A stretch of 64,000 nt of DNA, from assembly GCF_000177635.2 (NCBI RefSeq), contig NC_014836.1, positions 1,934,001 through 1,998,000 on the forward strand. Reading direction: 5' to 3'. Shown piece by piece: positions 1 to 64,000 of this stretch. This DNA is from Desulfurispirillum indicum S5. GTDB taxonomy: Bacteria > Chrysiogenota > Chrysiogenetes > Chrysiogenales > Chrysiogenaceae. Below the pieces are notes generated by a model. The model made no database searches. It was not told the DNA's origin and saw nothing but the letters and a program-made list of their open reading frames with translations. Every line of letters begins with the position of its first letter. Within the stretch, counting starts at the first letter, position 1. A program made the translations under genes and the position numbers.

Positions 1-318
1 CAGACGAATTTCGTTGCGATCGCCAACGACGATATACTCGGCACCAACGGTCATTCGCAGAGATTCGGCAAAATCCTGCACAGAACGGGAATCTCCCTGC
101 TCAATTCCCTGGCGAATCAGAGGATTCTTGGCCACCGAGTGGGCAAGGTCCAGCGCTTTACTCGACATCTGGTCATGGAGCAGGTTCTTGGTGAAATCAG
201 AAAACAAGGCACCTATCAGGCCGACCAGGATGATAAGCAACACGGTCACCAGCAGGCTGAGTTTCGCTTGTAAACGGCGTGGCAGAAAGCGGTCAATGCG
301 CAGGAAGAGGTTGTTCAG
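1..318 (-). CDS. DcuS/CitA-family sensor histidine kinase, N-terminal part (runs off window)
   Basis: The minus-strand frame from base 318 down to base 1 encodes a short basic N-terminus, one hydrophobic helix (LSLLVTVLLIILVGLIGALF) and the start of a periplasmic sensor domain. The stretches ALDLAHSVAKNPLIRQGI and MTVGAEYIVVGDRNEIRL match the opening of the DcuS/CitA PAS-like sensor, which binds C4-dicarboxylates or citrate. The kinase core lies outside the window, so function is inferred from this segment only. The frame has no ATG, GTG or TTG between its upstream stop (364-366) and the membrane helix. A CTG at 318 behind a G-rich stretch is the best in-frame start. An ATG at 331 lies one base out of frame at a run of five G, so a frameshift, phase variation or sequencing slip is possible. 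Confidence 0.6.
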   Translation of the reverse strand, partial: MNNLFLRIDRFLPRRLQAKLSLLVTVLLIILVGLIGALFSDFTKNLLHDQMSSKALDLAHSVAKNPLIRQGIEQGDSRSVQDFAESLRMTVGAEYIVVGDRNEIRL

Positions 319-547
319 ACAGCACCCCCATTTCGATAAATACCGGCAGCAGATGGAGATGTTTCAATTTCCGGAAACCACATTACAGGGAAAAAGTACC
401 AGACCACGACACAGAACATGACCCATAAAGATACGAGCACCGTGGTTGCGGCCCTGAACCGGCACACAGGATCCTGGATGGTCTGATCATTCCCAGCACG
501 GGCCCCGGTTTTCCTGGCGCGGACAGGTGGTGTTCAACACGTACAAC

Positions 548-577
548 AAAAAAAGCCCGACCAGTAAAGGCCGGGCT
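548..577 (-). terminator. Rho-independent terminator of the HU gene
   Basis: Read on the minus strand this is a GC-rich stem (AGCCCGGC pairing with a GTCGGGCT arm) followed by seven T residues, beginning about 20 nt after the HU stop codon. It is the expected end of the monocistronic HU transcript. Confidence 0.85.
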
Positions 578-596
578 CTGCAACTGCAGGTGTATC

Positions 597-878
597 TTAT
601 GCGTTATCAACGCGCTCGCGCAGTTCTTTTCCAGGTTTAAAGTAGGGAACTCTTTTGGAGGGAACGCTGACTTTGTCACCAGTCTTGGGGTTTCTTCCTT
701 CACGTGGTCCGCGCTCACGGGTCTTGAAACTTCCAAAACCGCGCAGTTCAACCTTATCGCCCTCCTCAAGGGCGTCAATAATACACTCGAAAAGACCGTT
801 GACGACCGCCTCTGCCTGCTTCTTATTGACCGAGTCAGTTTTTTCACAAATACGTTCTACAAGATCAGCCTTAGTCAT
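597..878 (-). CDS. HU/IHF-family nucleoid DNA-binding protein
   Basis: A protein of 93 residues, the usual size for HU. It has the helical N-terminal dimerisation part (MTKADLVERI), the conserved GFGSFKTRERG turn before the DNA-binding arm, the arm GRNPKTGDKVSVPSKRVPYF and the short C-terminal helix PGKELRERV. HU binds and bends DNA non-specifically as a dimer and compacts the nucleoid. Two ATG codons are adjacent. The ribosome-binding site AAGGAGG ends one base before the first (881), so the second (878) is better spaced and matches the family start MTKADL. The gene stands alone, with a terminator just downstream. HU versus an IHF subunit cannot be settled from sequence, but the proline-tipped arm and lack of extensions favour HU. 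Confidence 0.93.
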   Translation of the reverse strand: MTKADLVERICEKTDSVNKKQAEAVVNGLFECIIDALEEGDKVELRGFGSFKTRERGPREGRNPKTGDKVSVPSKRVPYFKPGKELRERVDNA

Positions 879-962
879 CATTCCTCCTTAAATATATACT
901 CGACAGGCTAAATACTGAAATGGCAACGCATTAACTTATTCATCGCTTGCCAGAACACAGGA

Positions 963-991
963 TAGTTACCATACTCCCCATACCATGTCAA
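963..991 (-). promoter_or_regulatory. Possible sigma-70 promoter of the HU gene
   Basis: On the minus strand a perfect TTGACA (991-986) is followed after 17 bases by TAACTA (968-963), a weak -10 element. The implied 5' UTR is about 75 nt. The -35 is convincing and the -10 is not. Confidence 0.4.
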
Positions 992-1050
992 GGCTTACAA
1001 ATTCTTTTCCTAAAAGGAATTGCTGCACAAACGGTTCTAGAAAACCATAC

Positions 1051-1061
1051 GTCAAAGTGAC
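1051..1061. promoter_or_regulatory. NorR-type enhancer box 1 (GTCA-N3-TGAC)
   Basis: GTCAAAGTGAC is a perfect inverted repeat matching the GTCA-N3-TGAC consensus known for the nitric-oxide-responsive, sigma-54-dependent activator NorR. It lies about 180 bp upstream of the predicted sigma-54 start site and 40 bp, nearly four helical turns, from box 2. Both boxes are followed by the same GCACCT. The protein that binds is inferred; no norR gene is in the window. Confidence 0.55.
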
Positions 1062-1090
1062 GCACCTTAACGCCGCCTCCAAACAAGCAT

Positions 1091-1101
1091 GTCATTATGA
1101 C
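1091..1101. promoter_or_regulatory. NorR-type enhancer box 2 (GTCA-N3-TGAC)
   Basis: GTCATTATGAC is a second perfect GTCA-N3-TGAC palindrome, exactly 40 bp from box 1 and sharing TGACGCACCT with it. Paired, helically phased sites upstream of a -24/-12 promoter are the typical arrangement of a bacterial enhancer-binding protein target. Confidence 0.55.
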
Positions 1102-1213
1102 GCACCTCTCGTTTTGTTATATTTTCGCAGCAGCACGCCAATTTGACACTTATGGCCCGCATAATTTCCTCCTGAAGTTCAGCAAACGCTGCACAGACGG
1201 CAAAACAGGAAAC

Positions 1214-1229
1214 TGGCACATAATATGCA
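1214..1229 (+). promoter_or_regulatory. Sigma-54 (-24/-12) promoter
   Basis: TGGCACATAATATGCA carries the invariant GG and GC dinucleotides separated by 10 bases, with the full TGGCAC -24 element. The -12 element is ATGCA rather than TTGCA. The predicted start is near base 1240. The promoter sits downstream of the two palindromic boxes and upstream of a terminator with no evident gene between, which suggests it drives a small RNA. Confidence 0.6.
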
Positions 1230-1239
1230 AACAGAATTA

Positions 1240-1340
1240 CGCACCTGGAGAGTTTCCTCTCCTCCTTTCCTCTCCGGGTATGGGATGTTCGTGGAAAAAT
1301 ATTTACGGAAGAAGAGCCTGCACCATGCAGGCTCTTTTTT
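1240..1340 (+). ncRNA. Candidate sigma-54-dependent small RNA, about 100 nt
   Basis: From the predicted start at about 1240 to the T-run at 1340 there is no credible gene. The RNA would begin with a small hairpin (GGAGAG pairing with CTCTCC, about 1247-1262) and continue with a very pyrimidine-rich stretch (CTCCTCCTTTCCTCTCC) that could pair with Shine-Dalgarno sequences. It would end in a perfect 9-bp terminator stem, AGAGCCTGC/GCAGGCTCT, plus six T. Size, promoter class and architecture resemble Qrr-like regulatory RNAs, but there is no recognisable sequence relationship. The start site and the existence of the RNA are predictions. Confidence 0.5.
1313..1340 (+). terminator. Rho-independent terminator
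   Basis: Stem AGAGCCTGC (1313-1321) and GCAGGCTCT (1327-1335), a five-base loop and a T-run to 1340. It lies upstream of the degQ promoter, so it must end a separate upstream transcript. Confidence 0.85.
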
Positions 1341-1353
1341 CGTTTCAGGGTGC

Positions 1354-1381
1354 TTTACACCTCGTCCATGATAGTTATAAT
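1354..1381 (+). promoter_or_regulatory. Sigma-70 promoter of degQ
   Basis: TTTACA (1354-1359), a 16-base spacer and a perfect TATAAT (1376-1381), giving a start near 1388 and a leader of about 33 nt before the degQ ATG. Confidence 0.7.
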
Positions 1382-1420
1382 GCAGGGAAAAAGACTTTTT
1401 TTCTTCTGGAGGTACCTGAA

Positions 1421-2812
1421 ATGAACATATACCGTCTGCTTACTGGTATTCTGCTCAGCACGCTGGCGATCCTGCTCCTCTTTGCCCCCGTGGGCGCCCA
1501 GCAGTTTCCTGACCTCACCCAACTGGTAAAAAAGGTTGAACCCTCTGTGGTGAACGTCTCCACCAGCAAGCAAGTGGAAGTTGGCCAACGCGAGCTGCCA
1601 TTGCCTGAGGAATTCTTCAACCGTTTCTTTGGCGATGAGTTTCGCCGCTTCTTCGGCGACCCGGGGCACCCGAATGGCCAGCAGCGTCGTTCCAGCAGTC
1701 TGGGCTCTGGCTTTATCGTGTCCAGTGATGGTTACATTGTAACCAACAACCATGTGGTGGAAGGTGCCGACGAAATCACGATTATCCTCAGCGATGAGCG
1801 GGAGTTCAAAGCGGAGGTGGTGGGAACCGACGCCACCTACGACTTGGCCCTGCTCAAGATCAACGCCAGTAATCTTCCCGCCCTGCCCCTGGGGAATTCC
1901 GACACCATCGAAGTGGGACAGTGGGTCTTTGCGGTGGGGAATCCCTTCGGCCTCAGCGGAACGGTCACTGTCGGTGTCATCAGCGCCAAGGATCGCTACA
2001 TCGGCCAGTCCGTCTTTGACAGCTTCCTGCAGACCGATGCCTCCATTAACCCCGGCAACAGCGGTGGCCCGCTGCTGAACCTCAAGGGCGAGGTCATCGG
2101 CATCAATACCGCCATTGTCTCCAGTGGCCAGGGCCTTGGCTTTGCCATCCCCATCAATACCCTCAAGTCATCCTATGAACAGCTCAAGGAGAAGGGTCGC
2201 GTGTCGCGAGGTTGGCTCGGAGTATCCCTGCAGCGCCTGACCCCTGAGCTGGCACGCTCCATGGGTGCGGGAGCCGAGACCACCGGAGTGCTTGTCACTT
2301 CCGTTGAGCCGGATCAGCCCGCCCAGCGTGGGGGGCTGCGCGAAGGCGATATCATCACTTCCTTTGATAACCAGCGAATTGATCGCTACCAGGACATCTT
2401 CCGTTTTGTTGCGCGCGCAACTCCCGGCAGTACAGTCCCCATGGAAATCCTTCGTGAAGGCCGCCGGCAGACACTGCGCGTTACCCTTGGAGAAAGGCCC
2501 GACGAGCGCAGGGCGCAGGTGCGACCACGGCAGGCGGAACCTGCCCCATCTGCCGCCTCCTGGCAGTTCCAGGGAATTCACTTTGAGATGCGTGACAACC
2601 GCGTCGTGGTACAGCAGGTGGAAGCGGGCTCCAAAGCCTATGAGGCGGGAGTTCGCCGTGATATGGTTATCCTGCGCGCCAACAATGTGGTGGTGAGCGA
2701 CCTGGCGACACTGGAAAAGGCTATCAAGGAGCGCTCCCGCAACGGCTTCGTGAATCTGCTGGTTCAGCACCAGGGCGCGAACCGCTTTATTCCATTTCAG
2801 ATTCAGCAATAA
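1421..2812 (+). CDS. degQ: Periplasmic serine protease DegP/DegQ (HtrA family) with two PDZ domains
   Basis: A 463-residue envelope protease and chaperone that degrades misfolded periplasmic proteins. It has a signal peptide (residues 1-26, cleaved near GAQQ) and a trypsin-like domain with His111 (TNNHVVEG), Asp141 (YDLALLKI) and Ser214 (GNSGGPLLN). PDZ1 lies around residues 265-360, with the Do-family start SRGWLGVSLQRL, and PDZ2 around 380-463. The start at 1421 follows GGAGG and gives a clean signal peptide, whereas an upstream in-frame extension would run through the terminator and promoter. Length and two PDZ domains fit DegP/DegQ rather than DegS. hldD begins 30 nt downstream, so the two are probably co-transcribed, linking envelope quality control with LPS core synthesis. 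Confidence 0.94.
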   Translation: MNIYRLLTGILLSTLAILLLFAPVGAQQFPDLTQLVKKVEPSVVNVSTSKQVEVGQRELPLPEEFFNRFFGDEFRRFFGDPGHPNGQQRRSSSLGSGFIVSSDGYIVTNNHVVEGADEITIILSDEREFKAEVVGTDATYDLALLKINASNLPALPLGNSDTIEVGQWVFAVGNPFGLSGTVTVGVISAKDRYIGQSVFDSFLQTDASINPGNSGGPLLNLKGEVIGINTAIVSSGQGLGFAIPINTLKSSYEQLKEKGRVSRGWLGVSLQRLTPELARSMGAGAETTGVLVTSVEPDQPAQRGGLREGDIITSFDNQRIDRYQDIFRFVARATPGSTVPMEILREGRRQTLRVTLGERPDERRAQVRPRQAEPAPSAASWQFQGIHFEMRDNRVVVQQVEAGSKAYEAGVRRDMVILRANNVVVSDLATLEKAIKERSRNGFVNLLVQHQGANRFIPFQIQQ

Positions 2813-2842
2813 TACTGCATTCAGCGAGTGAAAGGATATTCT

Positions 2843-3769
2843 ATGCGCTTCATGGTTACCGGCGGCGCCGGCTTTATTGGTTCCAACCTGGCTTTTGCCC
2901 TGAAACAGCAGGGCCACGATGTGGTCGTGGTGGACGACTTCTCCAGCGGCCACTACAAAAACCTGATCGGTTTCACTGGTGAAGTGGTCACCATGGACAT
3001 GGCGCGCATTGAGGAGCTGGCCGAGGTGGAGAGCCTTCTGCCTCTGGATGGCATCTTCCACCAGGCCGCCATCACCGACACCACTGTCATGGATCAGAAG
3101 CGCATGATGAAGGTCAACAATGACGCCTTTCGGCATCTTCTGGAATGGGCAGTGGAAAAAGAGATTCCCGTCGTCTACGCCTCCAGTGCCGGAGTATATG
3201 GCAACTCACCCGCTCCGAACCGCGTTGACCAGGGGCTGCTGCCGGAAAATATCTACGGATTCTCCAAGTACGCCATGGATATGACCGCCAGGTCGTTTAT
3301 GGAGCGTCACCCGGAGCAGCGTATCGTCGGACTGCGCTACTTCAACGTTTACGGGCCCGGCGAATCCCACAAGGGTCACGCCGCCAGCATGGTCTACCAG
3401 CTCTATCACCAGATTCTGGCCGGCAAACGCCCCCGCCTGTTCAAACATGGGGAACAGAAGCGCGACTTTATCTATGTCACCGATATTGTCCAGGCCAACC
3501 TCCGGGCCATGTTCAGTGAAGGAGATGTTTCCGGAGTCTATAATGTGGGAACGGGCACGGCGCGCACCTTCAACGATATGATCGCCATTATCTGCCGCGA
3601 ACTGGCCACAGAGAATACCGTCGAGTACATCGACAACCCCTACGCCTTCTATCAGAACCACACAGAAGCCGATATCAGCGCCACACAGGGCAGGCTGGGA
3701 TACCGCCCCGAATACACCTTTGAAGCGGGCATCGCCGCCTACCTCAAGGCCCTGCAATCGGCCCGATGA
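2843..3769 (+). CDS. hldD: ADP-L-glycero-D-manno-heptose 6-epimerase
   Basis: A 308-residue short-chain dehydrogenase-type epimerase. It converts ADP-D-glycero-D-manno-heptose to the L-glycero form for the LPS inner core. Visible features are the N-terminal NADP-binding motif VTGGAGFIGSN, the catalytic YxxxK as YGFSK and its preceding serine in YASSAGVYG, and family blocks RYFNVYGPGESHKGHAAS and FKHGEQKRDFIYV that distinguish HldD from GalE-type epimerases. The ATG at 2843 has AAGGA 8 nt upstream; a GTG at 2828 would add five residues before the Rossmann strand. The gene lies 30 nt after degQ and overlaps mobA by 4 nt (ATGA), suggesting translational coupling. Cytoplasmic. Confidence 0.92.
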   Translation: MRFMVTGGAGFIGSNLAFALKQQGHDVVVVDDFSSGHYKNLIGFTGEVVTMDMARIEELAEVESLLPLDGIFHQAAITDTTVMDQKRMMKVNNDAFRHLLEWAVEKEIPVVYASSAGVYGNSPAPNRVDQGLLPENIYGFSKYAMDMTARSFMERHPEQRIVGLRYFNVYGPGESHKGHAASMVYQLYHQILAGKRPRLFKHGEQKRDFIYVTDIVQANLRAMFSEGDVSGVYNVGTGTARTFNDMIAIICRELATENTVEYIDNPYAFYQNHTEADISATQGRLGYRPEYTFEAGIAAYLKALQSAR

Positions 3770-4353
3770 AAATCCTGGGGGTGGTGCTGGCGGGGGGACT
3801 GAGCAGCCGCATGGGCCAGGACAAGGCGTCCCTTCCCTGGAACGACAACCAGGATCTGCTGCATCGTGCCATCGAGATTCTGAAAGTGAGCCAGCAGGAG
3901 GTGTGGATTTCCGGACGCGAGGTGGCGGGGTTTCACTGTGTGCTGGACATCGTCCCCAGGCAGGGCCCTCTGGGTGCCATGCACGCCCTGTCCCACGCCC
4001 TTGCTGCCACAGACTGGGACGCGATTGCCGTGCTCCCCTGTGACATGCCTCTGGTGGAAGGAGGCTGGTATGGCGAAATGGCCGACTTCCTGCGACTCCA
4101 TCCGGAGTACGAAGCCGCGGTGCTCGCCCATGCCGGCAAGGCATTCCCCCTGACCGGCATATACCGTGTCAGCGGACTCACCACCATGGCGTGCTCCTTT
4201 GAAAGTGGCAACCGCAAGGTCATAACGGCCTTGCAAGGTTTATCCCATGGGACTATACTGAAACCCGAACACAGACTCATGAACATGAACCAGCCCGAGG
4301 ACTACCAACGGCTGCTGCGCGAAGGAAAACAAGGAGGAGAACATGGCATCTGA
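3766..4353 (+). CDS. mobA: Molybdenum cofactor guanylyltransferase MobA
   Basis: A 195-residue nucleotidyltransferase that joins GMP to molybdopterin to make the MGD cofactor of DMSO-reductase-family enzymes. The N-terminal signature LAGGLSSRMGQDKASLPW is the GTP-binding LAGGxSxRMGxDK motif, followed by GPLGAM and the metal-binding LPCDMPLV. MGD is used by respiratory molybdoenzymes such as nitrate, arsenate, selenate or formate enzymes, so the host probably respires with one. The gene overlaps hldD upstream by 4 nt and the small membrane-protein gene downstream by 11 nt, so it is inside an operon. Confidence 0.9.
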   Translation: MKILGVVLAGGLSSRMGQDKASLPWNDNQDLLHRAIEILKVSQQEVWISGREVAGFHCVLDIVPRQGPLGAMHALSHALAATDWDAIAVLPCDMPLVEGGWYGEMADFLRLHPEYEAAVLAHAGKAFPLTGIYRVSGLTTMACSFESGNRKVITALQGLSHGTILKPEHRLMNMNQPEDYQRLLREGKQGGEHGI

Positions 4354-4477
4354 TCATCATGACGAAATCCAGGAAGAACCCCTCAAGCCCGAGGATATTG
4401 CTCCACTGACCATGGGCTTTATCGGCACCATCGTCTTCGCAGTCGTCACATACTTGCTGGTCATCAGCTTCGGCTGA
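4343..4477 (+). CDS. Small single-span membrane protein (44 aa), function unknown
   Basis: A 44-residue protein with an acidic N-terminus (MASDHHDEIQEEPLKPEDI) and one hydrophobic helix (GFIGTIVFAVVTYLLVISFG) ending the protein. It has its own strong ribosome-binding site (AAGGAGG, 7 nt upstream) and starts inside the end of mobA. A rho-independent terminator follows within 12 nt, so it is the last gene of the degQ-hldD-mobA unit. The shape resembles small accessory subunits of respiratory complexes, but I do not recognise a family. The RBS, overlap and terminator are the support for it being real. Confidence 0.7.
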   Translation: MASDHHDEIQEEPLKPEDIAPLTMGFIGTIVFAVVTYLLVISFG

Positions 4478-4488
4478 CACCTTCACAG

Positions 4489-4512
4489 GCGGAGGGAAAC
4501 CTCCGCTTTTTA
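4489..4512 (+). terminator. Rho-independent terminator of the degQ-hldD-mobA unit
   Basis: Perfect stem GCGGAGG / CCTCCGC with a GAAA tetraloop and a run of T. It closes the operon just after the small membrane-protein gene. Confidence 0.88.
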
Positions 4513-4639
4513 CATTCAGGCGACAGCGTCCGGCATGGCTCAGCCCATGACTGCTGATTTGCTTGCATGTTTACCATCTGTTGCCCTACTATGCCAACGG
4601 AGCTTCAGCTCTCTTTATTACCCTTCGTAAAGCAGTGAG

Positions 4640-5260
4640 ATGTACAGAACCATGCTCATATTTGCAGCCCTCGTCCTGCTGGGAGGCTGTGCCGCAAAAC
4701 AACCCAAAAATATTGACAATATCTGCGCCATTTTTGACCAGAAACCCCACTGGTATGACTACGCCAAAAGGGCTGAAAGTCGATGGGGCACTCCGACACA
4801 TGTACAGATGGCTATCATGTATCAGGAATCAAGTTTTCGCCATAATGTGCGCCCCGCTGAGCGCACACAGATTCTCGGAGTCATTCCGGGTCCGCGACGC
4901 TCCTCAGCTTTCGGTTATCCCCAGGCCAAGGATGAAGTCTGGCGCGAATTCGCAAGGGATACCAGCAACCGCTTTGCCGACCGGCGCAGCATGAAGGACG
5001 CGCTGGATTTCATCGGCTACTATAACGATATCAGCCACCGCCGCCTCCGCATTTCAAAAAGCAATGCCGAACACCTCTATCTGGCCTATCATGAAGGCCA
5101 TGGCGGTTACCAGCGCCGCACCTACCAGCAGAAACCCTGGCTTATGCGTACAGCCAAAATCGTCGGCGACCGTGCCAAAACCTATGAACGGCAACTTGCT
5201 TCGTGTGAATCCCGCTTCAAGTGCCGCCGTTTCTACCAGATCTGGCCCTTCTGCCGGTAA
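4640..5260 (+). CDS. Lytic-transglycosylase-like (SLT) lipoprotein
   Basis: A 206-residue protein beginning with a lipoprotein signal peptide whose lipobox is LLGGC (Cys near residue 17), so it is probably anchored in the outer membrane. The mature part has the SLT-type fold around VQMAIMYQESSF, where the glutamate of QESSF corresponds to the catalytic acid of lysozyme-like transglycosylases. It also has GYPQAKDEVW and a YLAYHEGHGGY block typical of a small, poorly studied SLT lipoprotein family. The likely role is peptidoglycan strand cleavage during growth. The gene follows a terminator, so it starts a new unit with the membrane protein 5 nt downstream. Activity is inferred from the motif. 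Confidence 0.75.
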   Translation: MYRTMLIFAALVLLGGCAAKQPKNIDNICAIFDQKPHWYDYAKRAESRWGTPTHVQMAIMYQESSFRHNVRPAERTQILGVIPGPRRSSAFGYPQAKDEVWREFARDTSNRFADRRSMKDALDFIGYYNDISHRRLRISKSNAEHLYLAYHEGHGGYQRRTYQQKPWLMRTAKIVGDRAKTYERQLASCESRFKCRRFYQIWPFCR

Positions 5261-5265
5261 AGCCC

Positions 5266-6327
5266 ATGCAGGCACCTTTCTTTCCCGTACTTGGTTTCGC
5301 CTCGCTGGCACATATCCTGCTGATCGCGCTCAGTGCCTACCTCTACACCGACAGCTACCGTATTGCCCCTGGCGTTCACGCCCACGGACTTATCGGCATC
5401 GCGGGATTCTGCTACTGCATGTTTCTCTCTTTCCTGATCACCCGCCAGCGCTATGGTAACCTCACCATGCCCCTGCAGATCCTCTTTGCGCTCTTTTCAC
5501 TGATAATGGCGACTGGTGCACTTCTGTCCGAGTATTTCCTGCTGAATCTGGCCGCCTCGGCCTCTCTGTTTGGCTGCCTCATGTTGTGGCACTTCTTCCG
5601 CAATACCTCCAATCAACGCGAAAATGTCTTCATGCGCGCCGCTGTCATTATCTCTGTACTGTGCTGGGTCTACTTTCTCTATTCCCTGAATTTCGAATAT
5701 TTCTTCATGTTTGAAACGCGATTCTCATACGTTCTCCTGGCCCTCTCCTTTCCCATGTCGCTTCTGCTCTTCTCGCGCTACGTGGATATGCTGAATATCT
5801 CCACGCCGCTGGTGAACCTGACCATTGCCACACTGGTGGGAGGAGTGCTGAGCATGTTCTTCGGTATGCTCCTGCAGTGGTACTGGGTGGAGAAAATCAG
5901 TGCCGGGGTACTTCTCCTGCTTATAAGCCTCTATCTGATCCGTGCTTTCAGACTTGGCAATATCGCCCTGATCGTCGCCTTCACTGGCCTGTTACTCACA
6001 GGGCTCAGTGGTGTCTGGTACGTTCTGGTTGCCGAAAGCGGCACGGTCGCCATGGATGTTCTGCGCACCCACGCCCACCTGGCGCACTTCGCCTGGGCCA
6101 CATTCGGCATCTATCTCCTGCTGATGCTCCGGCACTCATTTTCCAGCATGCAGCAGGCCCTCTTCCTCAGCCTGCTGCTGCTCTCCCTGACAGCGCTGGT
6201 CCCTCACTTGCTCTTCGATGTTCCCATACTGCTGCATATCAGCACGACACTCTTCCTGGCAGCGGGCCTGTGCCTGCCCCTTGCCCTCTGGCACCAGATC
6301 AGGCACAACCTCGGGATTGCCGACTGA
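5266..6327 (+). CDS. Multi-pass membrane protein with histidine-rich segments (NnrS-like?)
   Basis: A protein of about 353 residues with roughly ten to twelve hydrophobic helices and no soluble domain. Two helices carry histidine clusters, PGVHAHGLIG near the N-terminus and RTHAHLAHFAW around residue 280. Paired intramembrane His clusters suggest haem or metal binding, as in NnrS or haem-copper-oxidase-like proteins, but the similarity is structural and I cannot assign a family. The ATG at 5266 lies 5 nt after the SLT lipoprotein stop. A GTG at 5221 would overlap that gene. The 3' end overlaps the convergent permease gene by 29 nt. Confidence 0.6.
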   Translation: MQAPFFPVLGFASLAHILLIALSAYLYTDSYRIAPGVHAHGLIGIAGFCYCMFLSFLITRQRYGNLTMPLQILFALFSLIMATGALLSEYFLLNLAASASLFGCLMLWHFFRNTSNQRENVFMRAAVIISVLCWVYFLYSLNFEYFFMFETRFSYVLLALSFPMSLLLFSRYVDMLNISTPLVNLTIATLVGGVLSMFFGMLLQWYWVEKISAGVLLLLISLYLIRAFRLGNIALIVAFTGLLLTGLSGVWYVLVAESGTVAMDVLRTHAHLAHFAWATFGIYLLLMLRHSFSSMQQALFLSLLLLSLTALVPHLLFDVPILLHISTTLFLAAGLCLPLALWHQIRHNLGIAD

Positions 6328-7378
6328 AACAGGCCAGGAATCTGCCGACCCACAGATACAGGCACAGTGCAATCAACACAAACGAAAACAGCCGTGGCAG
6401 CCATCTCACTGGTGACTGCTCTGCCGATGGCAACAGCTGCAGGGGAATCTCAATCGCCATGCCATCAATTACGGCGGCAAAGACAATACTTCCCACAGCC
6501 AGACAGGCGAGGAAAATCAACAAATTGCGCAATCCCACCACACGCAGCAGTACACTCAGACTGACCATACTGACTGCCGGTGCCGCTGTCAGAAAGATAA
6601 AGGCCGCACCCAGGGAGAACCCGGCAGCATAGAGGGAGATGGCCACGGGAATCACAGAAATAGAGCAGACGTACAGGGGCAGGCCCAGCAGAAGTGCAAG
6701 ACCATAGGAGAGCAGAACATGCTGACTGACAAAGTCGCCATACTGCTCCGGCCAGACGCTCAACAGCAGAGCTGCCAGTACCAGCCCAATGACAAGGGGC
6801 TTGGCAATATCACCCATCAGATCCAGAAAGTTCTGCCCAAAGGCCTGTGACTTCGGGGGATTTTGCCGCGAAGACTCAGCTGCCGCCGTGCACTGACAGC
6901 CACCGGAACAGGCTCCAACAGAAGCTTCCGATGGCTGGACTAAAACCCTTTCCCCCCGCAGGCGTTCAACAAAACCCACAATGATACCGGCAAGCAATCC
7001 AATGATCAGCGATACCAGCACCCGCAAGACGGTAATCAGTCCACCAAAGACCCCGTACGTGGGGATAATGGAGTCAACTCCGGTCATGGGCGTTGTGCTC
7101 AGAAAACTCACTACCGGGCCATTTCCCGCACCGCTTTTCTTCAGGGAGGTGGCTATGGGCAAAACACTGCAGGAGCAAAGGGGGAGTGGCAAGCCCAGCA
7201 AGGACGCTTTCAGCACAGCGCCAAGGGTGTTCCCTCCCATGTGACTGACAATAAAGCGATCGGAGATGTATATCCTCAGAATACTCGCAATCACCAGCCC
7301 CAGAAGCATATACATTGCAATAGCGTCAAGCAGCACCCAGAAATGGTGCCAGAATTCCAGACCATAGGCCATCATCAC
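6299..7378 (-). CDS. SO_0444-type metal efflux permease (DUF318)
   Basis: A 359-residue integral membrane protein with about ten helices in two homologous halves. The first half contains GLPLPLCSCSVLPIATSLKK followed by SFLSTTPMTGVDSI, the signature of the DUF318/SO_0444 permeases implicated in Cu/Zn or arsenic export. A central cytoplasmic loop (about residues 150-170) is cysteine-rich (GACSGGCQC) and could bind thiophilic metals. The start with three ATG codons follows GAGGAG. The gene is transcribed alone toward the NnrS-like gene. A promoter with repeated ATATGC elements upstream suggests metal-responsive control, but no regulator gene is adjacent. Substrate is inferred from the family. 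Confidence 0.8.
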   Translation of the reverse strand: MMMAYGLEFWHHFWVLLDAIAMYMLLGLVIASILRIYISDRFIVSHMGGNTLGAVLKASLLGLPLPLCSCSVLPIATSLKKSGAGNGPVVSFLSTTPMTGVDSIIPTYGVFGGLITVLRVLVSLIIGLLAGIIVGFVERLRGERVLVQPSEASVGACSGGCQCTAAAESSRQNPPKSQAFGQNFLDLMGDIAKPLVIGLVLAALLLSVWPEQYGDFVSQHVLLSYGLALLLGLPLYVCSISVIPVAISLYAAGFSLGAAFIFLTAAPAVSMVSLSVLLRVVGLRNLLIFLACLAVGSIVFAAVIDGMAIEIPLQLLPSAEQSPVRWLPRLFSFVLIALCLYLWVGRFLACFSRQSRGCA

Positions 7379-7453
7379 TCACTCCTCTGCGTATAAAGCA
7401 TCATGAAACTGAAGTTCCGTACCCTGCCACCATGGCCAAAAGCGTTTAGATTC

Positions 7454-7482
7454 TGCATATTTGACGCACTTGCCATTGTAAA
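7454..7482 (-). promoter_or_regulatory. Candidate promoter of the metal permease
   Basis: On the minus strand TTTACA, 17 bases and TATGCA. The -10 overlaps TCAAATATGC, and a similar TCAATATGC lies about 40 bp upstream (7491-7504), so a repressor could bind both. The 364-bp gap 7379-7742 otherwise holds only this and the hairpin at 7634-7674. Confidence 0.4.
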
Positions 7483-7633
7483 TTTCGTTTGCGCATATTG
7501 ATCCTTTCTGACGATGCATTGCACCGGGAATCGGAAAACATCATACAGAAAAAAGCACCTAAGAGAAATCGAATTATCTAACAAAAAGACTTTCTCAAAT
7601 TGCGCGCCTTCACGGCCGTTCTATGCAGAGAAC

Positions 7634-7674
7634 AGCGCCCGGTGCTCTTTCTGAAAAGAGCAGCCGGGCGCTTT
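7634..7674. terminator. Long hairpin between divergent/terminal units, possible bidirectional terminator
   Basis: AGCGCCCGG plus GCTCTTT pairs with AAAGAGC plus CCGGGCGCT around a CTGA loop, a stem of about 17 bp with one bulge. There is only a short T-tract (TTT) on the plus side and none on the minus side, so termination of the ppx operon here is plausible but not certain. Confidence 0.45.
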
Positions 7675-7742
7675 GATGAATCCGCAGCGGGAAGAAACAG
7701 TGACGGAGCACAAAACCTGGGGTGGGAATTCCGTGAAAGGTT

Positions 7743-8687
7743 TCAGCGGCTGGCTGCGTCGATAAGGGCCCCTTCACGCAGCCCATAATCGCTGACCATA
7801 AAGTGGTCCTGACAGAAGCAGGAGTTGATATTCAACGCAAGACAGAGCCCGGCAATAATGAGATCCTCGCGCCCTTTTTCTATGGGAAAAGCTTCGAGGC
7901 GCTGAGCCAGGGTCATATCCGAGAGCTTATCCAGGAACATCTTCGTGTCCTTGACAGTACAGGTCATGCCATTGATAAGCCTGGGACTGTACTCCTGCTG
8001 CCCGGAAAGCACATGGGCTGCCGTGGTGTAGGTGCCAGCAGTACCGACGATCTTCAGGTGGGTCAGGTCAAAGCGGGCAAACTCCTCATGGACGGTATCG
8101 AGCTTCTCCAGGACGAACTCCTGCATATTCAGGTACTCCTCTATACTTAAAGGAGCACGGGTAATAAACTTCTCCGTCAAACGCACGACACCCATTTCCA
8201 CAGACCGACTGTGGAGCAGGTTGGTGTCACGATCCACCAGAATAAACTCAACACTACCGCCACCGATATCCACGATCAGCTTATTGCCGGCTGCCTTCAC
8301 GGCGGCGCAGACACCCAGGGCCGCCAGGCGGGCTTCTTCAGCACCATCAACCACCCGCACTTCCAGGCCGGTGTCCTGCTGCACCGTTTCAATGAACTCA
8401 AGGCGATTGCTGGCACTGCGTACCGCACTGGTGGCAATGATATTCAAGTGCTGCGAAGGCAGGGCAAAGTCATCAAAGCACCGCTTGTATTCGGCCAGAA
8501 CTTCAACACTGCGCTGAATGGCCTCGGGCAGGAGGAAACCATTTTCCATCTGCTTGCCAAGGCGTGTAACATGACGCCTGGAGTCGTGAATAACGAGTCC
8601 CCTGGCGGGGGAGTATTCACCAATGAGCATGCGAATGGTGTTACTGCCAATATCGACAGCTCCCCGCAAGCGGCTTTCAACTGTCAT
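7743..8687 (-). CDS. Ppx/GppA-family polyphosphate / pppGpp phosphatase (copy 1)
   Basis: A 314-residue actin-fold phosphatase. The phosphate-1 motif is AVDIGSNTIRMLIGE and the phosphate-2 motif is LIVDIGGGSVEF, with the adenosine-type block IVGTAGTYTTAA. The length matches the short two-domain form that lacks a C-terminal HD domain. The family hydrolyses terminal phosphates of polyphosphate or the 5' phosphate of pppGpp, and the two cannot be separated by sequence here. It is the last gene of a seven-gene operon and overlaps the gamma-carbonic-anhydrase gene by 11 nt. A second, diverged family member sits beside ppk1 at 48976, so this copy may serve the pppGpp role; that is a guess from context. 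Confidence 0.87.
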   Translation of the reverse strand: MTVESRLRGAVDIGSNTIRMLIGEYSPARGLVIHDSRRHVTRLGKQMENGFLLPEAIQRSVEVLAEYKRCFDDFALPSQHLNIIATSAVRSASNRLEFIETVQQDTGLEVRVVDGAEEARLAALGVCAAVKAAGNKLIVDIGGGSVEFILVDRDTNLLHSRSVEMGVVRLTEKFITRAPLSIEEYLNMQEFVLEKLDTVHEEFARFDLTHLKIVGTAGTYTTAAHVLSGQQEYSPRLINGMTCTVKDTKMFLDKLSDMTLAQRLEAFPIEKGREDLIIAGLCLALNINSCFCQDHFMVSDYGLREGALIDAASR

Positions 8688-9201
8688 GGAGATATTCCTC
8701 AGCCAGATCCGTATAGGTTTTCGACGATTTCAGCAAAAATGCCCGTTCCTGCTCTGAAAGCTGGCGTTTGATAACTGCAGGATTGCCCACCACCATGGAG
8801 CCAGCGGGTATATCCATACCCTGCTTCACCACGGCTCCCGCACCGATGACGCAGTCATCGCCAATGGTCGCTCCATTGAGCACTATAGCTCCCATGCCCA
8901 CCAGCACACGGTCACCAATATGGCACCCGTGCAGGGTCACATTATGCCCCACCGTCACGTCTTCACCGATGACAGTCGGGTGGGATGGGTTTCCATTGAC
9001 ATGGACAACGGCACCATCCTGGATATTGGTACGCGCGCCGACGCGAATGAAGTTCACATCGGCGCGAAGAATGGCCCCATACCAGATACTGGCCTGGGGA
9101 GCCAGCACCAGGTCACCGATCAGCACTGCCGTGGGCGCCACAAAACAGCTCTCATGAACGGTGGGCGTAACGCCACGGTATGGGCGGGAGAGAAAACTCA
9201 T
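8677..9201 (-). CDS. Gamma-carbonic-anhydrase-like hexapeptide protein (YrdA/CaiE family)
   Basis: A 174-residue left-handed beta-helix protein with many hexapeptide repeats (VAPTAVLIGDLVLAP, IGDRVLVGMGAIVLNG, IGDDCVIGAGAVV). Metal-ligand histidines are in AVVHVNGN and TVGHNVTLHGC, matching the three Zn-binding His of gamma-class carbonic anhydrases. A C-terminal helix follows. YrdA homologues bind zinc, but many lack measurable CO2 hydration activity, so the physiological substrate is open. It overlaps hflC by 4 nt and ppx by 11 nt. Confidence 0.88.
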   Translation of the reverse strand: MSFLSRPYRGVTPTVHESCFVAPTAVLIGDLVLAPQASIWYGAILRADVNFIRVGARTNIQDGAVVHVNGNPSHPTVIGEDVTVGHNVTLHGCHIGDRVLVGMGAIVLNGATIGDDCVIGAGAVVKQGMDIPAGSMVVGNPAVIKRQLSEQERAFLLKSSKTYTDLAEEYLHDS

Positions 9202-10055
9202 CGTTTGTCCATCAGGCTGCGGAAGAATTCTGACTCCTCGTTAAGAATGATAGTGCTGTTTTCTTTCAGTGACGCGCGATAGAGATCCAGCTCACGCATG
9301 AAGCGATAGAACTGGGGATTTCTACTGAGGGCTTCCGCATAGATGTTGGCAGCTTCCGCATCACCTTCACCGCGCAGCTGTTCCTGCTCGCGGTAGGCTT
9401 CCGCCAGGATGATGGCACGCTGACGATCACTGTCTGCACGGATGCGGGCAGCTGCTTCCTCACCCTCCGAGCGATACTGGGTGGCGATCTTTTCACGCTC
9501 CGTGGCCATACGGTCAAATACCGCCCGCTCGTTTTCCGTGGGCAGATCGGCCCGCTTGATACGCATATCGACTATTTCAATTCCAAGGGGCTGAGCCTTC
9601 TCATTGGCACTGCTGGTGATGCTGCGCATGATTTCCAGACGGTTGTAGTTGATGACGTCGATGAAATCAAAGGAACCAATTTCCAGGCGCGCCTCTGCAT
9701 AGATCAGATCGGCAATGCGGCGACGGGCGCCCTCTTCGTTGTGTACAGAAGTCATGAAGAGCAGGGGGTCAGTGATACGCCACTGTACGAAGTTATCCAC
9801 CACCAGGGTCTTCTTGTCACGGGAGAGCATTTCAAAAGTGGAACCATCGTAGGTGAGCAGTCGGCGATCAAAATAGAATACCTCCTGAATGAAGGGAATC
9901 TTGACGTACAGCCCTGGCTCCATGATGGTACGCACCGGTTTGCCCAGCTGGGTAACCACGGCGCTCTGGGTAAAGGTAACTATATACAGAGACATATAGG
10001 CCAGCAGGCCAAAAACGATGATAATGGGGAATATGAAAAATTTTACAGGTTTCAC
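9198..10055 (-). CDS. hflC: HflC, membrane protease-modulator subunit (SPFH/band 7)
   Basis: A 285-residue protein with an N-terminal anchor helix (residues about 4-26) and an SPFH/band 7 domain (VTQLGKPVRTIMEPGLYVKIPF), then a charged helical region rich in Glu, Ala and Arg (EGEEAAARIRADSDRQRAI). With HflK it forms the large periplasm-facing cage around the FtsH protease. The start is GTG at 10055 with AAGGAGG 7 nt upstream. The nearby ATG at 10060 is out of frame. It lies 12 nt after hflK and overlaps the next gene by 4 nt. Confidence 0.93.
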   Translation of the reverse strand: MKPVKFFIFPIIIVFGLLAYMSLYIVTFTQSAVVTQLGKPVRTIMEPGLYVKIPFIQEVFYFDRRLLTYDGSTFEMLSRDKKTLVVDNFVQWRITDPLLFMTSVHNEEGARRRIADLIYAEARLEIGSFDFIDVINYNRLEIMRSITSSANEKAQPLGIEIVDMRIKRADLPTENERAVFDRMATEREKIATQYRSEGEEAAARIRADSDRQRAIILAEAYREQEQLRGEGDAEAANIYAEALSRNPQFYRFMRELDLYRASLKENSTIILNEESEFFRSLMDKR

Positions 10056-10067
10056 GCCATGGCCTCC

Positions 10068-11174
10068 TTAATTGCGTGCCGATGGAGTGCGAACTCCATC
10101 AAGTGGCAGATAGGGCAGAACTCCGCTGCCGGCATCGCTGTCGATCAGGAAGAGCTTCGTCTTGGGAAGCGTCTCCTGCAGCGTGTCGAACATGAGGCGG
10201 TCGCGGGTTACCGCGGGGGCCAGCCTGTATTCACTTTCCATAGCCAGGAAACGGGCCACGTCACCACGGGCGCGCAGAATGCGCTCTTCACGGTAGGCGC
10301 TGGCAGCTTCCATAATCTGAGCGGCTTCACCACGCGCCTGGGGCAGGATCTGGTTGCGGTACCCCTGGGCCTGGTTGATAAACCGTTCGCGATCCTCACG
10401 GGCGCTGACAACTTCGCGGAAGGCGCCAGCAACCTGCTGGGGCGGCTGAACGTCATAGAGTTCAACGGACAGAATCTCCAGGCCAGCGCGATACTCATTC
10501 AGGGCCTTTTGCAGCTGCTCGCGAATATTCATCTGTATTTCAAATTTCCCCACGGTCAGGGCGTTGTCTATGGATTCACCACCCATAACTTCACGCACTG
10601 AGGAGGCTGCCGTGTTCTGCAGCGTCTGCAGGGAGTCGCGCACTTCAAACATATAGTCAATGATATCGCGGATGCGGAACTGAACAATGACTTTGACATC
10701 GAGAATATTTTCATCGCCAGTCAGCATCAGGGACTCCTGCCCCACCGAAATAATGCGATCATCGCGCTGGCTGGCTGCGCTGCGGAAACCGATTTCCAGG
10801 CGCTGCACCGTGGTGACACTGGCCACATAGCGCCGCTCTATGGGATAGGGCAGGGTAATGTGAGGACCGGGACCCAGAGTACGGTCATACTTTCCGAAGC
10901 GCAAAATCGCCGCCTGCTCCTCGGGCTTGAGTATCAGAATGCCTGTGGAAAGCCAGGCCAGCAGGATAACCACCAGCAGAATCACGGGCACTTTTTTGTC
11001 AAAATTGCCGGGAAACTTAAAGTCTTTGGGAAGGTTTACCTTGAAATTCCCGGGATTGAAACCTCCACCTCCGCCACCAGGGCCGGAGCCGCCGCCACCA
11101 AAGGGCGACTTGCGGTGCTTTTCCCACGGGTTGTTGTATTGGGAAAATACTTTTGAAAGAGCGAATTTAGACAT
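10068..11174 (-). CDS. hflK: HflK, membrane protease-modulator subunit (SPFH/band 7)
   Basis: A 368-residue protein. It starts with a cytoplasmic segment carrying NPWEKH and a long glycine-rich stretch (PFGGGGSGPGGGGGGF), the hallmark of HflK. One membrane helix (VILLVVILLAWLSTGILIL) and the SPFH domain with EEQAAILRFGKYDRTLGPGPHITLPYP follow, then a long coiled helix. It partners HflC in controlling FtsH. ATG 11174 is chosen because the ribosome-binding site AGGAGA lies inside the codons of the longer reading from 11186. It overlaps the NUDIX gene by 8 nt. Confidence 0.93.
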   Translation of the reverse strand: MSKFALSKVFSQYNNPWEKHRKSPFGGGGSGPGGGGGGFNPGNFKVNLPKDFKFPGNFDKKVPVILLVVILLAWLSTGILILKPEEQAAILRFGKYDRTLGPGPHITLPYPIERRYVASVTTVQRLEIGFRSAASQRDDRIISVGQESLMLTGDENILDVKVIVQFRIRDIIDYMFEVRDSLQTLQNTAASSVREVMGGESIDNALTVGKFEIQMNIREQLQKALNEYRAGLEILSVELYDVQPPQQVAGAFREVVSAREDRERFINQAQGYRNQILPQARGEAAQIMEAASAYREERILRARGDVARFLAMESEYRLAPAVTRDRLMFDTLQETLPKTKLFLIDSDAGSGVLPYLPLDGVRTPSARN

Positions 11175-11784
11175 GTTTCTCCTCAATGGTGTTATTCACT
11201 TCCGTCAGGAAGGTGGCCATCATTCTGGCCGTCGCGCCCCAAATGCGCTCCGAGCGGTACTGGAACACAGGGGAAATGATGCATTCAGAACCGTGCTCGA
11301 AATATTCCACAGGTACAGTATCAAGGTACAGGAAAAAATTCAATGGAACCCGGATAATGTACTCCACTTCTCGTGGATTCGGAGCAAAAGTCAGCGGTTC
11401 CTCCACAACGGCGAGATAGCAGTTGATGCGCGAGCAGGAGACATGGGCGAAGCCGATATCCACCAGGCCAGCCACACTGTCCTGGGGCACCGCGGCACCC
11501 ATTTCCTCTTCGAACTCGCGCAACGCGCACTGCAGCGGGTCCTCACCCGGCTCCAGGCGTCCTCCGGGAAAGGATATCTGCCGTGAGTGGTGATAGCCGT
11601 CAGCGGCGCGACGGATGAAAAGGACCTCGGAGGAAGTTCCATGGGCCAGCACGGGCAGAATGACCGATGCCACATTGCACTCCGGACTGTAAAAGCGGGG
11701 GCGCAATGGTCTGTTTTGTATTTTTCTCTGCAGGCGACTCAAAAGCGGTTTTTCGGAATATGCGCTAACGCAGGGAATATTCAC
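11167..11784 (-). CDS. NUDIX hydrolase, coenzyme A pyrophosphatase (NudL/YeaB) type
   Basis: A 205-residue protein with a complete Nudix box, GGRLEPGEDPLQCALREFEEEMGA, written here by its parts: the G, the E after five residues, and REFEEEMG. An LLFIRRA-like strand and QISFPGG precede it, as in the CoA-pyrophosphatase subfamily that cleaves CoA or acyl-CoA to 3',5'-ADP and phosphopantetheine. The subfamily motif LxxTxxxxR before the box is not obvious, so exact substrate is uncertain. It overlaps the DctP gene by 4 nt and hflK by 8 nt, deep inside the operon. Confidence 0.82.
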   Translation of the reverse strand: MNIPCVSAYSEKPLLSRLQRKIQNRPLRPRFYSPECNVASVILPVLAHGTSSEVLFIRRAADGYHHSRQISFPGGRLEPGEDPLQCALREFEEEMGAAVPQDSVAGLVDIGFAHVSCSRINCYLAVVEEPLTFAPNPREVEYIIRVPLNFFLYLDTVPVEYFEHGSECIISPVFQYRSERIWGATARMMATFLTEVNNTIEEKHV

Positions 11785-12827
11785 GGATTGTACCCTGCCT
11801 CAAGAATATGCCGGTAGGCACGGGAATAGTGTCTTTGCAGGGCTGGCGTGGTTTTCAGCTGAATATTCTTGCGCCACAGATCCCGCACCCCCGGCGGGAG
11901 CGTGACTATCTGCACCCGTTCGTCCTGCTTGAGCAGAGAGACAAAGCGCTGCTCACGGGTGCCCACCAGGTAGTTGATATACTCAGTGGTTCTGGCTGCT
12001 GCCACATCAATGGCCTCCTGCATTTCCGGTGAGAGTGACTGGTAGTAGGATTCGCTCATGAGGAAGGTGTAGATCATCAGGCTGTGATAGCTGAGGGTCA
12101 GGTACGGCTGAATACCCATCAGATTTTCATCGTAATAATTAATAACGGTATTCTCAGCACCATTCACCACGCCAAGACGCAGCATCTGGGGCATCTGTAA
12201 AAAAGAGATCACCTTGGGATGAGCACCGAAATGCTCGTAGAGCAGCCCGGTGTTTTCCCCCGACATGACCCGGATGGAAAGGCCTTTGAGATCTTCTGGA
12301 TAAACCACTTCGCGGATAGCGTTGGAAAAATGACGAAAGCCGTTGTCCCAGAATGCCAGCAGCCGCAGATCGTGCTCGCGCAGCTTCTCCCGCACATAAT
12401 CGCCATAGGGGCCTTCCAGCAGGCGATAATAGGATTCGCGGTCCTCAAAGAGGAAAGGAAAATCCAGCACCGCCAGTTCCGGCACAAAGACGGAGAGCTT
12501 GGATGTGGTGGGCGCGATGAAGTGTATGGCATCGCGATTCAGCGCCTCAATTGCCTCCACATCGATATAGCGCGTCGACGAAGGATAGATTTCAATATTC
12601 ACATCCTCGCCACCAGCGGTCTCACGCAACATCTGAGCGAAATAGGTGAAAGCTTCACCCTTGGGCGACTCCGGGTGCAGCACATGGGAGATGATCATGG
12701 GATACTTGCGGCTCTGCGCAGAAGGCTGGGGAGCGATAAACAGCCACATGAACAGCAGCATCAGGCACAGCGCCACCAGCGGCGTGCCCATGCGAGTGAT
12801 CGGCTTCTGGCCGGAAAAAAGGGGCAT
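11781..12827 (-). CDS. Orphan TRAP-type solute-binding protein (DctP family)
   Basis: A 348-residue protein with an N-terminal hydrophobic helix (residues about 15-33) and the DctP fold: ISHVLHPESPKGEAFTYFAQML, then IHFIAPTTSKLSVFVPELAVLDFPFLF, and the ligand-binding GLSIRVMSGENTGLLYEHFGAHPKVISF with the conserved arginine that contacts carboxylate ligands. It would capture an organic acid in the periplasm. No DctQ or DctM membrane subunit is near. Instead it follows a LytTR response regulator by 2 nt and overlaps the NUDIX gene by 4 nt. It may feed a distant transporter or act as a ligand sensor. The uncleaved look of the anchor (no clear AxA until after PSAQS) leaves membrane tethering open. 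Confidence 0.85.
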   Translation of the reverse strand: MPLFSGQKPITRMGTPLVALCLMLLFMWLFIAPQPSAQSRKYPMIISHVLHPESPKGEAFTYFAQMLRETAGGEDVNIEIYPSSTRYIDVEAIEALNRDAIHFIAPTTSKLSVFVPELAVLDFPFLFEDRESYYRLLEGPYGDYVREKLREHDLRLLAFWDNGFRHFSNAIREVVYPEDLKGLSIRVMSGENTGLLYEHFGAHPKVISFLQMPQMLRLGVVNGAENTVINYYDENLMGIQPYLTLSYHSLMIYTFLMSESYYQSLSPEMQEAIDVAAARTTEYINYLVGTREQRFVSLLKQDERVQIVTLPPGVRDLWRKNIQLKTTPALQRHYSRAYRHILEAGYNP

Positions 12828-12829
12828 AT

Positions 12830-13582
12830 CTAATAATTGAGTATGTTTTTCAGGATTTTGACTTTGTCACGCCCTACCGCCAGGTTGGTCTTGGCCTTGT
12901 CGTCCATGCCCACCTGGAAGGAGCCGCTGAACCAGGGAATCAGCTCACGTACCCGATTGAGATTGATGATATGGGAGCGGTGAATGCGCAGGAAAAGCTT
13001 GTCGTCCAGAATTTTCTCGAGATTCTGCAGGGTGTGATTTGAGTAGTACATCTCCTCATGGGTATGGAACTCCGTCTTACCTACGGAAGCGCCGATCCAG
13101 TAAATTTCCTCCTGATCGATGACCTTGAGCTTGCCGCGGGACTCCACCACGATTTTGCGAATGCGGTTACCCGTCAGTTCACTCATGGCGCTGCGCAGCT
13201 GCTCGTGATAGATTTTTTTCTCCTCAAGGCGCCCCTTGGCGCGCTCCAGCGCCTGAAGGATACGCTCGTCATTATAGGGCTTCAGGATGTAATCAACGGC
13301 ATTTACCTCAAAGGCTTTAATGGCATATTCGTCGTAGGCGGTGCAGAAAATGATCAGGGGGCGGTGAGCGTACTCCAGCAGCTCGGTAGCCACCTCAAAA
13401 CCATTCATATCCGGAAGCTCTATGTCCAGAAAGACCACATCGGGTTTAAGCTTTTTGATGACATCAAGGCTTTTGAGACCATTCTGAACATCCGCCACCA
13501 CCTCGACATTCTCGGCCTGCCGCAGGATATATTTAAGCTCGTCAACTGCGGGAGCTTCATCCTCCACTATAACCACTCTCAT
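12830..13582 (-). CDS. LytTR-family response regulator
   Basis: A 250-residue regulator: receiver domain residues 1-120 (VVIVEDEAPAVDELK, phospho-acceptor Asp in DVVFLDIELPDMNG, Lys in DYILKPYND) and a C-terminal LytTR DNA-binding domain about 145-245 (KIVVESRGKLKVI, FLRIHRSHIINLNRV, MDDKAKTNLAVGRDKV). Between them is a short coiled linker. LytTR regulators bind direct repeats and often control extracellular or membrane functions. ATG 13582 has AAGGAG at ideal spacing; an upstream in-frame ATG at 13600 has none. It is the first gene of the operon running to ppx. No partner kinase is adjacent. Confidence 0.92.
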   Translation of the reverse strand: MRVVIVEDEAPAVDELKYILRQAENVEVVADVQNGLKSLDVIKKLKPDVVFLDIELPDMNGFEVATELLEYAHRPLIIFCTAYDEYAIKAFEVNAVDYILKPYNDERILQALERAKGRLEEKKIYHEQLRSAMSELTGNRIRKIVVESRGKLKVIDQEEIYWIGASVGKTEFHTHEEMYYSNHTLQNLEKILDDKLFLRIHRSHIINLNRVRELIPWFSGSFQVGMDDKAKTNLAVGRDKVKILKNILNY

Positions 13583-13636
13583 AGGAGACTCCTTTGCCAA
13601 AGCAATAGAATATGGATTTAAAAAAACTTATAACTC

Positions 13637-14295
13637 AAGTTTCGCATCTTGTTGTCTTAGGTTAAGGTGTTATTATTCTGACATTTATCGCGCGGAAACT
13701 GTATTGATTTTGCATGCTTGATTTATCTGGTATTCCACTTTTTGTTTCCGGATATTGCCCTTTTTGACCGCGCAAAAAGGGCGCAAAAACGCGCCCCCCG
13801 AACGCCCGTTTTTCCGGTTCGTTAGCTCGCCTGTTCTGGAGATCCGACAGACACTGCTTCCCTGCAGTGCTGCCGGACCACTCACTTCCTGTGAGTGTCC
13901 CTTCGGGTCTTGCCAGCCAGGCGTCGCACTCACCGGACGGGCTCAGGGGGGAACGGCCTGTTTCTGCCTCTCCCCCGTGTGCTGGCCCAGCCAGGACGCG
14001 AAGACTGGAACGCTATGGACCCGCAGGGTTGACGCCACGACGGCGGCAACCGCAAACCAAAAGCCATGGAGGGCGGTTGTTTGCGGTCCCCAGTTCCAGG
14101 CGAGCGGACGGCTGAAAAGGACAGCACTGGGGGTCGCTTTTGCGCCACTTTTGGCGACCCAAAAGTGGCAAAAGAAACTCATAAACAGGGTGAGGGCAAT
14201 GTCAAGCGACGCAGTCTGTGCAGAACCATTTCCTCCATTTCAGCATGGCATGTGGGTCGGCGCCGACAACCTGCCGTTTCGGGGGTGCGAAACTT
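13637..14295 (+). repeat. MITE-like interspersed repeat, copy A (659 bp)
   Basis: Bounded by inverted repeats AAGTTTCGCA (13637) and TGCGAAACTT (14286-14295). A close copy lies in the opposite direction at 41974-42622. It contains two strong palindromes: GCCCTTTTT/AAAAAGGGC (13757-13782) and GCCACTTTTGG/CCAAAAGTGGC (14144-14169). Both pair changes relative to the other copy are compensatory, so the hairpins appear selected. Open frames in it do not resemble proteins. The element fills most of the gap between the LytTR regulator and mscS. No target duplication is evident at the ends. Confidence 0.8.
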
Positions 14296-14398
14296 CAATT
14301 ATAATATATATCAACTTTCCTCTTTTCAAGTTTCAATTCCATTTTTCTCCCCCTACGCCAGGATTCCTTTTTCCACTGAATGTGTTACACTGTCCCCC

Positions 14399-15343
14399 AT
14401 GAGCTACTATTTCCTCACCTATCTTGGCGTCGTCGGCCTCAGCGGTGCCATTATCCTGTGGTGGGTTCGCAGTCGTGTACGCGCCATTGAAGATCAGCGC
14501 GCCACCCGCGTCGAAGACTTCCACCGTTTTGACGCCGTGCGCACCACCTCCCCCCATAAAAACCCTGTGCAGAAGGCGCGCAGCCGCGCCCTGGAAAGCA
14601 TCGCCAACCGCTTTACCATCATCCGGCGCGTCCTGGTCGTCGGTATCTTCCTGGTATGGATCCTGGCGCTCATACTCCCCTTCCTGGGGCTGGTACCCGC
14701 CGCGGTTGTCTCCACCTTTGCCGCCGCCTTTGCCGTCATCCTTGGTATCGCCGCCAAGACCTTCGTGCAGAACTTCATCGCCGGCGTCGTCATCTCCTTT
14801 TCCAACCAGCTGCGCATCGGTGACACCGTCATCATGGACGGCAACTACGGCACCGTGGAAGATATCTCCATCACCCACACCGTCGTCAAAATCTGGGACT
14901 GGCGCCGCTACATTATCCCCAACAGCCGCATGCTGGAAAAAGAGTTCATCAACTACACCATCACCGACAGCTATATCTGGGCCCACATTGAATTCTGGGT
15001 CTCCTACGAAGCCGACCTGGAAGTGGTGGAAAAGGTGGCCCTGGAAATCGCCGAGCACAACCCCTACTCCTGCAAGGTGGAGCCGCCGAGTTTCTGGTAT
15101 ATGGGGCTCGACAAAGAGGGCGTCAAGTGCTGGCTGGCGGCCTGGGCCTCCCACCCTTCCGACGCCTGGAACCTGCGCTCCAACATGCGCTCTCAGCTGA
15201 AAAAAGAGCTGGAAGTTCTGGGTATTCACACCCACTTCCACCGTCACATGTGGGTGCCGGATGCCGGCCCGCAAACTGATCCCGCAGGCCAGCCGCATGG
15301 CAGTTCTGCATCAGTGGAAAAACCTATAATTTACACGGGATAG
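14399..15343 (+). CDS. MscS-family mechanosensitive ion channel
   Basis: A 314-residue membrane protein. An N-terminal helix (residues 2-20) is followed by two more (about 75-125). The pore-lining helix is VSTFAAAFAVILGIAAKTFVQNFIAG, and the adjoining beta domain begins LRIGDTVIMDGNYGTVEDISITHTVVKIWDWRRYIIPNS, the classical MscS middle domain. A soluble C-terminal domain follows. Such channels open on hypo-osmotic shock. The ATG at 14399 gives a short N-terminus beginning MSYYFLTYLGVVG. No clear Shine-Dalgarno precedes it. A TATAAT-like sequence at 14300, just beyond the repeat end, may be its -10. Confidence 0.9.
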   Translation: MSYYFLTYLGVVGLSGAIILWWVRSRVRAIEDQRATRVEDFHRFDAVRTTSPHKNPVQKARSRALESIANRFTIIRRVLVVGIFLVWILALILPFLGLVPAAVVSTFAAAFAVILGIAAKTFVQNFIAGVVISFSNQLRIGDTVIMDGNYGTVEDISITHTVVKIWDWRRYIIPNSRMLEKEFINYTITDSYIWAHIEFWVSYEADLEVVEKVALEIAEHNPYSCKVEPPSFWYMGLDKEGVKCWLAAWASHPSDAWNLRSNMRSQLKKELEVLGIHTHFHRHMWVPDAGPQTDPAGQPHGSSASVEKPIIYTG

Positions 15344-15488
15344 CCAGAGTTCATGCCATGGGCAAAACCCAGTGAACCTCCAGCGAAATCCATTGAGCCC
15401 GTGAGAGTTTCGTGGTAAAAATCCCTCTTCATTCCATCACCAGGATTTCCCGGAATAACCGTACAGTACATCAAATGGAGACAGCACC

Positions 15489-16205
15489 ATGGAAAAGCGC
15501 GAAAAGCTCTACGAAGGCAAAGCCAAGATTCTCTACGCCACCGATGACCCCAACCTGATCATCCAGTACTTCAAGGATGACGCCACCGCATTCAATGCCG
15601 AAAAAAAGGGCACCATCATCAACAAGGGAATCATGAACAACCGCACCAGTGAAATCATCTTCAATTTCCTGGAGAACCATGGCGTCCCCACCCATTTTGT
15701 CAAAAAGCTCAACGACCGCGAAATGCTCTGCAAGAAGGTGCAGATCATCCCTGTGGAAGTCATCACCCGTAATATCGTGGCCGGTTCCCTGGCCAAGCGC
15801 CTGGGAAGCGAAGAGGGCGTTCCCCTGGCCAAGCCCGTGGTGGAACACTGCTACAAGAGCGACGCCCTGGGCGACCCCTTCATCAACATCTACCACATCG
15901 ACGCCATGGGCTGGGCCACCCGCGAACAGATGGCCACTATTGACGAGCTGTCCCTGAAAATCAACGCTCTGCTGGTCAACTACTACCGCGATATCAATAT
16001 TAAGCTGGTGGACATGAAGCTGGAGTTTGGCGTGCACAAAGGCCAGATCATCCTGGCTGACGAAATGTGCCCCGACACCAGTCGCCTGTGGGACGCCACC
16101 ACCAACGAGAAGATGGATAAAGACCGCTTTCGCCGCGACCTGGGTAAAATCGAGGAATCCTACGCTGAAGTGGTGCGCCGCATCGAAAGCCGGGGTAACA
16201 AGTAA
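15489..16205 (+). CDS. purC: Phosphoribosylaminoimidazole-succinocarboxamide synthase
   Basis: A 238-residue SAICAR synthetase that joins CAIR with aspartate using ATP in purine synthesis. Signature stretches are KLYEGKAKILYAT at the N-terminus, EVITRNIVAGSLAKRLG, KLEFGVHKGQIILADEMCPDTSRLWD (ATP and metal site, shown by its parts) and KDRFRRDLG. Its length matches the bacterial short form. GGAG lies 10 nt upstream of the ATG. Its TAA shares one base with the purS ATG, so it heads a translationally coupled purC-S-Q-L operon. A 145-bp gap before it holds no feature I can name. Confidence 0.96.
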   Translation: MEKREKLYEGKAKILYATDDPNLIIQYFKDDATAFNAEKKGTIINKGIMNNRTSEIIFNFLENHGVPTHFVKKLNDREMLCKKVQIIPVEVITRNIVAGSLAKRLGSEEGVPLAKPVVEHCYKSDALGDPFINIYHIDAMGWATREQMATIDELSLKINALLVNYYRDINIKLVDMKLEFGVHKGQIILADEMCPDTSRLWDATTNEKMDKDRFRRDLGKIEESYAEVVRRIESRGNK

Positions 16206-16453
16206 TGCTGGCTCGCGTCTATGTTACCCTGAAAAATGGCGTCCTGGATCCCCAGGGCAAGGCTATTCTCGGCTCCCTGCAGGATCTGGGATTTGAAGAT
16301 GCCTCCGACGTGCGCGTCGGCAAATACATCGAAGTCCAGGTGGACGCCACCAGCGCCAGCGCCGCCAAAGAGCGGGTGGCCCAGATGTGCCAGAAGCTGC
16401 TGGCCAACACCGTCATTGAAAACTACCGCATTGAAGTGACGGAGGAATCATGA
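16205..16453 (+). CDS. purS: FGAM synthase subunit PurS
   Basis: An 82-residue protein of the PurS family: ARVYVTLKNGVLDPQGKAILGSL followed by DVRVGKYIEVQVDA. PurS dimers bridge the glutaminase PurQ and the synthetase PurL and help channel ammonia in formylglycinamidine ribonucleotide synthesis. It shares one base with purC and overlaps purQ by 4 nt. Its presence marks the three-subunit form of the enzyme found in Gram-positives, archaea and several non-gammaproteobacterial lineages. Confidence 0.95.
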   Translation: MLARVYVTLKNGVLDPQGKAILGSLQDLGFEDASDVRVGKYIEVQVDATSASAAKERVAQMCQKLLANTVIENYRIEVTEES

Positions 16454-17115
16454 ATGTTGGCGTAGTGGTCTTCCCCGGCTCCAACTGCGACCACGACTGT
16501 GACTATGCCGCCACCCTGGCCGGTGCCAATACCCGCTTTATCTGGCACAAGGAAGGCTCGGTGGGCAACGTGGACGCCATCATCCTGCCCGGTGGCTTCA
16601 GCTACGGCGACTACCTGCGCTGTGGCGCCATTGCCAAGAACAGCCCCGTCATGGCCGACGTCATCCGCTTCGCCTCGGAAGGACGCCCCGTCATCGGCAT
16701 CTGCAACGGTTTCCAGATTCTGCTGGAAAGTGGCCTGCTGCCCGGAGCCCTCATGTGCAACAACACCCTCAGATTTCTTTGCAGAAATACCAGCCTGCGA
16801 GTGGAAACCACGCGCACCCCCTTCACCCGCAAGTACCGCCAGAGCCAGGTGATCAACGTGCCCGTGGCCCATCACGACGGCAGCTACTACGCCGATGAGC
16901 ATACCCTGCAGTACCTGGACGCCCACGACATGGTGGTCTTCCGCTACCAGGACAATCCCAACGGCTCCCTGGGCGACATCGCCGGCATCTGCAACGAAAA
17001 GGGCAATGTGCTGGGCATGATGCCCCACCCCGAGCGCGTCGTCTCCCCCGAGCTGGGCGGCACCGATGGCGCGCCCCTCTTTGAATCCCTCCTTGAATAT
17101 GTGGTGAGCCTATGA
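16450..17115 (+). CDS. purQ: FGAM synthase glutaminase subunit PurQ
   Basis: A 221-residue class I glutamine amidotransferase. It has [15 protein letters not shown] at the N-terminus, the nucleophile cysteine in GICNGFQIL, the catalytic His and Glu in MMPHPERVV, and the oxyanion segment [18 protein letters not shown]. It releases ammonia from glutamine for PurL. Overlaps of 4 nt on both sides keep it coupled to purS and purL. Length is normal for the stand-alone subunit. Confidence 0.96.
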
Positions 17116-19340
17116 GTGCCCAGGAAAAAACCGTCAGCGTTGAGCTGGCCATGGAATTCGGCCTGAGCCGCGAAGAGTACGACAAGATACTCCAGATCAT
17201 GGGACGCACGCCCACCCTCACCGAGCTGGGTATCTTCAGCGTCATGTGGAGCGAGCACTGCTCCTATAAATCCAGCCGCATCCACCTCAAGGGCTTCCCC
17301 ACCGAAGCTCCCTGGGTGGTACAGGGCCCCGGCGAAAACGCCGGCGTCATTGACATCGGCGACGACGAGTGCGTGGCCTTCAAAATCGAGTCCCACAACC
17401 ATCCCTCGTTCATCGAACCCCTGCAGGGCGCAGCCACCGGCGTGGGCGGCATTCTGCGCGACGTCTTCACCATGGGTGCGCGCCCCATCGCCGCCATGAA
17501 CTCCCTGCGCTTTGGCGAGCTGGATAACCCCAAAAACCGTTACCTCTTCAGCGGCGTGGTCAAGGGTATCGGCTGGTACGGCAACTGTTTCGGCGTTCCC
17601 ACTGTGGGCGGCGAAGTGTACTTTGACGACCAGTACAGCACCAACCCCCTGGTCAACGCCTTTGCCCTGGGGTACGTGAAAAAGGACAAAATCTTCCTGG
17701 GCCGCGCCGACGGCGTGGGCAACCCCGTCATGTACGTGGGCGCCAAAACCGGTCGCGATGGCATCCATGGCGCCACCATGGCCTCCGCCGACTTTGACGA
17801 GAACTCCGAGGAGAAGCGCCCCACGGTTCAGGTGGGTGACCCCTTCACGGAAAAACTCCTGCTGGAAGCCTGCCTGGAGCTGATGCAGACCGATCATATT
17901 ATCGGCATCCAGGACATGGGCGCCGCCGGACTCACCTCCAGCTCCTTTGAAATGGCCGACCGCGCCGGTATGGGCATTGAAATGTGGCTCGACAACATCC
18001 CCTGCCGCGAAGAGGGTATGACCCCCTACGAGATGATGCTCTCCGAGTCCCAGGAGCGCATGCTCATGGTGGTGCGCCAGGGCAGCGAAGACGCCGTCAA
18101 GGCCATCTTCGCCAAGTGGGATCTGGACGCCGAAGTGGTGGGCCGCGTCACCGACGATGGCCGCATGCGCATCATCTGGCAGGGCCAGACCATGGCCGAC
18201 CTGGAAATCAAACCCCTGGTGGAAGCTGCCCCCATCTACGACCGCCCCTACAAGCGCGGGGCCTATCTGGATGAGGTGCAGAGCTTCGACTTTAACACCA
18301 TCCACGCTCCCGCTGACCTCTCCGATACCCTGCTGCGCCTGCTGGGCTCTCCCACCATCGCCTCCAAGGAGTGGGTCTACCAGCAGTACGACCACCAGGT
18401 TCGCACCAACACCGTCATTCTGCCCGGCTCCGATGCCGCCCTCGTGCGCATCAAGGGCGGCAAGAAGGGCGTAGCCATGACCACCGACTGCAACAGCCGC
18501 TTCTGCTACCTCAACCCCTATGAGGGCGGCAAGGCCACGGTCGCCGAAGGCGCGCGCAATATCGCCTGCTCCGGTGCCAAACCACTGGCCATCTCCGACT
18601 GCCTCAACTTCGGCAACCCCCAAAAGCCCGAAACCATGTACCAGTTTGTGGAGTGCGTGCGGGGCATCAAGGACGCCTGCCGCGAGCTGAACATTCCCGT
18701 CATCAGCGGCAACGTCTCCCTCTACAACGAAACTTCCGGAAAGGGAGCCGTCTACCCCACCCCCACCGTCTCCACCGTAGGACTGATCGAAGACATTGAC
18801 CTGCGCCTTACCCAGGACTTCAAACAGGCCGGTGACCACATCTTCCTGCTGGGAGCCACCCGCGAGGAGCTGGGCGGCAGCGAATACCTGAAGGTCATCC
18901 ACGGCCTTATCACCGGTGACGCACCCCATGTGGACCTGAAAGAAGCCCGCGCCCTGGTGGAAGTGCTGCAGCAGCTGGCCAGGCTTCGACTCCTGCAAAG
19001 CGCCCACGACTGCAGCGAGGGTGGACTGGCCGTAGCCCTGGCGGAGTGTTCCCTGAGCTCCCGGCAGCGCATTGGCTTCAGCGCCAGCCTGAGCCCCAGC
19101 ATGCGCACTGACGCCCTGCTCTTCGGGGAAAGCCACTCCCGCGCCGTCGTCAGCGTCAGCCCTGAAAAACTCACCGCCTTCCGCGAAACCGTGGGCAAGC
19201 AGATTGCGTGCGTCCATATCGGCGTCGTTGGCGGCGACTCCATGAATATCCGCGTCGGCGAAGTTCCCATGATAAGTGTTCCCATGGAAAAAGCCTTGTA
19301 CGCTTACAAGTACGCCATCCGCGATCTGATGGAGCATTAA
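17112..19340 (+). CDS. purL: FGAM synthase synthetase subunit PurL (small form)
   Basis: A 742-residue ATP-dependent synthetase of the small PurL class. It has the N-terminal substrate motif [12 protein letters not shown], the nucleotide stretch [36 protein letters not shown], and a second, pseudo-symmetric half with [29 protein letters not shown] and GNVSLYNET. It makes formylglycinamidine ribonucleotide from FGAR using ammonia from PurQ. It ends the operon, 27 nt before a strong terminator. A very long antisense open frame across it is a codon-bias shadow. Confidence 0.96.
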
Positions 19341-19366
19341 AAACGTTCCATTGCGCATAACATCCA

Positions 19367-19406
19367 CAGCACCTCCCGGGTAATCGCGGGAGGTGCTGTT
19401 TTTTTT
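19367..19406 (+). terminator. Rho-independent terminator of the pur operon
   Basis: Stem CAGCACCTCCCG pairing with CGGGAGGTGCTG around a short loop, then eight T residues. It is one of the strongest terminators in the window. Confidence 0.92.
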
Positions 19407-19450
19407 GCCACGTTCTCCTTTAACCCCTTGATGGGGGAAGCCGATTTGAG

Positions 19451-19479
19451 TTGAGAAAATTTCATTCCCTTGCGATAAT
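19451..19479 (+). promoter_or_regulatory. Candidate sigma-70 promoter of the B12-sensor cluster
   Basis: TTGAGA (19451-19456), 17 bases, GATAAT (19474-19479). The predicted start near 19486 leaves a leader of about 155 nt before the first gene. I looked there for cobalamin-riboswitch landmarks and saw none. Confidence 0.45.
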
Positions 19480-19641
19480 GGCACAAAGGTAACACTGCGC
19501 TGGTATCAATCATGTTGTCACTCATTAGCCTGTTTTCAGGAGAGATCTTCGACAATACCGCCTGAATCCTACAGAGCAAGAGTTTGCAATGCGCTTTTCC
19601 TCCCTCCGACAGCCCTTTACACGGAGACGCCTGGTGCTGCT

Positions 19642-20340
19642 ATGAATCCTCAAAACAACCCACACTCACCCATATCGCGTCAACCTGACGCCGTGATAAT
19701 CCCGGAGACCAACTACCAGGCTTTCCTGAAAGTTTTGCTACAGGGGGATCGCTCTTCCTGCCACACCCAGGTAGAGAGCATGCTGAGACAGGACACACCT
19801 ATACGAGCCATCTATGTTGAGCTCTTTCAGCGTGCGCTTTATGAGGTCGGTGCCCTGTGGGAAACCAACCGCATTTCCGTTGCCGTTGAGCATCTGGCTA
19901 CTGCAATTGTGGAAAGCCTTCTCGGCACCATATACCCACGCCTCTTCGCAGCAGAGCGCACCGGCAGAAAAGCCGTCGTTTCCTGCGTAGCTGGCGAATA
20001 TCATCAAATCGGCGGGCGCATGGTTGCAGATACCTTTGAAATGTGTGGATGGGATGGATACTTCCTTGGAGCCAACACCCCCATGGAGGAGCTCTGCCAC
20101 ATCCTTCTTGAAAAAAAACCAAACATGCTGGCACTCTCCCTGAGTGTCTTCTTCAACCTGCATCACCTGCACACGGCCATTGCGAGGATCCGCACAGACA
20201 TGCCCGAAATCCCCATCATTGTCGGCGGCCAGGCATTTCGCTGGGGCGGACGGGATATCGGGAGCACCTATTCCGGAGTGCGCTATATTCCCACCCTGCA
20301 GCATCTCGAAAGAGTACTGCACCAGGAGTACGCCCCATGA
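19642..20340 (+). CDS. Cobalamin-binding sensor protein with CarH-like W-x9-EH motif
   Basis: A 232-residue protein with two parts. A four-helix cap (about residues 25-105) contains LWETNRISVAVEHLATAIVE, in which Trp73 is followed nine residues later by Glu83-His84. This W-x9-EH signature is known from the adenosylcobalamin photoreceptors CarH/LitR and related B12-binding-2 domains. A Rossmann-type B12 domain (about 110-225) has GEYHQIGGRMVADTF with His121 at the lower-ligand position (ExHxxG in place of DxHxxG), GANTPMEELC and IPIIVGGQAF. No DNA-binding or enzyme domain is attached. It overlaps a histidine kinase gene by 4 nt, so it probably presents a B12 (or haem, as in SCHIC domains) signal to that kinase. 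Ligand and light response are inferred. Confidence 0.8.
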   Translation: MNPQNNPHSPISRQPDAVIIPETNYQAFLKVLLQGDRSSCHTQVESMLRQDTPIRAIYVELFQRALYEVGALWETNRISVAVEHLATAIVESLLGTIYPRLFAAERTGRKAVVSCVAGEYHQIGGRMVADTFEMCGWDGYFLGANTPMEELCHILLEKKPNMLALSLSVFFNLHHLHTAIARIRTDMPEIPIIVGGQAFRWGGRDIGSTYSGVRYIPTLQHLERVLHQEYAP

Positions 20341-21473
20341 AACATGACATAGGCACCCCGCTGCTCCATCACATCATGGAGCGCAGCGCCATGGCAGTGC
20401 TGGTACTGGACCGCGAAGGACGTATTCTGGAAACAAATAGCTACGCGAAAAGCCTAGTAGGCCGTGACATCCTTCGCCTCTTCCTCTCGGAAGTCATACT
20501 GGACTTCTCCAGCACCTTCTGCCTGAAAAGCTGCCTCCAGAACAGTAAAGATTCTTACCTCCTCAACCTTCCTTCAATAGACGGTTTGGCCCACACTCTG
20601 TACTTTCGCTTTTACGAAGAAGCTGAATACATTCTTGCCATAGGTGAGCAGCATCACGAAGAAATCAACCTGCTGCGCAAAAACATGATTGACCTGAACC
20701 ACGAGCTCGGCAATGCCAACCGGGACCTGCAAAAAAAACACGCTGAACTGGAAAAGCTCAATGAGTTAAAAAATCAGTTCCTCGGCATGGCGGCTCACGA
20801 CTTGCGCAACCCCATCGGCACCATCATGACCTTGAGCGATTTTCTGTTGGAAGAGGCCTTTGAGCATCTGAGCAGCGAGCACATCCATTTCCTGACGATG
20901 ATTCGTTCCTCAAGCGGCTTTATGCTGAATCTCCTCAATGACCTTCTTGACATAGCAAAGATTGAAGCAGGCAGGATGGGACTGAATATCACGCCCGTCA
21001 ACCTGGAGACCCTTATTGAAAAAACCCTGGCTTTCCAGCGATTTCAGGCCCGTAAGAAGCGTGTCGAACTGGTTTTTTCCTGCTACGAACAGCACCCCAT
21101 GGTACTCGCCGACAGCCTCAAGATTGAGCAGGTACTCCAGAATCTGCTGACCAACGCCATCAAGTTTTCTCCCCCGGAAGGGAAGGTCACCGTCAATCTC
21201 TTTGGCAGCCAGGGACACCTGACGGTTGCAGTAACAGACCAAGGGCCAGGAATACCCGCAGATCAACTATCCAATATATTCAAGCCTTTTTCCCGCGATG
21301 TCCCCCCCGCTCCTGAAGGAGAAAAGGGTACGGGACTTGGACTCTCGATAGTACAGAAAATTATCCTGGCGCATCGGGGCAGTATCTGGGTGGAAAGCAA
21401 ACCGGGAGAAGGAACGTCATTCCTTTTCGCACTGCAGGCGCAACCACACGAAGATGCCCCGACAACCCAATAG
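20337..21473 (+). CDS. PAS-containing histidine kinase
   Basis: A 378-residue soluble kinase with no membrane segment. A divergent PAS fold covers residues 8-105 (AVLVLDREGRILETNSYAKSLVG), a coiled linker about 105-145 (NRDLQKKHAELEKLNELKNQ), the HisKA domain has His154 in MAAHDLRNPIG, and the HATPase domain shows the N box LLTNAIKFSPP, DQGPGIP and GTGLGLSIVQKI. It should autophosphorylate and pass phosphate to a receiver, most simply the one encoded at 22112. Coupling by a 4-nt overlap to the B12-binding protein suggests the two form a split photoreceptor/kinase pair. The PAS pocket ligand is unknown. Confidence 0.88.
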   Translation: MKHDIGTPLLHHIMERSAMAVLVLDREGRILETNSYAKSLVGRDILRLFLSEVILDFSSTFCLKSCLQNSKDSYLLNLPSIDGLAHTLYFRFYEEAEYILAIGEQHHEEINLLRKNMIDLNHELGNANRDLQKKHAELEKLNELKNQFLGMAAHDLRNPIGTIMTLSDFLLEEAFEHLSSEHIHFLTMIRSSSGFMLNLLNDLLDIAKIEAGRMGLNITPVNLETLIEKTLAFQRFQARKKRVELVFSCYEQHPMVLADSLKIEQVLQNLLTNAIKFSPPEGKVTVNLFGSQGHLTVAVTDQGPGIPADQLSNIFKPFSRDVPPAPEGEKGTGLGLSIVQKIILAHRGSIWVESKPGEGTSFLFALQAQPHEDAPTTQ

Positions 21474-21550
21474 CCTGCTTGCCGGAATACCCTCCAGCAG
21501 CTGGCTCAAAATCAATTACCGCCGCATACGAGGTCATTGTGAAAAACCAG

Positions 21551-22030
21551 ATGAACGCGCACGACTTACTGCAAGCAGCCAGACATATTCCGCCCCCATC
21601 GCAAGCCAGCGCTGAAGAGTACGCCAGTCTCTGCGAGATTCTTTCAGCCAGCGTGACCCGCTCCATGCTGAACTCTCCTCACATCGCGGAGCTGATCGGA
21701 GGCTCGGCACATCAGGATATGATGGCTGAAAACCATCGCAATCATGGGCTGTTTCTCTGTGTTCTCTTACGCCACTATCAGGCAGAGTACCTGGTAGACA
21801 CTGTACTCTGGGTATACCGCGCTTATATGAGCCATGGATTCCAGCGCCTCTACTGGCAGGTGCAGCTGGAAACCTGGCAGAACATCCTACAGGAACACCT
21901 CAGCGACAAGGCATATCGAGAGATTTCCCCCATATACCAGTTCCTGCTGCATCACCAGGACGATTTCGCCCGACTGAGCCAGGAAGTGCATCAGGAAAGT
22001 ACCAACTTCCACCGGGAGTTTCCAATCTGA
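21551..22030 (+). CDS. Helical protein of unknown function in the B12-sensor cluster
   Basis: About 159 residues from the ATG at 21551; TTG 21479 or GTG 21539 would add up to 24. Predicted almost wholly helical, with no membrane segment or signal peptide. It is rich in His, Tyr and Trp in the middle: AENHRNHGLFLCVLLRHYQAEYLVD, then VLWVYRAYMSHGFQRLYWQ and QFLLHHQDDFARLSQEVHQE. The arrangement looks like a globin-like or four-helix ligand-binding bundle, but I do not recognise a family. It sits between the kinase and the response regulator, so a role in sensing or phosphotransfer is possible. There is no HxxKG phosphotransfer motif. Confidence 0.65.
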   Translation: MNAHDLLQAARHIPPPSQASAEEYASLCEILSASVTRSMLNSPHIAELIGGSAHQDMMAENHRNHGLFLCVLLRHYQAEYLVDTVLWVYRAYMSHGFQRLYWQVQLETWQNILQEHLSDKAYREISPIYQFLLHHQDDFARLSQEVHQESTNFHREFPI

Positions 22031-22111
22031 CACCCTCCTGTCTACCACCCCAGGGTGAATTGTCACTGCCTGGGCAAACACGCAACCATGAACACTCAAG
22101 GAGTACACCTG

Positions 22112-23560
22112 ATGCCCGCAATACCTGAACCCGGAGACAGCACACTGCCTGCACTGTTCTCCATACTGTACGTGGAAGACGACCCATCCATTACCGTTCT
22201 CTATGAGCGCATGCTTCAGCACCTGGGCTTTCAGCGCATCCTGAGCGCGGCAGATGGAGAAGCCGGTCTGCACCTCTTTGAGCAGGCACGCCCCGATATT
22301 GTGCTTTCCGATATCATGATGCCCAAGATGGACGGCCTCGACATGGTGCAGCGCATCAAACACATCAGCCCTGAAACTCCCATCATCATGGCCACTGCCT
22401 TTAGTGAAAAAAACTTCCTTATGCGCTCCATTGAAATCGGCGTCGATCGCTATATCGTCAAGCCCATTGACCGTAAACAATTCGACTCCACCCTCCTGGG
22501 CGTATGCCGCACGCTTTATCAACAACGCGAAGCGGAAGAGTACGCGAAACGCAAGATTCAGATGCGTATCAACAAAGCCACCGCAAACACCCTGAGCGAA
22601 GTGGCGAATATCTTCCCCAACCCCACCATCATCTACGGAAGCAACGGTGAAATACACTTCATCAACGACGCCTTCACCATGATGTTCGAAAACACTGATC
22701 TGGAAATGCTGAGCAGCCGAAAAACAACCCTCGACCAGTTATTCCTGAAACGCCCTGGCTTCCTGAACAGCCTTGAAAGCTTCCACCCCGAAGATACCCT
22801 TGCGAATCGCGTCCTGGTGCGAAAAAATCACATAAACACCATTTACCAGGTCAACCGTCGTACCATCGTTCTGGGCGAAAACCAGGAGCACTGCCAGGTA
22901 TTCAGTTTCACCAATGTCACCCGCCTTGAGTATGAAAAACATAAAAGCCAGAACCTGGCCCGCCTGCTGCGAGAGGCCATTAAAGTCCGCATGCCCGCCC
23001 AGAAGACCACCGCCACAGAAACCACACCCGCCAGCTCTGCCACACCCCTGCTCAGCAACGCTGAACTGGCGGTCCTGCGACGCAGCCACCTGCATAAAAC
23101 CCCTGCCAGTGAATACATCAACGGCCTTGATGAAATTGTCATTGGTCAAGTGGAAGAGCTGGCGGAAGTAGACTTTGAATTAGAGGAGCACCTTATTGAG
23201 CTGGCGCGAACCCCCAATCGAGAATACCGGGAACTGATCGCAGCAGATATGGAAAAGTACGCCCGGGCCATGCGGCAGCTTGTGGACTTCAACGACCTGG
23301 CCTTCGCCCTTGAGCAACTGGGAGAACTCATTCGCTCCATTGCCCCCCAAGCCATCAACATCAACAAGTTTATCGTCCTTATGGACAGCGTCCGTAAAGA
23401 TCTTGCCGACTGGCGACAGATGATCTTCATCACCCGTGAAGCCCTGGATATCCACTACCTTGACAGTTCGCTTTTCAGCTCCTGCCTGCAGATTCAACTG
23501 GATTTCGCGCCAGGTGACAGCGATGGCAATGACGGAACCGGCGACCTGGAGCTTTTTTAG
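22112..23560 (+). CDS. Response regulator with receiver, PAS and a C-terminal helical output domain
   Basis: A 482-residue protein. The receiver domain covers residues about 10-135: ILYVEDDPSITVLYERML, phospho-Asp in DIVLSDIMMPKMDGLD, and Lys in RYIVKPIDRKQ. A PAS-like domain follows (VANIFPNPTIIYGSNGEIHFINDAFT), then a low-complexity Thr/Ala/Pro linker (TTATETTPASSATP). The unfamiliar C-terminal helical region ends DIHYLDSSLFSSCLQIQL and a short acidic tail. This tail resembles response regulators of epsilon- and deltaproteobacteria whose output is not known. ATG 22112 is chosen for AAGGAG 8 nt upstream; ATGs at 22055 and 22088 lack a site. Likely the receiver for the kinase at 20337. Confidence 0.82.
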   Translation: MPAIPEPGDSTLPALFSILYVEDDPSITVLYERMLQHLGFQRILSAADGEAGLHLFEQARPDIVLSDIMMPKMDGLDMVQRIKHISPETPIIMATAFSEKNFLMRSIEIGVDRYIVKPIDRKQFDSTLLGVCRTLYQQREAEEYAKRKIQMRINKATANTLSEVANIFPNPTIIYGSNGEIHFINDAFTMMFENTDLEMLSSRKTTLDQLFLKRPGFLNSLESFHPEDTLANRVLVRKNHINTIYQVNRRTIVLGENQEHCQVFSFTNVTRLEYEKHKSQNLARLLREAIKVRMPAQKTTATETTPASSATPLLSNAELAVLRRSHLHKTPASEYINGLDEIVIGQVEELAEVDFELEEHLIELARTPNREYRELIAADMEKYARAMRQLVDFNDLAFALEQLGELIRSIAPQAININKFIVLMDSVRKDLADWRQMIFITREALDIHYLDSSLFSSCLQIQLDFAPGDSDGNDGTGDLELF

Positions 23561-23604
23561 CAGCATACGGAAATCATCGCCCTGACAGTACAGCTGCCTT
23601 CCCC

Positions 23605-23632
23605 TTGACGAAAAAATATTTACGGGTACTAT
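23605..23632 (+). promoter_or_regulatory. Sigma-70 promoter of a short transcript
   Basis: TTGACG (23605-23610), 16 bases, TACTAT (23627-23632). With the terminator at 23919-23946 it defines a predicted transcript of about 305 nt. Confidence 0.5.
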
Positions 23633-23807
23633 CAGAGCAGTAGCCCAGGCGGTCAGAATGCACTTCCCTGCAACGGACCTCCCTTAGTGGCTGCGCCAAT
23701 CACGTTCCCGGAGATGAGAAATTGCATGTCTGTTCATTTCACCAAGAGCCCCGCAAAGTGAATACGATTTAAAATGAGCAGATGGAGATGATCAAATAGA
23801 TACAACC

Positions 23808-23912
23808 ATGATAATCGTGCTTGTCATGGCCATTATATGGTTTGACAGCATTGCCTCTTTGGTGGCCAGACACCTTTTTCGCCGCAACAACCGGAAAAAA
23901 GAAGACAAATAG
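23808..23912 (+). CDS. Micro-ORF, 34-residue hydrophobic/basic peptide
   Basis: Encodes MIIVLVMAIIWFDSIASLVA followed by a basic tail (RHLFRRNNRKKEDK), that is, one short membrane helix with a positive cytoplasmic end. It ends 7 nt before a terminator. The nearest Shine-Dalgarno-like GGAG is about 18 nt upstream, so translation is uncertain, and the RNA itself may be the product. The region 23640-23800 before it holds no other frame I can support. Confidence 0.45.
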   Translation: MIIVLVMAIIWFDSIASLVARHLFRRNNRKKEDK

Positions 23913-23918
23913 GAATAA

Positions 23919-23946
23919 AGCGGCGGGAAGAACCCGCCGCTTTTTC
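23919..23946 (+). terminator. Rho-independent terminator
   Basis: Stem AGCGGCGGG / CCCGCCGCT with an AAGAA loop and TTTTT. It ends the short transcript carrying the 34-residue micro-ORF. Confidence 0.9.
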
Positions 23947-23965
23947 TTTGGAGACACTGAGATCA

Positions 23966-23994
23966 TTGACAGGGGCGACCGATTCCCCTAACTT
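23966..23994 (+). promoter_or_regulatory. Candidate sigma-70 promoter of the rhodanese gene
   Basis: Perfect TTGACA, 17 bases, TAACTT, located between the preceding terminator and the rhodanese gene. The implied leader is about 33 nt. Confidence 0.5.
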
Positions 23995-24033
23995 CAGGCA
24001 TGGCCAATCAAGCATATACCACAAGGAGAGCCT

Positions 24034-24465
24034 ATGCCTCGCGTCCTTCTCATTTTCCTGACCATGGGTCTGTTTCTGCTCGCCAGTGCTGCCAGCGCCA
24101 TGGCGCAGAACATACCTGAGCTCAACGCAGACGACATAAGAAAACGCCTTGGCGAGCCCGGTTTTGTCGTGGTGGACACCCGCACCAACCAGGAGTACCT
24201 CCGCGGACACATCACCGGAGCCATCAACATCAGCTCCCAGGAATCCCGCATGTACCGCGATATCGCCCGTTTCCTGCCCCAGGACAAAAACACGAGCCTC
24301 GTCTTCTACTGCCGTGGCGAAACCTGCAGCCTGGCACCCGACGCTGCCATGGCCGCCTTTCGCGCAGGTTACCGCCACGTCTACACCTATCGCGGCGGCT
24401 ACCCCGACTGGCAGAGCAAAGGGTATCCGGTCAGCACCGCTGACAACAACACGATCCGCAACTGA
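24034..24465 (+). CDS. Exported rhodanese-like protein
   Basis: A 143-residue single-domain rhodanese with a signal peptide (residues 1-24, cleavage after ASAMA). Domain landmarks are FVVVDTRTNQEYLRGHITGAINI and the active-site loop YCRGETCS, where the first Cys would carry a persulfide. GGYPDWQSKGYPV closes the fold. Periplasmic rhodaneses move sulfane sulfur, for example in polysulfide or thiosulfate respiration. A specific role cannot be read from this monocistronic setting. AAGGAG sits 7 nt before the ATG. A perfect stem without a T-run (24484-24518) follows. Confidence 0.88.
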   Translation: MPRVLLIFLTMGLFLLASAASAMAQNIPELNADDIRKRLGEPGFVVVDTRTNQEYLRGHITGAINISSQESRMYRDIARFLPQDKNTSLVFYCRGETCSLAPDAAMAAFRAGYRHVYTYRGGYPDWQSKGYPVSTADNNTIRN

Positions 24466-24483
24466 AGTTTTCTTGCGTGGAGA

Positions 24484-24518
24484 GGCCACCTTCGACCCCT
24501 GATGGAGACTCGAAGGTG
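24484..24518. terminator. Inverted repeat between rhodanese and PKD lipoprotein genes
   Basis: GCCACCTTCGA and TCGAAGGTGGC form an 11-bp perfect stem around a 13-base loop in the convergent intergenic gap. With no T-run in either direction it is a weak terminator candidate or a protein site. Confidence 0.45.
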
Positions 24519-24572
24519 GCATTCAGTTTGCGCGCGTCAATAGCTCCTGGAATCAGCCAGACCGTTCAGCAC

Positions 24573-27188
24573 TCAATCCCTCCACGCGCTTGCTCTAATG
24601 AGGCAGCTGTCAATAAACTGCCCCGTTTCCACAATGCGAAATGACAAATCAAAGTTATAGTTGTTTGGGTAAGAGGTACTAACATATGACGCATACTGGT
24701 CACCCTCCGGCAGGGCGGGAATCCAGAAGCGCACAGCTGTGCCGGCCTCGGTGATGGTGTCGCCATTCTGGATACCCAGAATGCTCGGAGACGGGATAAC
24801 CGCTGCCAGCTCTTCGTTCCTCGCCACCAGCTGCAGGTCTGCGATGGTATAAGCCTGGCCCTGGCCGGCGGTCAAGCGGATATGCTCATCAATCGTCCAA
24901 CCGCCTGCCTGATTCATCTCGATCAGGGTTGGAGTATTCTCTCTGCTCTGCCTTGCACAGGTGCCGCTGGTAGCACTTCCAATCGTTCCCTCGGGCAGGC
25001 TGCGGTCGTTCCATTGGTCATCTGCCAGTCGTAATACTATCTGCTCCCCATCAGCTTCTATTCTTTCCATCAGAACGCCAGGCCAGTTACCGTCCTCACG
25101 ACTGTGAACGGTAAAGCTGAGGTACTGAGGCAAAGCTTCCTCCAGGCCATCGCTGGCCTCAACCTTGATGCGATACAAACCTGGTTGGTTAATGTTCTCC
25201 AAAGCCGCCGCAGAATCGGGTTCAGTTCCTGATTCCAGTCTGCCCCACAAACTCAGCTCCGCGGTACTGTCCGCAGGCTGTTCCTCAAGGGTCCAGTTGT
25301 AGTACAGCCGGTCACCATCCGGATCAAAGCCCCCCGCCAGCATGTTCACCGCCGGGAGAATCTTTCCCTCGGCAAGCACCACGGGTGAATAGAGGCCCTG
25401 CTGACGAACTCGCCCCAATTGATGTAATCGGACACCACCACTGTGTGTAAAGCCAGGATTCAGCACGGGCGCATGGTTCTGTTCTTTCGCCAGAATCGTG
25501 GCGGTCTTCAATGAGGTGGCGTGATTCTGACGGCTTACCTGCCAGGGAACCGAGACGGCACCCTGGCTGTCGGTCACTGACAAGGCGGCAATGTAGGCAC
25601 CGGGCACATCCGGGATAAATTCCGCCCGCGACATGGTGGCCGTACCATCAAGAAAGTCGGTGTTGCTGCCTACCGGCCTTTCAATCCAGCTCCACTGCCA
25701 GAAAATCTGGTCATCATCGGGGTCATAGGATTTGGTACCATCAAGCAGGACAACCTGTCCGGTCAAAGCAGTCGAAACGGGCACCACGACCTCTGCAACG
25801 GGCCTGGTATTTGCCAGACCGCCCACTGACGCCTGGAGGGTGATTTCCAGAGGTTCGCTGTCCTCGTGACCATCGTTGGCAACGATGCTGACCGTATAGG
25901 TACCAGGCGCCGCAATGATAATGCCCTGAGGGTTCCAGTTTAAGGGATCCGTATTGCCAGAAGGTTTTTCCAGCCAGGTGTAGGTGAAGGTCAGAGTATC
26001 GCCGTCGATATCATAGGCATCAAACCAGTCCACGAGGCGATGGATAACGTTTGCTTCCACATAAGTCGGTTTCGTATTGGCGACGAGAACTGGTCTGGTG
26101 TTGGGCGCATCCTCTGGCTTCGTGACAATGACCTTGGCAGTGGCTGGCTGGGAACGGGAGAGGCCATCATGGACGTGCAGTTCAACATACCAGGTTCCAG
26201 CCATATCGGGAATAAAACTCGGAGTGGCGCTGCGAGCGTCGGTCAGTTCCATGACCTGCGACCCGGTTGGCACAATAGGAAAAGTCTCATATTCACCGAC
26301 AAAGCGCCAGGAGTACGCAAGGTCGTCACCGTCGGCATCGGTACTGCCCGTGCCATCCAGGGTGACGGTTTCACCGCGATTGACACGATATACACGATCA
26401 CTGCCTTCCTGTGTACCGCCCACATCGGCGACCGGGATAGCATTCACTGCGGATATGTCTATCTCGACATGTGCTGGCGCACTGTAGGTATCGCCATGCC
26501 GTACAACCAGCGAAACGGTATAGGTGCCTTCGGCATCGGCCAGAAAGCGGGGGTTGACTGCGGTAAAATTATCCAGACTGGTGTCACTGGCAGCAGGCAC
26601 TGTCAGGCTCCACGCATAGGTTAATTCGGCGGCATCACCGTCGGTAGGCGCTGCGCTGTGGCTGCCGTCCAGCTGCACCCAACCCAGGTAAGCGGTGGAC
26701 GGAACCGGGGTGATGACCGCAACCGGTTCGGTATTCGTCGCATTGATGGTCTGGCGGGCATGGGTGCTGGCTCTGCTGTCCGCAACCTGTACATTGACCT
26801 CATAGGCTCCAGGCAGATCGGTGTACAGTTTGCGTATGGCATCATTCATACAGTCTGCACTTTCGGCAGGCTGTTGCTCTTCTTCTCCTTCGCCGTCTTG
26901 CGATTCCTGCGCACTGTGCAGCTCAGACTCTTCGCACACCAGGGTGACGGTGCTGCCAACAGGCTGACTGAGCAGGGTCCAACTGTAGCTCAGGCTGTTG
27001 CCAACACCTGGCGTGCTGCCGCTGGCATCAAACAGGACGCTTTCGCCCATGGGCAGACTGGTGCGGTCGCTTGAGAGCACGGCGACAGGGTCTTCAGGAG
27101 TACTGCTGCTACTGCTGCCACAGGCACTCAGGAGCAGCAGACACAGGGTGGTGAGTACTATAAGGCCGGCAGACGCAGAATGATTCAT
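24573..27188 (-). CDS. Large surface lipoprotein with about six PKD-like repeats
   Basis: An 871-residue protein. The lipobox is LLLSAC (Cys near residue 22), followed by a serine-rich linker, so it is an outer-membrane lipoprotein. Six PKD/Ig-like repeats of about 90-110 residues can be seen by their PVAxx starts and YxW motifs: LSYSWTL, LTYAWSL, LAYSWRF, FTYTWLEKP, WQWSWIERP and YYNWTLEEQP. A unique C-terminal domain follows, with two Cys. ATG 27188 has AAAGGA upstream; an open frame extending to 27371 crosses the receptor remnant and IS end and is not used. It lies 48 nt after the TonB-receptor remnant on the same strand, so it probably acts at the surface with that receptor, perhaps delivering its substrate. 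Ligand unknown. Confidence 0.82.
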   Translation of the reverse strand: MNHSASAGLIVLTTLCLLLLSACGSSSSSTPEDPVAVLSSDRTSLPMGESVLFDASGSTPGVGNSLSYSWTLLSQPVGSTVTLVCEESELHSAQESQDGEGEEEQQPAESADCMNDAIRKLYTDLPGAYEVNVQVADSRASTHARQTINATNTEPVAVITPVPSTAYLGWVQLDGSHSAAPTDGDAAELTYAWSLTVPAASDTSLDNFTAVNPRFLADAEGTYTVSLVVRHGDTYSAPAHVEIDISAVNAIPVADVGGTQEGSDRVYRVNRGETVTLDGTGSTDADGDDLAYSWRFVGEYETFPIVPTGSQVMELTDARSATPSFIPDMAGTWYVELHVHDGLSRSQPATAKVIVTKPEDAPNTRPVLVANTKPTYVEANVIHRLVDWFDAYDIDGDTLTFTYTWLEKPSGNTDPLNWNPQGIIIAAPGTYTVSIVANDGHEDSEPLEITLQASVGGLANTRPVAEVVVPVSTALTGQVVLLDGTKSYDPDDDQIFWQWSWIERPVGSNTDFLDGTATMSRAEFIPDVPGAYIAALSVTDSQGAVSVPWQVSRQNHATSLKTATILAKEQNHAPVLNPGFTHSGGVRLHQLGRVRQQGLYSPVVLAEGKILPAVNMLAGGFDPDGDRLYYNWTLEEQPADSTAELSLWGRLESGTEPDSAAALENINQPGLYRIKVEASDGLEEALPQYLSFTVHSREDGNWPGVLMERIEADGEQIVLRLADDQWNDRSLPEGTIGSATSGTCARQSRENTPTLIEMNQAGGWTIDEHIRLTAGQGQAYTIADLQLVARNEELAAVIPSPSILGIQNGDTITEAGTAVRFWIPALPEGDQYASYVSTSYPNNYNFDLSFRIVETGQFIDSCLIRASAWRD

Positions 27189-27235
27189 GACATTGTCCTT
27201 TTTCGTTGGGGTTATCAATAAACAGGAGCGGCTGG

Positions 27236-27345
27236 CTAAAAATGCAGGGTCATGCTCAGGCGGGCGGTGCGGCCTGGAGCAGGCACCAGACCCAGGCTGA
27301 GAGCATCGAGGTAATACTGGTCGGTGAGGTTGTCTATATTGAGAG
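27236..27345 (-). pseudogene. 3' remnant of the TonB-dependent receptor, cut off by the IS
   Basis: The minus strand here encodes LNIDNLTDQYYLDALSLGL, then VPAPGRTARLSMTLHF and a stop. This is the typical last beta-strands and terminal aromatic residue of a TonB-dependent haem receptor. It is in the frame that would follow the truncated receptor if the IS were removed. Loss of these strands and the C-terminal Phe should prevent proper barrel assembly by the BAM complex. Confidence 0.85.
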
Positions 27346-28263
27346 CTTGTCCATAAATAATTATTGACCATTATGATAGTTTGCTATAGAATGATTCAGT
27401 GAGAGATCATTCATGGCGGTGATTTATGTCTAAAGTGCAATCATGGGAAGTCTCAGATGCTTTCTGGCAAAGAGTTGAGCCTTTGCTGCCAATCCAGCAA
27501 AGAGATCCTGACAAGACCTACAAACGCAAGCCTGGTGGCGGACGGAAGCGACTTGACCCCAGAATGGCGTTTTCCGGCATTGTCTATGTGCTGCGCACCG
27601 GTTGCCAGTGGAAAGCCATACCCAAGGAGCAGTTTGGTTGCGCCAGTGCCGTGCACAAGTACTTCATTGAGTGGAGTAAGGCCGGTGTATTCGAAGCTAT
27701 TTGGCGTCAAGGGCTGGCTGAGTATGACGAGATGGAGGGAATTGCCTGGGAGTGGCAAAGCATAGATGGCGGAATGTACAAAGCACCAATGGCTCTTGAA
27801 ACCGTAGGGAAGAACCCGACGGATCGGGGAAAAAACGGGAGCAAGCGTCATGTCCTGGTGGACGGTCGTGGCGTCCCGTTGTCCATCGTCGTAACCGGAG
27901 CGAACCGGCATGATGTGAGCCAGCTTGAAGCTGTTCTTGATGGCGTAGTCTTCGAGAAGCCTGCAGAGCAGGAGCAGCATCTTTGCGCAGATTGTGGCTA
28001 CAAGGGAAAGCAGGCGCTCAGCAGCATTCTTCAGCGCGGATACATACCCCATGTAAAGCAGCGAAAAGAAGAGATCGAGGACAAGAAGCGTGACCCATCA
28101 AAGAAGGCGAGGCGCTGGATAGTGGAAGCATCTATTTCCTGGTTCAACCGTTTCAGGAAGATTCATGTGCGCTTTGAGAAGCTTGAGGTCACTCACTACG
28201 GGTTGACGTGTCTTGCGGCAGCCATAATCACATACAGGAAAATCGGCGTAATTTATGGATAAG
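27346..28263 (+). mobile_element. IS5-family-type insertion sequence, 918 bp
   Basis: Ends are imperfect inverted repeats CTTGTCCATAAAT (27346-27358) and ATTTATGGATAAG (28251-28263), with one mismatch. One transposase gene fills the element, and its stop codon overlaps the right repeat. The IS interrupts the TonB-receptor gene. Joining the sequence on either side restores that gene's frame. No target duplication longer than about 2 bp can be called. The intact ends and intact transposase suggest a recent insertion. Confidence 0.88.
27426..28262 (+). CDS. IS5-type DDE transposase
   Basis: A 278-residue single-ORF transposase. The N-terminal DUF4096-type region (SDAFWQRVEPLLP, GGGRKRLDPRMAFSGIVYVL, TGCQWKAIPKE) and the DDE core are both complete: Asp in SIDGGMYKA, Asp in HVLVDGRGVPLSIVVTGANRHD, and Glu in RRWIVEASISWFNRFRKI. 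It catalyses cut-and-paste movement of the element. No frameshift is present, and expression would be from the left end, where a weak TATAG-like sequence lies. Confidence 0.92.
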   Translation: MSKVQSWEVSDAFWQRVEPLLPIQQRDPDKTYKRKPGGGRKRLDPRMAFSGIVYVLRTGCQWKAIPKEQFGCASAVHKYFIEWSKAGVFEAIWRQGLAEYDEMEGIAWEWQSIDGGMYKAPMALETVGKNPTDRGKNGSKRHVLVDGRGVPLSIVVTGANRHDVSQLEAVLDGVVFEKPAEQEQHLCADCGYKGKQALSSILQRGYIPHVKQRKEEIEDKKRDPSKKARRWIVEASISWFNRFRKIHVRFEKLEVTHYGLTCLAAAIITYRKIGVIYG

Positions 28264-30958
28264 TTCTGAAATCCAGCGTTACCCACTCATTGGGCTGATA
28301 ACTGGCGAACAGGTCGTATACCTGATAGCTGTGCCACTGCACGGGGGGGGCAAACACCCCTCGAGTATCATTGTTATACAGCGGCTCCTGGTTGCGCTTT
28401 CCCATGAAGGTGCCACGCGCACCCAACTCCAGCTTTTCTGCAAACAGCCGAACTCCAAGCTCGGCGCTGGCATTGTGATTCGGGGGGATCATATTGTTGA
28501 CATAGCTGGCACCAAGGCCATAGTCGGTGCACTTTTCGCGGCGACCTGTGCCCTCATGGCAGAGCTCGATTTCGGTATACCGGGTGGCGCTTACACCAGC
28601 AAAAAGCCATCTCAGATCGTATTTTGCCGATACCTCAAAACCATGAAAGCTCGCACTCTCGATATTGCGCAAACGGAACTCTTCACTCAGAGCGTATGGA
28701 TTGCCCTCCCCGGCATTAATCATGGTGCGGGTAATGTAATCTTTCGTTGTGTTCTGAAAAGCGGCAAACTTCAGACGCACTCTATCTGAGCCGACGAAAA
28801 CCCCGTCACGCAGCAGATTCACCCCCAGTTCCCTGCTTTCGGTTCGCTCAGGCTTGATGGGAATATCCATTGCGGGCTGCACAGAGAAGCCGAGGCTGCT
28901 TTCAAACAGGCTGGGCATTCGCACACCACGGGCATAGCGCCCATAAAGCTGCAGGCCTGTGACAGGCTCCCAGGTCAGGCTGGTAAGTGGTGCTGTACCA
29001 TGGTGGCTGTTCTCGAACTGGATATAGGTGGTCTCCGGATTGGACCTCTCCAGACACACTCCGTCTTCGTCAAACTCCAGACAGGTCACATTATCCCTGT
29101 AATGGCCGTCCCCCACATGGGTCGCCAGAAGATTGCGGTCTTTGGATGTGAATGCGATGGAGCGAATTCCGGCATCAAGGGTCAGTGTTGGTGCAAACTG
29201 CCATTTGGTGGCGACAAAGGCACTGTACTCTTCGCGCCTGGCATCGCGCCCGTAGCGCACGTCCTCACTCTGCCAGGCACCGCCATAGCGCAACTGAAGA
29301 TCATTCGCGCCATAAAAATCCATCGTGTTGGTGATATCAGCACCCCAGCGCTGGTACTCTTCAGGAATAGCCCAGCTTGTCAACGTCTCACCGATACTGC
29401 CCATCTCGTCATCTTCAAACTGATAGAGGCGATTGAGTGTCTCGGATCTGGTGAGCCAGATATTCAGCTTCATGTTGAGCCAGTCATGGTCGGGATCCCA
29501 GTGATAGCGACTGCTGTAGGTATCCGTTGTGACAACCGAGCCAACGGTCTGACGCACCGTGCCGAGCAATTGTGATGGCATGATTTCCCCGTGCGCACTC
29601 TCGTAACGCATGTAGCCAAGCTCCCAGCTTTGCGTTTCATCGATATGAAACAGGGCTTTGAAAAGCCAGGTCTGGTTTTCGAAGTTACTGTTCACGATCA
29701 GTTCTTCGCCCCGAAAACGTGTCAAGCCATGAACCTCTGCCTTTACCTCGGTTTCAAATGGATAACGGACGCTTGAAGTTTCCACCCAGGGAACAGGACC
29801 GTGCTTGCCAGCATAATAGTTTCCCTGGCTGCGCTCGGCATAGGCTGCCACAAGGCTGCCCCAGTCAAAACGTCGGGCCAGGGCGACACTGCCGGCCAGA
29901 CTGCGCAGGTCCAGCAAATCAGGGCGATTCATGCTTTCATCACTGGCAAAACTGTCACGCAGCTCCTGAATGCTGCCTGCACAGTCCGAGGTGTCACATT
30001 CATTGTTTTTGAGTGTAAACTCCCCTGAACCCACAAAATACCCTGATGGTGTACCCAGCTTTGCCGGGCTGCCAGAATTGTTTCCCAGCAGACTACCGCG
30101 CAGGCGAATGCCCCACACATTCCCGGGCTTGATAATGTCAGTCGCGTCAATGGTTCGCATGGTGACCATGCCACCAGTGGTCCCAGCACCCTGAGCATCC
30201 ATGGTGGGTCCTTTATCAATGCGAATGCCTCCGATAAGATCAGGGTCCACATAACTGCGGCTGGAAACGCCAGCATAACCACGATAGACGGTGGTTTCCT
30301 GGCGCGCACCATCGACGATAACCGGAACGCGCCCCTGTCCCTGCATGCCGCGAATGTTGACGTCCAGCCCCCCGCTGTTACGGTTCTCCCCGATAAGCAC
30401 GCCGGTTTCTCCCTGGAAGATGTCACCGACAGAGGTGCCACGAAAGCGCTCAATATCGCGTCTGGTAATCACACTGACCGATGCCGGGGTGAGGTATACC
30501 GCATCTTCCTCACGGGTGCCGCGCACATGCACCGGCTCCAGAGCGAAGCTTTCACGGTTGGGTGGCGACTGCAGCATGTCCGGTGTCGAAAGGACTTCAT
30601 CAAAGGGAACTGCCGGAACCACAGGCTCAGCGGCAAACTCGAGGGTGACGACATTGCCGCCGTTGAGGCGCCAGTACAGCCCCGTCCCATCCAGCAGCTG
30701 CTCCAGAGCTTCACCGGCAGTGTGCAATCCACTGACTCCAGGTGAACGAAGACCCTCGACCATGCCGTCTTCCATGAAAATATCCATGCCCGTCGCCAGG
30801 GAGTACTGCAAAAGAGCGCTGCCCAGGGGCTGGGCAGCTATGGAGAAATGGAGGAAGGAGTCAAGGGGACTGTCCTGGGACCAGACGACGGTATTCAGGG
30901 TGATACCGATCAGGGCAATGACGCACATGCGCCGGATCACTGGTTGTAAAAAATGCAT
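28264..30958 (-). pseudogene. TonB-dependent receptor/transducer (haem type) with STN domain, interrupted by IS
   Basis: About 898 codons remain. The order is signal peptide (to WSQDS), an STN signalling domain (FSIAAQPLGSALLQYSLATG to LLDGTGLYWRLNGGNVVTL, about residues 35-105), a TonB-box region, the plug (ASVSVITRRDIERFRG, VNIRGMQGQGRVPVIVDGARQ) and the 22-strand barrel. Barrel motifs such as RYARGVRMPSLFESSLGFSV recall haem/haemoglobin receptors. The frame enters the IS and stops seven codons later. The missing end is at 27236-27345. STN receptors transmit substrate binding through FecR to an ECF sigma factor, and both partners are encoded divergently at 31431 and 31943. AGGAGAG precedes the ATG. 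Haem as substrate is inferred. Confidence 0.88.
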
Positions 30959-31334
30959 CTGCAGTTCTCTCCTGTCTGTTCGCTCACAGCTTGCTGAAAT
31001 ACCTCGAAAGATGCAGGCAATTGAAAAGTACTCAGATCCACAGCGCTCACGAAGCGCGGAATAAAGCGTACTCCCCGTACGTTGCCACCGCAGGTATCGC
31101 AGCAGGTGAGGGGTTTCAAGAGCCTGGAAAAGGGCACCGAACTGTCCCCTCTACCTGGTAAGACGGATGAGTGCCGTGGAAGCATTACAGGCATGGAAAA
31201 TTTATTTATTTTTCCTCATTAATTTATATAGACCAAACAATCAGCTGACTCGACGCCAATCGCCTTTTGCAACACATATTGCACCGATCCGGCATCAGCG
31301 ACACCCCAAGCTACCAGCTGAAACTCATGCACCC

Positions 31335-31363
31335 TTGACAAGAAATCACAAGAGTGCAATAAA
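31335..31363 (+). promoter_or_regulatory. Candidate sigma-70 promoter of the ECF sigma/fecR pair
   Basis: Perfect TTGACA (31335-31340), 17 bases, AATAAA (31358-31363), start near 31371. It lies in the 472-bp divergent gap 30959-31430, which must also hold the receptor promoter. I see no convincing Fur box there. Confidence 0.45.
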
Positions 31364-31430
31364 GTTCACCAGACCTAACTCCATTGAAATGCAGCCAGAC
31401 TGTGTCACTACCAGAACCCAGGGAAATTTA

Positions 31431-31946
31431 ATGTCAGACCAGAGCCCCCAGGGGCTTTTCCGCGATTATCAGAAAGAGGTGTTCCGCTATTTCAACCTAC
31501 GGGTTCGTGCAGCCGGAATCGCCGACGACCTTACCCAGGAAACCTTCCTGCGGCTGCTGCGCAGTTCCATACGAATTCTCAATCCCCAGGCGTATCTTCT
31601 GAAAATCGCCCGTAATGTTCTCATTGACTATTACCGGTCCAGCCGTACTCTTTCCCAGGAGGACATCAGCGAGGAGGAATGGGAGAATGCTGTGGGCAAA
31701 GCCCCCTCACCAGAGGAAGCCTATCTGACCCGCGAGGAACTGGAGATGGTGCTGCAGGCTATTGAGGAACTCCCACCCCGTGGGAAGCAGATTTTCGAGA
31801 TGCATCGCCTGCAGGGGCTGAGCTACCAGGAAATAGCCCTGAGAACCGGCATTTCGCGCAATACCGTCATGGTCCATATCACCCGTGCCCTGGCACACTG
31901 CAAAAAACGACTGAACGCATACCGATCGCAGCGGGAGGAATCTTGA
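31431..31946 (+). CDS. ECF sigma factor, FecI-like
   Basis: A 171-residue sigma factor. The region-2 helix carries RDYQKEVFRYFNLRV and DDLTQETFLRLL, followed by AYLLKIARNVLIDYYR, which contacts the -10. The region-4 helix-turn-helix carries LPPRGKQIFEMHRLQGLSYQEIALRTGISRNTV. FecI-type factors are kept inactive by the FecR-type protein until a substrate-loaded TonB receptor signals. ATG 31431 gives the normal size; the upstream in-frame extension to 31167 has no family similarity. Its TGA overlaps the fecR TTG start. Confidence 0.9.
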   Translation: MSDQSPQGLFRDYQKEVFRYFNLRVRAAGIADDLTQETFLRLLRSSIRILNPQAYLLKIARNVLIDYYRSSRTLSQEDISEEEWENAVGKAPSPEEAYLTREELEMVLQAIEELPPRGKQIFEMHRLQGLSYQEIALRTGISRNTVMVHITRALAHCKKRLNAYRSQREES

Positions 31947-32959
31947 GAAACAGCACCTACTCTGAATCGCGGCTGACGCCGCACTCCCCGGCCATGGACT
32001 TTAGTGACACCGCCCATGGGCGTGAGGCGCTGGATGAAGAGGCCATTGCCTGGTTTGTACGACTGCGGGATGAAGGCACCACACATGAGGAGATCGTGGC
32101 CTGGAAATCCTGGATGAAAGAAGACCCCCGCCACGTGCGGGCGTGGCAGGAGACACTGCAGCTCTGGCAGGGCCTGGAGCCCGGGCACATCAGCCGTGGC
32201 ACCCCGCTTTCCACGAACAGGCGGCGGTGGCAGGCGCGGAAACTTCTGCTGAGCGCCGCCGCCATCCTCATCCTCCTGACAGGCACAACATGTATCAGCC
32301 TGCTGCACCACCCCGGAGGGCTGGGATGCCTGACGGCAAGCCACTGTACCAGTGCCGGCGAAACTCGACAGGTACAGCTGGAGGATGGCTCCCTGGTGAC
32401 CCTGGGCGCCGCCTCCGCCCTCAGGGTGCACTATGACTCCGGTAAACGCCTGGTACACCTGCGCCACGGCGAAGCCTACTTCGATGTTCAGCACGACCCG
32501 TTGCGACCTTTTGAGGTTCAGGCGTCACAGGGGAGCGTCCGTGTCGTGGGAACCAGCTTCAACCTTCGGCTCAAGCCACAGGGAGCCCAGGTCAGTGTTG
32601 CCAGCGGAAAGGTTGAGCTGAGTACCCACGGGCAGCAACTTGAGCTCACAACAGGACAGAGCGCCCAGTACACGGGCGCCCATCTGAGCAGGCTGCCCGA
32701 GAGTGATCCGGCCACCATCGGCCTGTGGCGTCAGGAACGACTGCTGTTCCAGAGTACCCCGCTGGGGGAAGTACTGCGCGACCTGGATCGCTATCACCCA
32801 GCTCGTATCCTGGTTGATCCTGCAGTGGCATCCATGCCCGTCAGCGGGATCTTCAGCACCCGCAACCCCGAAGCCGCGCTGGAAACTATCATCAACTCGC
32901 TTGCCCTGCGCGAAACCCGTTTTGGGAACCTGATTATCCGCATCGCACCAGCGGGATAA
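31943..32959 (+). CDS. FecR-family transmembrane sigma regulator
   Basis: A 338-residue protein. The N-terminal cytoplasmic DUF4880 region (DEEAIAWFVRLRDEGTTHEEIVAWKSWMKED) touches the sigma factor, one helix about residues 95-112 (LLSAAAILILLTGTT) crosses the inner membrane, and the FecR periplasmic domain (RQVQLEDGSLVTLGAASALRVHYD, RPFEVQASQGSVRVVGTSFNLRL) faces the receptor. A C-terminal STN-like segment (LLFQSTPLGEVLRDLDRY) is typical. Translation starts at TTG 31943, overlapping the sigma-factor stop, with GGGAGGA 6 nt upstream. It completes a FecIRA-type circuit. Confidence 0.9.
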   Translation: MRNSTYSESRLTPHSPAMDFSDTAHGREALDEEAIAWFVRLRDEGTTHEEIVAWKSWMKEDPRHVRAWQETLQLWQGLEPGHISRGTPLSTNRRRWQARKLLLSAAAILILLTGTTCISLLHHPGGLGCLTASHCTSAGETRQVQLEDGSLVTLGAASALRVHYDSGKRLVHLRHGEAYFDVQHDPLRPFEVQASQGSVRVVGTSFNLRLKPQGAQVSVASGKVELSTHGQQLELTTGQSAQYTGAHLSRLPESDPATIGLWRQERLLFQSTPLGEVLRDLDRYHPARILVDPAVASMPVSGIFSTRNPEAALETIINSLALRETRFGNLIIRIAPAG

Positions 32960-33064
32960 TTCAGCGTTGCACGGAAAGGAAAGTGCAGGACACTGCGCCG
33001 AAAAAGCAAAAAAACATGCTGATGCCAGCAGAGTGCGGGCAAGGAAGCGGTTGATTTTCCGGGA

Positions 33065-33982
33065 TCAGATGGCTCGCATTATCAACTGAGCCAGAAGCAG
33101 CAGAATCAGCAGCAGGAAGATAATGTCCACCGTTCTTTGAATGCTCATATTGCTGCCAGGAAAACGCGTTCGGTGGTGCGTCGATGAGATTCCCGGCACT
33201 TCATAGAGCCGTTCGATGGCAGAGAGTACGCGCCTTGCGGCTGCGGCCGTATTCGCCAGACGCTTATAGAGATACCAGAACAGCACCACCAGCACGACAC
33301 TGACAAGGGTGCTGACGTACCCGAAGCCACCGCTTTGCGGAAAGCTCCCGAGAGCCAGATAGCCGAACAGAAAAAAGGCGCCCGCGATGGCCAGGTAAGA
33401 GATGTTATCGTAGTGCCGCAACTCATACCCAAGGCCCTCATACGAAGCAGTGGGGAAATTCCCAAGATCGAAATTCGCAACATCGACCCACTCGCGTCGA
33501 ATTTTCTCAAGGGCCTTTTTTTCGTGGGCCTGTAACCTGACACGTTTTGCGGAATCAGTCGGATCACAGGCTTCCTGGTAGCTCAGCTCGTAGTCCTGGA
33601 GCACTCTGCCAAAGATAAACCTGGTCCTTGGCATATGAAATGCGGACGTGATGATGTGCACCCTTTCAATACCAGCAAGTGAAGTGAGGGCCCGGAGCAC
33701 TCCGAAGGCATCCTCAAGGGTATTGGAGGATTTTGTGGAAGGCAGGATTCTGTCCGGGCTGACCCCCTGCCCGAGAAGGTACAGCGCCAGCAGCTTTCCA
33801 TGGGGTGTTGCCGAGGTGTTGAAATGATCGCCAAATGCCCCTGTGGGAAGAACCAGGCAGTCAGCATGCGCTTTTACGTACTCTGCAGCTGCCTGGGCAC
33901 GCAGAATCGCTGTTTCAGACAGCTCTCCCGCCTCATCATTTTCATTGCCCAGGAGTACCACAAGGGTTCGGAACTTTTCCAT
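33065..33982 (-). CDS. DUF218 (YdcF/ElyC-like) protein with a C-terminal membrane part
   Basis: A 305-residue protein. Residues 1-140 are a DUF218 domain: LVVLLGNENDEAGELSETAILRAQAA, LVLPTGAF, ILPSTKSSNTLEDAFGVLRAL and VHIITSAFHMPRTRFIF. The family includes SanA and ElyC, envelope proteins linked to peptidoglycan and common antigen. Three hydrophobic helices follow (about residues 193-212, 218-240 and 284-303). In most relatives the membrane helices come first and the domain is periplasmic. Here the domain is N-terminal with no signal peptide, so it should be cytoplasmic. That order is unusual, and function is unknown. No operon partner. Confidence 0.75.
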   Translation of the reverse strand: MEKFRTLVVLLGNENDEAGELSETAILRAQAAAEYVKAHADCLVLPTGAFGDHFNTSATPHGKLLALYLLGQGVSPDRILPSTKSSNTLEDAFGVLRALTSLAGIERVHIITSAFHMPRTRFIFGRVLQDYELSYQEACDPTDSAKRVRLQAHEKKALEKIRREWVDVANFDLGNFPTASYEGLGYELRHYDNISYLAIAGAFFLFGYLALGSFPQSGGFGYVSTLVSVVLVVLFWYLYKRLANTAAAARRVLSAIERLYEVPGISSTHHRTRFPGSNMSIQRTVDIIFLLLILLLLAQLIMRAI

Positions 33983-34021
33983 GACAGCGCCTCTTCAATG
34001 TTTTCTCTCTGAACCTGAGGT

Positions 34022-34174
34022 CTACTCGGTCGTCACGCGTAAAAGAAGTATGAAATCGGCAATCAGAGCCGCGCGCAGCCATGATCGCATACGACGGTGA
34101 GAAATCATGGCGTTCAGGGTCCAGACCACCATGGCTCCTGTGATGGTTACCAGAAGACTCTCAGCAAGCGGCAT
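34022..34174 (-). CDS. Small membrane protein (50 aa), function unknown
   Basis: Encodes MPLAESLLVTITGAMVVWTL followed by a basic stretch (NAMISHRRMRSWLRAALIAD) and a second hydrophobic segment ILLLRVTTE. GGGGGAG lies 2-3 nt before the ATG. It starts upstream of the DUF218 gene on the same strand and ends 39 nt before it, so the two could be co-transcribed. The short spacing of the ribosome-binding site and lack of a recognised family keep confidence moderate. Confidence 0.45.
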   Translation of the reverse strand: MPLAESLLVTITGAMVVWTLNAMISHRRMRSWLRAALIADFILLLRVTTE

Positions 34175-34447
34175 GGCTCCCCCTGCCACATCAAAGCGCG
34201 TTCACATGCGACGCAATACCCTGAGATTAATGATGTTATCAGAAAATACCGGCACGTCCTGCAGACGTCAAGGGGTTTCCGGGGAGTCGCCACTTTCCTG
34301 TGGTATTACCCTCTGCCCGCGTGAGCACGAACACCCCCAGGCTCCCTCGGACGTACATCTGGGACTTGTGTCTTATCCCTTTTCTGTGTCATGGTAAGAG
34401 CCAGCAAGGCAAAGCACCTGGTGCTGAAGAAATACCGTGGGACCACT

Positions 34448-35215
34448 ATGAACGAAGAATATGGTTCATCCAGTGAATTCATACAGCATCTCCGCGAGGA
34501 GTTTCTCCAGGAGCTTCCAGAGCGGCTTCTCGTCATGGAGCAGCTGGCACTGCAGCTGGAAAAACAACCTGACGACCAGCAGAGCTTCACGGAACTCTAC
34601 CGGCAGGTGCATAGCCTCAAGGGCATCGGAGCCACCCTCTACATTTCCCTGATGACAGCGGCCTGCCATCAGTGGGAAACCCTTTTCCAGGAAGGCGAAA
34701 GATACCGGGACAACGCTTTTGCTGACCTGGCGTTCCGGTATATTGATGTGCTCGCGCAGATCGGTCAGGCGGTGCAGGAAGGTCTGTTTGAATGCCCAGG
34801 CTGCCAGAGCCAACTGGAGCAGTTGCGCCAGTTCCATCTACAGGAGCGCTACGCAGTTCTGATCGCCGACTCATCCCGGATGATGAGGAGCCTCTACCGC
34901 ATGACTCTGGAGCCTTTTCCTCTACAGATCACCACGGCAGACAATGGGCTTGAGGCCTTGGAGAAGCTGCTCCATAATCCCTTTCACATGGCGATTCTGG
35001 GCGGAGAGCTCAAGGAGCTGTGCGCCCAGTCCATCATAGCGGCGCTGCGTCTGAACCCAGGACGCAACCGACGCATTCCGATTTTCCTGGTCACCAGCAG
35101 CGAAAAACCCTTCTTCGAAAAGATCACCATTGACCAGGTTCTCCGGCGCGACAAAGACCTGCAGGAAAACCTGACGAAGGCGATAGAGTCCATTCTCCAC
35201 CAGCGTGACGGGTAA
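34448..35215 (+). CDS. Hpt phosphotransfer domain fused to a degenerate receiver
   Basis: A 255-residue protein from ATG 34448; ATG 34391 would add 19 residues without a better ribosome site. Residues 8-110 are an Hpt four-helix bundle with phospho-accepting His55 in YRQVHSLKGIGATL. Residues about 135-255 are receiver-like (YAVLIADSSRMMRSLYRMTLEPF, VTSSEKPFFEKI), but the acceptor aspartate position reads MAILGGELK and so lacks Asp. The receiver is thus probably a pseudo-receiver used for binding, while Hpt relays phosphate. No hybrid kinase is adjacent; the nearest kinase is at 38185. Confidence 0.8.
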   Translation: MNEEYGSSSEFIQHLREEFLQELPERLLVMEQLALQLEKQPDDQQSFTELYRQVHSLKGIGATLYISLMTAACHQWETLFQEGERYRDNAFADLAFRYIDVLAQIGQAVQEGLFECPGCQSQLEQLRQFHLQERYAVLIADSSRMMRSLYRMTLEPFPLQITTADNGLEALEKLLHNPFHMAILGGELKELCAQSIIAALRLNPGRNRRIPIFLVTSSEKPFFEKITIDQVLRRDKDLQENLTKAIESILHQRDG

Positions 35216-35377
35216 CTCTGCGCGACGCATTGAACGGCTGAAAAACACCTTGCGCAAAGCTCTCACGACACCGGAGACTGTAAGTCCGCCCCCAGGATCA
35301 CCTCAGCATTTTGTCACAAACCGAGTGAACAGCGGGCAAAGGGGTGCTGGCCAAACGCAGATCATGAAAGGAATCCC

Positions 35378-35695
35378 ATGTCCTGCTCACAGTGCACAAC
35401 AACCCCAAAACTGCCAATCGGACCCCAGATACAGTATATCAATGCTGCTCATCGGTATATTCTGGAAAAAATTAATTCCCCGTTACACACAAGCGGCATA
35501 ACCCCAGAACTCTTTGATGCACAACTGGCAGCCAATACCGACGATTTTGCCGCCACCATCCAGATGCTCGGCAGCAGCGCATCACTGACCGAGCTTGAGT
35601 GTCAGCACATCAACATACTCCCCCTGGCCCCCGGCGAACCCATGGACTTCGGCAAACCCTCCGCTGAACCGCTGCGCCAGCTCCCAGGCAGCTGA
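35378..35695 (+). CDS. Hypothetical protein, 105 aa
   Basis: A small soluble protein starting MSCSQCTTTPKLPIG with a CxxC pair near the N-terminus and no membrane segment. AAAGGAA lies 7 nt before the ATG, and the SRPBCC gene begins 9 nt after its stop, so the two are co-transcribed. I do not recognise a family. The CxxC could bind metal. The 162-nt gap before it (35216-35377) holds nothing I can name. Confidence 0.6.
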   Translation: MSCSQCTTTPKLPIGPQIQYINAAHRYILEKINSPLHTSGITPELFDAQLAANTDDFAATIQMLGSSASLTELECQHINILPLAPGEPMDFGKPSAEPLRQLPGS

Positions 35696-35704
35696 GGAGG
35701 AAAC

Positions 35705-36214
35705 ATGCACGAGCTTTATCGCGAAATTGAACTGGACGCCCCCTGTGAAGCTATCTGGGACTTTATTGCCACGCCCCGTAACCTCAATGCGCTCACACCA
35801 CCAGAGCTGCAGTTCAGGATTATCACGGATCTGCCAGATACCATGCACAACGGGCTGACCATCCTCTACCACATCCAGGTCCCCATTTTCGGTTCCCATC
35901 GCTGGCTGACAGAAATTAAGCATATCCGCGAGGGAATATCCTTTGTCGATGAACAGCGACAAGGGCCTTACCGTTTCTGGTACCATTACCACGAAATACA
36001 GCGCCTGGGGCCAAGGCGCTGTCGCATGGTGGATCGAGTCACTTATGCCCTGCCATTGGGTCCACTGGGAACATTCGTCCATCGCCTGATTGTCAGAAAC
36101 ATGCTGGGCACGATCTTCGACTACCGACATCAGAAACTGCTGGAGCTGTATCCACCGACAGATGAGTCGGCGCCAGAGCAGCCTCCCGTCATAGCTGCAG
36201 CCAGAGATGGTTAG
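35705..36214 (+). CDS. SRPBCC (START/Bet v1-like) family protein
   Basis: A 169-residue protein with the SRPBCC pattern: REIELDAPCEAIWDFIATPRNLNALTPPEL at the start, then HRWLTEIKHIREGISFVDEQRQGPYRFWYHYHEIQRLG and a final long helix. The fold forms a hydrophobic ligand pocket. Close relatives are annotated as cyclases/dehydrases or ligand-binding proteins without proven function. GAGGAG precedes the ATG. The last 4 nt overlap the convergent EAL gene. Confidence 0.82.
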   Translation: MHELYREIELDAPCEAIWDFIATPRNLNALTPPELQFRIITDLPDTMHNGLTILYHIQVPIFGSHRWLTEIKHIREGISFVDEQRQGPYRFWYHYHEIQRLGPRRCRMVDRVTYALPLGPLGTFVHRLIVRNMLGTIFDYRHQKLLELYPPTDESAPEQPPVIAAARDG

Positions 36215-37416
36215 AGAACCTGAGGCTGCGGCGCTCCCAGGTAATACCCTTGGGCGTAATGTATTCCCAGTTTGCGAACGGTTTCGAATACTTCTTGTGA
36301 GTGGACGAATTCTGCCACGGTGTAAATCCCAAGCCTGCGTGCCATAAGCGCAATACTCTCGACTGCAGCCGCATGTACCGGATTGGTATGAACATCGCGG
36401 ATGAGCGATCCGTCGATTTTAATACACTCTGGCCGAATTCCGATGATGTGGTCAAAGTTGGAGAATCCACTGCCAAAGTCGTCAATAGCGATAGTGGCAC
36501 CATGACCTCGAGCCGCTTCTGCAAATGACTCCAGCATAGCCCTGTCCCGCATGTGCTCAGACTCCACAAGCTCAAGGATGATTTGACCGCTGAAAGGAGC
36601 AAAGAGGCGCAACTGCTCCAGAATATACTCACGCTGTGAGCGATCCAGGATATCTTCGTAGTCAAGGTTAATGGCAAAGCGATGCGCAGTTGCGCGAAAC
36701 CGATTGAAAGCAGCATCAATCAGACTACGCGAGAGGGAGAGATAGGTGCGATAGCGCTTCGCGATATCGAGAAAGCCCATGGGTGAGAGAATTCCTGCGA
36801 CGGGATGATCTATGCGCATAAGGCACTCGTAGTGGCTGACTTCCAGGCTTTCGGTATGGAAAATCGGCTGAAGCCAGGGGAGTACGCGCTGCTCGCGCAT
36901 GCCATCGCGAATCAGCTGGATGGTTGTCAGAACATTGGTCTCATCATGTTTATTGTAGCTGCTGGTCAGGATATCCAGATTGATGTCGATGATTTTTTCT
37001 GCGGCGTCCATCAGATCAAAAAGGCCTTCTTGCATAAGCAGATTGCGGACATAGCGCCGCACATAACTCATACCCACGTTCACATAGTGGTTTGGCAAGC
37101 CAATGCGCACGTGGGCGTCACTGATCTCATCAAGATAATTACCATATCCGTCGTCGTAAACGCCATTAAACAGAGCTACAAACCATTCTCCCATTTTACT
37201 GTGGTGGATTGATACCTGTGATTCATTTTCGATAAAGGCACGGGCGTGGGCAAAAGTGAAGATGAACTCGTGGAAGTCGTGCGCAAACCGATCCCTGTTA
37301 AGTTTTGCCAAATCCCGCAGCTCAACAAGCGAGGCCTGCTCCCCACGGCTGAAGTTATAGTGCTCAAAGGTATCCTGAATATTCCTCACTGGCAGTTGCT
37401 CCCTGGCATAGTTCAT
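36211..37416 (-). CDS. Globin-coupled EAL-domain protein (c-di-GMP phosphodiesterase)
   Basis: A 401-residue cytoplasmic sensor. Residues 10-150 form a globin-coupled-sensor globin, with HSKMGEWFVALFNGVYDDGY and the proximal haem ligand His102 in DAHVRIGLPNHYVNVGMSYVRRYV. The EAL domain (about 175-401) keeps every catalytic residue: Glu197 in YECLMR (ECL for EAL), Asn250, Glu282 in LELVESE, Asp312-Asp313 in IDDFGSG, Lys333 and AEFVHSQE with YAQGYYLG at the end. No GGDEF domain is present. Globin sensors bind O2, NO or CO, so the protein should change c-di-GMP hydrolysis with gas. ATG 37416 begins just before the globin; upstream in-frame extension to 37779 crosses repeat-like DNA. No ribosome site is strong. 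Confidence 0.85.
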   Translation of the reverse strand: MNYAREQLPVRNIQDTFEHYNFSRGEQASLVELRDLAKLNRDRFAHDFHEFIFTFAHARAFIENESQVSIHHSKMGEWFVALFNGVYDDGYGNYLDEISDAHVRIGLPNHYVNVGMSYVRRYVRNLLMQEGLFDLMDAAEKIIDINLDILTSSYNKHDETNVLTTIQLIRDGMREQRVLPWLQPIFHTESLEVSHYECLMRIDHPVAGILSPMGFLDIAKRYRTYLSLSRSLIDAAFNRFRATAHRFAINLDYEDILDRSQREYILEQLRLFAPFSGQIILELVESEHMRDRAMLESFAEAARGHGATIAIDDFGSGFSNFDHIIGIRPECIKIDGSLIRDVHTNPVHAAAVESIALMARRLGIYTVAEFVHSQEVFETVRKLGIHYAQGYYLGAPQPQVL

Positions 37417-37716
37417 GTGCTTCTCACTATCCGACAGAGGAGGAGGTTGTGTCAACGTATGCTTTCTGCGCCAGGAGCTCCCGATCGCCTCATCCACTAT
37501 CCACTGTCGCTTGAACACTTTCTTGAGCTTTTCATGATTATTTCCCGATAAAAAATGCCTATTTTGCCATATAATTACAAGTGAGTACGCATGCCCCTGG
37601 TGTTGCGCACCCTGCCACGAGAACTCAAGAGTTGCCATGTAAACATTTGCCCCACGGGGGGCTATTGATACTACATGATCGGCACACCTGGTATTGACAT
37701 GTGCTCGAATCGAAAG

Positions 37717-37755
37717 GCTGGCGCCAACAACCTGCCGTCTTGGGTGGGGGAGAGA
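37717..37755 (+). repeat. MITE-like repeat, right-end fragment
   Basis: GGCGCCAACAACCTGCCGTC followed by TTGGGTG matches the right-end segment of copy A (14255-14287) with about three mismatches. Only a short piece remains, just upstream of the response regulator/haem-kinase pair, in the same orientation as copy A. Confidence 0.5.
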
Positions 37756-37790
37756 AATCTGCGCTATGATGCCTGCCACAGGAGCGATTT

Positions 37791-38168
37791 ATGGGTCGTT
37801 TACGAATTCCCTCCATACTCATCGTGGAAGATGATCTTCTCGCCTCTGAACTGCTGAGCTGCATTTTGAGCAGCCTGGCGGAGACAGTGTATGTTGCCAA
37901 TGATGGTGAGCAGGGATTGGCTGTCTTCCAGATGCATCGTCCAAGCCTGATCATTACCGACCTGCACATGCCCGTGATGACAGGCAAGGAGATGATTCAA
38001 AAAATTCGCCAATACGATTCCGAGGTGCCTATCGTTGTCATATCTGCCTATGCGGACACATCAAACGTGGTTGAACAAGCCAGTGCAACCATGACCAAAC
38101 CAGTACGCAAAGAGGCTATCCAGGAAGTTGTCCGACAACTTTTCCCCTGCCCTTCGTACAAAGCATAG
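37791..38168 (+). CDS. Single-domain response regulator
   Basis: A 125-residue stand-alone receiver: ILIVEDDLLASELLSCIL with the acidic pair, phospho-Asp in LIITDLHMPVMTG, and Lys in MTKPVRKEAI. It has no output domain, so it acts by protein contact or in a relay, for instance with the Hpt protein at 34448. AGGAG lies 8 nt upstream. The haem-kinase gene starts 16 nt after its stop, so they form one unit. Confidence 0.9.
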   Translation: MGRLRIPSILIVEDDLLASELLSCILSSLAETVYVANDGEQGLAVFQMHRPSLIITDLHMPVMTGKEMIQKIRQYDSEVPIVVISAYADTSNVVEQASATMTKPVRKEAIQEVVRQLFPCPSYKA

Positions 38169-38184
38169 GGAAATGGAGGTGAAA

Positions 38185-39723
38185 ATGGCTGAGACGATAC
38201 GTGAGCAGCACCCTGTTGAGGTGTCCCGCCCTGTCACGGCTACCCCCTTTCCCCTGATTGCCGTCTTCTGGACTCTGACTATCTTCGCGATGGCAGGCTG
38301 GTCATTCTTTGAGACATACCGATCAGCTCTGTCCAATGCGGCATCAGCGGCTCGTATCGGTTTTTCCAAAGATGTACACTATCGCCAGTGGAATACCCGG
38401 CATGGCTCCGTCTATGTACCCATCAGTGAATATGGCACTCCCAACCCCTATCTGGCCCATCTCCAAGAGCGGGATGTCATGACCAGTGATGGTCTCCCAT
38501 TAACCCTTATCAACCCTGGCTATATGACCCGCCAGGCCCATGAAATCACCGACGCCATTACGGGTATACGCAGCAATATAACCAGCCTGAAGACACTACG
38601 GCCGGAAAATGCCCCGGACAACTGGGAGCAAAGGGCACTGCGCGCTTTTGAACTGGGGGTGCCTGAATACAGTTCCCTGGATAGTATAGAAGGGAAAGCA
38701 TATCTGCGCCTGATGCAACCGTTATTGGTCGATAACAGCTGTCTGCGCTGCCATGCCCATCAGGGATACCAGATCGGCGATGTTCGTGGGGGTATCAGTG
38801 TTTCTATCCCCTGGGTACCGTATCGAGAGAGTATCCTGTCAAAACTTCCTTTTTTTATAATCAGCTTTGGCGGCATATGGGTAGTGGGTTTGGCAGCGGC
38901 ACGCTATGGCTTTGATCGCATGCAACTGCAGATCCAGCGAGAACACCACCTGGAGCGAAAGCGTTTTGAAACATTGCTTCATGCTGAGCAGGATCGCAAA
39001 AATGCCCAGATACGCCTATTGGTTGACCTGGCCCACCAATGGCGGCAGCCGCTGAATGTGATCGGACTCTCCATGCAGAATCTCGAAATGATTGCCCTGG
39101 ATGCAAAAGCTGACAAAGCCAAAATCCCTGAAATAGTTGGCAGCGCCATGGAGCGCCTGGAAGGCCTCTCGCACACCATTACCCGGATGACGGGACTTTA
39201 CGAGTCAGCAGATACCATTGCTCCGGTATCCATCGCTGAGGCCTGCGACACGGCCAGCAGTCAGATACGCTCGCAGTGTGGAGCGCCTGGCCTGACTGTT
39301 TCCAACTGTATTCCACCCAACCTCACCCAGCTCGCCTCAAGCTTTGACCTGGTGGAAATGTTCATCAGCCTGTTTTCCAATGTGCTCACCATCGCCGAAA
39401 AACGGAATACCACCCCGACTCTGACCATTAAAGCAAGGGATATCAGTAAAGGAAAGGTTGAGGTGAGCGTGTGCGATAATGTTGGAGGCATTGAGGATTC
39501 TCAACTGAGTGATCTCTTCAGCCCTTACACCACAAGCCATTTTCGCAGTGAAGGTAAGGGACTGGGACTTTACTTTCTCTCACGGAAGGTGGAGGAAATC
39601 TACCAAGGCAATGTGCAAGCGCGAAACTGTGGCAGCGGAGCCTGTATAGTCATCATTCTTGGTGCCCATAAAGACGCTGACCACCCTGCTCTGATGAAGT
39701 CGAGTGGCGGGGCTCACTCATGA
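38185..39723 (+). CDS. Membrane histidine kinase with periplasmic DUF3365 haem-c sensor domain
   Basis: A 512-residue kinase. Helix 1 (about residues 22-42) and helix 2 (about 220-240) bracket a periplasmic DUF3365/Tll0287-like domain (50-215) with EYSSLDSIEGKAYLRLMQPL and the c-type haem motif CLRCH (Cys186, Cys189, His190). The cytoplasmic part has a DHp helix LLVDLAHQWRQPLNVIGLSM (His284) and an HATPase domain ending EGKGLGLYFLSRKVEEIYQG. It should sense redox state or a small gas through covalently bound haem and phosphorylate the receiver encoded upstream. ATG 38185 has GGAGG 8 nt before it; an in-frame ATG at 38128 would overlap the regulator by 41 nt. Confidence 0.88.
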   Translation: MAETIREQHPVEVSRPVTATPFPLIAVFWTLTIFAMAGWSFFETYRSALSNAASAARIGFSKDVHYRQWNTRHGSVYVPISEYGTPNPYLAHLQERDVMTSDGLPLTLINPGYMTRQAHEITDAITGIRSNITSLKTLRPENAPDNWEQRALRAFELGVPEYSSLDSIEGKAYLRLMQPLLVDNSCLRCHAHQGYQIGDVRGGISVSIPWVPYRESILSKLPFFIISFGGIWVVGLAAARYGFDRMQLQIQREHHLERKRFETLLHAEQDRKNAQIRLLVDLAHQWRQPLNVIGLSMQNLEMIALDAKADKAKIPEIVGSAMERLEGLSHTITRMTGLYESADTIAPVSIAEACDTASSQIRSQCGAPGLTVSNCIPPNLTQLASSFDLVEMFISLFSNVLTIAEKRNTTPTLTIKARDISKGKVEVSVCDNVGGIEDSQLSDLFSPYTTSHFRSEGKGLGLYFLSRKVEEIYQGNVQARNCGSGACIVIILGAHKDADHPALMKSSGGAHS

Positions 39724-39789
39724 TATGCTGACGAGCTCCATTGTGCTTCGTATTAACCGCGATCAAGCACATTTATGAGATACGAGCAG

Positions 39790-39966
39790 CTGAAGTTTCG
39801 CGTATTATCGCCTTGACTTAAGGCACTTTCCATTGACGCTTACCACACTGGAACAGTATTGATTTTACCTGCTTGACTCATCACAGAATGGACACAAAAG
39901 CGCGCTCCGAACGCCCGTTCTTCCGGGTCGTCGGCTCGCCTGTTCCAGAGATCCGGCAGCAGGCTG
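39790..39966 (+). repeat. MITE-like repeat, degenerate left-end fragment
   Basis: Begins at AAGTTTCGCG (terminal repeat with one change), then CAGTATTGATTTTACCTGCT and GAACGCCCGTTCTTCCGG, continuing CGGCTCGCCTGTTCCAGAGATCCGGCAG (shown in parts). These match the first third of copy A in the same orientation with deletions. The rest of the element is absent. The gap 39724-40072 otherwise holds nothing I can name. Confidence 0.65.
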
Positions 39967-40072
39967 CTCAAAGAGCTCCATCTGCTGCGTACAGGGAGTC
40001 TGCCTCACTCGCGCCTTGCACCTGAGAACTTTTCAATTGCCTGCCTGATTTGAAAATATCTCCAGCAATCCG

Positions 40073-41887
40073 CTAAAACCTTAAAAGCATGAAGCATAAT
40101 CCCATAATCACCGTTGGGACGAGAGCCGCCTTCAGCAAACCTAAGGGCGAAACAGCACCGTGCTTGAAATGTCTCCCAAGTATTGACTGACCTGCAGGGT
40201 TCGGAGCATTGGCAATGACCGTTAAGCCACCACCCGTTACAGCGCCGGCAACCACGGCGTATTTCATCGTATCGGTAATGCCGGGCACAAACGTGCTCAG
40301 ATACGTTATTGCGGCATTATCGTTAAACGCGGTTAAAAGAGTCGCTCCAAGCATCAACGGAGTCTCAGTCAGGCTCCCGAGCACGGGAGCAATCCACCAG
40401 GCCTGAACTCCCCCATGGATGACAAGACCCGCCAGGAAAAAACCAACCAGTAAGGCCGGCTTTAAGTCAATTCGATTCTGATAAGGCGTTGTCACCTGAA
40501 CAAAACCAAGCAGAAATAAAAATCCCGCGATAAAAAGGGCTGGATAATGGGCTGTGGCAACGGTCCAGACCAGGAAAAGCATATGCACCACCATAATCCA
40601 GGCAGGCACCCAGTCTTCGCGATTATCCCAATAGGGGTCACGATAGGGCGGTTGCTTATCGGCCGGCAACAGACCGGGCAGTTTCTGGCGCATCACTTTG
40701 AGCTTAATATCGTAGAAGCGAACATCAAAAGCTTCTTCAACACTCGCCTTGTCAACCGACTGGCTGGCAACTCGCTCCATGAGCTCCTTTTTTAATCGAC
40801 TTCGTATCTCATCACATCTTTCGTCAAAAATTCTGATAAAACCCAGATCATCGGTAACATCGTACTTAATCTTGGCAAATTCGTCTTCCAGCTGTTCACG
40901 CTTTACATATTTCCTTTCGATCTCCCGCTTCATACGAACGAGAGCATATCTTTTTTCCAGTTCGCGCATTTCATTGCGATGCAGATAGAAATAGAGCGCA
41001 TTTGCAATGACAATACCGATAACAGCTTTCCAGCCGAAGTTGAGAAACATAAACCCAAATCCCCAATCCCAGGTGGAGGCAACCATCAGTACAGGTGGGG
41101 CAGCAAAGTGTGATAAGGTTCCGCCTACGGAAATATTGACAAACAACAAACCTATGGTGGCGTACTTGAATGATTCACTCGGCTTTAAATTGTAAAATTT
41201 CGTCGACAGCAACAGAGCCGAAATCGTCATGGCTGCCGGCTCCGTTATAAAGGAGCCGAGTAACGGACCAATTGTCAAAATAGTGAGCCACCAGGCCGAA
41301 AGGGTACCGCCGAGAAAGTTGGCGACTTTCCACATCATCAGCTCAGAAAACTTCAGAATAGGTCGCGTTGCTGCCAGCGTCATAATAATAACGACAAACA
41401 ATGGCTCGGTATAGTCAACCTTCTGACCAATATAATAGACGAAGGTGCCAAAGTCATAGAAGACCCCTATGGCTACCGCTAAAGCGATTGCCCATATACC
41501 AAAAACAGCCTCAACTTCGCCCAGAAAGTGGAAGACCCCTGCGCCGAAATGAATAGAATTCCTGGGAACCTTCCCGGCCTGTTTTTTGTGTTCATGCTCA
41601 TGTTCCCACTTATGGGCAACAGCAAGGAATTTGCTCGTCATAAACGTATGGATAATGGCGCAGAGAAATATCAGCGTAGCGACAAGATTAAAGGGCTCTT
41701 GAGCGATACGGCCCGCCAGAACGGCCAGAACGCTGGAATTGTCCGCATCACCATAACTCTCAAGGCTGCGAGGAAAAACGAGAGGTTCAGCAGGGCTGCT
41801 GCTCGCAGCACTGGCAACCACCACCAGGCCCACAACGCTCAGGAGAATAAAAAACATTTTTGCATGTGATTTGCTGAACCTCGTCAT
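40073..41887 (-). CDS. Putative Na+/H+ antiporter (Na_H_antiport_2 type)
   Basis: A 604-residue membrane protein with about 12 helices in two blocks. They are separated by a long charged cytoplasmic region (about residues 310-420, MKREIERKYVKREQLEDEF). Signature segments include TEPAAMTISALLLSTKFYNL and LFVNISVGGTLSHFAAPPVLMV in the first half and LTETPLMLGATLLTAFNDNAAITYL with AGAVTGGGLTVIANAPNPAG in the second. This is the ion-transporter superfamily repeat seen in the antiporter family first noted in Chlamydiae and many proteobacteria. A signal-like hydrophobic start (residues 10-30) precedes an exported loop. ATG 41887 follows GAGGTGAT. Its neighbours on both sides are repeat fragments. 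Confidence 0.82.
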   Translation of the reverse strand: MTRFSKSHAKMFFILLSVVGLVVVASAASSSPAEPLVFPRSLESYGDADNSSVLAVLAGRIAQEPFNLVATLIFLCAIIHTFMTSKFLAVAHKWEHEHEHKKQAGKVPRNSIHFGAGVFHFLGEVEAVFGIWAIALAVAIGVFYDFGTFVYYIGQKVDYTEPLFVVIIMTLAATRPILKFSELMMWKVANFLGGTLSAWWLTILTIGPLLGSFITEPAAMTISALLLSTKFYNLKPSESFKYATIGLLFVNISVGGTLSHFAAPPVLMVASTWDWGFGFMFLNFGWKAVIGIVIANALYFYLHRNEMRELEKRYALVRMKREIERKYVKREQLEDEFAKIKYDVTDDLGFIRIFDERCDEIRSRLKKELMERVASQSVDKASVEEAFDVRFYDIKLKVMRQKLPGLLPADKQPPYRDPYWDNREDWVPAWIMVVHMLFLVWTVATAHYPALFIAGFLFLLGFVQVTTPYQNRIDLKPALLVGFFLAGLVIHGGVQAWWIAPVLGSLTETPLMLGATLLTAFNDNAAITYLSTFVPGITDTMKYAVVAGAVTGGGLTVIANAPNPAGQSILGRHFKHGAVSPLGLLKAALVPTVIMGLCFMLLRF

Positions 41888-41973
41888 GCCGATCACCTCG
41901 AGCAATTTTCAGGAACCGTGAAACTCTCTCCAGCTTTTAACGCCTACGCTGAAAGAAACACTGAAGTTTCGCA

Positions 41974-42622
41974 CCCCGAAACGGCAGGTTGTCGGCGCCG
42001 ACCCACATGCCATGCTGAAATGGAGGGAATGGTTCTGCACAGACTGCGTCGCTTGACATTCCCTCACCCTGTTTATGAGTTTCTTTTGCCACTTTTTACC
42101 CGCAAAAAGTGGCGCAAAAGCGGCCCCCAGTGCTGCCCTTTTCAGCCGTCCGCTTGCCTGGAACTGGGGACCGCAAACAACCGCCCTCCGTGGCTTTTGG
42201 TTTGCGGTTGCCGCCCTCGTGGCGGCAACCCTGCGGGTCCATAGCGTTCCAGTCTGCACGTCCTGGCTGGGCCAGCCCACGGGGGAAAGACAGAAGCAGG
42301 CCGTTCCCCCCCTGAGCCCGTCCGTTGAGTGCGAAGCCTGGCTGGCAAGACCCGAACGGGACACTCACAGGAAGTGAGTGGTCCGGCAGCACTGCAGGGA
42401 GGCAGTGTCTGCCGGATCTCCAGAACAGGCGAGCCAACGAACCGGAAAAACGGGCGTTCGGGGGGCGCGTTTTTGCGTCCTTTTTGCGCGGTCAAAAAGG
42501 ACAATATCCGGAAACAAAAAGCGGAATACCAGATACGTCAAGCATTCAAAATCAATACAGTTTCCGCACGATAAATGTCAGAATAATAACACCTCAACCT
42601 AAGACAACAAGATGCGAAGCTT
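41974..42622 (-). repeat. MITE-like interspersed repeat, copy B (649 bp, inverted relative to copy A)
   Basis: On the plus strand it begins with AAGTTTCGCA (41974) and ends with TGCGAAGCTT (42613-42622), terminal repeats with one mismatch. Reverse-complemented, it matches copy A (13637-14295) over its whole length. Hairpins sit at 42088-42113 (GCCACTTTTT/AAAAAGTGGC) and 42477-42502 (GTCCTTTTT/AAAAAGGAC). The inverted pair encloses about 27.7 kb. ORFs within it are not convincing. Confidence 0.8.
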
Positions 42623-42813
42623 GAGTTTATACTCTTTACATGAAAAGAAAAGGGGAAAAAGGGCACCATATGGCTTCACGAATTCCGCACCCTTGAACCA
42701 TGTGCAGAAAACCCCATTGGCCCTGCTTCCCATCGGATGCGCGAGTGTTGCAAGGTACGGAGAGTACGCTTTTTCTCCGCTTCGCCAGGCGGTTACAGGT
42801 TGCCGTGTTTGCC

Positions 42814-42848
42814 AAAAAAAATCCGCACTCCCTGCTGGAAGTGCGGAT
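42814..42848 (-). terminator. Rho-independent terminator of the tRNA operon
   Basis: On the minus strand the stem ATCCGCACT/AGTGCGGAT is followed by eight T residues, 14 nt beyond the encoded CCA of tRNA-His. The stretch 42631-42813 beyond it holds nothing I can name. Confidence 0.88.
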
Positions 42849-42861
42849 GTACTCGTAAAAG

Positions 42862-42937
42862 TGGGGTGGCTGACGGGACTCGAACCCGCAACACCAGGAG
42901 CCACAATCCTGTGCTCTACCGTTGAACTACAGCCACC
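42862..42937 (-). tRNA. tRNA-His (anticodon GTG)
   Basis: Cloverleaf on the minus strand. The acceptor GTGGCTG pairs with CAGCCAC, with the tRNA-His-specific extra G at -1 facing C73. The D arm is TAGTTCAACGGTAGA, the anticodon loop ATTGTGGC in a CAGG/CCTG stem, the T arm GCGGGTTCGAGTCCCGT, and CCA is encoded. Last gene of the three-tRNA transcript. Confidence 0.96.
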
Positions 42938-43025
42938 ATAATGCCAATTTGCTGAAAAATGCCCACCTGCTGCCGTATACGCATTTTTCAACAAACTGTG
43001 AATATGTAAAAATTCCGATTCCCAT

Positions 43026-43102
43026 TGGCGCGCCTGAGAGGATTCGAACCTCTGACCTACTGATTAGAAGTCAGTTGCTCTATCCAGCTGAGCTACAGGC
43101 GC
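43026..43102 (-). tRNA. tRNA-Arg (anticodon TCT)
   Basis: Acceptor GCGCCTG/CAGGCGC, D arm TAGCTCAGCTGGATAGAGC, anticodon stem CTGAC/GTCAG-type with loop TTCTAA (TCT), T arm CAGAGGTTCGAATCCTCT... and encoded CCA. It reads AGA codons. It is in the middle of the tRNA operon. Confidence 0.96.
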
Positions 43103-43109
43103 CCCGTGA

Positions 43110-43188
<79 letters not shown>

Positions 43189-43208
43189 CGACCAATTACG
43201 AAGTTGGC

Positions 43209-43237
43209 TTTATACAAAAAAGGAGCGCCGGTGTCAA
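43209..43237 (-). promoter_or_regulatory. Strong sigma-70 promoter of the tRNA operon
   Basis: Minus-strand TTGACA (43237-43232), 17-base spacer, TATAAA (43214-43209). It is the closest match to the consensus in the window and lies between the RimK-like gene and tRNA-Pro. Confidence 0.85.
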
Positions 43238-43275
43238 CGGGAGATTCGCTTTTCCGGCATGTCCGCAGAAAATAA

Positions 43276-44226
43276 TCAGGCCCCGCCAAAGGTCTCCATG
43301 GTGTAACTCACCCGCTCACTGACGGTTTTATGGTGACGGGCCATGCTCTCTATCCTGCGCAGCCGAGGGAGAATTCCGCTGCCATTGGCCACCTGAATGG
43401 ACAGGCCGGGCCGGGCGTTGAGCTCCAGCAACAGCGGGCCGCGATATTTGTCCAGCACAATATCAGTACCGATATAGCCCAGGCCGGTAATATCGTGGCA
43501 GCGGGCTGCCAGGTGGAGCATTGCGGGCCAGCCGGGGATACTGATATCCTGAAAGTGTCTGCCGGTATCGGGGTGGGTTTCGATGGGCATGGAGTGCTGC
43601 ACCGCCTGCAGGCACCGGCCAGTGGCGATGTCCAGCCCCACACCCACGGCTCCCTGGTGCAGGTTGGCTTTCCCATCGGACTCATGGGTCGCCAGGCGCA
43701 GCATGGCCATAACAGGATAGCCCTGAAAGACAATAATGCGGATGTCGGGTACGCCTTCGTGGGAGTAGCCTTCAAAGAGATCATCAAAGTGGATCAGCTC
43801 CTCGACAATTACGGCATCAGGGGTGCCGGCCAGGGAGTAGAGGCCCGCCAGGATATTGGACATGTGGCGTTTAACATCGCGAATGCCGAGTACCGCTCCC
43901 GAGGACTTCACAAAAGCACCCCGCTCGCGTCCGGTTATCACCAGTATACCTTTGCCGCCGGAGCCTTTGGCGGGCTTGACAGCAAAGCCCGACAGTTCCC
44001 TGAGCTGCTGGTCAATCCGGTTGATTTTGTACTGTTCACGAACCATGAAGCACAGTCGTGGAACGGGGATATCGTGACGCTGGGCCAGGTATTTGGTCTT
44101 GAGTTTATCGTCCACCAGGGGATAGAGATGACGGGGATTATAGCGTCCGATGAAGTCGATATTACGGCAGTTCATGCCGAGAATGCCCATGCAGCGCAGC
44201 TCACCAGCGCTGACAAACCACCTCAT
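43276..44226 (-). CDS. RimK-like ATP-grasp ligase (alpha-L-glutamate ligase-related)
   Basis: A 316-residue ATP-grasp enzyme. GILGMNCRNIDFI at the start is followed by YPLVDDKLKTKYLA, the nucleotide loop FAVKPAKGSGGKGILVI, VEELIHF, and the metal-binding IGTDIVLDKYRGPLLLELNARPGL. Relatives form amide bonds between an amino acid and a peptide or protein carboxylate; the substrate here is unknown. The start at 44226 overlaps the stop of the transglutaminase-like gene (ATGA). Longer in-frame starts lie inside that gene. Last gene of a conserved three-gene operon. Confidence 0.87.
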   Translation of the reverse strand: MRWFVSAGELRCMGILGMNCRNIDFIGRYNPRHLYPLVDDKLKTKYLAQRHDIPVPRLCFMVREQYKINRIDQQLRELSGFAVKPAKGSGGKGILVITGRERGAFVKSSGAVLGIRDVKRHMSNILAGLYSLAGTPDAVIVEELIHFDDLFEGYSHEGVPDIRIIVFQGYPVMAMLRLATHESDGKANLHQGAVGVGLDIATGRCLQAVQHSMPIETHPDTGRHFQDISIPGWPAMLHLAARCHDITGLGYIGTDIVLDKYRGPLLLELNARPGLSIQVANGSGILPRLRRIESMARHHKTVSERVSYTMETFGGA

Positions 44227-45740
44227 GGCCGCCACTTCAGGCGCATGGCCCGGAACCGGCGCAACTCCAGAAGTTTGTAGCCGGTATAGTTCCCCATCAT
44301 CAGGATCAGCGCCACGAGAATCAGATTGATTTCGGGGAAATGAAAACTCAGGTGCTCCATGAGCGGCCACTGCATGAGCAGAAAGGCCAGGATAGCTACC
44401 AGCAGGCTGCCACCGCCCTGCATGAGCACTTCGCGGGGACCTTCATCCTCCCAGAGGATGGACATGCGCTCAATGGTCCAGGCGATGATGATGATGGGGA
44501 AGAAGGCAACGGTCATACCGGTATTGAAGCCCAACTGATAGCCAAAGAGACTGGAGAAGATGATGATGAAAATGACGATGACGACAATGGTGGCAATGCG
44601 CGCCACCAGCAGGAGGTTCAGGTAAGAGAGGTAGCTGCGCAGGAGCAGGCCGATGGCGACAATGGCGATAAAGCTGATCAGGCCGGGCAACAGAGTGGTC
44701 TGCAGAAACGACAGGGCAATGAGTATGGGCATGAAAGTACCTGATGTCTGCACGCCCACCATAATGCGCATGAACACCACCACCAGGGCACCAAGAGGCA
44801 GCAGAAGCAGCATTTTGAGCATACTCTGCTCCTCCACCGGCAGCTTGTGCACCCCGAAGAAGGAAAAGCCGGAGTCATCCATGGTCAGCCGTGCCAGCTG
44901 CACAGCGGAAATACTCTGGCGCATCATGGCAAAACGCACCTGTGAACCATGGCCTCCACTGACGTCCAGCAACGAGAGACTGTCCTGGCTCCACAGGAGA
45001 AAGTCTTCGGGAATACCCTGCTGCGCCGTACGGGGGTTGAAGAGCACCCAGCGATCGCGGGCAAATATTTCCAGCATGGGTATGAGCTGCTGGTTGCGGC
45101 GCCCGTCCTCCAGCTGCAGGCCCATAACCACGCGGGAGGGAATCTGGGCGTAGTTGAGCAGCTTTTCCAGCAGGGGAATCAGGGGCGTGGAAGAGAGCAG
45201 CAGCGCGGCGTTCTGCCCAGGTGTAGGAGTTGCCAGCAGCTTGATAAGCTCGCGGGTCATGCTCTCAGGAGTGCTGGACATGGCCCGTGCCGTTTCCAGA
45301 ATCTGGCGGGCAGCCAGTGCCTCGGACTCATCCCAGTGCACACTGGCAATGGATGGCGCACTGGCAGGCGCTTCGGATCCAGCACCCTGTCCGGGTATGA
45401 CCTGTGCCTTGTAGTAGAGGGTCTGCGCTCCGCTGACAGCGCGAACAGACCATTCTCCACGGCGATTGCCATTATTTTCCAGGATGGAAAATCCATACCC
45501 AGGCGAGGCAGTTTGCTCAGAAAAGAGGGCAAAGCCCGGCGGGCTGTCGGGGATATCCAGACTTACCGTCACCGGCCCGCCAGTGGCAGTAAAATCAATA
45601 CGAGCCTCAACGAGCCACACGGGAGTCTGGGCTCCCGGCAGAAAGGGAATCCCCATATGTTCGTGACGCAGCCAGGCAATGCTGAGGCCCGTCACTATAA
45701 GGGCGGCGACGATGAGGTACAGGGAGATGCGCGAAATCAT
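44223..45740 (-). CDS. Inactive transglutaminase-like protein fused to seven membrane helices
   Basis: A 505-residue protein. One N-terminal helix (residues 4-24) anchors a periplasmic region to about residue 255 with a transglutaminase-like fold that lacks the usual Cys-His-Asp set (IPSRVVMGLQLEDGRR, FARDRWVLFNPRTAQQG). About seven helices fill residues 300-490 (MLLLLPLGALVVVFMRIMVGVQTSGTFMP, GMTVAFFPIIIIAWTIERM). This is the 7TM_transglut architecture, always found with a RimK-like ligase and a retropepsin-like protein, as here. It overlaps both by 4 nt, which suggests a complex that senses or moves a peptide-type substrate across the inner membrane. Confidence 0.87.
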   Translation of the reverse strand: MISRISLYLIVAALIVTGLSIAWLRHEHMGIPFLPGAQTPVWLVEARIDFTATGGPVTVSLDIPDSPPGFALFSEQTASPGYGFSILENNGNRRGEWSVRAVSGAQTLYYKAQVIPGQGAGSEAPASAPSIASVHWDESEALAARQILETARAMSSTPESMTRELIKLLATPTPGQNAALLLSSTPLIPLLEKLLNYAQIPSRVVMGLQLEDGRRNQQLIPMLEIFARDRWVLFNPRTAQQGIPEDFLLWSQDSLSLLDVSGGHGSQVRFAMMRQSISAVQLARLTMDDSGFSFFGVHKLPVEEQSMLKMLLLLPLGALVVVFMRIMVGVQTSGTFMPILIALSFLQTTLLPGLISFIAIVAIGLLLRSYLSYLNLLLVARIATIVVIVIFIIIFSSLFGYQLGFNTGMTVAFFPIIIIAWTIERMSILWEDEGPREVLMQGGGSLLVAILAFLLMQWPLMEHLSFHFPEINLILVALILMMGNYTGYKLLELRRFRAMRLKWRP

Positions 45741-46543
45741 GGAGCTTCGCCAGGCACAGTGAGCTCAACGGGGAGCACAGGTGGAGCTATATTGGTCTGG
45801 GCAACATCCACCACCATGATATCCATCAGAATATTGCGCCCGATGAGAATGGGGAACTCCAGATGCTGACGGTCTGAAAGGGTAAACTGGGCTGTCTGGG
45901 TGGTTTTGCCAACGGTCACCCCCAGCTCAACGACGGGTCGCCGCTCGGCCTCATCCTGGATGGCCTGTATGATGCGCACATTGCGCACAATCTTGCGCTC
46001 AAGGACGATTTCACTGTCATCATCAGGGTTGACAATCGTAAAACGAACCCAACGTTCTCCATTGCGCTCAAAACGCTGAACATGGCGAGCATCCAGGGAC
46101 GATGTGGTGGCTCCGGTGTCAATGCGGGCAGGGAGCACAATGCCTGGTGGGGCCAGATACACGTTTTCAATGGAGCCGACAACCTGTTTGTCGGCATTGA
46201 CGGTGGCAAATGGCTCCAGCTGCACTTCAAACAGCTCCGTGTTCTCACTGTCCTTGACCTGCAGCCGAGTGGAGCGAATGAAACTTTCCCACTCCCGCTG
46301 ACGCGTATAGAGCTCAGCCTGTTGAGTGGAAACAGCCTGCAGCGCGCGCAGCACTTCCTCCTGCGACGCCAGTAACGCGCTTTGCATGGACGCCTGTTCA
46401 TTCGCCAGCAGTTCCATACGCTGCTCCTGCTCATCGATCCGCTGCTCCAGAGCCTGCAGATCACCCTCTCGAACCATCAGGTGACCAGGCGCGCAACCGC
46501 TCAGGAAAAAGGCAAATGTCATCATAGATGCAAATACTCTCAC
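45737..46543 (-). CDS. Retropepsin-like protease lipoprotein (RimK-associated, DUF785)
   Basis: A 268-residue lipoprotein: a short signal peptide with lipobox FFLSGC (Cys near residue 16), a coiled-coil (about 30-95, EGDLQALEQRIDEQEQRMEL) and a C-terminal retropepsin-like domain. That domain carries the aspartic-protease-type ARIDTGATTSSLDA and ends LIGRNILMDIMVVD. Databases often call the family ATP-dependent zinc protease, but the DTGA motif points to an aspartyl fold. GTG 46543 is chosen: GGAG lies 7 nt upstream, the product has a proper lipoprotein signal, and it fits the promoter at 46590-46618. First gene of the operon. Confidence 0.82.
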   Translation of the reverse strand: MRVFASMMTFAFFLSGCAPGHLMVREGDLQALEQRIDEQEQRMELLANEQASMQSALLASQEEVLRALQAVSTQQAELYTRQREWESFIRSTRLQVKDSENTELFEVQLEPFATVNADKQVVGSIENVYLAPPGIVLPARIDTGATTSSLDARHVQRFERNGERWVRFTIVNPDDDSEIVLERKIVRNVRIIQAIQDEAERRPVVELGVTVGKTTQTAQFTLSDRQHLEFPILIGRNILMDIMVVDVAQTNIAPPVLPVELTVPGEAP

Positions 46544-46589
46544 AGCAGATCTCCAGTATTTGTTTACGGCAGGGTTAACTTTCCGGCTC

Positions 46590-46618
46590 ACTGTATTGCG
46601 ATGCCACTGGAGTGTCAA
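46590..46618 (-). promoter_or_regulatory. Sigma-70 promoter of the protease/transglutaminase/ligase operon
   Basis: Minus-strand TTGACA (46618-46613), 17 bases, TACAGT (46595-46590). The start would be about 40 nt before the GTG at 46543, supporting that start codon. Confidence 0.6.
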
Positions 46619-46823
46619 GACACCGTGCAGCCTTTTCGCGGTGCGACACCGGTTGCGGTTGAACAATTCAGCGCAACACAGTAAAGTACTTTCAGAGTTC
46701 TGTACCCTTGGAAAGCAGACGGCTGACGCCTCCCTGCCTTTTTGCCGGAGAGTTTCAGCGGGATTTCCAAGAGCGGTGGCACGTGTCGGGCAACGCCGCA
46801 TATGCCATTCTCTGAGCAGCTGA

Positions 46824-46851
46824 TTACAGAAATATTACAGGAATTTTACCA
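46824..46851. promoter_or_regulatory. Pho-box-like array upstream of ppk1
   Basis: TTACAG, TTACAG and TTACCA start at 46824, 46835 and 46846, an exact 11-bp period. Read on the other strand the first two give CTGTAAT-N4-CTGTAAT, close to the PhoB box CTGTCAT-N4-CTGTCAC. A TATGAT -10 (46872-46877) follows on the plus strand, with the third repeat over the -35 position. This suggests phosphate-starvation control of ppk1. Confidence 0.5.
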
Positions 46852-46909
46852 TCGAAATTCCTCCAATACCCTATGATAGTGCCTTTCCACCTCACCAAGG
46901 AGCACTTGC

Positions 46910-48979
46910 ATGCGTAATGATCCCGTATTCCCTTATATCAACCGCGAAATCAGCTGGCTCTCCTTCAACGCCAGGGTACTGCAGGAAGCTACCAATCCGG
47001 AAGTTCCCCTGCTGGAGCGGCTGAAATTCCTGGGAATCTTCTCTTCCAACATGGATGAGTACTTTCGGGTGCGGGTTGCGACCATCAAGCGCTTCATTGA
47101 TATCGGCGAAAAAGCCCTGGATATTCTTGGCGACGATCCGCGCAAAATTCTACTGGCCATCAAGCGCATGGTGGCCACACAGCAGGACGCCTTCGAACAG
47201 GCCTATACCCGTATCCGCCACGAGCTGGAGCTTGAGAGTATTTTCATCATCGATGAAACCCAGCTTGACGAGCGCCAGGCGGCTTTCGTGGAGAGCTATT
47301 TCCACAACCGGGTGCGGCCCGCCCTCTTCCCCATCATGCTCGACCACATCAAGAGCTTCCCCAACCTCTATGACGGCAATGTCTACTTCGCCATCGAGAT
47401 GAGTCGCAGCGATGACCCCAGCCAGGAGAAACACGCCCTGCTGAAAATTCCCTCGGACGTCATGTCCCGCTTCCTGACCCTGCCACCCCAGGGGAAAAAT
47501 CAGTACATCATCCTCCTTGACGACGTGATCCGCCACTGCCTCAAGGATATTTTCAGTATCTTCGACTTTGACGTCTTCCGCGCCTTCACCATCAAGGTCA
47601 CCCGCGATGCCGAACTGGATATTGAAGACAATATGATCGAAAGCTACATCGACGCGGTCAGCCGCAGCCTGAAAAAACGCAAACAGGGCCGCCCGGTGCG
47701 CATGGTCTTTGATCGCACTATATCCGCAGATCTTTTGCAGTTTCTGACCCGCCGACTGCGCCTGAGTCGCCAGGACTCACTCATCGCCGCTGGTCGCTAT
47801 CATAACTTCAAAGACTTCATGAACTTCCCCGACGTGGGGCCACTGAGCTTCCGCTACGAGCCCCTGCCGCCGCTGCCCCATCCGGTACTGGCCGGACAGA
47901 AGCGCCTGCTGAGCATCATCCGCCAGCAGGACATCCTGCTGCACTTCCCCTACCAGTCCTTCCACTATATCCTCGACCTGCTGCGGGAAGCGGCCATCGA
48001 CCCTGACGTCATCAGCATCAACATGACCCTCTACCGTCTGGCCCAGAACTCCATGGTTATCAACGCCCTGAAAAATGCCGTCCGCAACGGCAAGAGTGTC
48101 ACAGTGGTCATTGAGTTGCAGGCGCGCTTTGACGAAAAAGCCAACATCTACTGGGCCCAGAAGCTGGAAGAAAACCGCGTGCGGGTCATTTACGGCGTAC
48201 CCGGCCTGAAGGTTCACTCCAAGCTCTGCCATATCACGCGGCGCGAGGAAGGGAAACTGGTGCACTACTGCACCATAGGTACCGGCAACTTCAACGAGTC
48301 CACTGCCCGGATTTACTGCGACGATACCCTGCTGACAGCCGACCCACGCATTACCCGCGATGTGGACAAGGTCTTCGCCTTCCTCAAGGACAACAGCCGG
48401 GTGCCCCGCTTCAAGCACCTGCTGGTAGCCCCCTTCCAGATGCGCCAGCACTTCGAACAGATGCTTGACCGGGAAATTGAAGCGGCGCGAGCCGGCCAGG
48501 AGGCATGGATATTCATCAAGGTCAACAGCCTGGTGGACCGGGCCATTATCGCCAAACTCTATGACGCAAGCAGGGCGGGGGTGAAAATCCGCATGATCAT
48601 CCGGGGAATCTGCTCCCTGGTCAAACGCAAGGACTTCAGTGACAATATCGAGATTATCAGCATTGTAGACCGCTTTTTGGAGCATTCACGGATATTCTTT
48701 TTCCACAATGGCGGCAAGCGACTATGCTTCATGGGCTCGGCGGACTGGATGCGCCGCAACCTCAGCAACCGGGTGGAGGTCATTACGCCCGTTTACAGTG
48801 AAGCGCTGCAGCAGGAACTGTGGGATATGCTGAGTATTCAGTGGCAGGATAACTGCCGTGCCCGGATCATCGACAGTCGCCAGAGCAATCCCATGCGTAC
48901 CCCCGGAGCCACGTCTCCCAGAATTCGAGCCCAATACGAAATCTATGACTACCTGCAAAGGAGTGTGACCCCATCATGA
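46910..48979 (+). CDS. ppk1: Polyphosphate kinase 1
   Basis: A 689-residue enzyme that builds polyphosphate from ATP. The N-terminal domain opens YINREISWLSFNARVLQEA and FLGIFSSNMDEYFRVRV. The catalytic PLD-like domains show HFPYQSFHYILDLLREAAIDPDV, IELQARFDEKANIYWAQKLE, the autophosphorylated His in VHSKLCHI, GTGNFNESTARIYCD, and a second block IRGICSLVKRKD with GSADWMRRNLSNRVE. Length is normal. AAGGAG precedes the ATG. It overlaps a ppx/gppA gene by 4 nt, so synthesis and breakdown of polyphosphate are co-expressed. A Pho-box-like array lies just upstream. Confidence 0.96.
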   Translation: MRNDPVFPYINREISWLSFNARVLQEATNPEVPLLERLKFLGIFSSNMDEYFRVRVATIKRFIDIGEKALDILGDDPRKILLAIKRMVATQQDAFEQAYTRIRHELELESIFIIDETQLDERQAAFVESYFHNRVRPALFPIMLDHIKSFPNLYDGNVYFAIEMSRSDDPSQEKHALLKIPSDVMSRFLTLPPQGKNQYIILLDDVIRHCLKDIFSIFDFDVFRAFTIKVTRDAELDIEDNMIESYIDAVSRSLKKRKQGRPVRMVFDRTISADLLQFLTRRLRLSRQDSLIAAGRYHNFKDFMNFPDVGPLSFRYEPLPPLPHPVLAGQKRLLSIIRQQDILLHFPYQSFHYILDLLREAAIDPDVISINMTLYRLAQNSMVINALKNAVRNGKSVTVVIELQARFDEKANIYWAQKLEENRVRVIYGVPGLKVHSKLCHITRREEGKLVHYCTIGTGNFNESTARIYCDDTLLTADPRITRDVDKVFAFLKDNSRVPRFKHLLVAPFQMRQHFEQMLDREIEAARAGQEAWIFIKVNSLVDRAIIAKLYDASRAGVKIRMIIRGICSLVKRKDFSDNIEIISIVDRFLEHSRIFFFHNGGKRLCFMGSADWMRRNLSNRVEVITPVYSEALQQELWDMLSIQWQDNCRARIIDSRQSNPMRTPGATSPRIRAQYEIYDYLQRSVTPS

Positions 48980-49863
48980 TGAAACTGGCCGCCATTGATA
49001 TCGGATCAAACGCCGTGCGACTCCTGATATCCCATGTATATGAAAATGGCGACAGCAGCCCCCTCATCAAAAAAGCATCCCTTTACCGCGTCCCCGTACG
49101 CCTTGGCGAAGACGCCTTTACCAGGGGCCATATTTCCGAGAAAAAAGCACAGCATCTCGTCAAGACCATGGTCGCCTTCAGAAACCTGCTGGACGTCATA
49201 GAACCAGCAGCCTGCATGGCCTGCGCCACTTCAGCCATGCGCGAAGCCGACAATGGCCAGGAAGTCATGGAGCGCGTCCTCAATCAAAGCGGCATTCAGA
49301 TCCACATCATCGATGGTGGCATGGAAGCCGATATGATCTGCTCCAACGCCATCGCCGAAAAACTCAACCACTCCAAATCCTACCTCTATATCGACATCGG
49401 TGGCGGCAGCACCGAACTGAGCTTTTTCTCCGGCGGTAAGCGCCTGGAATCACGCTCCTTTGACATTGGCACCATCCGGATTCTGGAGGGGCTGGTGAGC
49501 AGCGAACGCTGGAAGGAGATGGGCAGCTGGATCAAAAGTACCACCAAGGGGCACAGCCCCATCCTCGGCATTGGCTCCGGCGGCAATATCAATAAAATCG
49601 CCAAAATCGCCGAAAAGGACTCCACCTCGCCCCTCAGCCTCGCCAGAATGCAGAAAGTTCATCAGCATATTCAATCGCACACCTATGAAGAACGCATGCG
49701 CAAACTCGGCCTCCGCCCGGACCGAGCTGATGTCATCGTGCCCGCTGGCGAAATCATCCTCTTTGTGATGGAAGCCGCTCGCATGAGCAAGCTGCTGGTA
49801 CCCAAAATCGGACTCTCAGACGGCATCATTCACCACCTCTACCAGCAGCAGAAAACTTCCTGA
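48976..49863 (+). CDS. Ppx/GppA-family phosphatase (copy 2, beside ppk1)
   Basis: A 295-residue actin-fold phosphatase: AAIDIGSNAVRLLISHVYEN at the start, YIDIGGGSTELSFFSGGKRL, and GIGSGGNINKIAKIAEKD. It lacks the C-terminal HD domain of long Ppx proteins. Coupling to ppk1 argues for exopolyphosphatase activity, hydrolysing terminal residues of polyphosphate, though GppA activity cannot be excluded. It is only distantly similar to the copy at 7743. The 149-bp gap that follows holds the tetR regulatory region. Confidence 0.9.
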   Translation: MMKLAAIDIGSNAVRLLISHVYENGDSSPLIKKASLYRVPVRLGEDAFTRGHISEKKAQHLVKTMVAFRNLLDVIEPAACMACATSAMREADNGQEVMERVLNQSGIQIHIIDGGMEADMICSNAIAEKLNHSKSYLYIDIGGGSTELSFFSGGKRLESRSFDIGTIRILEGLVSSERWKEMGSWIKSTTKGHSPILGIGSGGNINKIAKIAEKDSTSPLSLARMQKVHQHIQSHTYEERMRKLGLRPDRADVIVPAGEIILFVMEAARMSKLLVPKIGLSDGIIHHLYQQQKTS

Positions 49864-49964
49864 CCGCTTTCTGGCAACCATACGCCACAATACCCTATTC
49901 ACTAGCGGCACCACGAAAAGCAAACAGCAAAGCTGATAGCTTTCGCGTCCATATTTCCCTTGAA

Positions 49965-49986
49965 ATTAATTAATCGATCATTTAAT
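49965..49986. promoter_or_regulatory. Palindromic operator upstream of tetR
   Basis: A 22-bp AT-rich inverted repeat centred on ATCGAT (ATTAATTAATCGAT then CATTTAAT), with two mismatched pairs, 27 bp before the tetR ATG. It is the expected place and size for autoregulation of the pump operon. Confidence 0.5.
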
Positions 49987-50012
49987 ATCTGACCACCATT
50001 CAGGAGCACCCC

Positions 50013-50675
50013 ATGCACAAGCAGTTGAACAGAAAACCTGGCAGGCCAAAGGGAACCAATACCGAGCAGCGCGAGCAGTTACTCGACATCACCGTGGAGC
50101 ACTGCGCTCGTCACGGCATTGGCGCAACCAGCCTGCGCGCCATTGCCAATGCAGGTGGAGTCACCCCTGCCATGATCAGCTACTACTTCGGCTCCAAGGA
50201 TCAACTGCTGGACGCCGTTATCAATGAGCGTCTGATACCTGCCTTTGACGGGCTGCGCCAGGAGCTGCTGTCGGCTGGCGACAATACGCGTACACTCGTG
50301 CGCACTTTTGTGACAGCCGTCCACGCCATGGTGCGGCGCCATCCATGGCTGCCGGGTCTCTGGATACGGGAAGTTGTCAATGAAGATGGTGCCCTGCGCC
50401 AGTTTCTGCTGAGTTATGTGGTCAAGAACCTGAAGCTCCCCAGTAAACTGGCCCAAGCCTTCCAGAACGCTCGGGAGCAGGGCAGTGTGAATCCCCATGT
50501 GGAACCACACCTGTTGCCCGTCTCCCTCATAGGCCTGACAATGTTTCCCCTGGCAACCACCTCCCTCTGGCAGCAGCACTTTGGCCCTGAAACGCTGAAC
50601 ATCAGCCAGGAACGTTTGCAAGATCACACCATCGCCCTGCTGGAACACGGACTCTTTCCCGCTGCAGACAACTGA
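50013..50675 (+). CDS. TetR-family transcriptional repressor
   Basis: A 220-residue regulator. The N-terminal HTH (REQLLDITVEHCARHGIGATSLRAIANAGGVTPAMISYYFGSKDQLLDAV, seen in pieces from residue 18) is followed by a TetR C-terminal ligand domain with WLPGLWIREVVNEDGALRQFLL. AGGAG lies 7 nt before the ATG. It heads an operon with the RND adaptor 18 nt downstream, so it very likely represses the pump and senses its substrate. Confidence 0.92.
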   Translation: MHKQLNRKPGRPKGTNTEQREQLLDITVEHCARHGIGATSLRAIANAGGVTPAMISYYFGSKDQLLDAVINERLIPAFDGLRQELLSAGDNTRTLVRTFVTAVHAMVRRHPWLPGLWIREVVNEDGALRQFLLSYVVKNLKLPSKLAQAFQNAREQGSVNPHVEPHLLPVSLIGLTMFPLATTSLWQQHFGPETLNISQERLQDHTIALLEHGLFPAADN

Positions 50676-50693
50676 TAACAAAAGGAGCCTCCC

Positions 50694-52025
50694 ATGCCAT
50701 CCGTCCGCCGGAAACTCGCAATCTTTCTCCCCATGGCTTCAGGCATTCTCCTGGTCGTCATCCTGGTTGCCAGTCGCAGTGGCCCACAGCACAACGCCCA
50801 GGGAACAGAAATTCCAGTGGTCTCCACCATTCAGGTGAAGGAGGTTGACTTCCTCCCCAGAGTCCGCGCCACAGGTACGGTTACTGCCGGGCGCAGCTGG
50901 CGGGCTGTGGCCGAGGTCGGAGGACGGGTTGAACTGGTCACAGATCTGCTGCAAACGGGCAAGGCAGTAGAGGGCAACCGTCTGCTGCTGCGCATAGAGT
51001 CCACCGACTACGACAATGCCCTGGCCGATGCCCACGCGGTCTGGCTGGCGGCGAAAGCCCAGGTTGCCGAGCTGGAGAGTCGCCGGGAAAGCATGAAAGC
51101 ATCACTTCTGCTGGAAGCGCGGGCTCTGGAGCTGGCGGAACGTGAATTGACCCGACAGCAGGGTCTGGCAGCCACGGGAACCATCTCCCAGACACAACTG
51201 GAGCGTGAGGAGCGCAGTTTCCTGCAGCAGCGCCAGAGCGTGCAGCAGTTGCGCAATACGCTGAATCAACTCCCCCACGAACGTGAACGGCTGCTGGCCC
51301 AGCAGGAAAGCGCCCGCGCCCGCATGGAGCGCGCCAGGCGCGATGTGGAACGCACCAGGGTGCAATCCCCCTATGCCGTCGTTATCGGGCCGGTACATGT
51401 GAATACGGGGCAGGTCGTGTCCCCGGGAACCCTATTATTCGAAGCCCATGACCACCAATCCATGGAGGTTGTGGCCCACCTGCCCCTTGGTCGTCTTGCG
51501 TCGCTCACCAGCAGCACGCCCACGGAGAGTTCTCTGCCTCCACGCCAGGATTTTACCAATCTCGGTGCCCGTCTTCTGCTGCCCGGCATCCCTGAACCCG
51601 TATCCGCTGAAGTGCTGCGTTTTACCGACGCCCTGGATCAGCACACTCGCACTCTGGGTGTCGTCCTGCGCATCAACGCCTGGCAATGGCAACAATCCTT
51701 TCCAGCGCGCCCCTTCCCCTTACTTCCCGGTATGTTTGTCGAGGTGGAACTGACAGGTGTTCCACGTTCTGCGGCTATCCTGCTGCCCCGCTCCAGTGTT
51801 CGCCAGGATAGCGTGGTGCTGGTTGTCGACAGCGAGCAGCGCCTAGAGCGCCGCCAGGTTTCCATCGGCCATAGGTACGGTGAACTGGTGCAGGTTCTGG
51901 ATGGAGTAAAGCCAGGCGAGACGGTCGTGGCGGGCGACCTGATGCCCGCCATTGAGGGCCGCACGGTCGAGCCCCGCTTCAGTGCAGCTTCCCAGCAGCT
52001 CATTGAAGGTGCGGGTGCGCCATGA
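50694..52025 (+). CDS. RND efflux periplasmic adaptor (membrane fusion protein)
   Basis: A 443-residue HlyD/AcrA-type adaptor. It has an N-terminal anchor helix (residues 8-27), a biotinyl-lipoyl half-motif (GRSWRAVAEVGGRVELVTDLLQTG), a long helical hairpin (about 100-205, LLEARALELAERELTRQQGL) and the closing lipoyl part (RTRVQSPYAVVIGPVHVNTGQVVSPG). A beta-barrel (LLLPGIPEPVSAEVLRF) and a membrane-proximal domain follow. It links the inner-membrane pump to an outer-membrane channel. AAAGGAG precedes the ATG. Overlap with the permease gene is 4 nt. Confidence 0.92.
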   Translation: MPSVRRKLAIFLPMASGILLVVILVASRSGPQHNAQGTEIPVVSTIQVKEVDFLPRVRATGTVTAGRSWRAVAEVGGRVELVTDLLQTGKAVEGNRLLLRIESTDYDNALADAHAVWLAAKAQVAELESRRESMKASLLLEARALELAERELTRQQGLAATGTISQTQLEREERSFLQQRQSVQQLRNTLNQLPHERERLLAQQESARARMERARRDVERTRVQSPYAVVIGPVHVNTGQVVSPGTLLFEAHDHQSMEVVAHLPLGRLASLTSSTPTESSLPPRQDFTNLGARLLLPGIPEPVSAEVLRFTDALDQHTRTLGVVLRINAWQWQQSFPARPFPLLPGMFVEVELTGVPRSAAILLPRSSVRQDSVVLVVDSEQRLERRQVSIGHRYGELVQVLDGVKPGETVVAGDLMPAIEGRTVEPRFSAASQQLIEGAGAP

Positions 52026-55000
52026 TCCGCTACTTTGCCGAGCATCCCACAGCAGCCAACATTCTGGCTATCATCTTGCTGCTGGCCGGCGTACTTTCCA
52101 TTGGCTCATTGCTGCGGGAGACTTTTCCCGACTTTCGCCCCGTGGAAGCTTCCGTCGAGGTGGAGTATCGGGGTGCCAGTGCCCACGAGGTGGAAGAAGC
52201 GATTTGCCAGCGCCTGGAAGATGCGGTTGACGGCATTACTGACCTGGCGGAGTTTCGCTGTGATGCCCGCGAAAATTTCGCGCTGGCCATTGCCAAGATG
52301 TCGGGAAACGGCGACGCCCAGCGTTTTCTGAGCACCATAGCCACCGAAGTAGACGCCATCGACGACCTCCCCGCCCAGGCAGGCAAACCCATTGTGCGCG
52401 AACTGCATCGCACCGATCTGGTGGCAGCCCTGGCCATAACGGGGCCCATGGATGAAACCGATCTGAAGGTCTATGCCGAAAAGCTGCGGGAGCGTCTGCT
52501 GCGCAACCCGCATATTGCCCAGGTCAACCTGAAAGGATTCTCTGAACGCCAGATACAGGTGGAAATCGCGGCTGATGTGCTGCATCAGCACGGGGTCAGC
52601 GTGAACGCCATTGCCGCCATTTTGGCCCGCCAGAATATCGAATTGCCCGCCGGAACCCTGGAAAGCCCCCTGGGCGATACGGTGATCCGCTTCACCGATG
52701 AACGCAAAGCACCTCAGGCCTTTGAAGATATTATCATCATTGGCACAGCCGATGGCCACGAGTTGCGACTGGGCGACCTGGCCACCATCATTGACACCTT
52801 TCGCCTGCCCGAGGTGCGCACCGAGCTGGATGGTACACGGGCCGCCGTACTGGAAGTGTATAAAGGACGAGATCATGACAGTCTGGACGTATATGCCGAT
52901 CTGCAGGAATTCATCACAAACGAACGCCTGCGCGCGCCGGAGTCGGTGCAACTGGTACTGACCCAGGATATCACCTCCATCCTGCAGGATCGCCTGCAAA
53001 TGCTGACGCGCAATGGCATTCAGGGATTGTTTCTGGTGGTGGCAGCCATCTGGCTCTTCTTCAGCCTGCGCACTTCGCTGCTGGTGGGGCTGGGCCTGCC
53101 CATCTCCTTTCTGGGTGCCTTTGCCCTCATGGCCATGCTGGGCGTCTCCATTAACATGGTCTCCATGGTTGCCCTGATGCTGGCCATCGGTCTGATGATG
53201 GACAGCGCCATCGTCATTGCTGAAAATATCGCCGCCCACAGCGAGCGGGGAAAAAATCCCCTCTCAGCCGCCGTGGAAGGCGTACGTGAAGTGGCACCCG
53301 CCATCCTGTCCTCATTCCTGACCACCGCTGCTATCTTTGTGCCCCTGGCCTTTATCTCCGGCGACATTGGCAAAGTGCTGCGCGTCATGCCCTTTGCCGC
53401 CCTGCTGACCCTGATCGTCAGCCTCGTGCACGCCTATCTGATCCTGCCCCACCACATGTGCCACAGTACCCGCAGACTGCAGAATCGTACTCCGAACCGC
53501 TTTCGCCAGCGCTTCGAGCACGGCTTTGCCACCCTGCGGGACGAGTACCTGAACCGGGCAGTGCACTGGGCCGTACACCAGCGCTCCCTGTTTGCGGGCC
53601 TGTTGATTTTCTTCTTTCTCTCCACCATTGGCCTGCTGGCGGGTGGTCTGGTGAAGTTCGAAGCCTTTCCCGATCTGGAGGGTGACGTGGTGGAAGCGCG
53701 CCTGATCATGCCCCAGGGGACACCCCTGGAGCGTACCCGCCAGGTGGTGGAACAAGTGGTGAGCGCCCTTGAGCAGGCCAATGCCGAACTCAGCCCCCAG
53801 CAGCCGGGTCAGCAACCACTGGTGCGGCATATTCTGGTGCGCTATGGCGAAAACGCCGACGCCTTTGAGCGTGGCCCACACGTCGCCACCATAACTGCCG
53901 ATCTGCTGACGGCAGAGAGGCGCTCCACTCGACTGGATGAACTCTTCTCCCTGTGGCGCGAGCACACGGGGTCGCCAGCCGATGTACTCAGCCTGAACCT
54001 GAAAGAGCCGGTTATTGGCCCGGCGGGAAAGGCCCTGGAGATCCGCTTGAAAGGTGAAGACCTGCACACCCTGGAAGCGGCCGCCTACGACCTCTCCCAG
54101 TGGCTGAAAGGCTATACCGGTGCCACTGATATACTCAGCGACCTGCGCACCGGCAAACCCGAATACCACCTGCAGCTGAAAGCCGGAGCCGCCAGCCTGG
54201 GAGTAGACGCAGCCGAAATCGCCCGCCAGCTGCGCGCAGCCTGGCTGGGGGAAACTGTCAGTCAGATTCAGGTGGGAAGGGAGACATTTGAAATCATGGT
54301 GCGGCAGCGCGACCGCCACAGCCTGCTGGAGCTGGAGCGCTTTCTGGTCACTCTGCCCGACGGCACCCTGATTCCCCTGAGTGAAGTGGCTTCCATGGAG
54401 CCTGCCCGTGGATGGGGCCGCATATTGCGCATTGATCGGCAGCGCACGGTCACGGTGAGCGGCGACGTGGATACCCGCATCGCCAACGCCATGGAGATAA
54501 TCACCGATCTGCAAAAGCGTTTCCTGCCCGAACTGCAGGCCCGCTATCCTGAAGTGCAGGTCCACTTTGAAGGGCAAATTGCCGAATCCCGCCAAACGGG
54601 CGCATCCATGCGCAACGCCCTGCTGCTTGGCCTGCTGGGGATCTTCTGCATCCTCAGCTACCAGTTCCGCAGCTTCATCGAACCCGCCGTCGTCATGGTC
54701 GCCATCCCCCTCGCCTTCATGGGGGCCGTGTGGGGACACCTGATTACCGGATACAACCTCTCCATGCCCTCGGTCATTGGCGCCGCATCCCTGGCCGGAA
54801 TCGTGGTCAATAATTCCATCCTGCTGGTCGCCTTTGTCAAGATGCACGCCTCAGGCGGAGCCACTATTCTGCAGGCTGCTCTCAGTGCCAGCCGGGATCG
54901 CTTTCGCGCCCTCACCATCACGACGATCACCACCGCCCTGGGCCTTATGCCCCTCATGCTGGAGCGCAGCCTTCAGGCCCAGTTTCTCAAACCGCTGGTC

Positions 55001-55102
55001 ATCAGCATCATCTTTGGCCTGATCACATCAGCTATCCTGGTACTGCTGGCCATACCCTGCCTCTACAGTTTCCTGGATGACTGGCGAAGAAAACCTCAAT
55101 AG
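52022..55102 (+). CDS. RND-family efflux permease (AcrB-like)
   Basis: A 1026-residue inner-membrane pump with the 12-helix RND layout. Helix 1 is at residues 9-30, a large periplasmic loop follows, helices 2-6 are about 335-470, helix 7 about 525-548 and helices 8-12 about 855-1010. Helix 4 carries GLMMDSAIVIAENI, so the proton-relay pair usually written DD in AcrB is D-S here. Helices 8-12 include GIFCILSYQFRSFIEPAVVM and MPSVIGAASLAGIVVNNSILL. It should expel drugs, detergents or similar compounds by proton exchange. No TolC-type outer-membrane gene is in the operon, so it must borrow one. Under TetR control. Confidence 0.92.
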   Translation: MIRYFAEHPTAANILAIILLLAGVLSIGSLLRETFPDFRPVEASVEVEYRGASAHEVEEAICQRLEDAVDGITDLAEFRCDARENFALAIAKMSGNGDAQRFLSTIATEVDAIDDLPAQAGKPIVRELHRTDLVAALAITGPMDETDLKVYAEKLRERLLRNPHIAQVNLKGFSERQIQVEIAADVLHQHGVSVNAIAAILARQNIELPAGTLESPLGDTVIRFTDERKAPQAFEDIIIIGTADGHELRLGDLATIIDTFRLPEVRTELDGTRAAVLEVYKGRDHDSLDVYADLQEFITNERLRAPESVQLVLTQDITSILQDRLQMLTRNGIQGLFLVVAAIWLFFSLRTSLLVGLGLPISFLGAFALMAMLGVSINMVSMVALMLAIGLMMDSAIVIAENIAAHSERGKNPLSAAVEGVREVAPAILSSFLTTAAIFVPLAFISGDIGKVLRVMPFAALLTLIVSLVHAYLILPHHMCHSTRRLQNRTPNRFRQRFEHGFATLRDEYLNRAVHWAVHQRSLFAGLLIFFFLSTIGLLAGGLVKFEAFPDLEGDVVEARLIMPQGTPLERTRQVVEQVVSALEQANAELSPQQPGQQPLVRHILVRYGENADAFERGPHVATITADLLTAERRSTRLDELFSLWREHTGSPADVLSLNLKEPVIGPAGKALEIRLKGEDLHTLEAAAYDLSQWLKGYTGATDILSDLRTGKPEYHLQLKAGAASLGVDAAEIARQLRAAWLGETVSQIQVGRETFEIMVRQRDRHSLLELERFLVTLPDGTLIPLSEVASMEPARGWGRILRIDRQRTVTVSGDVDTRIANAMEIITDLQKRFLPELQARYPEVQVHFEGQIAESRQTGASMRNALLLGLLGIFCILSYQFRSFIEPAVVMVAIPLAFMGAVWGHLITGYNLSMPSVIGAASLAGIVVNNSILLVAFVKMHASGGATILQAALSASRDRFRALTITTITTALGLMPLMLERSLQAQFLKPLVISIIFGLITSAILVLLAIPCLYSFLDDWRRKPQ

Positions 55103-55111
55103 TCAAAGCCT

Positions 55112-55897
55112 TCAAAGGGTAATCATCCCCTGGGAGAAAAATACGCAGTGTCCCCCGATCAGAACGCGGTCGATGAGATTTTCGCAGAAGAGCTCACCGC
55201 TGCGGGGCGATATCTGCCGGGCATGTAACGTTGTGCGGCCAAGGCGATCGGCCCAGAAGGGGATAAGGGTGCTGTGGGCGGAGCCGGTCACCGGATCTTC
55301 GGCGATGCCGGCTCCGGGAGCGAAGAAACGGGAGACAAAGTCCACGGTATTTCCAGGCGCCGTGACGATAAAGCCCAGAGTATCGGGAATGCGCTTGAGG
55401 GCATCAAAATCCGGCTGCAGGCTGCGGATAGTCTCTTCGTCTTCAAAGAGCAGCAAATAGTCCCGGGACTTCCAGGTCTCCCGTGGTTCTCTGCCCAGGG
55501 CCTGTCCAAGCAGAGGTGAGAGGGCGGCCGGATGGGGCCTGCGCGAGGGAAAATCCATCACCAGCAGCGTACCGCGGCGCTCCACCTTCAGCACACCGCT
55601 GGCAGTTTCAAAGGTGATCCGGTCAAGCTGTGGCGCCATGCTGGAAAAAATCACAAAGGCACTGGCCAGGGTGGCATGGCCGCACAGGTCCACCTCAACC
55701 TGGGGAGTGAACCAGCGCAACTGGTAGTGTCCGGGAGCCGTGGCAACAAAAAAAGCGGTTTCAGAGAGGTTGTGCTCGGCGGCGATGGCCTGCATGGTTT
55801 CCACGCTCAGCCAGGATTCCAGAGGGCAGACGGCAGCGGGATTGCCGCCGAAAACCTGCTGAGTAAAGGCATCGACGTGATAGACAGGGAACTTCAT
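55112..55897 (-). CDS. PhzF-family isomerase/epimerase-like protein
   Basis: A 261-residue protein of the PhzF/diaminopimelate-epimerase fold: YHVDAFTQQVFGGNPAAVCPL, the catalytic Glu region AEHNLSETAFFV, WFTPQVEVDLCGHATLASAFV, and RFFAPGAGIAEDPVTGSAHSTLIPFW. These are the family signatures. The in vivo substrate of most members, including this one, is unknown. It converges with the RND permease (9 nt apart) and lies 37 nt after cinA on the same strand. Confidence 0.88.
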   Translation of the reverse strand: MKFPVYHVDAFTQQVFGGNPAAVCPLESWLSVETMQAIAAEHNLSETAFFVATAPGHYQLRWFTPQVEVDLCGHATLASAFVIFSSMAPQLDRITFETASGVLKVERRGTLLVMDFPSRRPHPAALSPLLGQALGREPRETWKSRDYLLLFEDEETIRSLQPDFDALKRIPDTLGFIVTAPGNTVDFVSRFFAPGAGIAEDPVTGSAHSTLIPFWADRLGRTTLHARQISPRSGELFCENLIDRVLIGGHCVFFSQGMITL

Positions 55898-55934
55898 GGC
55901 ATCCTCCCATGGGCGGGATGAAAAATCACGGATA

Positions 55935-57173
55935 TTATCTGCGCACCATTCGCAGCAGCTGAAAAAGCCCTGCCTGGACGGCGCGTTGCCGGATCAGTTC
56001 ACGGTTGCCGCTGTGCAGGTAGCGTTGCACCTCCACGCAATCCTTCACCCGCGTGCCAATATACACTGTGCCCACCGGTTTCTCTTCAGTCCCCCCTTCG
56101 GGACCGGCAATACCGGTGACGGAGATTCCGCAGTGGGTACGGGCAATGCGACAGACACCATCGACCATTTCACGGGCTGTGGGTTCACTGACAGCGCCGT
56201 GATCCACGAGGGTCTGCTCCGCGACCCCAAGCAGCTCCACCTTGGACTGGTTGGAGTAGAAGACGCCGCCGAAGAGCAGGGTGGCTGAAGCGCCGGGAAC
56301 GGCGATAAGCTGATCGGCAATCTTTCCGCCGGTGCAGGATTCCGCCAGAGCCAGGCTCAGCTGCTGGCGCTGAAGCTCTTTGAGCAGGACGACTTCCAGC
56401 ACTTCGTTTTCCATGGAGAAGATATCCTCCGGCGCGAAACAGGGCAGAATCAGCTCCATAACCGACGCAGCAATGCGGTCAGCTTCCTGCTGGCCTGCGC
56501 GCGTTCGGCTGGCCACGCGGATGCGTACAGCAGCATCATTGGGCAGCAGGCCGATGCGGTAGTCCTCGCCCTCCAGCAGGTGGGCGATGCGGCGGGCCAC
56601 TTCTGACTCGGGGATACCGCAGAGGGAGATGATGGCCTGGCCATTATAGAAGCGTTCCTGGGGATACTGCAGGAAATGCTCCATGAAGTTGCCACTGACG
56701 GCGCGCATCTCCGCCGGCACACCAGGCATACAGAGAAACTGGCAACCGCTGAGCATAAAGGTGAAACCATCGGCGGCACCCACGGGGTTAGGTACAACGG
56801 TGGCACCGACAGGAAAAGTCGCCATGCGCTTATGTATGTCTTTCATGGGACGCTTGCGCCGAGTGAAAAACTCCTGCAGGCGACTGAGTGATGCCTCATC
56901 GATGCGCGATTCCACTCCCAGGGCGCGGGCGCTTGCCTCCTGGGTCTTGTCATCGTGGGTCGGCCCAAGGCCGCCAGTGACCAGTACGAGCTGATTGTCG
57001 GCGGCCAGCTCATGGTAGGCTGTGACAATGTCATCTGTTTCGTCACCCACCGTCAGGTGAGTACGCACATCGAAACCCTGTTGGGTCAGCATCTGGGCCA
57101 GGTAGCGGGCGTTGGAATTGAGGATAAAGCCACTGAGCAGCTCATCGCCGATACTGAGAAGTGATGCGCGCAT
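55935..57173 (-). CDS. cinA: CinA-family nicotinamide mononucleotide deamidase / competence-damage protein
   Basis: A 412-residue two-domain protein. The N-terminal MoCF_biosynth (COG1058) domain has [23 protein letters not shown] and [19 protein letters not shown]. The C-terminal NMN amidohydrolase (PncC) domain has [16 protein letters not shown] and [25 protein letters not shown], though the sequence reads [10 protein letters not shown]. It recycles NMN and may remove damaged nucleotides. ATG 57173 follows AAGGAAG and matches the family start; a longer reading from 57206 adds a basic extension. pgpA ends 36 nt upstream, so they share a transcript. Confidence 0.92.
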   Translation of the reverse strand: [412 protein letters not shown]

Positions 57174-57209
57174 ATGTCTTCCTTTGCGTGAAAAGTGGAA
57201 GGGCACAGA

Positions 57210-57668
57210 TCAGAGCAGCAGGCTCACCGCCACAAGCACCAGCGCGGCGGCGGCACCGGCCGCCATATCATCTGCCATGACACCCCAGCCGTCGCTCAGG
57301 GTTTCCAGTCGGCGGATAGGCCAGGGTTTGAGAATATCAAAAAAGCGGAAAAGTACAAAGACTGCCAGCAGCATGGGCCAGCTGACCGCAAACCACATGC
57401 CGGCAAAGAACACACCGGCAATCTCGTCGATCACTACACAGGAGGGGTCCTTGCGACCATAGAGTTCCTGGGCGCGATGGCACACCAGCACTCCGCCATA
57501 AAACAGCAGCGCGGCAATGAGCAGCTTGCTCCACAGGGGAAAATCTGCCACCAGCCACAACAGCGCTATGCCGGGCAGGGTTCCCCAGGTGCCAGGGGCA
57601 AAGGGTATCTTGCCGAAATAGAGTCCAGTGGCAATAAAATCAAGAGGAATACGCTGAGCCGCTCTCAT
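57210..57668 (-). CDS. pgpA: Phosphatidylglycerophosphatase A
   Basis: A 152-residue inner-membrane enzyme that dephosphorylates phosphatidylglycerol phosphate in phospholipid synthesis. Visible are FGKIPFAPGTWGTLPGI, the metal-binding CVVIDEIAGVFFAGMW, RFFDILKPWPIRRLE and VMADDMAAGAAAA, all PgpA hallmarks, with about four hydrophobic helices. It overlaps the DUF374 gene by 4 nt, consistent with a lipid-related unit. Confidence 0.93.
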   Translation of the reverse strand: MRAAQRIPLDFIATGLYFGKIPFAPGTWGTLPGIALLWLVADFPLWSKLLIAALLFYGGVLVCHRAQELYGRKDPSCVVIDEIAGVFFAGMWFAVSWPMLLAVFVLFRFFDILKPWPIRRLETLSDGWGVMADDMAAGAAAALVLVAVSLLL

Positions 57669-58318
57669 GTGCGCTTCCCGGCGGCCATGGCCTGGTCCGC
57701 TCTGCGGGTGGCGCTCATCAGGAGCTCCCCCAGCAGGCGATTGCCTTCATCCAGATCAGCATACTGATCTGGATAGAGGGGTTTTTCCACCACAAAGTGC
57801 ATGCGGCCAAAGGGCAGGGGAAAGACAAAGGAGTCCCAGCTGGAGAGAATTTTCACTGGCCTACAGCTATAGGAAACTGCCAGTACAGCTGTACCTGTGG
57901 CCTTGGCGGCACCGACCGCACCTGGTTTGACTACCAGAGGTGGGCCCTTGGGGCCATCGGGGGTGATGGCAACGTCATGCCCCTGGCGAAGTTTCCCGAT
58001 GACCTGTCGCAGCGCTGCAATTGCGCCACGGGTGGAGGAACCACGTACGGCATCATGACCGAAGTAACGCAGTATCCGGCCAAATATTTCCGCATCTTTA
58101 TGCTGGCTGAGCAAAGCATAGATATTGCCGCGACCATAAAGCCAGAGCGGCGCAACAAGTCGACCATGCCAGGAGGCTATTGTGTAGGGTTTGGGGTCAT
58201 CTTCCACCGCCTGCAGGATCTCCCGCCCTTCATAGGTCTTACGGCAGGTCAGGAAGCAGATTTTCAGATACATCTGGGCGATAAAGGGCAGGATCCGGAA
58301 CAGGAGCAGAGATTTCAT
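57665..58318 (-). CDS. DUF374 lysophospholipid acyltransferase-like protein
   Basis: A 217-residue membrane-associated protein. An N-terminal hydrophobic stretch is followed by YTIASWHGRLVAPLWLYGRGNIYALLSQHKDAEI (its H is the first acyltransferase box in this family), RGSSTRGAIAALRQVIGKLRQGHDVAITPDGPKGPP and VLAVSYSCRP. DUF374 proteins belong to the lipid A acyltransferase-like superfamily and probably add acyl chains to LPS or phospholipid. It shares one base with the flagellar-rod-like gene upstream and 4 nt with pgpA downstream. Confidence 0.85.
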   Translation of the reverse strand: MKSLLLFRILPFIAQMYLKICFLTCRKTYEGREILQAVEDDPKPYTIASWHGRLVAPLWLYGRGNIYALLSQHKDAEIFGRILRYFGHDAVRGSSTRGAIAALRQVIGKLRQGHDVAITPDGPKGPPLVVKPGAVGAAKATGTAVLAVSYSCRPVKILSSWDSFVFPLPFGRMHFVVEKPLYPDQYADLDEGNRLLGELLMSATRRADQAMAAGKRT

Positions 58319-58707
58319 CAGGAGACGATATCAAGCAGTGTCCCTATCATTTCGTCCTGGGAGCGGATCACTCCGGTATTGGCGCTGACAGAGTACTGGT
58401 TTACGGAGCTGTTGACGATCTCGCGGGTGATATCGGTGTTGGATCCTTCCACAAGGCCCGCCATGGCAATGGCGTCGGCACTGAAGGACACCGTGTCCGC
58501 CGGAAATTCGCTGGGCCGGAAAGGACCGTGGCTCTTGTCGATGCTGACGCCGGTGGGGCGCACTCCTCCAGAGACACCTTCTGCAGTATCCACCCGCTGG
58601 GACTTGAAGCCATCGGTGTTGACATTGGCCACATTGTGGGCCGATGCGGATTGTCGAAAGCCATAGGTTTTTATGGCGGAAGCGGCATTATAGAATGCAT
58701 CTACCAT
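58318..58707 (-). CDS. Stand-alone flagellar basal-body rod-like protein
   Basis: A 129-residue protein with both conserved ends of the rod/hook family. They are the N-terminal MVDAFYNAASAIKTYGFRQSASAHNVANVNTDGFKSQRV and the C-terminal GSNTDITREIVNSSVNQYSVSANTGVIRSQDEMIGTLLDIV, each seen here as a coiled-coil heptad region. Size is like FlgC/FlgB, but the N-terminus is closest to the FlgG/FlgE type. It sits among lipid genes rather than with flagellar genes and overlaps the acyltransferase by one base. Role in the flagellum is inferred; it could be an accessory rod component or an evolved paralogue. Confidence 0.82.
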   Translation of the reverse strand: MVDAFYNAASAIKTYGFRQSASAHNVANVNTDGFKSQRVDTAEGVSGGVRPTGVSIDKSHGPFRPSEFPADTVSFSADAIAMAGLVEGSNTDITREIVNSSVNQYSVSANTGVIRSQDEMIGTLLDIVS

Positions 58708-58770
58708 GGGGCTGACTCCTTACATCCTGTTCCGGGATCCTTCCCGTTCTTTCCTATCGGCAAAGAAGCG

Positions 58771-59403
58771 TCACTTCTGAAGTTCTTTTAAACGTCGATA
58801 CTGCTGCTGAATCACCGGTGTGGCAAAAAAATCGGGATCATCCCGCTCTATGCGCTCAAGCCGCGTCTTCGCTGCGGTAATTTTTTTCGTCCGCAGGTAA
58901 AAATCGAGAATATACGCCTCGTGTTCGGCAATAATTTCAAAGGCCTGCTGCTCCATTACCTGAACCTCACCGGTGCGTGGCGAACTCTGATATTCGCGGT
59001 AGAAGCGGTGGGCCAGAGAGTACGCCTTGCGGGCTGGATTCACATCGCGATCAATGGTGCGAATCTGCTCCATGTACATTTCCATCAGGCGGATCATGGT
59101 ATCGTCGGCAGCGGAATGGTCGGGAAAGCGCAGCAGATAGTGTTCATACTCAATGGACGCGTCCAGCCACTCGCCTTCCTTCTCGTAGGTGTGGGCGATA
59201 TAGAGCATGATCCGGGCGACGGCTTCTGAATTATCCGCCAGGTTCATCACACCACGGTACTCCTGGCGCGCCTCATCGTACTGCCCGCGTTCTGCCAGCC
59301 GGTGGGCGGTTTCCAGATCCGGAACGCGGTCGGGATCCGCTTTCTTGGCGCATCCGGCGCTCAAAATGAGAAGTGCCAGCAGAAGAAGTATATATCTATG
59401 CAT
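58771..59403 (-). CDS. bamD: Outer-membrane assembly lipoprotein BamD
   Basis: A 210-residue lipoprotein, lipobox LILSAGC (Cys near residue 18). The rest is TPR-like helices: HRLAERGQYDEARQEYRGVM, IMLYIAHTYEKEGEWLDASIEYEHYLLRFPDHSAADDTMIRLMEMYMEQI and EAYILDFYLRTKKITAAKTRLERI, the arrangement of BamD (YfiO/ComL), an essential part of the BAM complex that inserts outer-membrane barrels. Slightly shorter than E. coli BamD. The 157-bp gap after gpsA precedes it. Confidence 0.85.
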   Translation of the reverse strand: MHRYILLLLALLILSAGCAKKADPDRVPDLETAHRLAERGQYDEARQEYRGVMNLADNSEAVARIMLYIAHTYEKEGEWLDASIEYEHYLLRFPDHSAADDTMIRLMEMYMEQIRTIDRDVNPARKAYSLAHRFYREYQSSPRTGEVQVMEQQAFEIIAEHEAYILDFYLRTKKITAAKTRLERIERDDPDFFATPVIQQQYRRLKELQK

Positions 59404-59560
59404 GAATATCCTTTGCCTCTGAGAATTGTATCGCTTCCCGCCATCGGCTTATGCGACGGCGATTACCAGTTTCAGGCAAAAATACTACCTGAGAAGCGGT
59501 CCTTTGTAAATGTGGTTTTGCGCTGATTTTGTTTCCCGGGGCGAATTCCCCCCCCACGAC

Positions 59561-60556
59561 TCAGCTCCAGTGCTCTGCCTTGAGGTCGCGGTTCATGAGA
59601 TCGCGAATTCCCTGACAGACGTCCTTATCCTCAAAGAGAATGCGGTAAACTTCCGCTGTTATGGGCATATCAACACCCTTCTGCAGTGCCAGCTCATGGG
59701 TTGACTGGCAGGTCTGAACGCCCTCAGCCACCATGTTCATACCCGCCGTGATATCGCCAAGGGTTTCCCCCCTGGCCAGCCGCTCTCCCACAGTGCGATT
59801 GCGACTGAGGCCACCGGTACAGGTGAGCACCAGATCGCCCACTCCGGCAAGGCCGCTGGCAGTCTGACTGTGGCCTCCGCACTTGACCACCAGGCGGGTG
59901 ATTTCGGCCAGACCACGGGTAATCAGGGCGGCAGTGGCGTTGTGGCCAAGCCCGAGGCCATGGCAGATACCGCTGGCAATGGCGATGACGTTTTTCACGG
60001 CGGCGCAGATCTCCACGCCCATGACATCCTTGGTGGTATAGGCACGGAAGGACGTGTTACTGAAAATATCCTGCAGGCCGCTTCCGGTGCGAGTCTTCGG
60101 ACTGGCAATGGTCACTGCCGTCGGCACCCCCTGCACCACCTCGCGGGCAAAGGAAGGCCCCGAAAGCGTGGATACGTTGGCGTGGGGCCCCAGGATATCG
60201 GCAAAAATCTGGTGGGGCAGAAGCAGGGTCTCGTTTTCGATGCCCTTGCTGGCATTGACGATGGGCGTGCCAAGTTCCAGGTACGATCCGATATCCTGGA
60301 GCAGCCGGCGGGACTTCTGCACAGGCACCGCCCACAGGTAGAGCTCATAGGGACTGAACAGCCGCCCGTAGTCCGTGGTGGCTTCCATGGCATGCAGTTC
60401 CATGTCCGGCAGGTAAAGACTGTTGCGGCGCGAGCCGTTGATCTCCTCTGCCACTTCCTCCTCACGGGCAAATATCAATACTTCCCGACCAGTGGAAGCG
60501 AGGTGATGGGCCAGGGCGGTGCCCCAGCTGCCGGCACCGATGACCGCGCATTTCAT
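59561..60556 (-). CDS. gpsA: NAD(P)+-dependent glycerol-3-phosphate dehydrogenase
   Basis: A 331-residue enzyme producing sn-glycerol-3-phosphate from dihydroxyacetone phosphate for phospholipids. It has the Rossmann motif VIGAGSWGTALA, the active-site Lys in NASKGIE, LSGPSFAREV, the catalytic Lys region AAVKNVIAIASGICHGLGLGHNATAALITRGLAEI, and GVGDLVLTCTGGLSRNRTVGERLARGET. Overlap of 4 nt with the esterase gene. A weak GC-rich palindrome without a T-run follows the stop. Confidence 0.95.
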   Translation of the reverse strand: MKCAVIGAGSWGTALAHHLASTGREVLIFAREEEVAEEINGSRRNSLYLPDMELHAMEATTDYGRLFSPYELYLWAVPVQKSRRLLQDIGSYLELGTPIVNASKGIENETLLLPHQIFADILGPHANVSTLSGPSFAREVVQGVPTAVTIASPKTRTGSGLQDIFSNTSFRAYTTKDVMGVEICAAVKNVIAIASGICHGLGLGHNATAALITRGLAEITRLVVKCGGHSQTASGLAGVGDLVLTCTGGLSRNRTVGERLARGETLGDITAGMNMVAEGVQTCQSTHELALQKGVDMPITAEVYRILFEDKDVCQGIRDLMNRDLKAEHWS

Positions 60557-61359
60557 TGTATTTCCTCCTGTATGGTGCTCAGTACAGCCGGCGAGTGCAC
60601 ACAGTCGGCCACCGCATCGGCGTTCCTGCTGCTCAGGGGCAGCAGGTGCCCGGCAATATCCCGGATAATTTCATCTATATCTCCCATCAGGGAGTGATCG
60701 CCCGCTTCATAGAGCTTCAGGGTTGCGAGGGGTTGCTCGGATGCCATGGCGACCGACTGTTCAAAACTGACCGTCTCATCACGTTTGCCGTGTATCAGCA
60801 GAAAGGGCAACCGTGTCCGCAGCCGATAGGGCATATAGCTTTCCACATCTTCCAGAAATGCAGTTCCCAGTTGAATGGTGTCATTGACCCCGTAATGGTA
60901 GAACAGGGCGAACCCTTTCTCCTTCCACACCTGCAGTCCATCTGCCCCCATGCCCTCCAGCCGGTTGGCGTAAAAATCAAAAGAGCCCGCCAGGGTCGTC
61001 AGGGATGCCACCGCCGGCGAAGCTCCTTGCTCGCAGTAGCGGGCAAGCACCATGGCGCCAAGGGACGAGCCGATCAGGTGAATGCGCTCATAGGCTCCCG
61101 CCAGGGTATCCACGATGCGTCGAAGCTGATCCACCATCTTCGGCACCGTGAGGTGAAAGAAGCGATCCGCCTGCATATCGTCAAAGGTGAAGCGCAAAAA
61201 AGAGTAGCCACGCTGGAAAAGTGCGTCCTCAATGGCACACGCCTTGGCCGAGAGCATGGATGATCCGAAACCATGAAGATAGACCACAATGTGTTGAGGA
61301 TTGTTGTGGCGCAGACTCCAGTGGCGGGGAAGCTCAGAAATACTGAGGGTTGCTGCCAT
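60553..61359 (-). CDS. YqiA-like alpha/beta-hydrolase (esterase)
   Basis: A 268-residue serine hydrolase. HIVVYLHGFGSSMLSAKA gives the oxyanion strand, the nucleophile elbow is HLIGSSLGAMVLARY, and LPFLLIHGKRDETVSF with EAGDHSLMGD supplies Asp and His. This is the YqiA/UPF0227-type esterase fold; natural substrate unknown. ATG 61359 follows GGGAGAG. It overlaps the end of pgpH by 26 nt and gpsA by 4 nt, so it is in the phoH-pgpH-gpsA unit. Confidence 0.85.
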   Translation of the reverse strand: MAATLSISELPRHWSLRHNNPQHIVVYLHGFGSSMLSAKACAIEDALFQRGYSFLRFTFDDMQADRFFHLTVPKMVDQLRRIVDTLAGAYERIHLIGSSLGAMVLARYCEQGASPAVASLTTLAGSFDFYANRLEGMGADGLQVWKEKGFALFYHYGVNDTIQLGTAFLEDVESYMPYRLRTRLPFLLIHGKRDETVSFEQSVAMASEQPLATLKLYEAGDHSLMGDIDEIIRDIAGHLLPLSSRNADAVADCVHSPAVLSTIQEEIQ

Positions 61360-63712
61360 TTTTCTCTCCCTTGTCTTTGGCGTCAGCTTCCGGTGTGCCC
61401 GGAATATCCACATCCTGGTGGGTGAAGTGGCGTATGGAGGCGGGAACTTTCTTCGTGGGAATAGGCGGGTTGCCACTGCCGGGGCGGGAGCGGGTATCCA
61501 GCTCAGCGTCAGGAGCTTTCTCAGGCTTCTCTTTGGGAACCTGAACTTCCTTCTTGTCCTCTGGGTATTCGATGCGCTGGTGATAGATTCCCGTCAGGGT
61601 CTTGGTGAAGCTGGCAGCAATCATGCCGATATCCTTCAGGGTCAACTCACACTCATCCAGCTGCCCATCCACGAAGATATTATTGATGATCTTCTGCACC
61701 AGGTTCTGAATGCGCGTATGCGATGGCTCCGAAAGGGCCCGGGTCGCGGCCTCGCAGCTGTCTCCCAGCATAACCAGTGCGGCGGCGCGGGTCTGTGGTT
61801 TGGGGCCGGCATAGCGGAATTTCTCGTCATCAACCTTCTCGCCACCCTCCAGCGCTTTCTTGTAGAAGTACTGGATGAGCGTCCGGCCATGGTGCTGCTG
61901 AATAATCTCCCGTATGGATTTGGGCAAACTGTACTCTTCGGCCAGCTCCATGCCGTGTTTGACGTGGTTGGTGATTACCAGGCTGGACATGGCGGGCGAC
62001 AGGGTATCGTGGCGGTTGATCCCCCGCTGATTCTCAATGAAGTACTCGGGCTTCTTCATCTTTCCGATATCGTGATAGTAAGCCCCTACCCTTGCCAGCA
62101 GGGGATTGACGCCAATTTCTTCGGCCGCTGCCTCAACCAGGCTGCCCACGATGATGCTGTGGTGATAGGTACCGGGCGCCCGCAGAATCAGCTGCTTCAG
62201 CAGAGGATGTCCCATATTGCTCAGTTCCAGCAGCCGCAGGTCACTGGTGACATGGAATCCCGACTCAAAGATGGGCAGCAGGCCCATCACCAGCAGCATG
62301 GATATCTGCCCGGAGATAAAGACAAAGGCAAAGGCCCAGAGGGCGCCCCAGGAAAAGAGATCGCCGTTGAAGAGCAGGATGGAGACCATGACCAAAGCGC
62401 CTGCGGCACTGGACCACAGGGCGGCGAAGGTCAGATCCATGCGGTTGCGGAACGAGAAACTGCTGTAGGCCGCCACAAGCCCGCTGACGAAGGTATAGAG
62501 GGCGAAGCTGATATCGTGACCCACCATCACGCCACAGATGATGGAAAAGACCGTGGTGTAGATCATGGCGATGTGCAGATCCAGCAGGATCGCCACCAGC
62601 ATGGCCCCGGCCGCGATAGGCACAGCGTAGATCAGGTAGTCATAACTCACGTAGGGCAGGTTGAAGGAGAGCCCGGCAGCAATAATGGAGAACAGCTTCA
62701 CCAGGGCAATGGAGCCAAGCAGGATCGTGAAGAAAATATAGAGGCGGTCACTGCTGTTGAAAATCTTCTTGCGCGCCTTTTCGAAATATTTCCAGGGAAT
62801 CAGAATCAGAATACTGGCCATGATCAGGGTGGCCATAAAGGAGAACCAGTGCTCCAGGGGGCTTTTAACCCGTAACAGGGTATTCAGTTTCTGACGGGTC
62901 ATGGCGTCGACAATTTCGCCTTCCCGCACGATCATCTCACCCTGGCGCACCACAATGTAGACTGGCTTGACCTGCTGGGAGAGCTCCTCACGCCGGGTGA
63001 TGGTTGCCCGCTCGTTGAAAGTGATATCGGGGGAGAGGTTGGCCATGGTGAACATGACCACGGCAGACTCCTGACAGTGCTGATCGATGACCGCGGCCAC
63101 CTCGGAGGGAGTGCGGGGAGGGCGCTCGGGTACAATACGCTGAACACCGCCGGTGCTGATATCCCGCACAAAGGCGTTGTCAAAGACATGGGAGCGGCTC
63201 CCGGGCAAGTAAACTCCCTGGCCGTAGGCCGTGCCGACACACTGCTTGATGCGCTGCTCCAAAGCTTCCGAGAACTGACGTTCCTGAAAGTGTGCCAACA
63301 CCTCCGGCTGCAGATGAAAGCGCCCCAGCATCGCCTCAAGCTCTTTGACTTCACCGGAGCCTTCCGGCGCCGAAGCAGCGCGCCGCGCTGCCTGAAAAGT
63401 CTCTTCGATGGCAATGACAAAGCTGCGCTCCACTGAGCGGTCATGGTCGAAGAGCAGCCCGGCGTGTTCATGGGCCTCCCGCCGTTTCTGTATGGTGGCG
63501 GCTTCGTCAATGACCAGCAGTTCCCGATCAGATTTGATATTGCGACTGGCAATATCTCCGACCTCATAAATATCTCCGGTGAACCGTTCTTCGGGGATGG
63601 CAAAAAAGGCGACCAGAACCACGGTGACCATGGCGATCACCTTGACCCCCAGAGGCTGATTGATGGTGTGGGCCAGAAAGTACTGGTGCCAGCGACCGAT
63701 GAGATTGCTCAT
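61334..63712 (-). CDS. pgpH: PgpH-type 7TM-HD cyclic-di-AMP phosphodiesterase
   Basis: A 792-residue membrane protein. It has an N-terminal helix (about 22-40), a large extracytoplasmic 7TMR-HDED domain (about 45-310) and seven helices (about 310-500). The cytoplasmic HD domain (about 530-690) has HSIIVGSLVEAAAEEIGVNPLLARVGAYYHDIGKMKKPEYFIENQ with the HD metal-binding pair and NHVKHGMELAEEYSLP. A proline/charged tail ends the protein. PgpH proteins hydrolyse c-di-AMP, and their 7TMR part may sense a ligand. The gene overlaps phoH by 4 nt, a common pairing. Length fits the YqfF/PgpH family. Confidence 0.92.
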   Translation of the reverse strand: MSNLIGRWHQYFLAHTINQPLGVKVIAMVTVVLVAFFAIPEERFTGDIYEVGDIASRNIKSDRELLVIDEAATIQKRREAHEHAGLLFDHDRSVERSFVIAIEETFQAARRAASAPEGSGEVKELEAMLGRFHLQPEVLAHFQERQFSEALEQRIKQCVGTAYGQGVYLPGSRSHVFDNAFVRDISTGGVQRIVPERPPRTPSEVAAVIDQHCQESAVVMFTMANLSPDITFNERATITRREELSQQVKPVYIVVRQGEMIVREGEIVDAMTRQKLNTLLRVKSPLEHWFSFMATLIMASILILIPWKYFEKARKKIFNSSDRLYIFFTILLGSIALVKLFSIIAAGLSFNLPYVSYDYLIYAVPIAAGAMLVAILLDLHIAMIYTTVFSIICGVMVGHDISFALYTFVSGLVAAYSSFSFRNRMDLTFAALWSSAAGALVMVSILLFNGDLFSWGALWAFAFVFISGQISMLLVMGLLPIFESGFHVTSDLRLLELSNMGHPLLKQLILRAPGTYHHSIIVGSLVEAAAEEIGVNPLLARVGAYYHDIGKMKKPEYFIENQRGINRHDTLSPAMSSLVITNHVKHGMELAEEYSLPKSIREIIQQHHGRTLIQYFYKKALEGGEKVDDEKFRYAGPKPQTRAAALVMLGDSCEAATRALSEPSHTRIQNLVQKIINNIFVDGQLDECELTLKDIGMIAASFTKTLTGIYHQRIEYPEDKKEVQVPKEKPEKAPDAELDTRSRPGSGNPPIPTKKVPASIRHFTHQDVDIPGTPEADAKDKGEKNGSNPQYF

Positions 63713-64000
63713 TGCTTGTTTCCTGATTCATAGTGCTCGTAAGCCTGAACGATAGCGCTGACCAGCGGATGGCGCACCACGTCGGCATTGGAAAAAAAGG
63801 TCATGCCCACTTCGGGAATGTGGCGCAGGATATCGATGGCCTGCTGCAGGCCCTGGGAGACACCAGCGGGAAGGTCCGTCTGCGTAGGATCGCCGTTGAT
63901 CGCCATGGTCGAACCGTTGCCGAGGCGGGTAAGAAACATCTTCATCTGGGACGGCGTGGCATTCTGCGCTTCGTCCAGGAGAATAAAGGCACTGGAAAGG
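63709..64000 (-). CDS. PhoH-family ATPase (YbeZ-like), C-terminal part, runs off window
   Basis: The window holds only the 3' end. The frame reads LSSAFILLDEAQNATPSQMK, the Walker B region of PhoH, then LTRLGNGSTMAINGDPTQTDLP, a hallmark of the family, and ends EVGMTFFSNADVVRHPLVSAIVQAYEHYE. PhoH/YbeZ is a cytoplasmic ATPase linked to RNA metabolism and usually encoded near ybeY and pgpH. The N-terminal Walker A lies outside the window. Confidence 0.9.
   Translation of the reverse strand, partial: LSSAFILLDEAQNATPSQMKMFLTRLGNGSTMAINGDPTQTDLPAGVSQGLQQAIDILRHIPEVGMTFFSNADVVRHPLVSAIVQAYEHYESGNKQ

Follow-up and report, generated by a model that had tools for sequence, protein, structure and literature searches.

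In Desulfurispirillum indicum S5, the intergenic region that separates ihfB from degQ is best read as an unannotated, conserved small RNA gene of the sigma-54 type, and on the evidence of its sequence we consider the presence of the RNA gene itself very probable. D. indicum is strictly anaerobic and can use selenate, arsenate, nitrate, and nitrite for respiration (PMC3368425). The window analysed here is a stretch of 64,000 nucleotides from its genome (G000; 2,928,377 bases in one contig), which was compared with two other Chrysiogenaceae genomes, G001 and G002, the latter from a sister genus (three genomes in all). The locus has the following features, given in window coordinates:

597–881, minus strand: ihfB (integration host factor subunit beta), the divergent left neighbour (NCBIfam NF001222, 125.9 bits, cut-off 115)
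962–991, minus strand: probable sigma-70 promoter of ihfB, TTGACA-18-AACTAT, the same in G002 (stretch L008)
1051–1061, plus strand: predicted activator box 1, GTCAAAGTGAC; in G002 GTCAAAGTGGC
1091–1101, plus strand: predicted activator box 2, GTCATTATGAC; in G002 GTCAAAATGGC
1137–1147, plus strand: predicted activator box 3, imperfect, GCCAATTTGAC; in G002 perfect, GTCAATTTGAC
1214–1229, plus strand: −24/−12 (sigma-54) promoter, TGGCACATAATATGCA; in G002 TGGCATGCAGTGTGCA
1239–1340, plus strand: predicted small RNA of about 102 nt, its start placed from the promoter to within a few bases (fold z −5.03; G002 counterpart at 1290–1390 of L008)
1243–1279, plus strand: hairpin 1 of the predicted fold, a 10-pair stem with a 17-nt pyrimidine loop
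1259–1268, plus strand: CTCCTCCTTT, segment of the hairpin 1 loop, identical in G002 and anti-Shine-Dalgarno-like; proposed seed
1290–1307, plus strand: hairpin 2 of the predicted fold, weak, with an A/U-rich loop
1308–1340, plus strand: terminator hairpin and U run, GAGCCTGCA-CCA-TGCAGGCTC-TTTTTT, perfect
1354–1381, plus strand: sigma-70 promoter of degQ, TTTACA-16-TATAAT, an 11/12 match, 3′ of the terminator
1421–2812, plus strand: degQ (Do-family serine endopeptidase), the right neighbour (TIGR02037, 467 bits, cut-off 416)

A chance open frame (1097–2812) traverses the unit and enters degQ, which has its own start and Shine-Dalgarno sequence at 1421; how far this frame stays open differs in G002. 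Elsewhere in the window, a frame resembling an IS5-type transposase (27426–28262) lies between two large minus-strand frames.

Boxes 1 and 2 are the two perfect GTCA-N3-TGAC palindromes, 40 bp apart from start to start, on which the initial annotation had based its proposal; it had overlooked the third box, imperfect in D. indicum and perfect in G002. Since boxes 1 and 2 read GTCA-N3-TGAC-GCA in D. indicum and GTCA-N3-TGGC-GCA in G002, the conserved form of the predicted box is GTCA-N3-TGRC with a GCA extension, not a strict palindrome. The −24/−12 promoter that had also been proposed holds up well, with the ten-base interval between GG and GC expected for such elements and with a counterpart in G002, so that both genomes have the arrangement expected of a sigma-54 small RNA gene, namely a correctly spaced −24/−12 element with three boxes upstream. 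Among 20,000 dinucleotide shuffles of positions 900–1420, at least one perfect box appeared in 106 and two perfect boxes in none, while a promoter match of the same type appeared in 115 and a promoter together with a box in none. Close pairs of boxes occur in the D. indicum genome only at this locus and at one further place, and the other genome-wide matches to the box-plus-promoter pattern resemble coding sequence by eye. No IHF site with at most one mismatch was found between the boxes and the promoter.

The stretch of about 100 nt that follows the promoter had been described as gene-free and closed by a perfect terminator, which agrees with our finding, in both genomes, of a short structured non-coding unit ending in a perfect intrinsic terminator, as expected of a small RNA gene. 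The D. indicum and G002 RNAs share the same predicted three-hairpin fold, with z-scores of −5.03 and −5.40, respectively, and no shuffle folded equally well in either case. The 3′ end of 16S rRNA reads ...CACCUCCUUU..., and for this reason the hairpin 1 loop CUCCUCCUUU resembles, and may imitate, the anti-Shine-Dalgarno tail of the ribosome. This gives substance to the earlier suggestion that the pyrimidine-rich centre of the RNA is suited to ribosome-binding sites: as expected of an anti-Shine-Dalgarno-loop RNA, CUCCUCCUUU is predicted to be unpaired and is kept while the stem varies, in a comparison of two genomes only. A search of Rfam 15 gave no family above its gathering threshold (best 21.7 bits against 55).

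The initial annotation had made its proposal depend on conservation in relatives, and the boxes, promoter, and terminator are indeed kept together in G002, where the gene order (ihfB, three boxes, promoter, RNA, terminator, degQ) equals that of D. indicum. Distances are nearly the same as well, with boxes 39/45 bp apart in G002 versus 40/46 bp in D. indicum, 64 versus 66 bp from box 3 to the promoter, and an RNA of 101 versus 102 nt. In hairpin 1, both bases differ in three of the seven compared pairs, which nevertheless still pair, around an identical loop 10-mer, and the terminator stem has also been altered with its pairing retained. This covariation is suggestive only, because it comes from two sequences and its score was reached by 65 of 500 shuffles. 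In G001, neither DNA search nor pattern search matched the unit, and degQ lies in a different context. When 50 genomes of the phylum were scanned, the pattern of promoter plus loop turned up only in D. indicum and G002 and in one other, repeated sequence, which occurs in three genomes and looks like coding DNA.

The full mechanism that we infer from these elements, sigma-54-dependent transcription of a small RNA that pairs with messages and represses them by blocking their ribosome-binding sites, is one in which we have moderate confidence. The unit would be a free-standing gene for a trans-acting RNA of about 100 nt, in which a sigma-54 activator other than a NorR ortholog would bind the three GTCA-N3-TGRC-type boxes, approximately 65–165 bp upstream of the −24/−12 element, and open the promoter on some signal. 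The transcript would fold into its three hairpins and stop at the terminator before degQ, and hairpin 1 would display CUCCUCCUUU for pairing with the purine-rich ribosome-binding sites of target messages, the translation of which would thus be blocked. Hfq, which is encoded in the D. indicum genome (91 bits), would probably assist this pairing. In the target prediction against Shine-Dalgarno regions that had been recommended, the ribosome-binding site of ihfB, AAGGAGGA, is predicted to pair with the loop at −14.3 kcal/mol in D. indicum and −14.2 kcal/mol in G002, a value that is not exceptional among the 51 start sites of the window, several of which pair as well or better. For nrfA the corresponding energies are about −13 and −12 kcal/mol. 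Overall, predicted target energies do not exceed those of ordinary ribosome-binding sites, and a target search with AAAGGAGGAG retrieved no orthologous start-site pair in D. indicum and G002.

Such energies bear on a variant of this proposal in which the same RNA mainly binds a protein or the ribosome, mimicking the 16S tail or acting as a decoy for some pyrimidine-binding protein, instead of pairing with specific messages. The loop is nearly a generic anti-Shine-Dalgarno sequence and many ribosome-binding sites therefore pair with it about equally well, as this variant would predict, but RNAs already known to have loops or C-rich regions of this sort do act by pairing with messages (PMC10746234, PMC4409812), and we regard it as improbable. 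The position of the unit directly upstream of degQ in both D. indicum and G002 would also suit a regulated degQ leader, with sigma-54 transcription toward degQ, the terminator acting as an attenuator, and read-through set by hairpin 1 or by a bound factor. Our search for a good sigma-70 promoter of degQ in G002 found none, so read-through from the unit into degQ may occur there. However, D. indicum has a strong independent degQ promoter after the terminator, which the initial annotation had correctly recognized, its hairpins lie side by side in a predicted fold without a competing antiterminator, and the degQ of G001 manages without the unit; a leader function is thus unlikely. It is even harder to see in the conserved stretch a small protein gene, or merely a promoter region that has diverged and carries a terminator, a highly improbable reading to which short ATG frames within the RNA in both genomes (MFVEKY... 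in D. indicum, MSVKKY... in G002) lend some appeal. These frames lack a Shine-Dalgarno sequence at the usual spacing and run through the terminator, many substitutions alter their amino acids, and a fold z-score below −5 in both genomes argues against a coding sequence or a promoter remnant.

Control by NorR and induction by nitric oxide, as originally proposed for this unit, had several points in their favour. The E. coli NorR core, GTCA-N3-TGAC, is identical to the boxes, which literally match norV sites, and GTCAATTTGAC, the third box in G002, also occurs as a site at norV; the E. coli norVW region (PMC2941729) likewise has three GTCA-N3-TGAC-type sites upstream of a −24/−12 promoter, and D. 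indicum, which respires nitrate and nitrite (PMC3368425), possesses nrfA and hcp. Nevertheless, the norV sites, read for comparison, are 21/24 bp apart and not 40/46 bp, and the norVW promoter drives a protein operon beside norR, whereas D. indicum has no NorR. For NorR, a protein of GAF-AAA+-HTH architecture, the equivalog model NF003451 has a cut-off of 476 bits, which nothing encoded in the three Chrysiogenaceae genomes exceeds (best in D. indicum 356 bits); E. coli NorR scores 821 bits on this model, one of 14 control genomes was over the cut-off, and the nearest match in D. indicum is a NifA. The nrfA and hcp loci of D. indicum have no GTCA-N3-TGRC-type boxes upstream, and the restriction of close box pairs to this locus and one further place means that no nitric oxide regulon is visible. 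With no NorR equivalog and no boxes at nrfA or hcp, the NorR and nitric oxide label should be dropped for the present, a nitric-oxide-induced RNA under NorR being improbable here.

The activator of the small RNA gene would have to be sought among the 14 sigma-54 activators with a full AAA+ domain encoded by D. indicum, 11 of which have reciprocal best hits in G002. Three of them (L034, L036, and L042) are common to D. indicum and G002 and have no ortholog in G001, which is the distribution of the unit itself and a weak pointer to the activator. The helix-turn-helix most like that of NorR belongs to the NtrX-like L037, a protein present in all three genomes. No link to the boxes was found for L034, L036, L042, or L037, and the stretches read near the 14 activator genes contain no box cluster at their promoters. 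The only perfect box near these genes is a single one beyond L045 that seems to be part of another binding site. There, downstream of another activator gene, the intergenic region at 2560–2900 of L045 (G000 near 1355400) contains GTCATTTTGAC, a number of TTGAC/GTCAA arms, and TGGCATGGATATTGC, all ahead of a possible sensor gene. At the G001 ortholog the corresponding place carries GGGTCAATATAGGTTGACCC, which hints that this activator binds a different kind of site. In all three genomes, the gene immediately upstream of nrfA (nitrite reductase) encodes a sigma-54 activator of the response-regulator type (G000:C1:2412242-2414774 in D. indicum, L158 and L043), and just before the D. indicum nrfA there are neither GTCA-N3-TGRC boxes nor a clear −24/−12 element. 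A histidine kinase and sigma-54 regulator pair was also seen by eye near a NarG-type molybdoenzyme gene (L145 1–8409, G000 near 2702000–2710400); the pair is kept in G002, where the NarG-type enzyme is absent from the stretch read.

Qrr RNAs (LuxO) are small RNAs whose sigma-54 promoters have activator sites upstream. The same arrangement is described for GlmY (QseF/GlrR) in PMC6075780. Both GlmY and Qrr are unrelated to the D. indicum RNA in sequence and fold and have other activators and sites, and GlmY acts as a decoy (PMC7073468) and not through an anti-Shine-Dalgarno loop, unlike this RNA. The silencing of messages by RNAs with anti-Shine-Dalgarno loops is established for alpha-r14/NfeR1 (PMC10746234) of Rhizobiales, part of the nitrogen stress response, which resembles the D. 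indicum RNA in having an ultraconserved anti-Shine-Dalgarno loop motif and diverging stems (PMC3927594, PMC10746234) and silences by pairing at ribosome-binding sites, as proposed here. It differs by its three or more CCUCCUCCC loops instead of one CUCCUCCUUU loop, by its activation by LsrB and repression by NtrC instead of sigma-54 activation, and by its occurrence in Alphaproteobacteria; the D. indicum RNA does not have the three hairpins, each with CCUCCUCCC, that define the alpha-r14 family. RoxS/RsaE (PMC4409812) also has C-rich regions able to pair with Shine-Dalgarno sequences and a nitric oxide response, the role first envisaged for this unit, but it belongs to Firmicutes, is controlled by ResDE/SrrAB and not by a sigma-54 activator, has several C-rich regions, and shows no sequence relation that we could see. 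Our literature search on NorR-controlled or sigma-54-dependent small RNAs returned known cases of other kinds and none like this unit; nearest in mode of action are the anti-Shine-Dalgarno-loop RNAs of Rhizobiales and RoxS/RsaE.

If true, this reading would provide a small RNA for a deep-branching group in which our literature search found none described, and it would join sigma-54 control and an anti-Shine-Dalgarno loop, a combination found in no paper in these searches. The presence of NorR-type boxes is not in itself a sign of a nitric oxide response, since they are conserved here where NorR is absent. Tentatively, and with less than even confidence, we may be looking at a new Chrysiogenaceae family of small RNAs, to our knowledge the first to be put forward there, in which a sigma-54 activator of unassigned class, acting on NorR-like sites without any NorR, would drive an RNA that mimics the ribosomal tail in anaerobic arsenate and selenate respirers and possibly acts back on ihfB. 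The identity of the activator would reveal the condition to which these respirers of arsenate and selenate respond with translational control.

Follow-up and report, generated by a model that had tools for sequence, protein, structure and literature searches.

Within the window, the 64,000-nucleotide stretch of the Desulfurispirillum indicum S5 genome that was analysed, we identified a four-gene module that probably encodes a split photoglobin-B12 sensory hub driving a two-component system. The genome is a single contig of 2,928,377 bp, and the organism is a strict anaerobe isolated from river sediment (PMC3368425). The open reading frames, in their frames and in the order B12 protein, kinase, a globin-like protein that we term HX, and response regulator, are present at 19642-23560 on the forward (+) strand, as are all features described below. 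The kinase start at 20337 lies inside the stop region of the B12 gene (ATGA), giving the predicted 4-nt overlap. HX most likely starts at ATG 21551 or GTG 21539, rather than at the mechanical TTG 21479, and the regulator most likely at ATG 22112, with AAGGAG just upstream.

Upstream of the module a Rho-independent terminator-like hairpin followed by a T-run (19366..19406; 13-pair stem, 9 GC) would end the purL transcript and is a candidate for setting the module apart from the pur genes. A candidate sigma-70-type promoter (19451..19479; TTGAGA-17-GATAAT, with TG before the second hexamer) lies upstream of the B12 gene, and a further terminator-like hairpin lies downstream of the module (23917..23949). 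The number of promoter-like and terminator-like sites in the region is not above that in shuffles, so these sites are candidates only. No riboswitch, cobalamin type included, was found at gathering scores within 16000-28300.

The B12 protein (19642..20340, 232 aa) is a stand-alone AdoCbl-type protein with a helical cap and a Rossmann domain, matching the Pfam families B12-binding_2 (E 3.5e-13) and B12-binding (E 1.3e-14). All four motifs of the AdoCbl light sensors are there, as G70xxW73, E83-H84, G118xxH121 and G143xxxP147. This GxxW/EH/GxxH/GxxxP signature, the SignatureFinder motifs, resulted from a survey of light-responsive cobalamin domains and has been tried on new proteins (PMC11796333). 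The residues singled out in the original prediction of a stand-alone B12 protein, Trp73, Glu83-His84 and His121, are indeed present and near-invariant among 80 relatives (W73 80/80, E83 79/80, H84 79/80, H121 80/80), and each tabulated motif residue is kept in 75-80 of 79-80 relatives. Near-invariance on this scale, together with the retention of the B12, HX and effector trio across phyla, takes the observation well beyond chance. By its signature the domain would be of the light-responsive CarH/photocobilin type, and we infer that it binds AdoCbl. In MetH from the same genome, aligned by eye, F, V and L stand in place of W73, E83 and H84.

The description of this protein as CarH/LitR-type held for the light-responsive motifs, but its nearest relatives in the PDB are the photocobilins (E 1.6e-23, against about 2e-8 for TtCarH). 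The CarH model gives 58.5 bits where its cut-off is 400, and Pfam and family-model searches found no MerR-type N-terminal DNA-binding domain. The position of TtCarH His132, the residue of the bis-His light state, is occupied by Glu74, and by E in 76 of the 80 relatives. The split B12 proteins form a single clade adjoining the fused relatives with support of 100/98, subject to long-branch caveats.

HX (21551..22030, 159 aa from the ATG) had been described as an unknown His/Trp-rich helical protein. It is helical and finds no match in Pfam, PHROGs or the PDB sequences, nor do its 67 relatives match any Pfam family, but the His/Trp richness holds for this copy alone and the predicted fold is that of a globin. 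The AlphaFold2 model, built on a 67-sequence alignment, has a pLDDT of 94.8, and its Foldseek matches are globin-coupled sensors and phycobiliproteins, with probabilities up to 1.00 and TM of about 0.5-0.63, none with E <0.001. Elsewhere, relatives of HX are encoded next to a B12 gene, and two genomes have them fused N-terminally to a B12 domain. The alignment that includes these fused proteins was too diverse for a contig scan. In profile comparisons, whose E-values come from single pairwise runs, HX matched the globins at the N-terminus of fused globin-B12 proteins (E 1.6e-40), which in turn matched the photocobilin globin that binds biliverdin (E 4.3e-7). The direct match of HX to SasPcob is weak (E 0.035, probability 1.5%) and has the same register as that obtained through the intermediates. 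HX is thus predicted, through this intermediate set and the model, to have the globin/phycobiliprotein fold and to be homologous to the photoglobin/photocobilin globin domain. Taken with the type of the B12 domain, this homology suggests that the B12 protein and HX are a photocobilin in two pieces, which would be in contact with one another.

Two residues, Trp87 and Tyr92, are invariant in HX. When the two proteins were matched by hand from printed alignments, in the register of the profile match, HX Trp87 corresponded to SasPcob Trp296 and HX Asn61 to SasPcob Asp270. In SasPcob, Trp296 contacts both the corrin and biliverdin, and Asp270 is the key residue for biliverdin binding (PMC10979010). 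No His is invariant across the HX family, on which ground haem binding by HX was rejected; haem as an alternative cofactor, which had been allowed for initially, is therefore disfavoured.

The neighbourhood survey of B12 proteins suggested with the original prediction shows that the neighbours are conserved. Scanning 84,980 genomes yielded 80 loci in, as judged from record titles, about 15 phyla, mostly of anaerobic lineages. The B12, HX and effector genes are contiguous and co-directional in 68/83 loci, where their order takes three forms (28, 27 and 13 loci); the fused form accounts for 3/83, and several of the remaining loci lie at contig ends. That adjacency is kept through rearrangement of gene order argues for a functional unit. 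A few HX genes stand alone, for example at locus L068. The recurrent neighbours of the trio are limited to response-regulator, PAS and a few signalling domains, and among the commonest neighbouring families there was no enrichment of light-related or B12 synthesis/transport genes. Against a light-sensing role stand these neighbourhoods and the habitat of many carriers of the trio, sediments where light may be scarce.

The kinase (20337..21473, 378 aa) has a PAS-like N-terminus, a coil and the Pfam domains HisKA and HATPase_c. Its 19-residue Kyte-Doolittle maximum is 1.5, and with no stretch at transmembrane level it is predicted to be cytoplasmic, as had been proposed. Across the loci the effector, the third member of the trio, carries HisKA/HATPase in 47/51 cases and GGDEF in 4/51. 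Common to the kinases and the GGDEF proteins are the N-terminal ~140 residues, a PAS-like stretch followed by a coil of the form LNxELNNLxRELxKKNxELxxLN, which make up a module-specific adaptor (20361..20770 in the window). Strong matches to the adaptor profile fall almost solely in the module gene, with most of the genomes tested having a single strong copy. A second adaptor copy occurs in one SAR324 genome, with no B12 or HX gene within the stretch examined. In Ilyobacter and a second group, fused globin-B12 loci encode GGDEF proteins that begin with this N-terminal region too (E down to 8e-11). B12 divergence correlates with that of the adaptor (rho 0.70) and with that of the kinase core (0.54), the latter falling to a partial correlation of 0.13 given the adaptor, in an analysis that does not completely correct for shared ancestry. 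From this covariation, and the near loss of the correlation with the kinase core, we infer a role for the adaptor as receiver of the B12/HX signal. The divergence of HX itself co-varies weakly (rho 0.21 with B12, 0.28 with the adaptor).

The response regulator (22112..23560, 482 aa) has the expected three parts: a REC domain (residues 18-124), a PAS-like middle and a C-terminal domain (23048..23557). The output domain had been called unfamiliar, and it has no Pfam match, but in a model with pLDDT 85 it looks like an Hpt/CheA-P1-type helical bundle, with Foldseek matches to CheA P1 entries at probability 0.63-0.96, TM(target) 0.65-0.73 and E about 1-3, and paralogues of it occur both elsewhere in this genome and in related ones. 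These share a DIH(Y/F)xD motif (DIHYLD here) and an acidic D-L-E-L-F-like tail (GDLELF here). No phospho-acceptor His was seen on helix B of the bundle, where by eye a Tyr occupies the apparent site, and the sole near-invariant His, H136, sits in a loop. In other loci the gene following the trio encodes a receiver domain in 29/44 cases. Since this gene is often, not always, a response regulator, the one found here is a local partner and not a core member; its family is a separate one, and its place after the trio in this genome is incidental. That the system is split and co-directional was correctly foreseen. With a HisKA and HATPase_c kinase, a REC regulator and a B12 protein free of a MerR domain, the arrangement would serve phosphorelay and not direct DNA binding, as anticipated; the pairing of kinase and regulator is putative.

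We propose the following mechanism. In the dark, AdoCbl would sit on the B12 protein base-off/His-on via His121, with the adenosyl group against Trp73 and Glu83-His84, and HX would dock on the B12 protein in the manner of the fused globin domain of photocobilins. On exposure to green light the Co-C bond would break (alternatively, AdoCbl would be absent or oxidised), adenosine would leave and the B12/HX assembly would rearrange. The PAS-like/coil adaptor at the kinase N-terminus would read this change, altering autophosphorylation, and phosphate would pass from the kinase to the REC-PAS-Hpt-like regulator. HX would serve as a protein coupler or clamp, its bilin binding probably lost. Without an equivalent of His132, a light state like that of the photocobilins and unlike that of CarH would be expected, and light is the predicted physiological signal.

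It is possible, if doubtful, that this hub has the more special task of sensing light and oxygen (redox) together, with photolysis giving Co(I)/Co(II) and only O2 giving the final Co(III), such that an obligate anaerobe would sense lit, oxygenated water. CarH responds to light and O2 jointly by this route and needs O2 for its photochemistry to reach completion (PMC10442372), which makes such a readout plausible in an anaerobe, and carriers are mostly of anaerobic lineages, the strictly anaerobic D. indicum among them. However, the effect is shown for CarH only, where it depends on the His132 that is absent here.

We consider it unlikely that the B12/HX pair reports the presence of AdoCbl or the form of cobalamin instead of light, with the kinase tuning metabolism to cofactor supply. 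Such a sensor would need the same binding residues, the host is a sediment isolate that can make AdoCbl (its genome encodes two cobalamin adenosyltransferases), and light-related genes are missing from the neighbourhoods. B12 synthesis and transport are not enriched there either, though, no cobalamin riboswitch lies nearby, and the motif set was defined from photoreceptive members.

Returning to the light-sensing hub, a further question is whether HX carries a bilin. The position of SasPcob Asp270 is Asn in 86/87 sequences, Asn61 of the window HX included, and the CXRD, CXQD and RGMC motifs are absent from the 67 HX sequences. The D. indicum genome and 55/58 split-form genomes tested lack the canonical haem oxygenase PF01126, a count to be read with the provisos that MAGs may be incomplete and other bilin routes are possible; in one fused-form group, 5/6 genomes have it. 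Haem oxygenase requires O2. Because the bilin-binding Asp/Cys motifs and, in 55 of 58 split genomes, the enzyme are missing, HX most likely works without biliverdin, its bilin site probably having been lost. That HX is a true binder of biliverdin or another bilin, making the system a red/green dual-chromophore photocobilin encoded in two separate genes, is accordingly improbable in a strictly anaerobic host, even though HX is homologous to bilin-binding globins, a few carriers encode haem oxygenase and the stand-alone BBAG-2 globins adjoining B12 proteins do bind biliverdin (PMC10151467). The B12 protein is very improbably a corrinoid protein of the methyltransferase type from which the kinase would read a methylation state: it shows weak similarity to MtgC/MtaC models, but the adenosyl-pocket W, E and H are conserved, the similarity to photocobilins and CarH is stronger, and no methyltransferase is among the commonest families neighbouring the trio.

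Globin-B12 hubs linked to signalling are already known, and in Myxococcales a globin gene and a B12 gene, each stand-alone, are known to occur as pairs (PMC10151467). Apparently new are a family of split globins that lack bilin motifs, the constancy with which these are linked to a kinase or cyclase bearing the adaptor, and how widely they occur among anaerobes. No description of the split B12/HX/kinase arrangement was found in the literature searched. More tentatively, we suggest that the trio represents a widespread, uncharacterised class of photoreceptor two-component systems of anaerobes, in which a bilin-free globin coupling subunit would link AdoCbl photochemistry through a PAS-coil adaptor to an interchangeable histidine kinase or diguanylate cyclase. 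If true, B12 photoreception would be wired to both phosphorelay and c-di-GMP by a modular, physically split sensor, and in strict anaerobes that are not noted for responding to light. Two questions become testable, namely the role of a photoglobin-type protein after loss of its bilin site and whether AdoCbl in anaerobes senses light, oxygen or B12 supply. The stand-alone parts would also make an attractive green-light optogenetic kinase.

Several known systems share parts of this design. AerR (PDB 7TE2), an antirepressor, is likewise a stand-alone B12-binding regulator without a DNA-binding domain, but its target is CrtJ, neither a globin nor a kinase partner was found for it in the literature surveyed, and it is not among the PDB matches of the B12 protein at E 0.001. 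CarH/LitR share the W-x9-EH motif, the lower-ligand His and an AdoCbl-type pocket; they differ in having a MerR DNA-binding domain and His132, neither of which is present in the B12 protein, whose sequence is nearer the photocobilins. Schneider (2022) reportedly described a photoglobin family with B12-binding domains, in which a globin/B12 hub is tied to signal-transduction proteins, and the split form or some of these loci may already fall within that survey. For photoglobins a CXQD motif is reported, and this HX lacks. BBAG-2 of Myxococcales is similar in that a stand-alone globin gene adjoins a stand-alone B12-binding gene, but it has RGMC, binds biliverdin and neighbours haem oxygenase/bilin reductase genes (PMC10151467), whereas HX has no RGMC, sits beside a kinase or cyclase and occurs in genomes mostly without haem oxygenase. 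The photocobilins SasPcob and AbDPcob (PDB 8J2W/8J2X/8J2Y; PMC10979010) share with our module the B12 motifs, a globin-fold partner, a conserved Trp facing the corrin and the lack of a bis-His residue. They carry a bilin-binding Asp where HX has Asn in a host without canonical haem oxygenase, and they join B12 domain and globin in one polypeptide, whereas here the two are encoded by separate genes and a kinase that has an adaptor of its own forms the output.

In three Desulfotignum metagenome-assembled genomes (L057, L076 and L077) the genes for HX, the stand-alone globin-fold protein, and the B12 protein lie ahead of two consecutive effectors, of which the first is a GGDEF protein and the second a histidine kinase. 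Both effectors bear the same adaptor, the N-terminal PAS-like and coil region, and this tandem arrangement suggests that a single sensor pair serves two outputs. The adaptor is also found on a kinase in a SAR324 genome (L141:5518-6669), where B12 and HX genes were absent from the surrounding stretch examined; this kinase is an orphan or separated copy.

The response regulator that follows the trio in the window ends in an unnamed domain (23048-23557) of a kind that carries a DIH(Y/F)xD motif and a conserved acidic-aromatic C-terminal peptide (GDLELF, DDLDIFF). Its predicted fold appears Hpt-like, without the usual histidine. Further members occur in the D. indicum genome (L147, L151) and at L145, L148-L150 and L152, and the domain is a small family in the phylum of D. 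indicum. Elsewhere in the window (24573-27371 and 27426-28262), the minus strand encodes a large lipoprotein-like protein rich in repeats, next to a transposase-like gene and apparently unrelated to the module. In the same genome (C1, about 2,776,100-2,779,300) a DNA photolyase gene (L155:4140-5570) lies ~1 kb from a cobalamin adenosyltransferase gene (L155:6635-7315), one of two such in the genome, and it is possible that this proximity links light repair to AdoCbl supply.

The module's adaptor also accompanies a fused sensor. On the Ilyobacter polytropus megaplasmid (L108:2965-5008) a GGDEF protein bearing it is encoded directly 3' of a fused globin-B12 protein.
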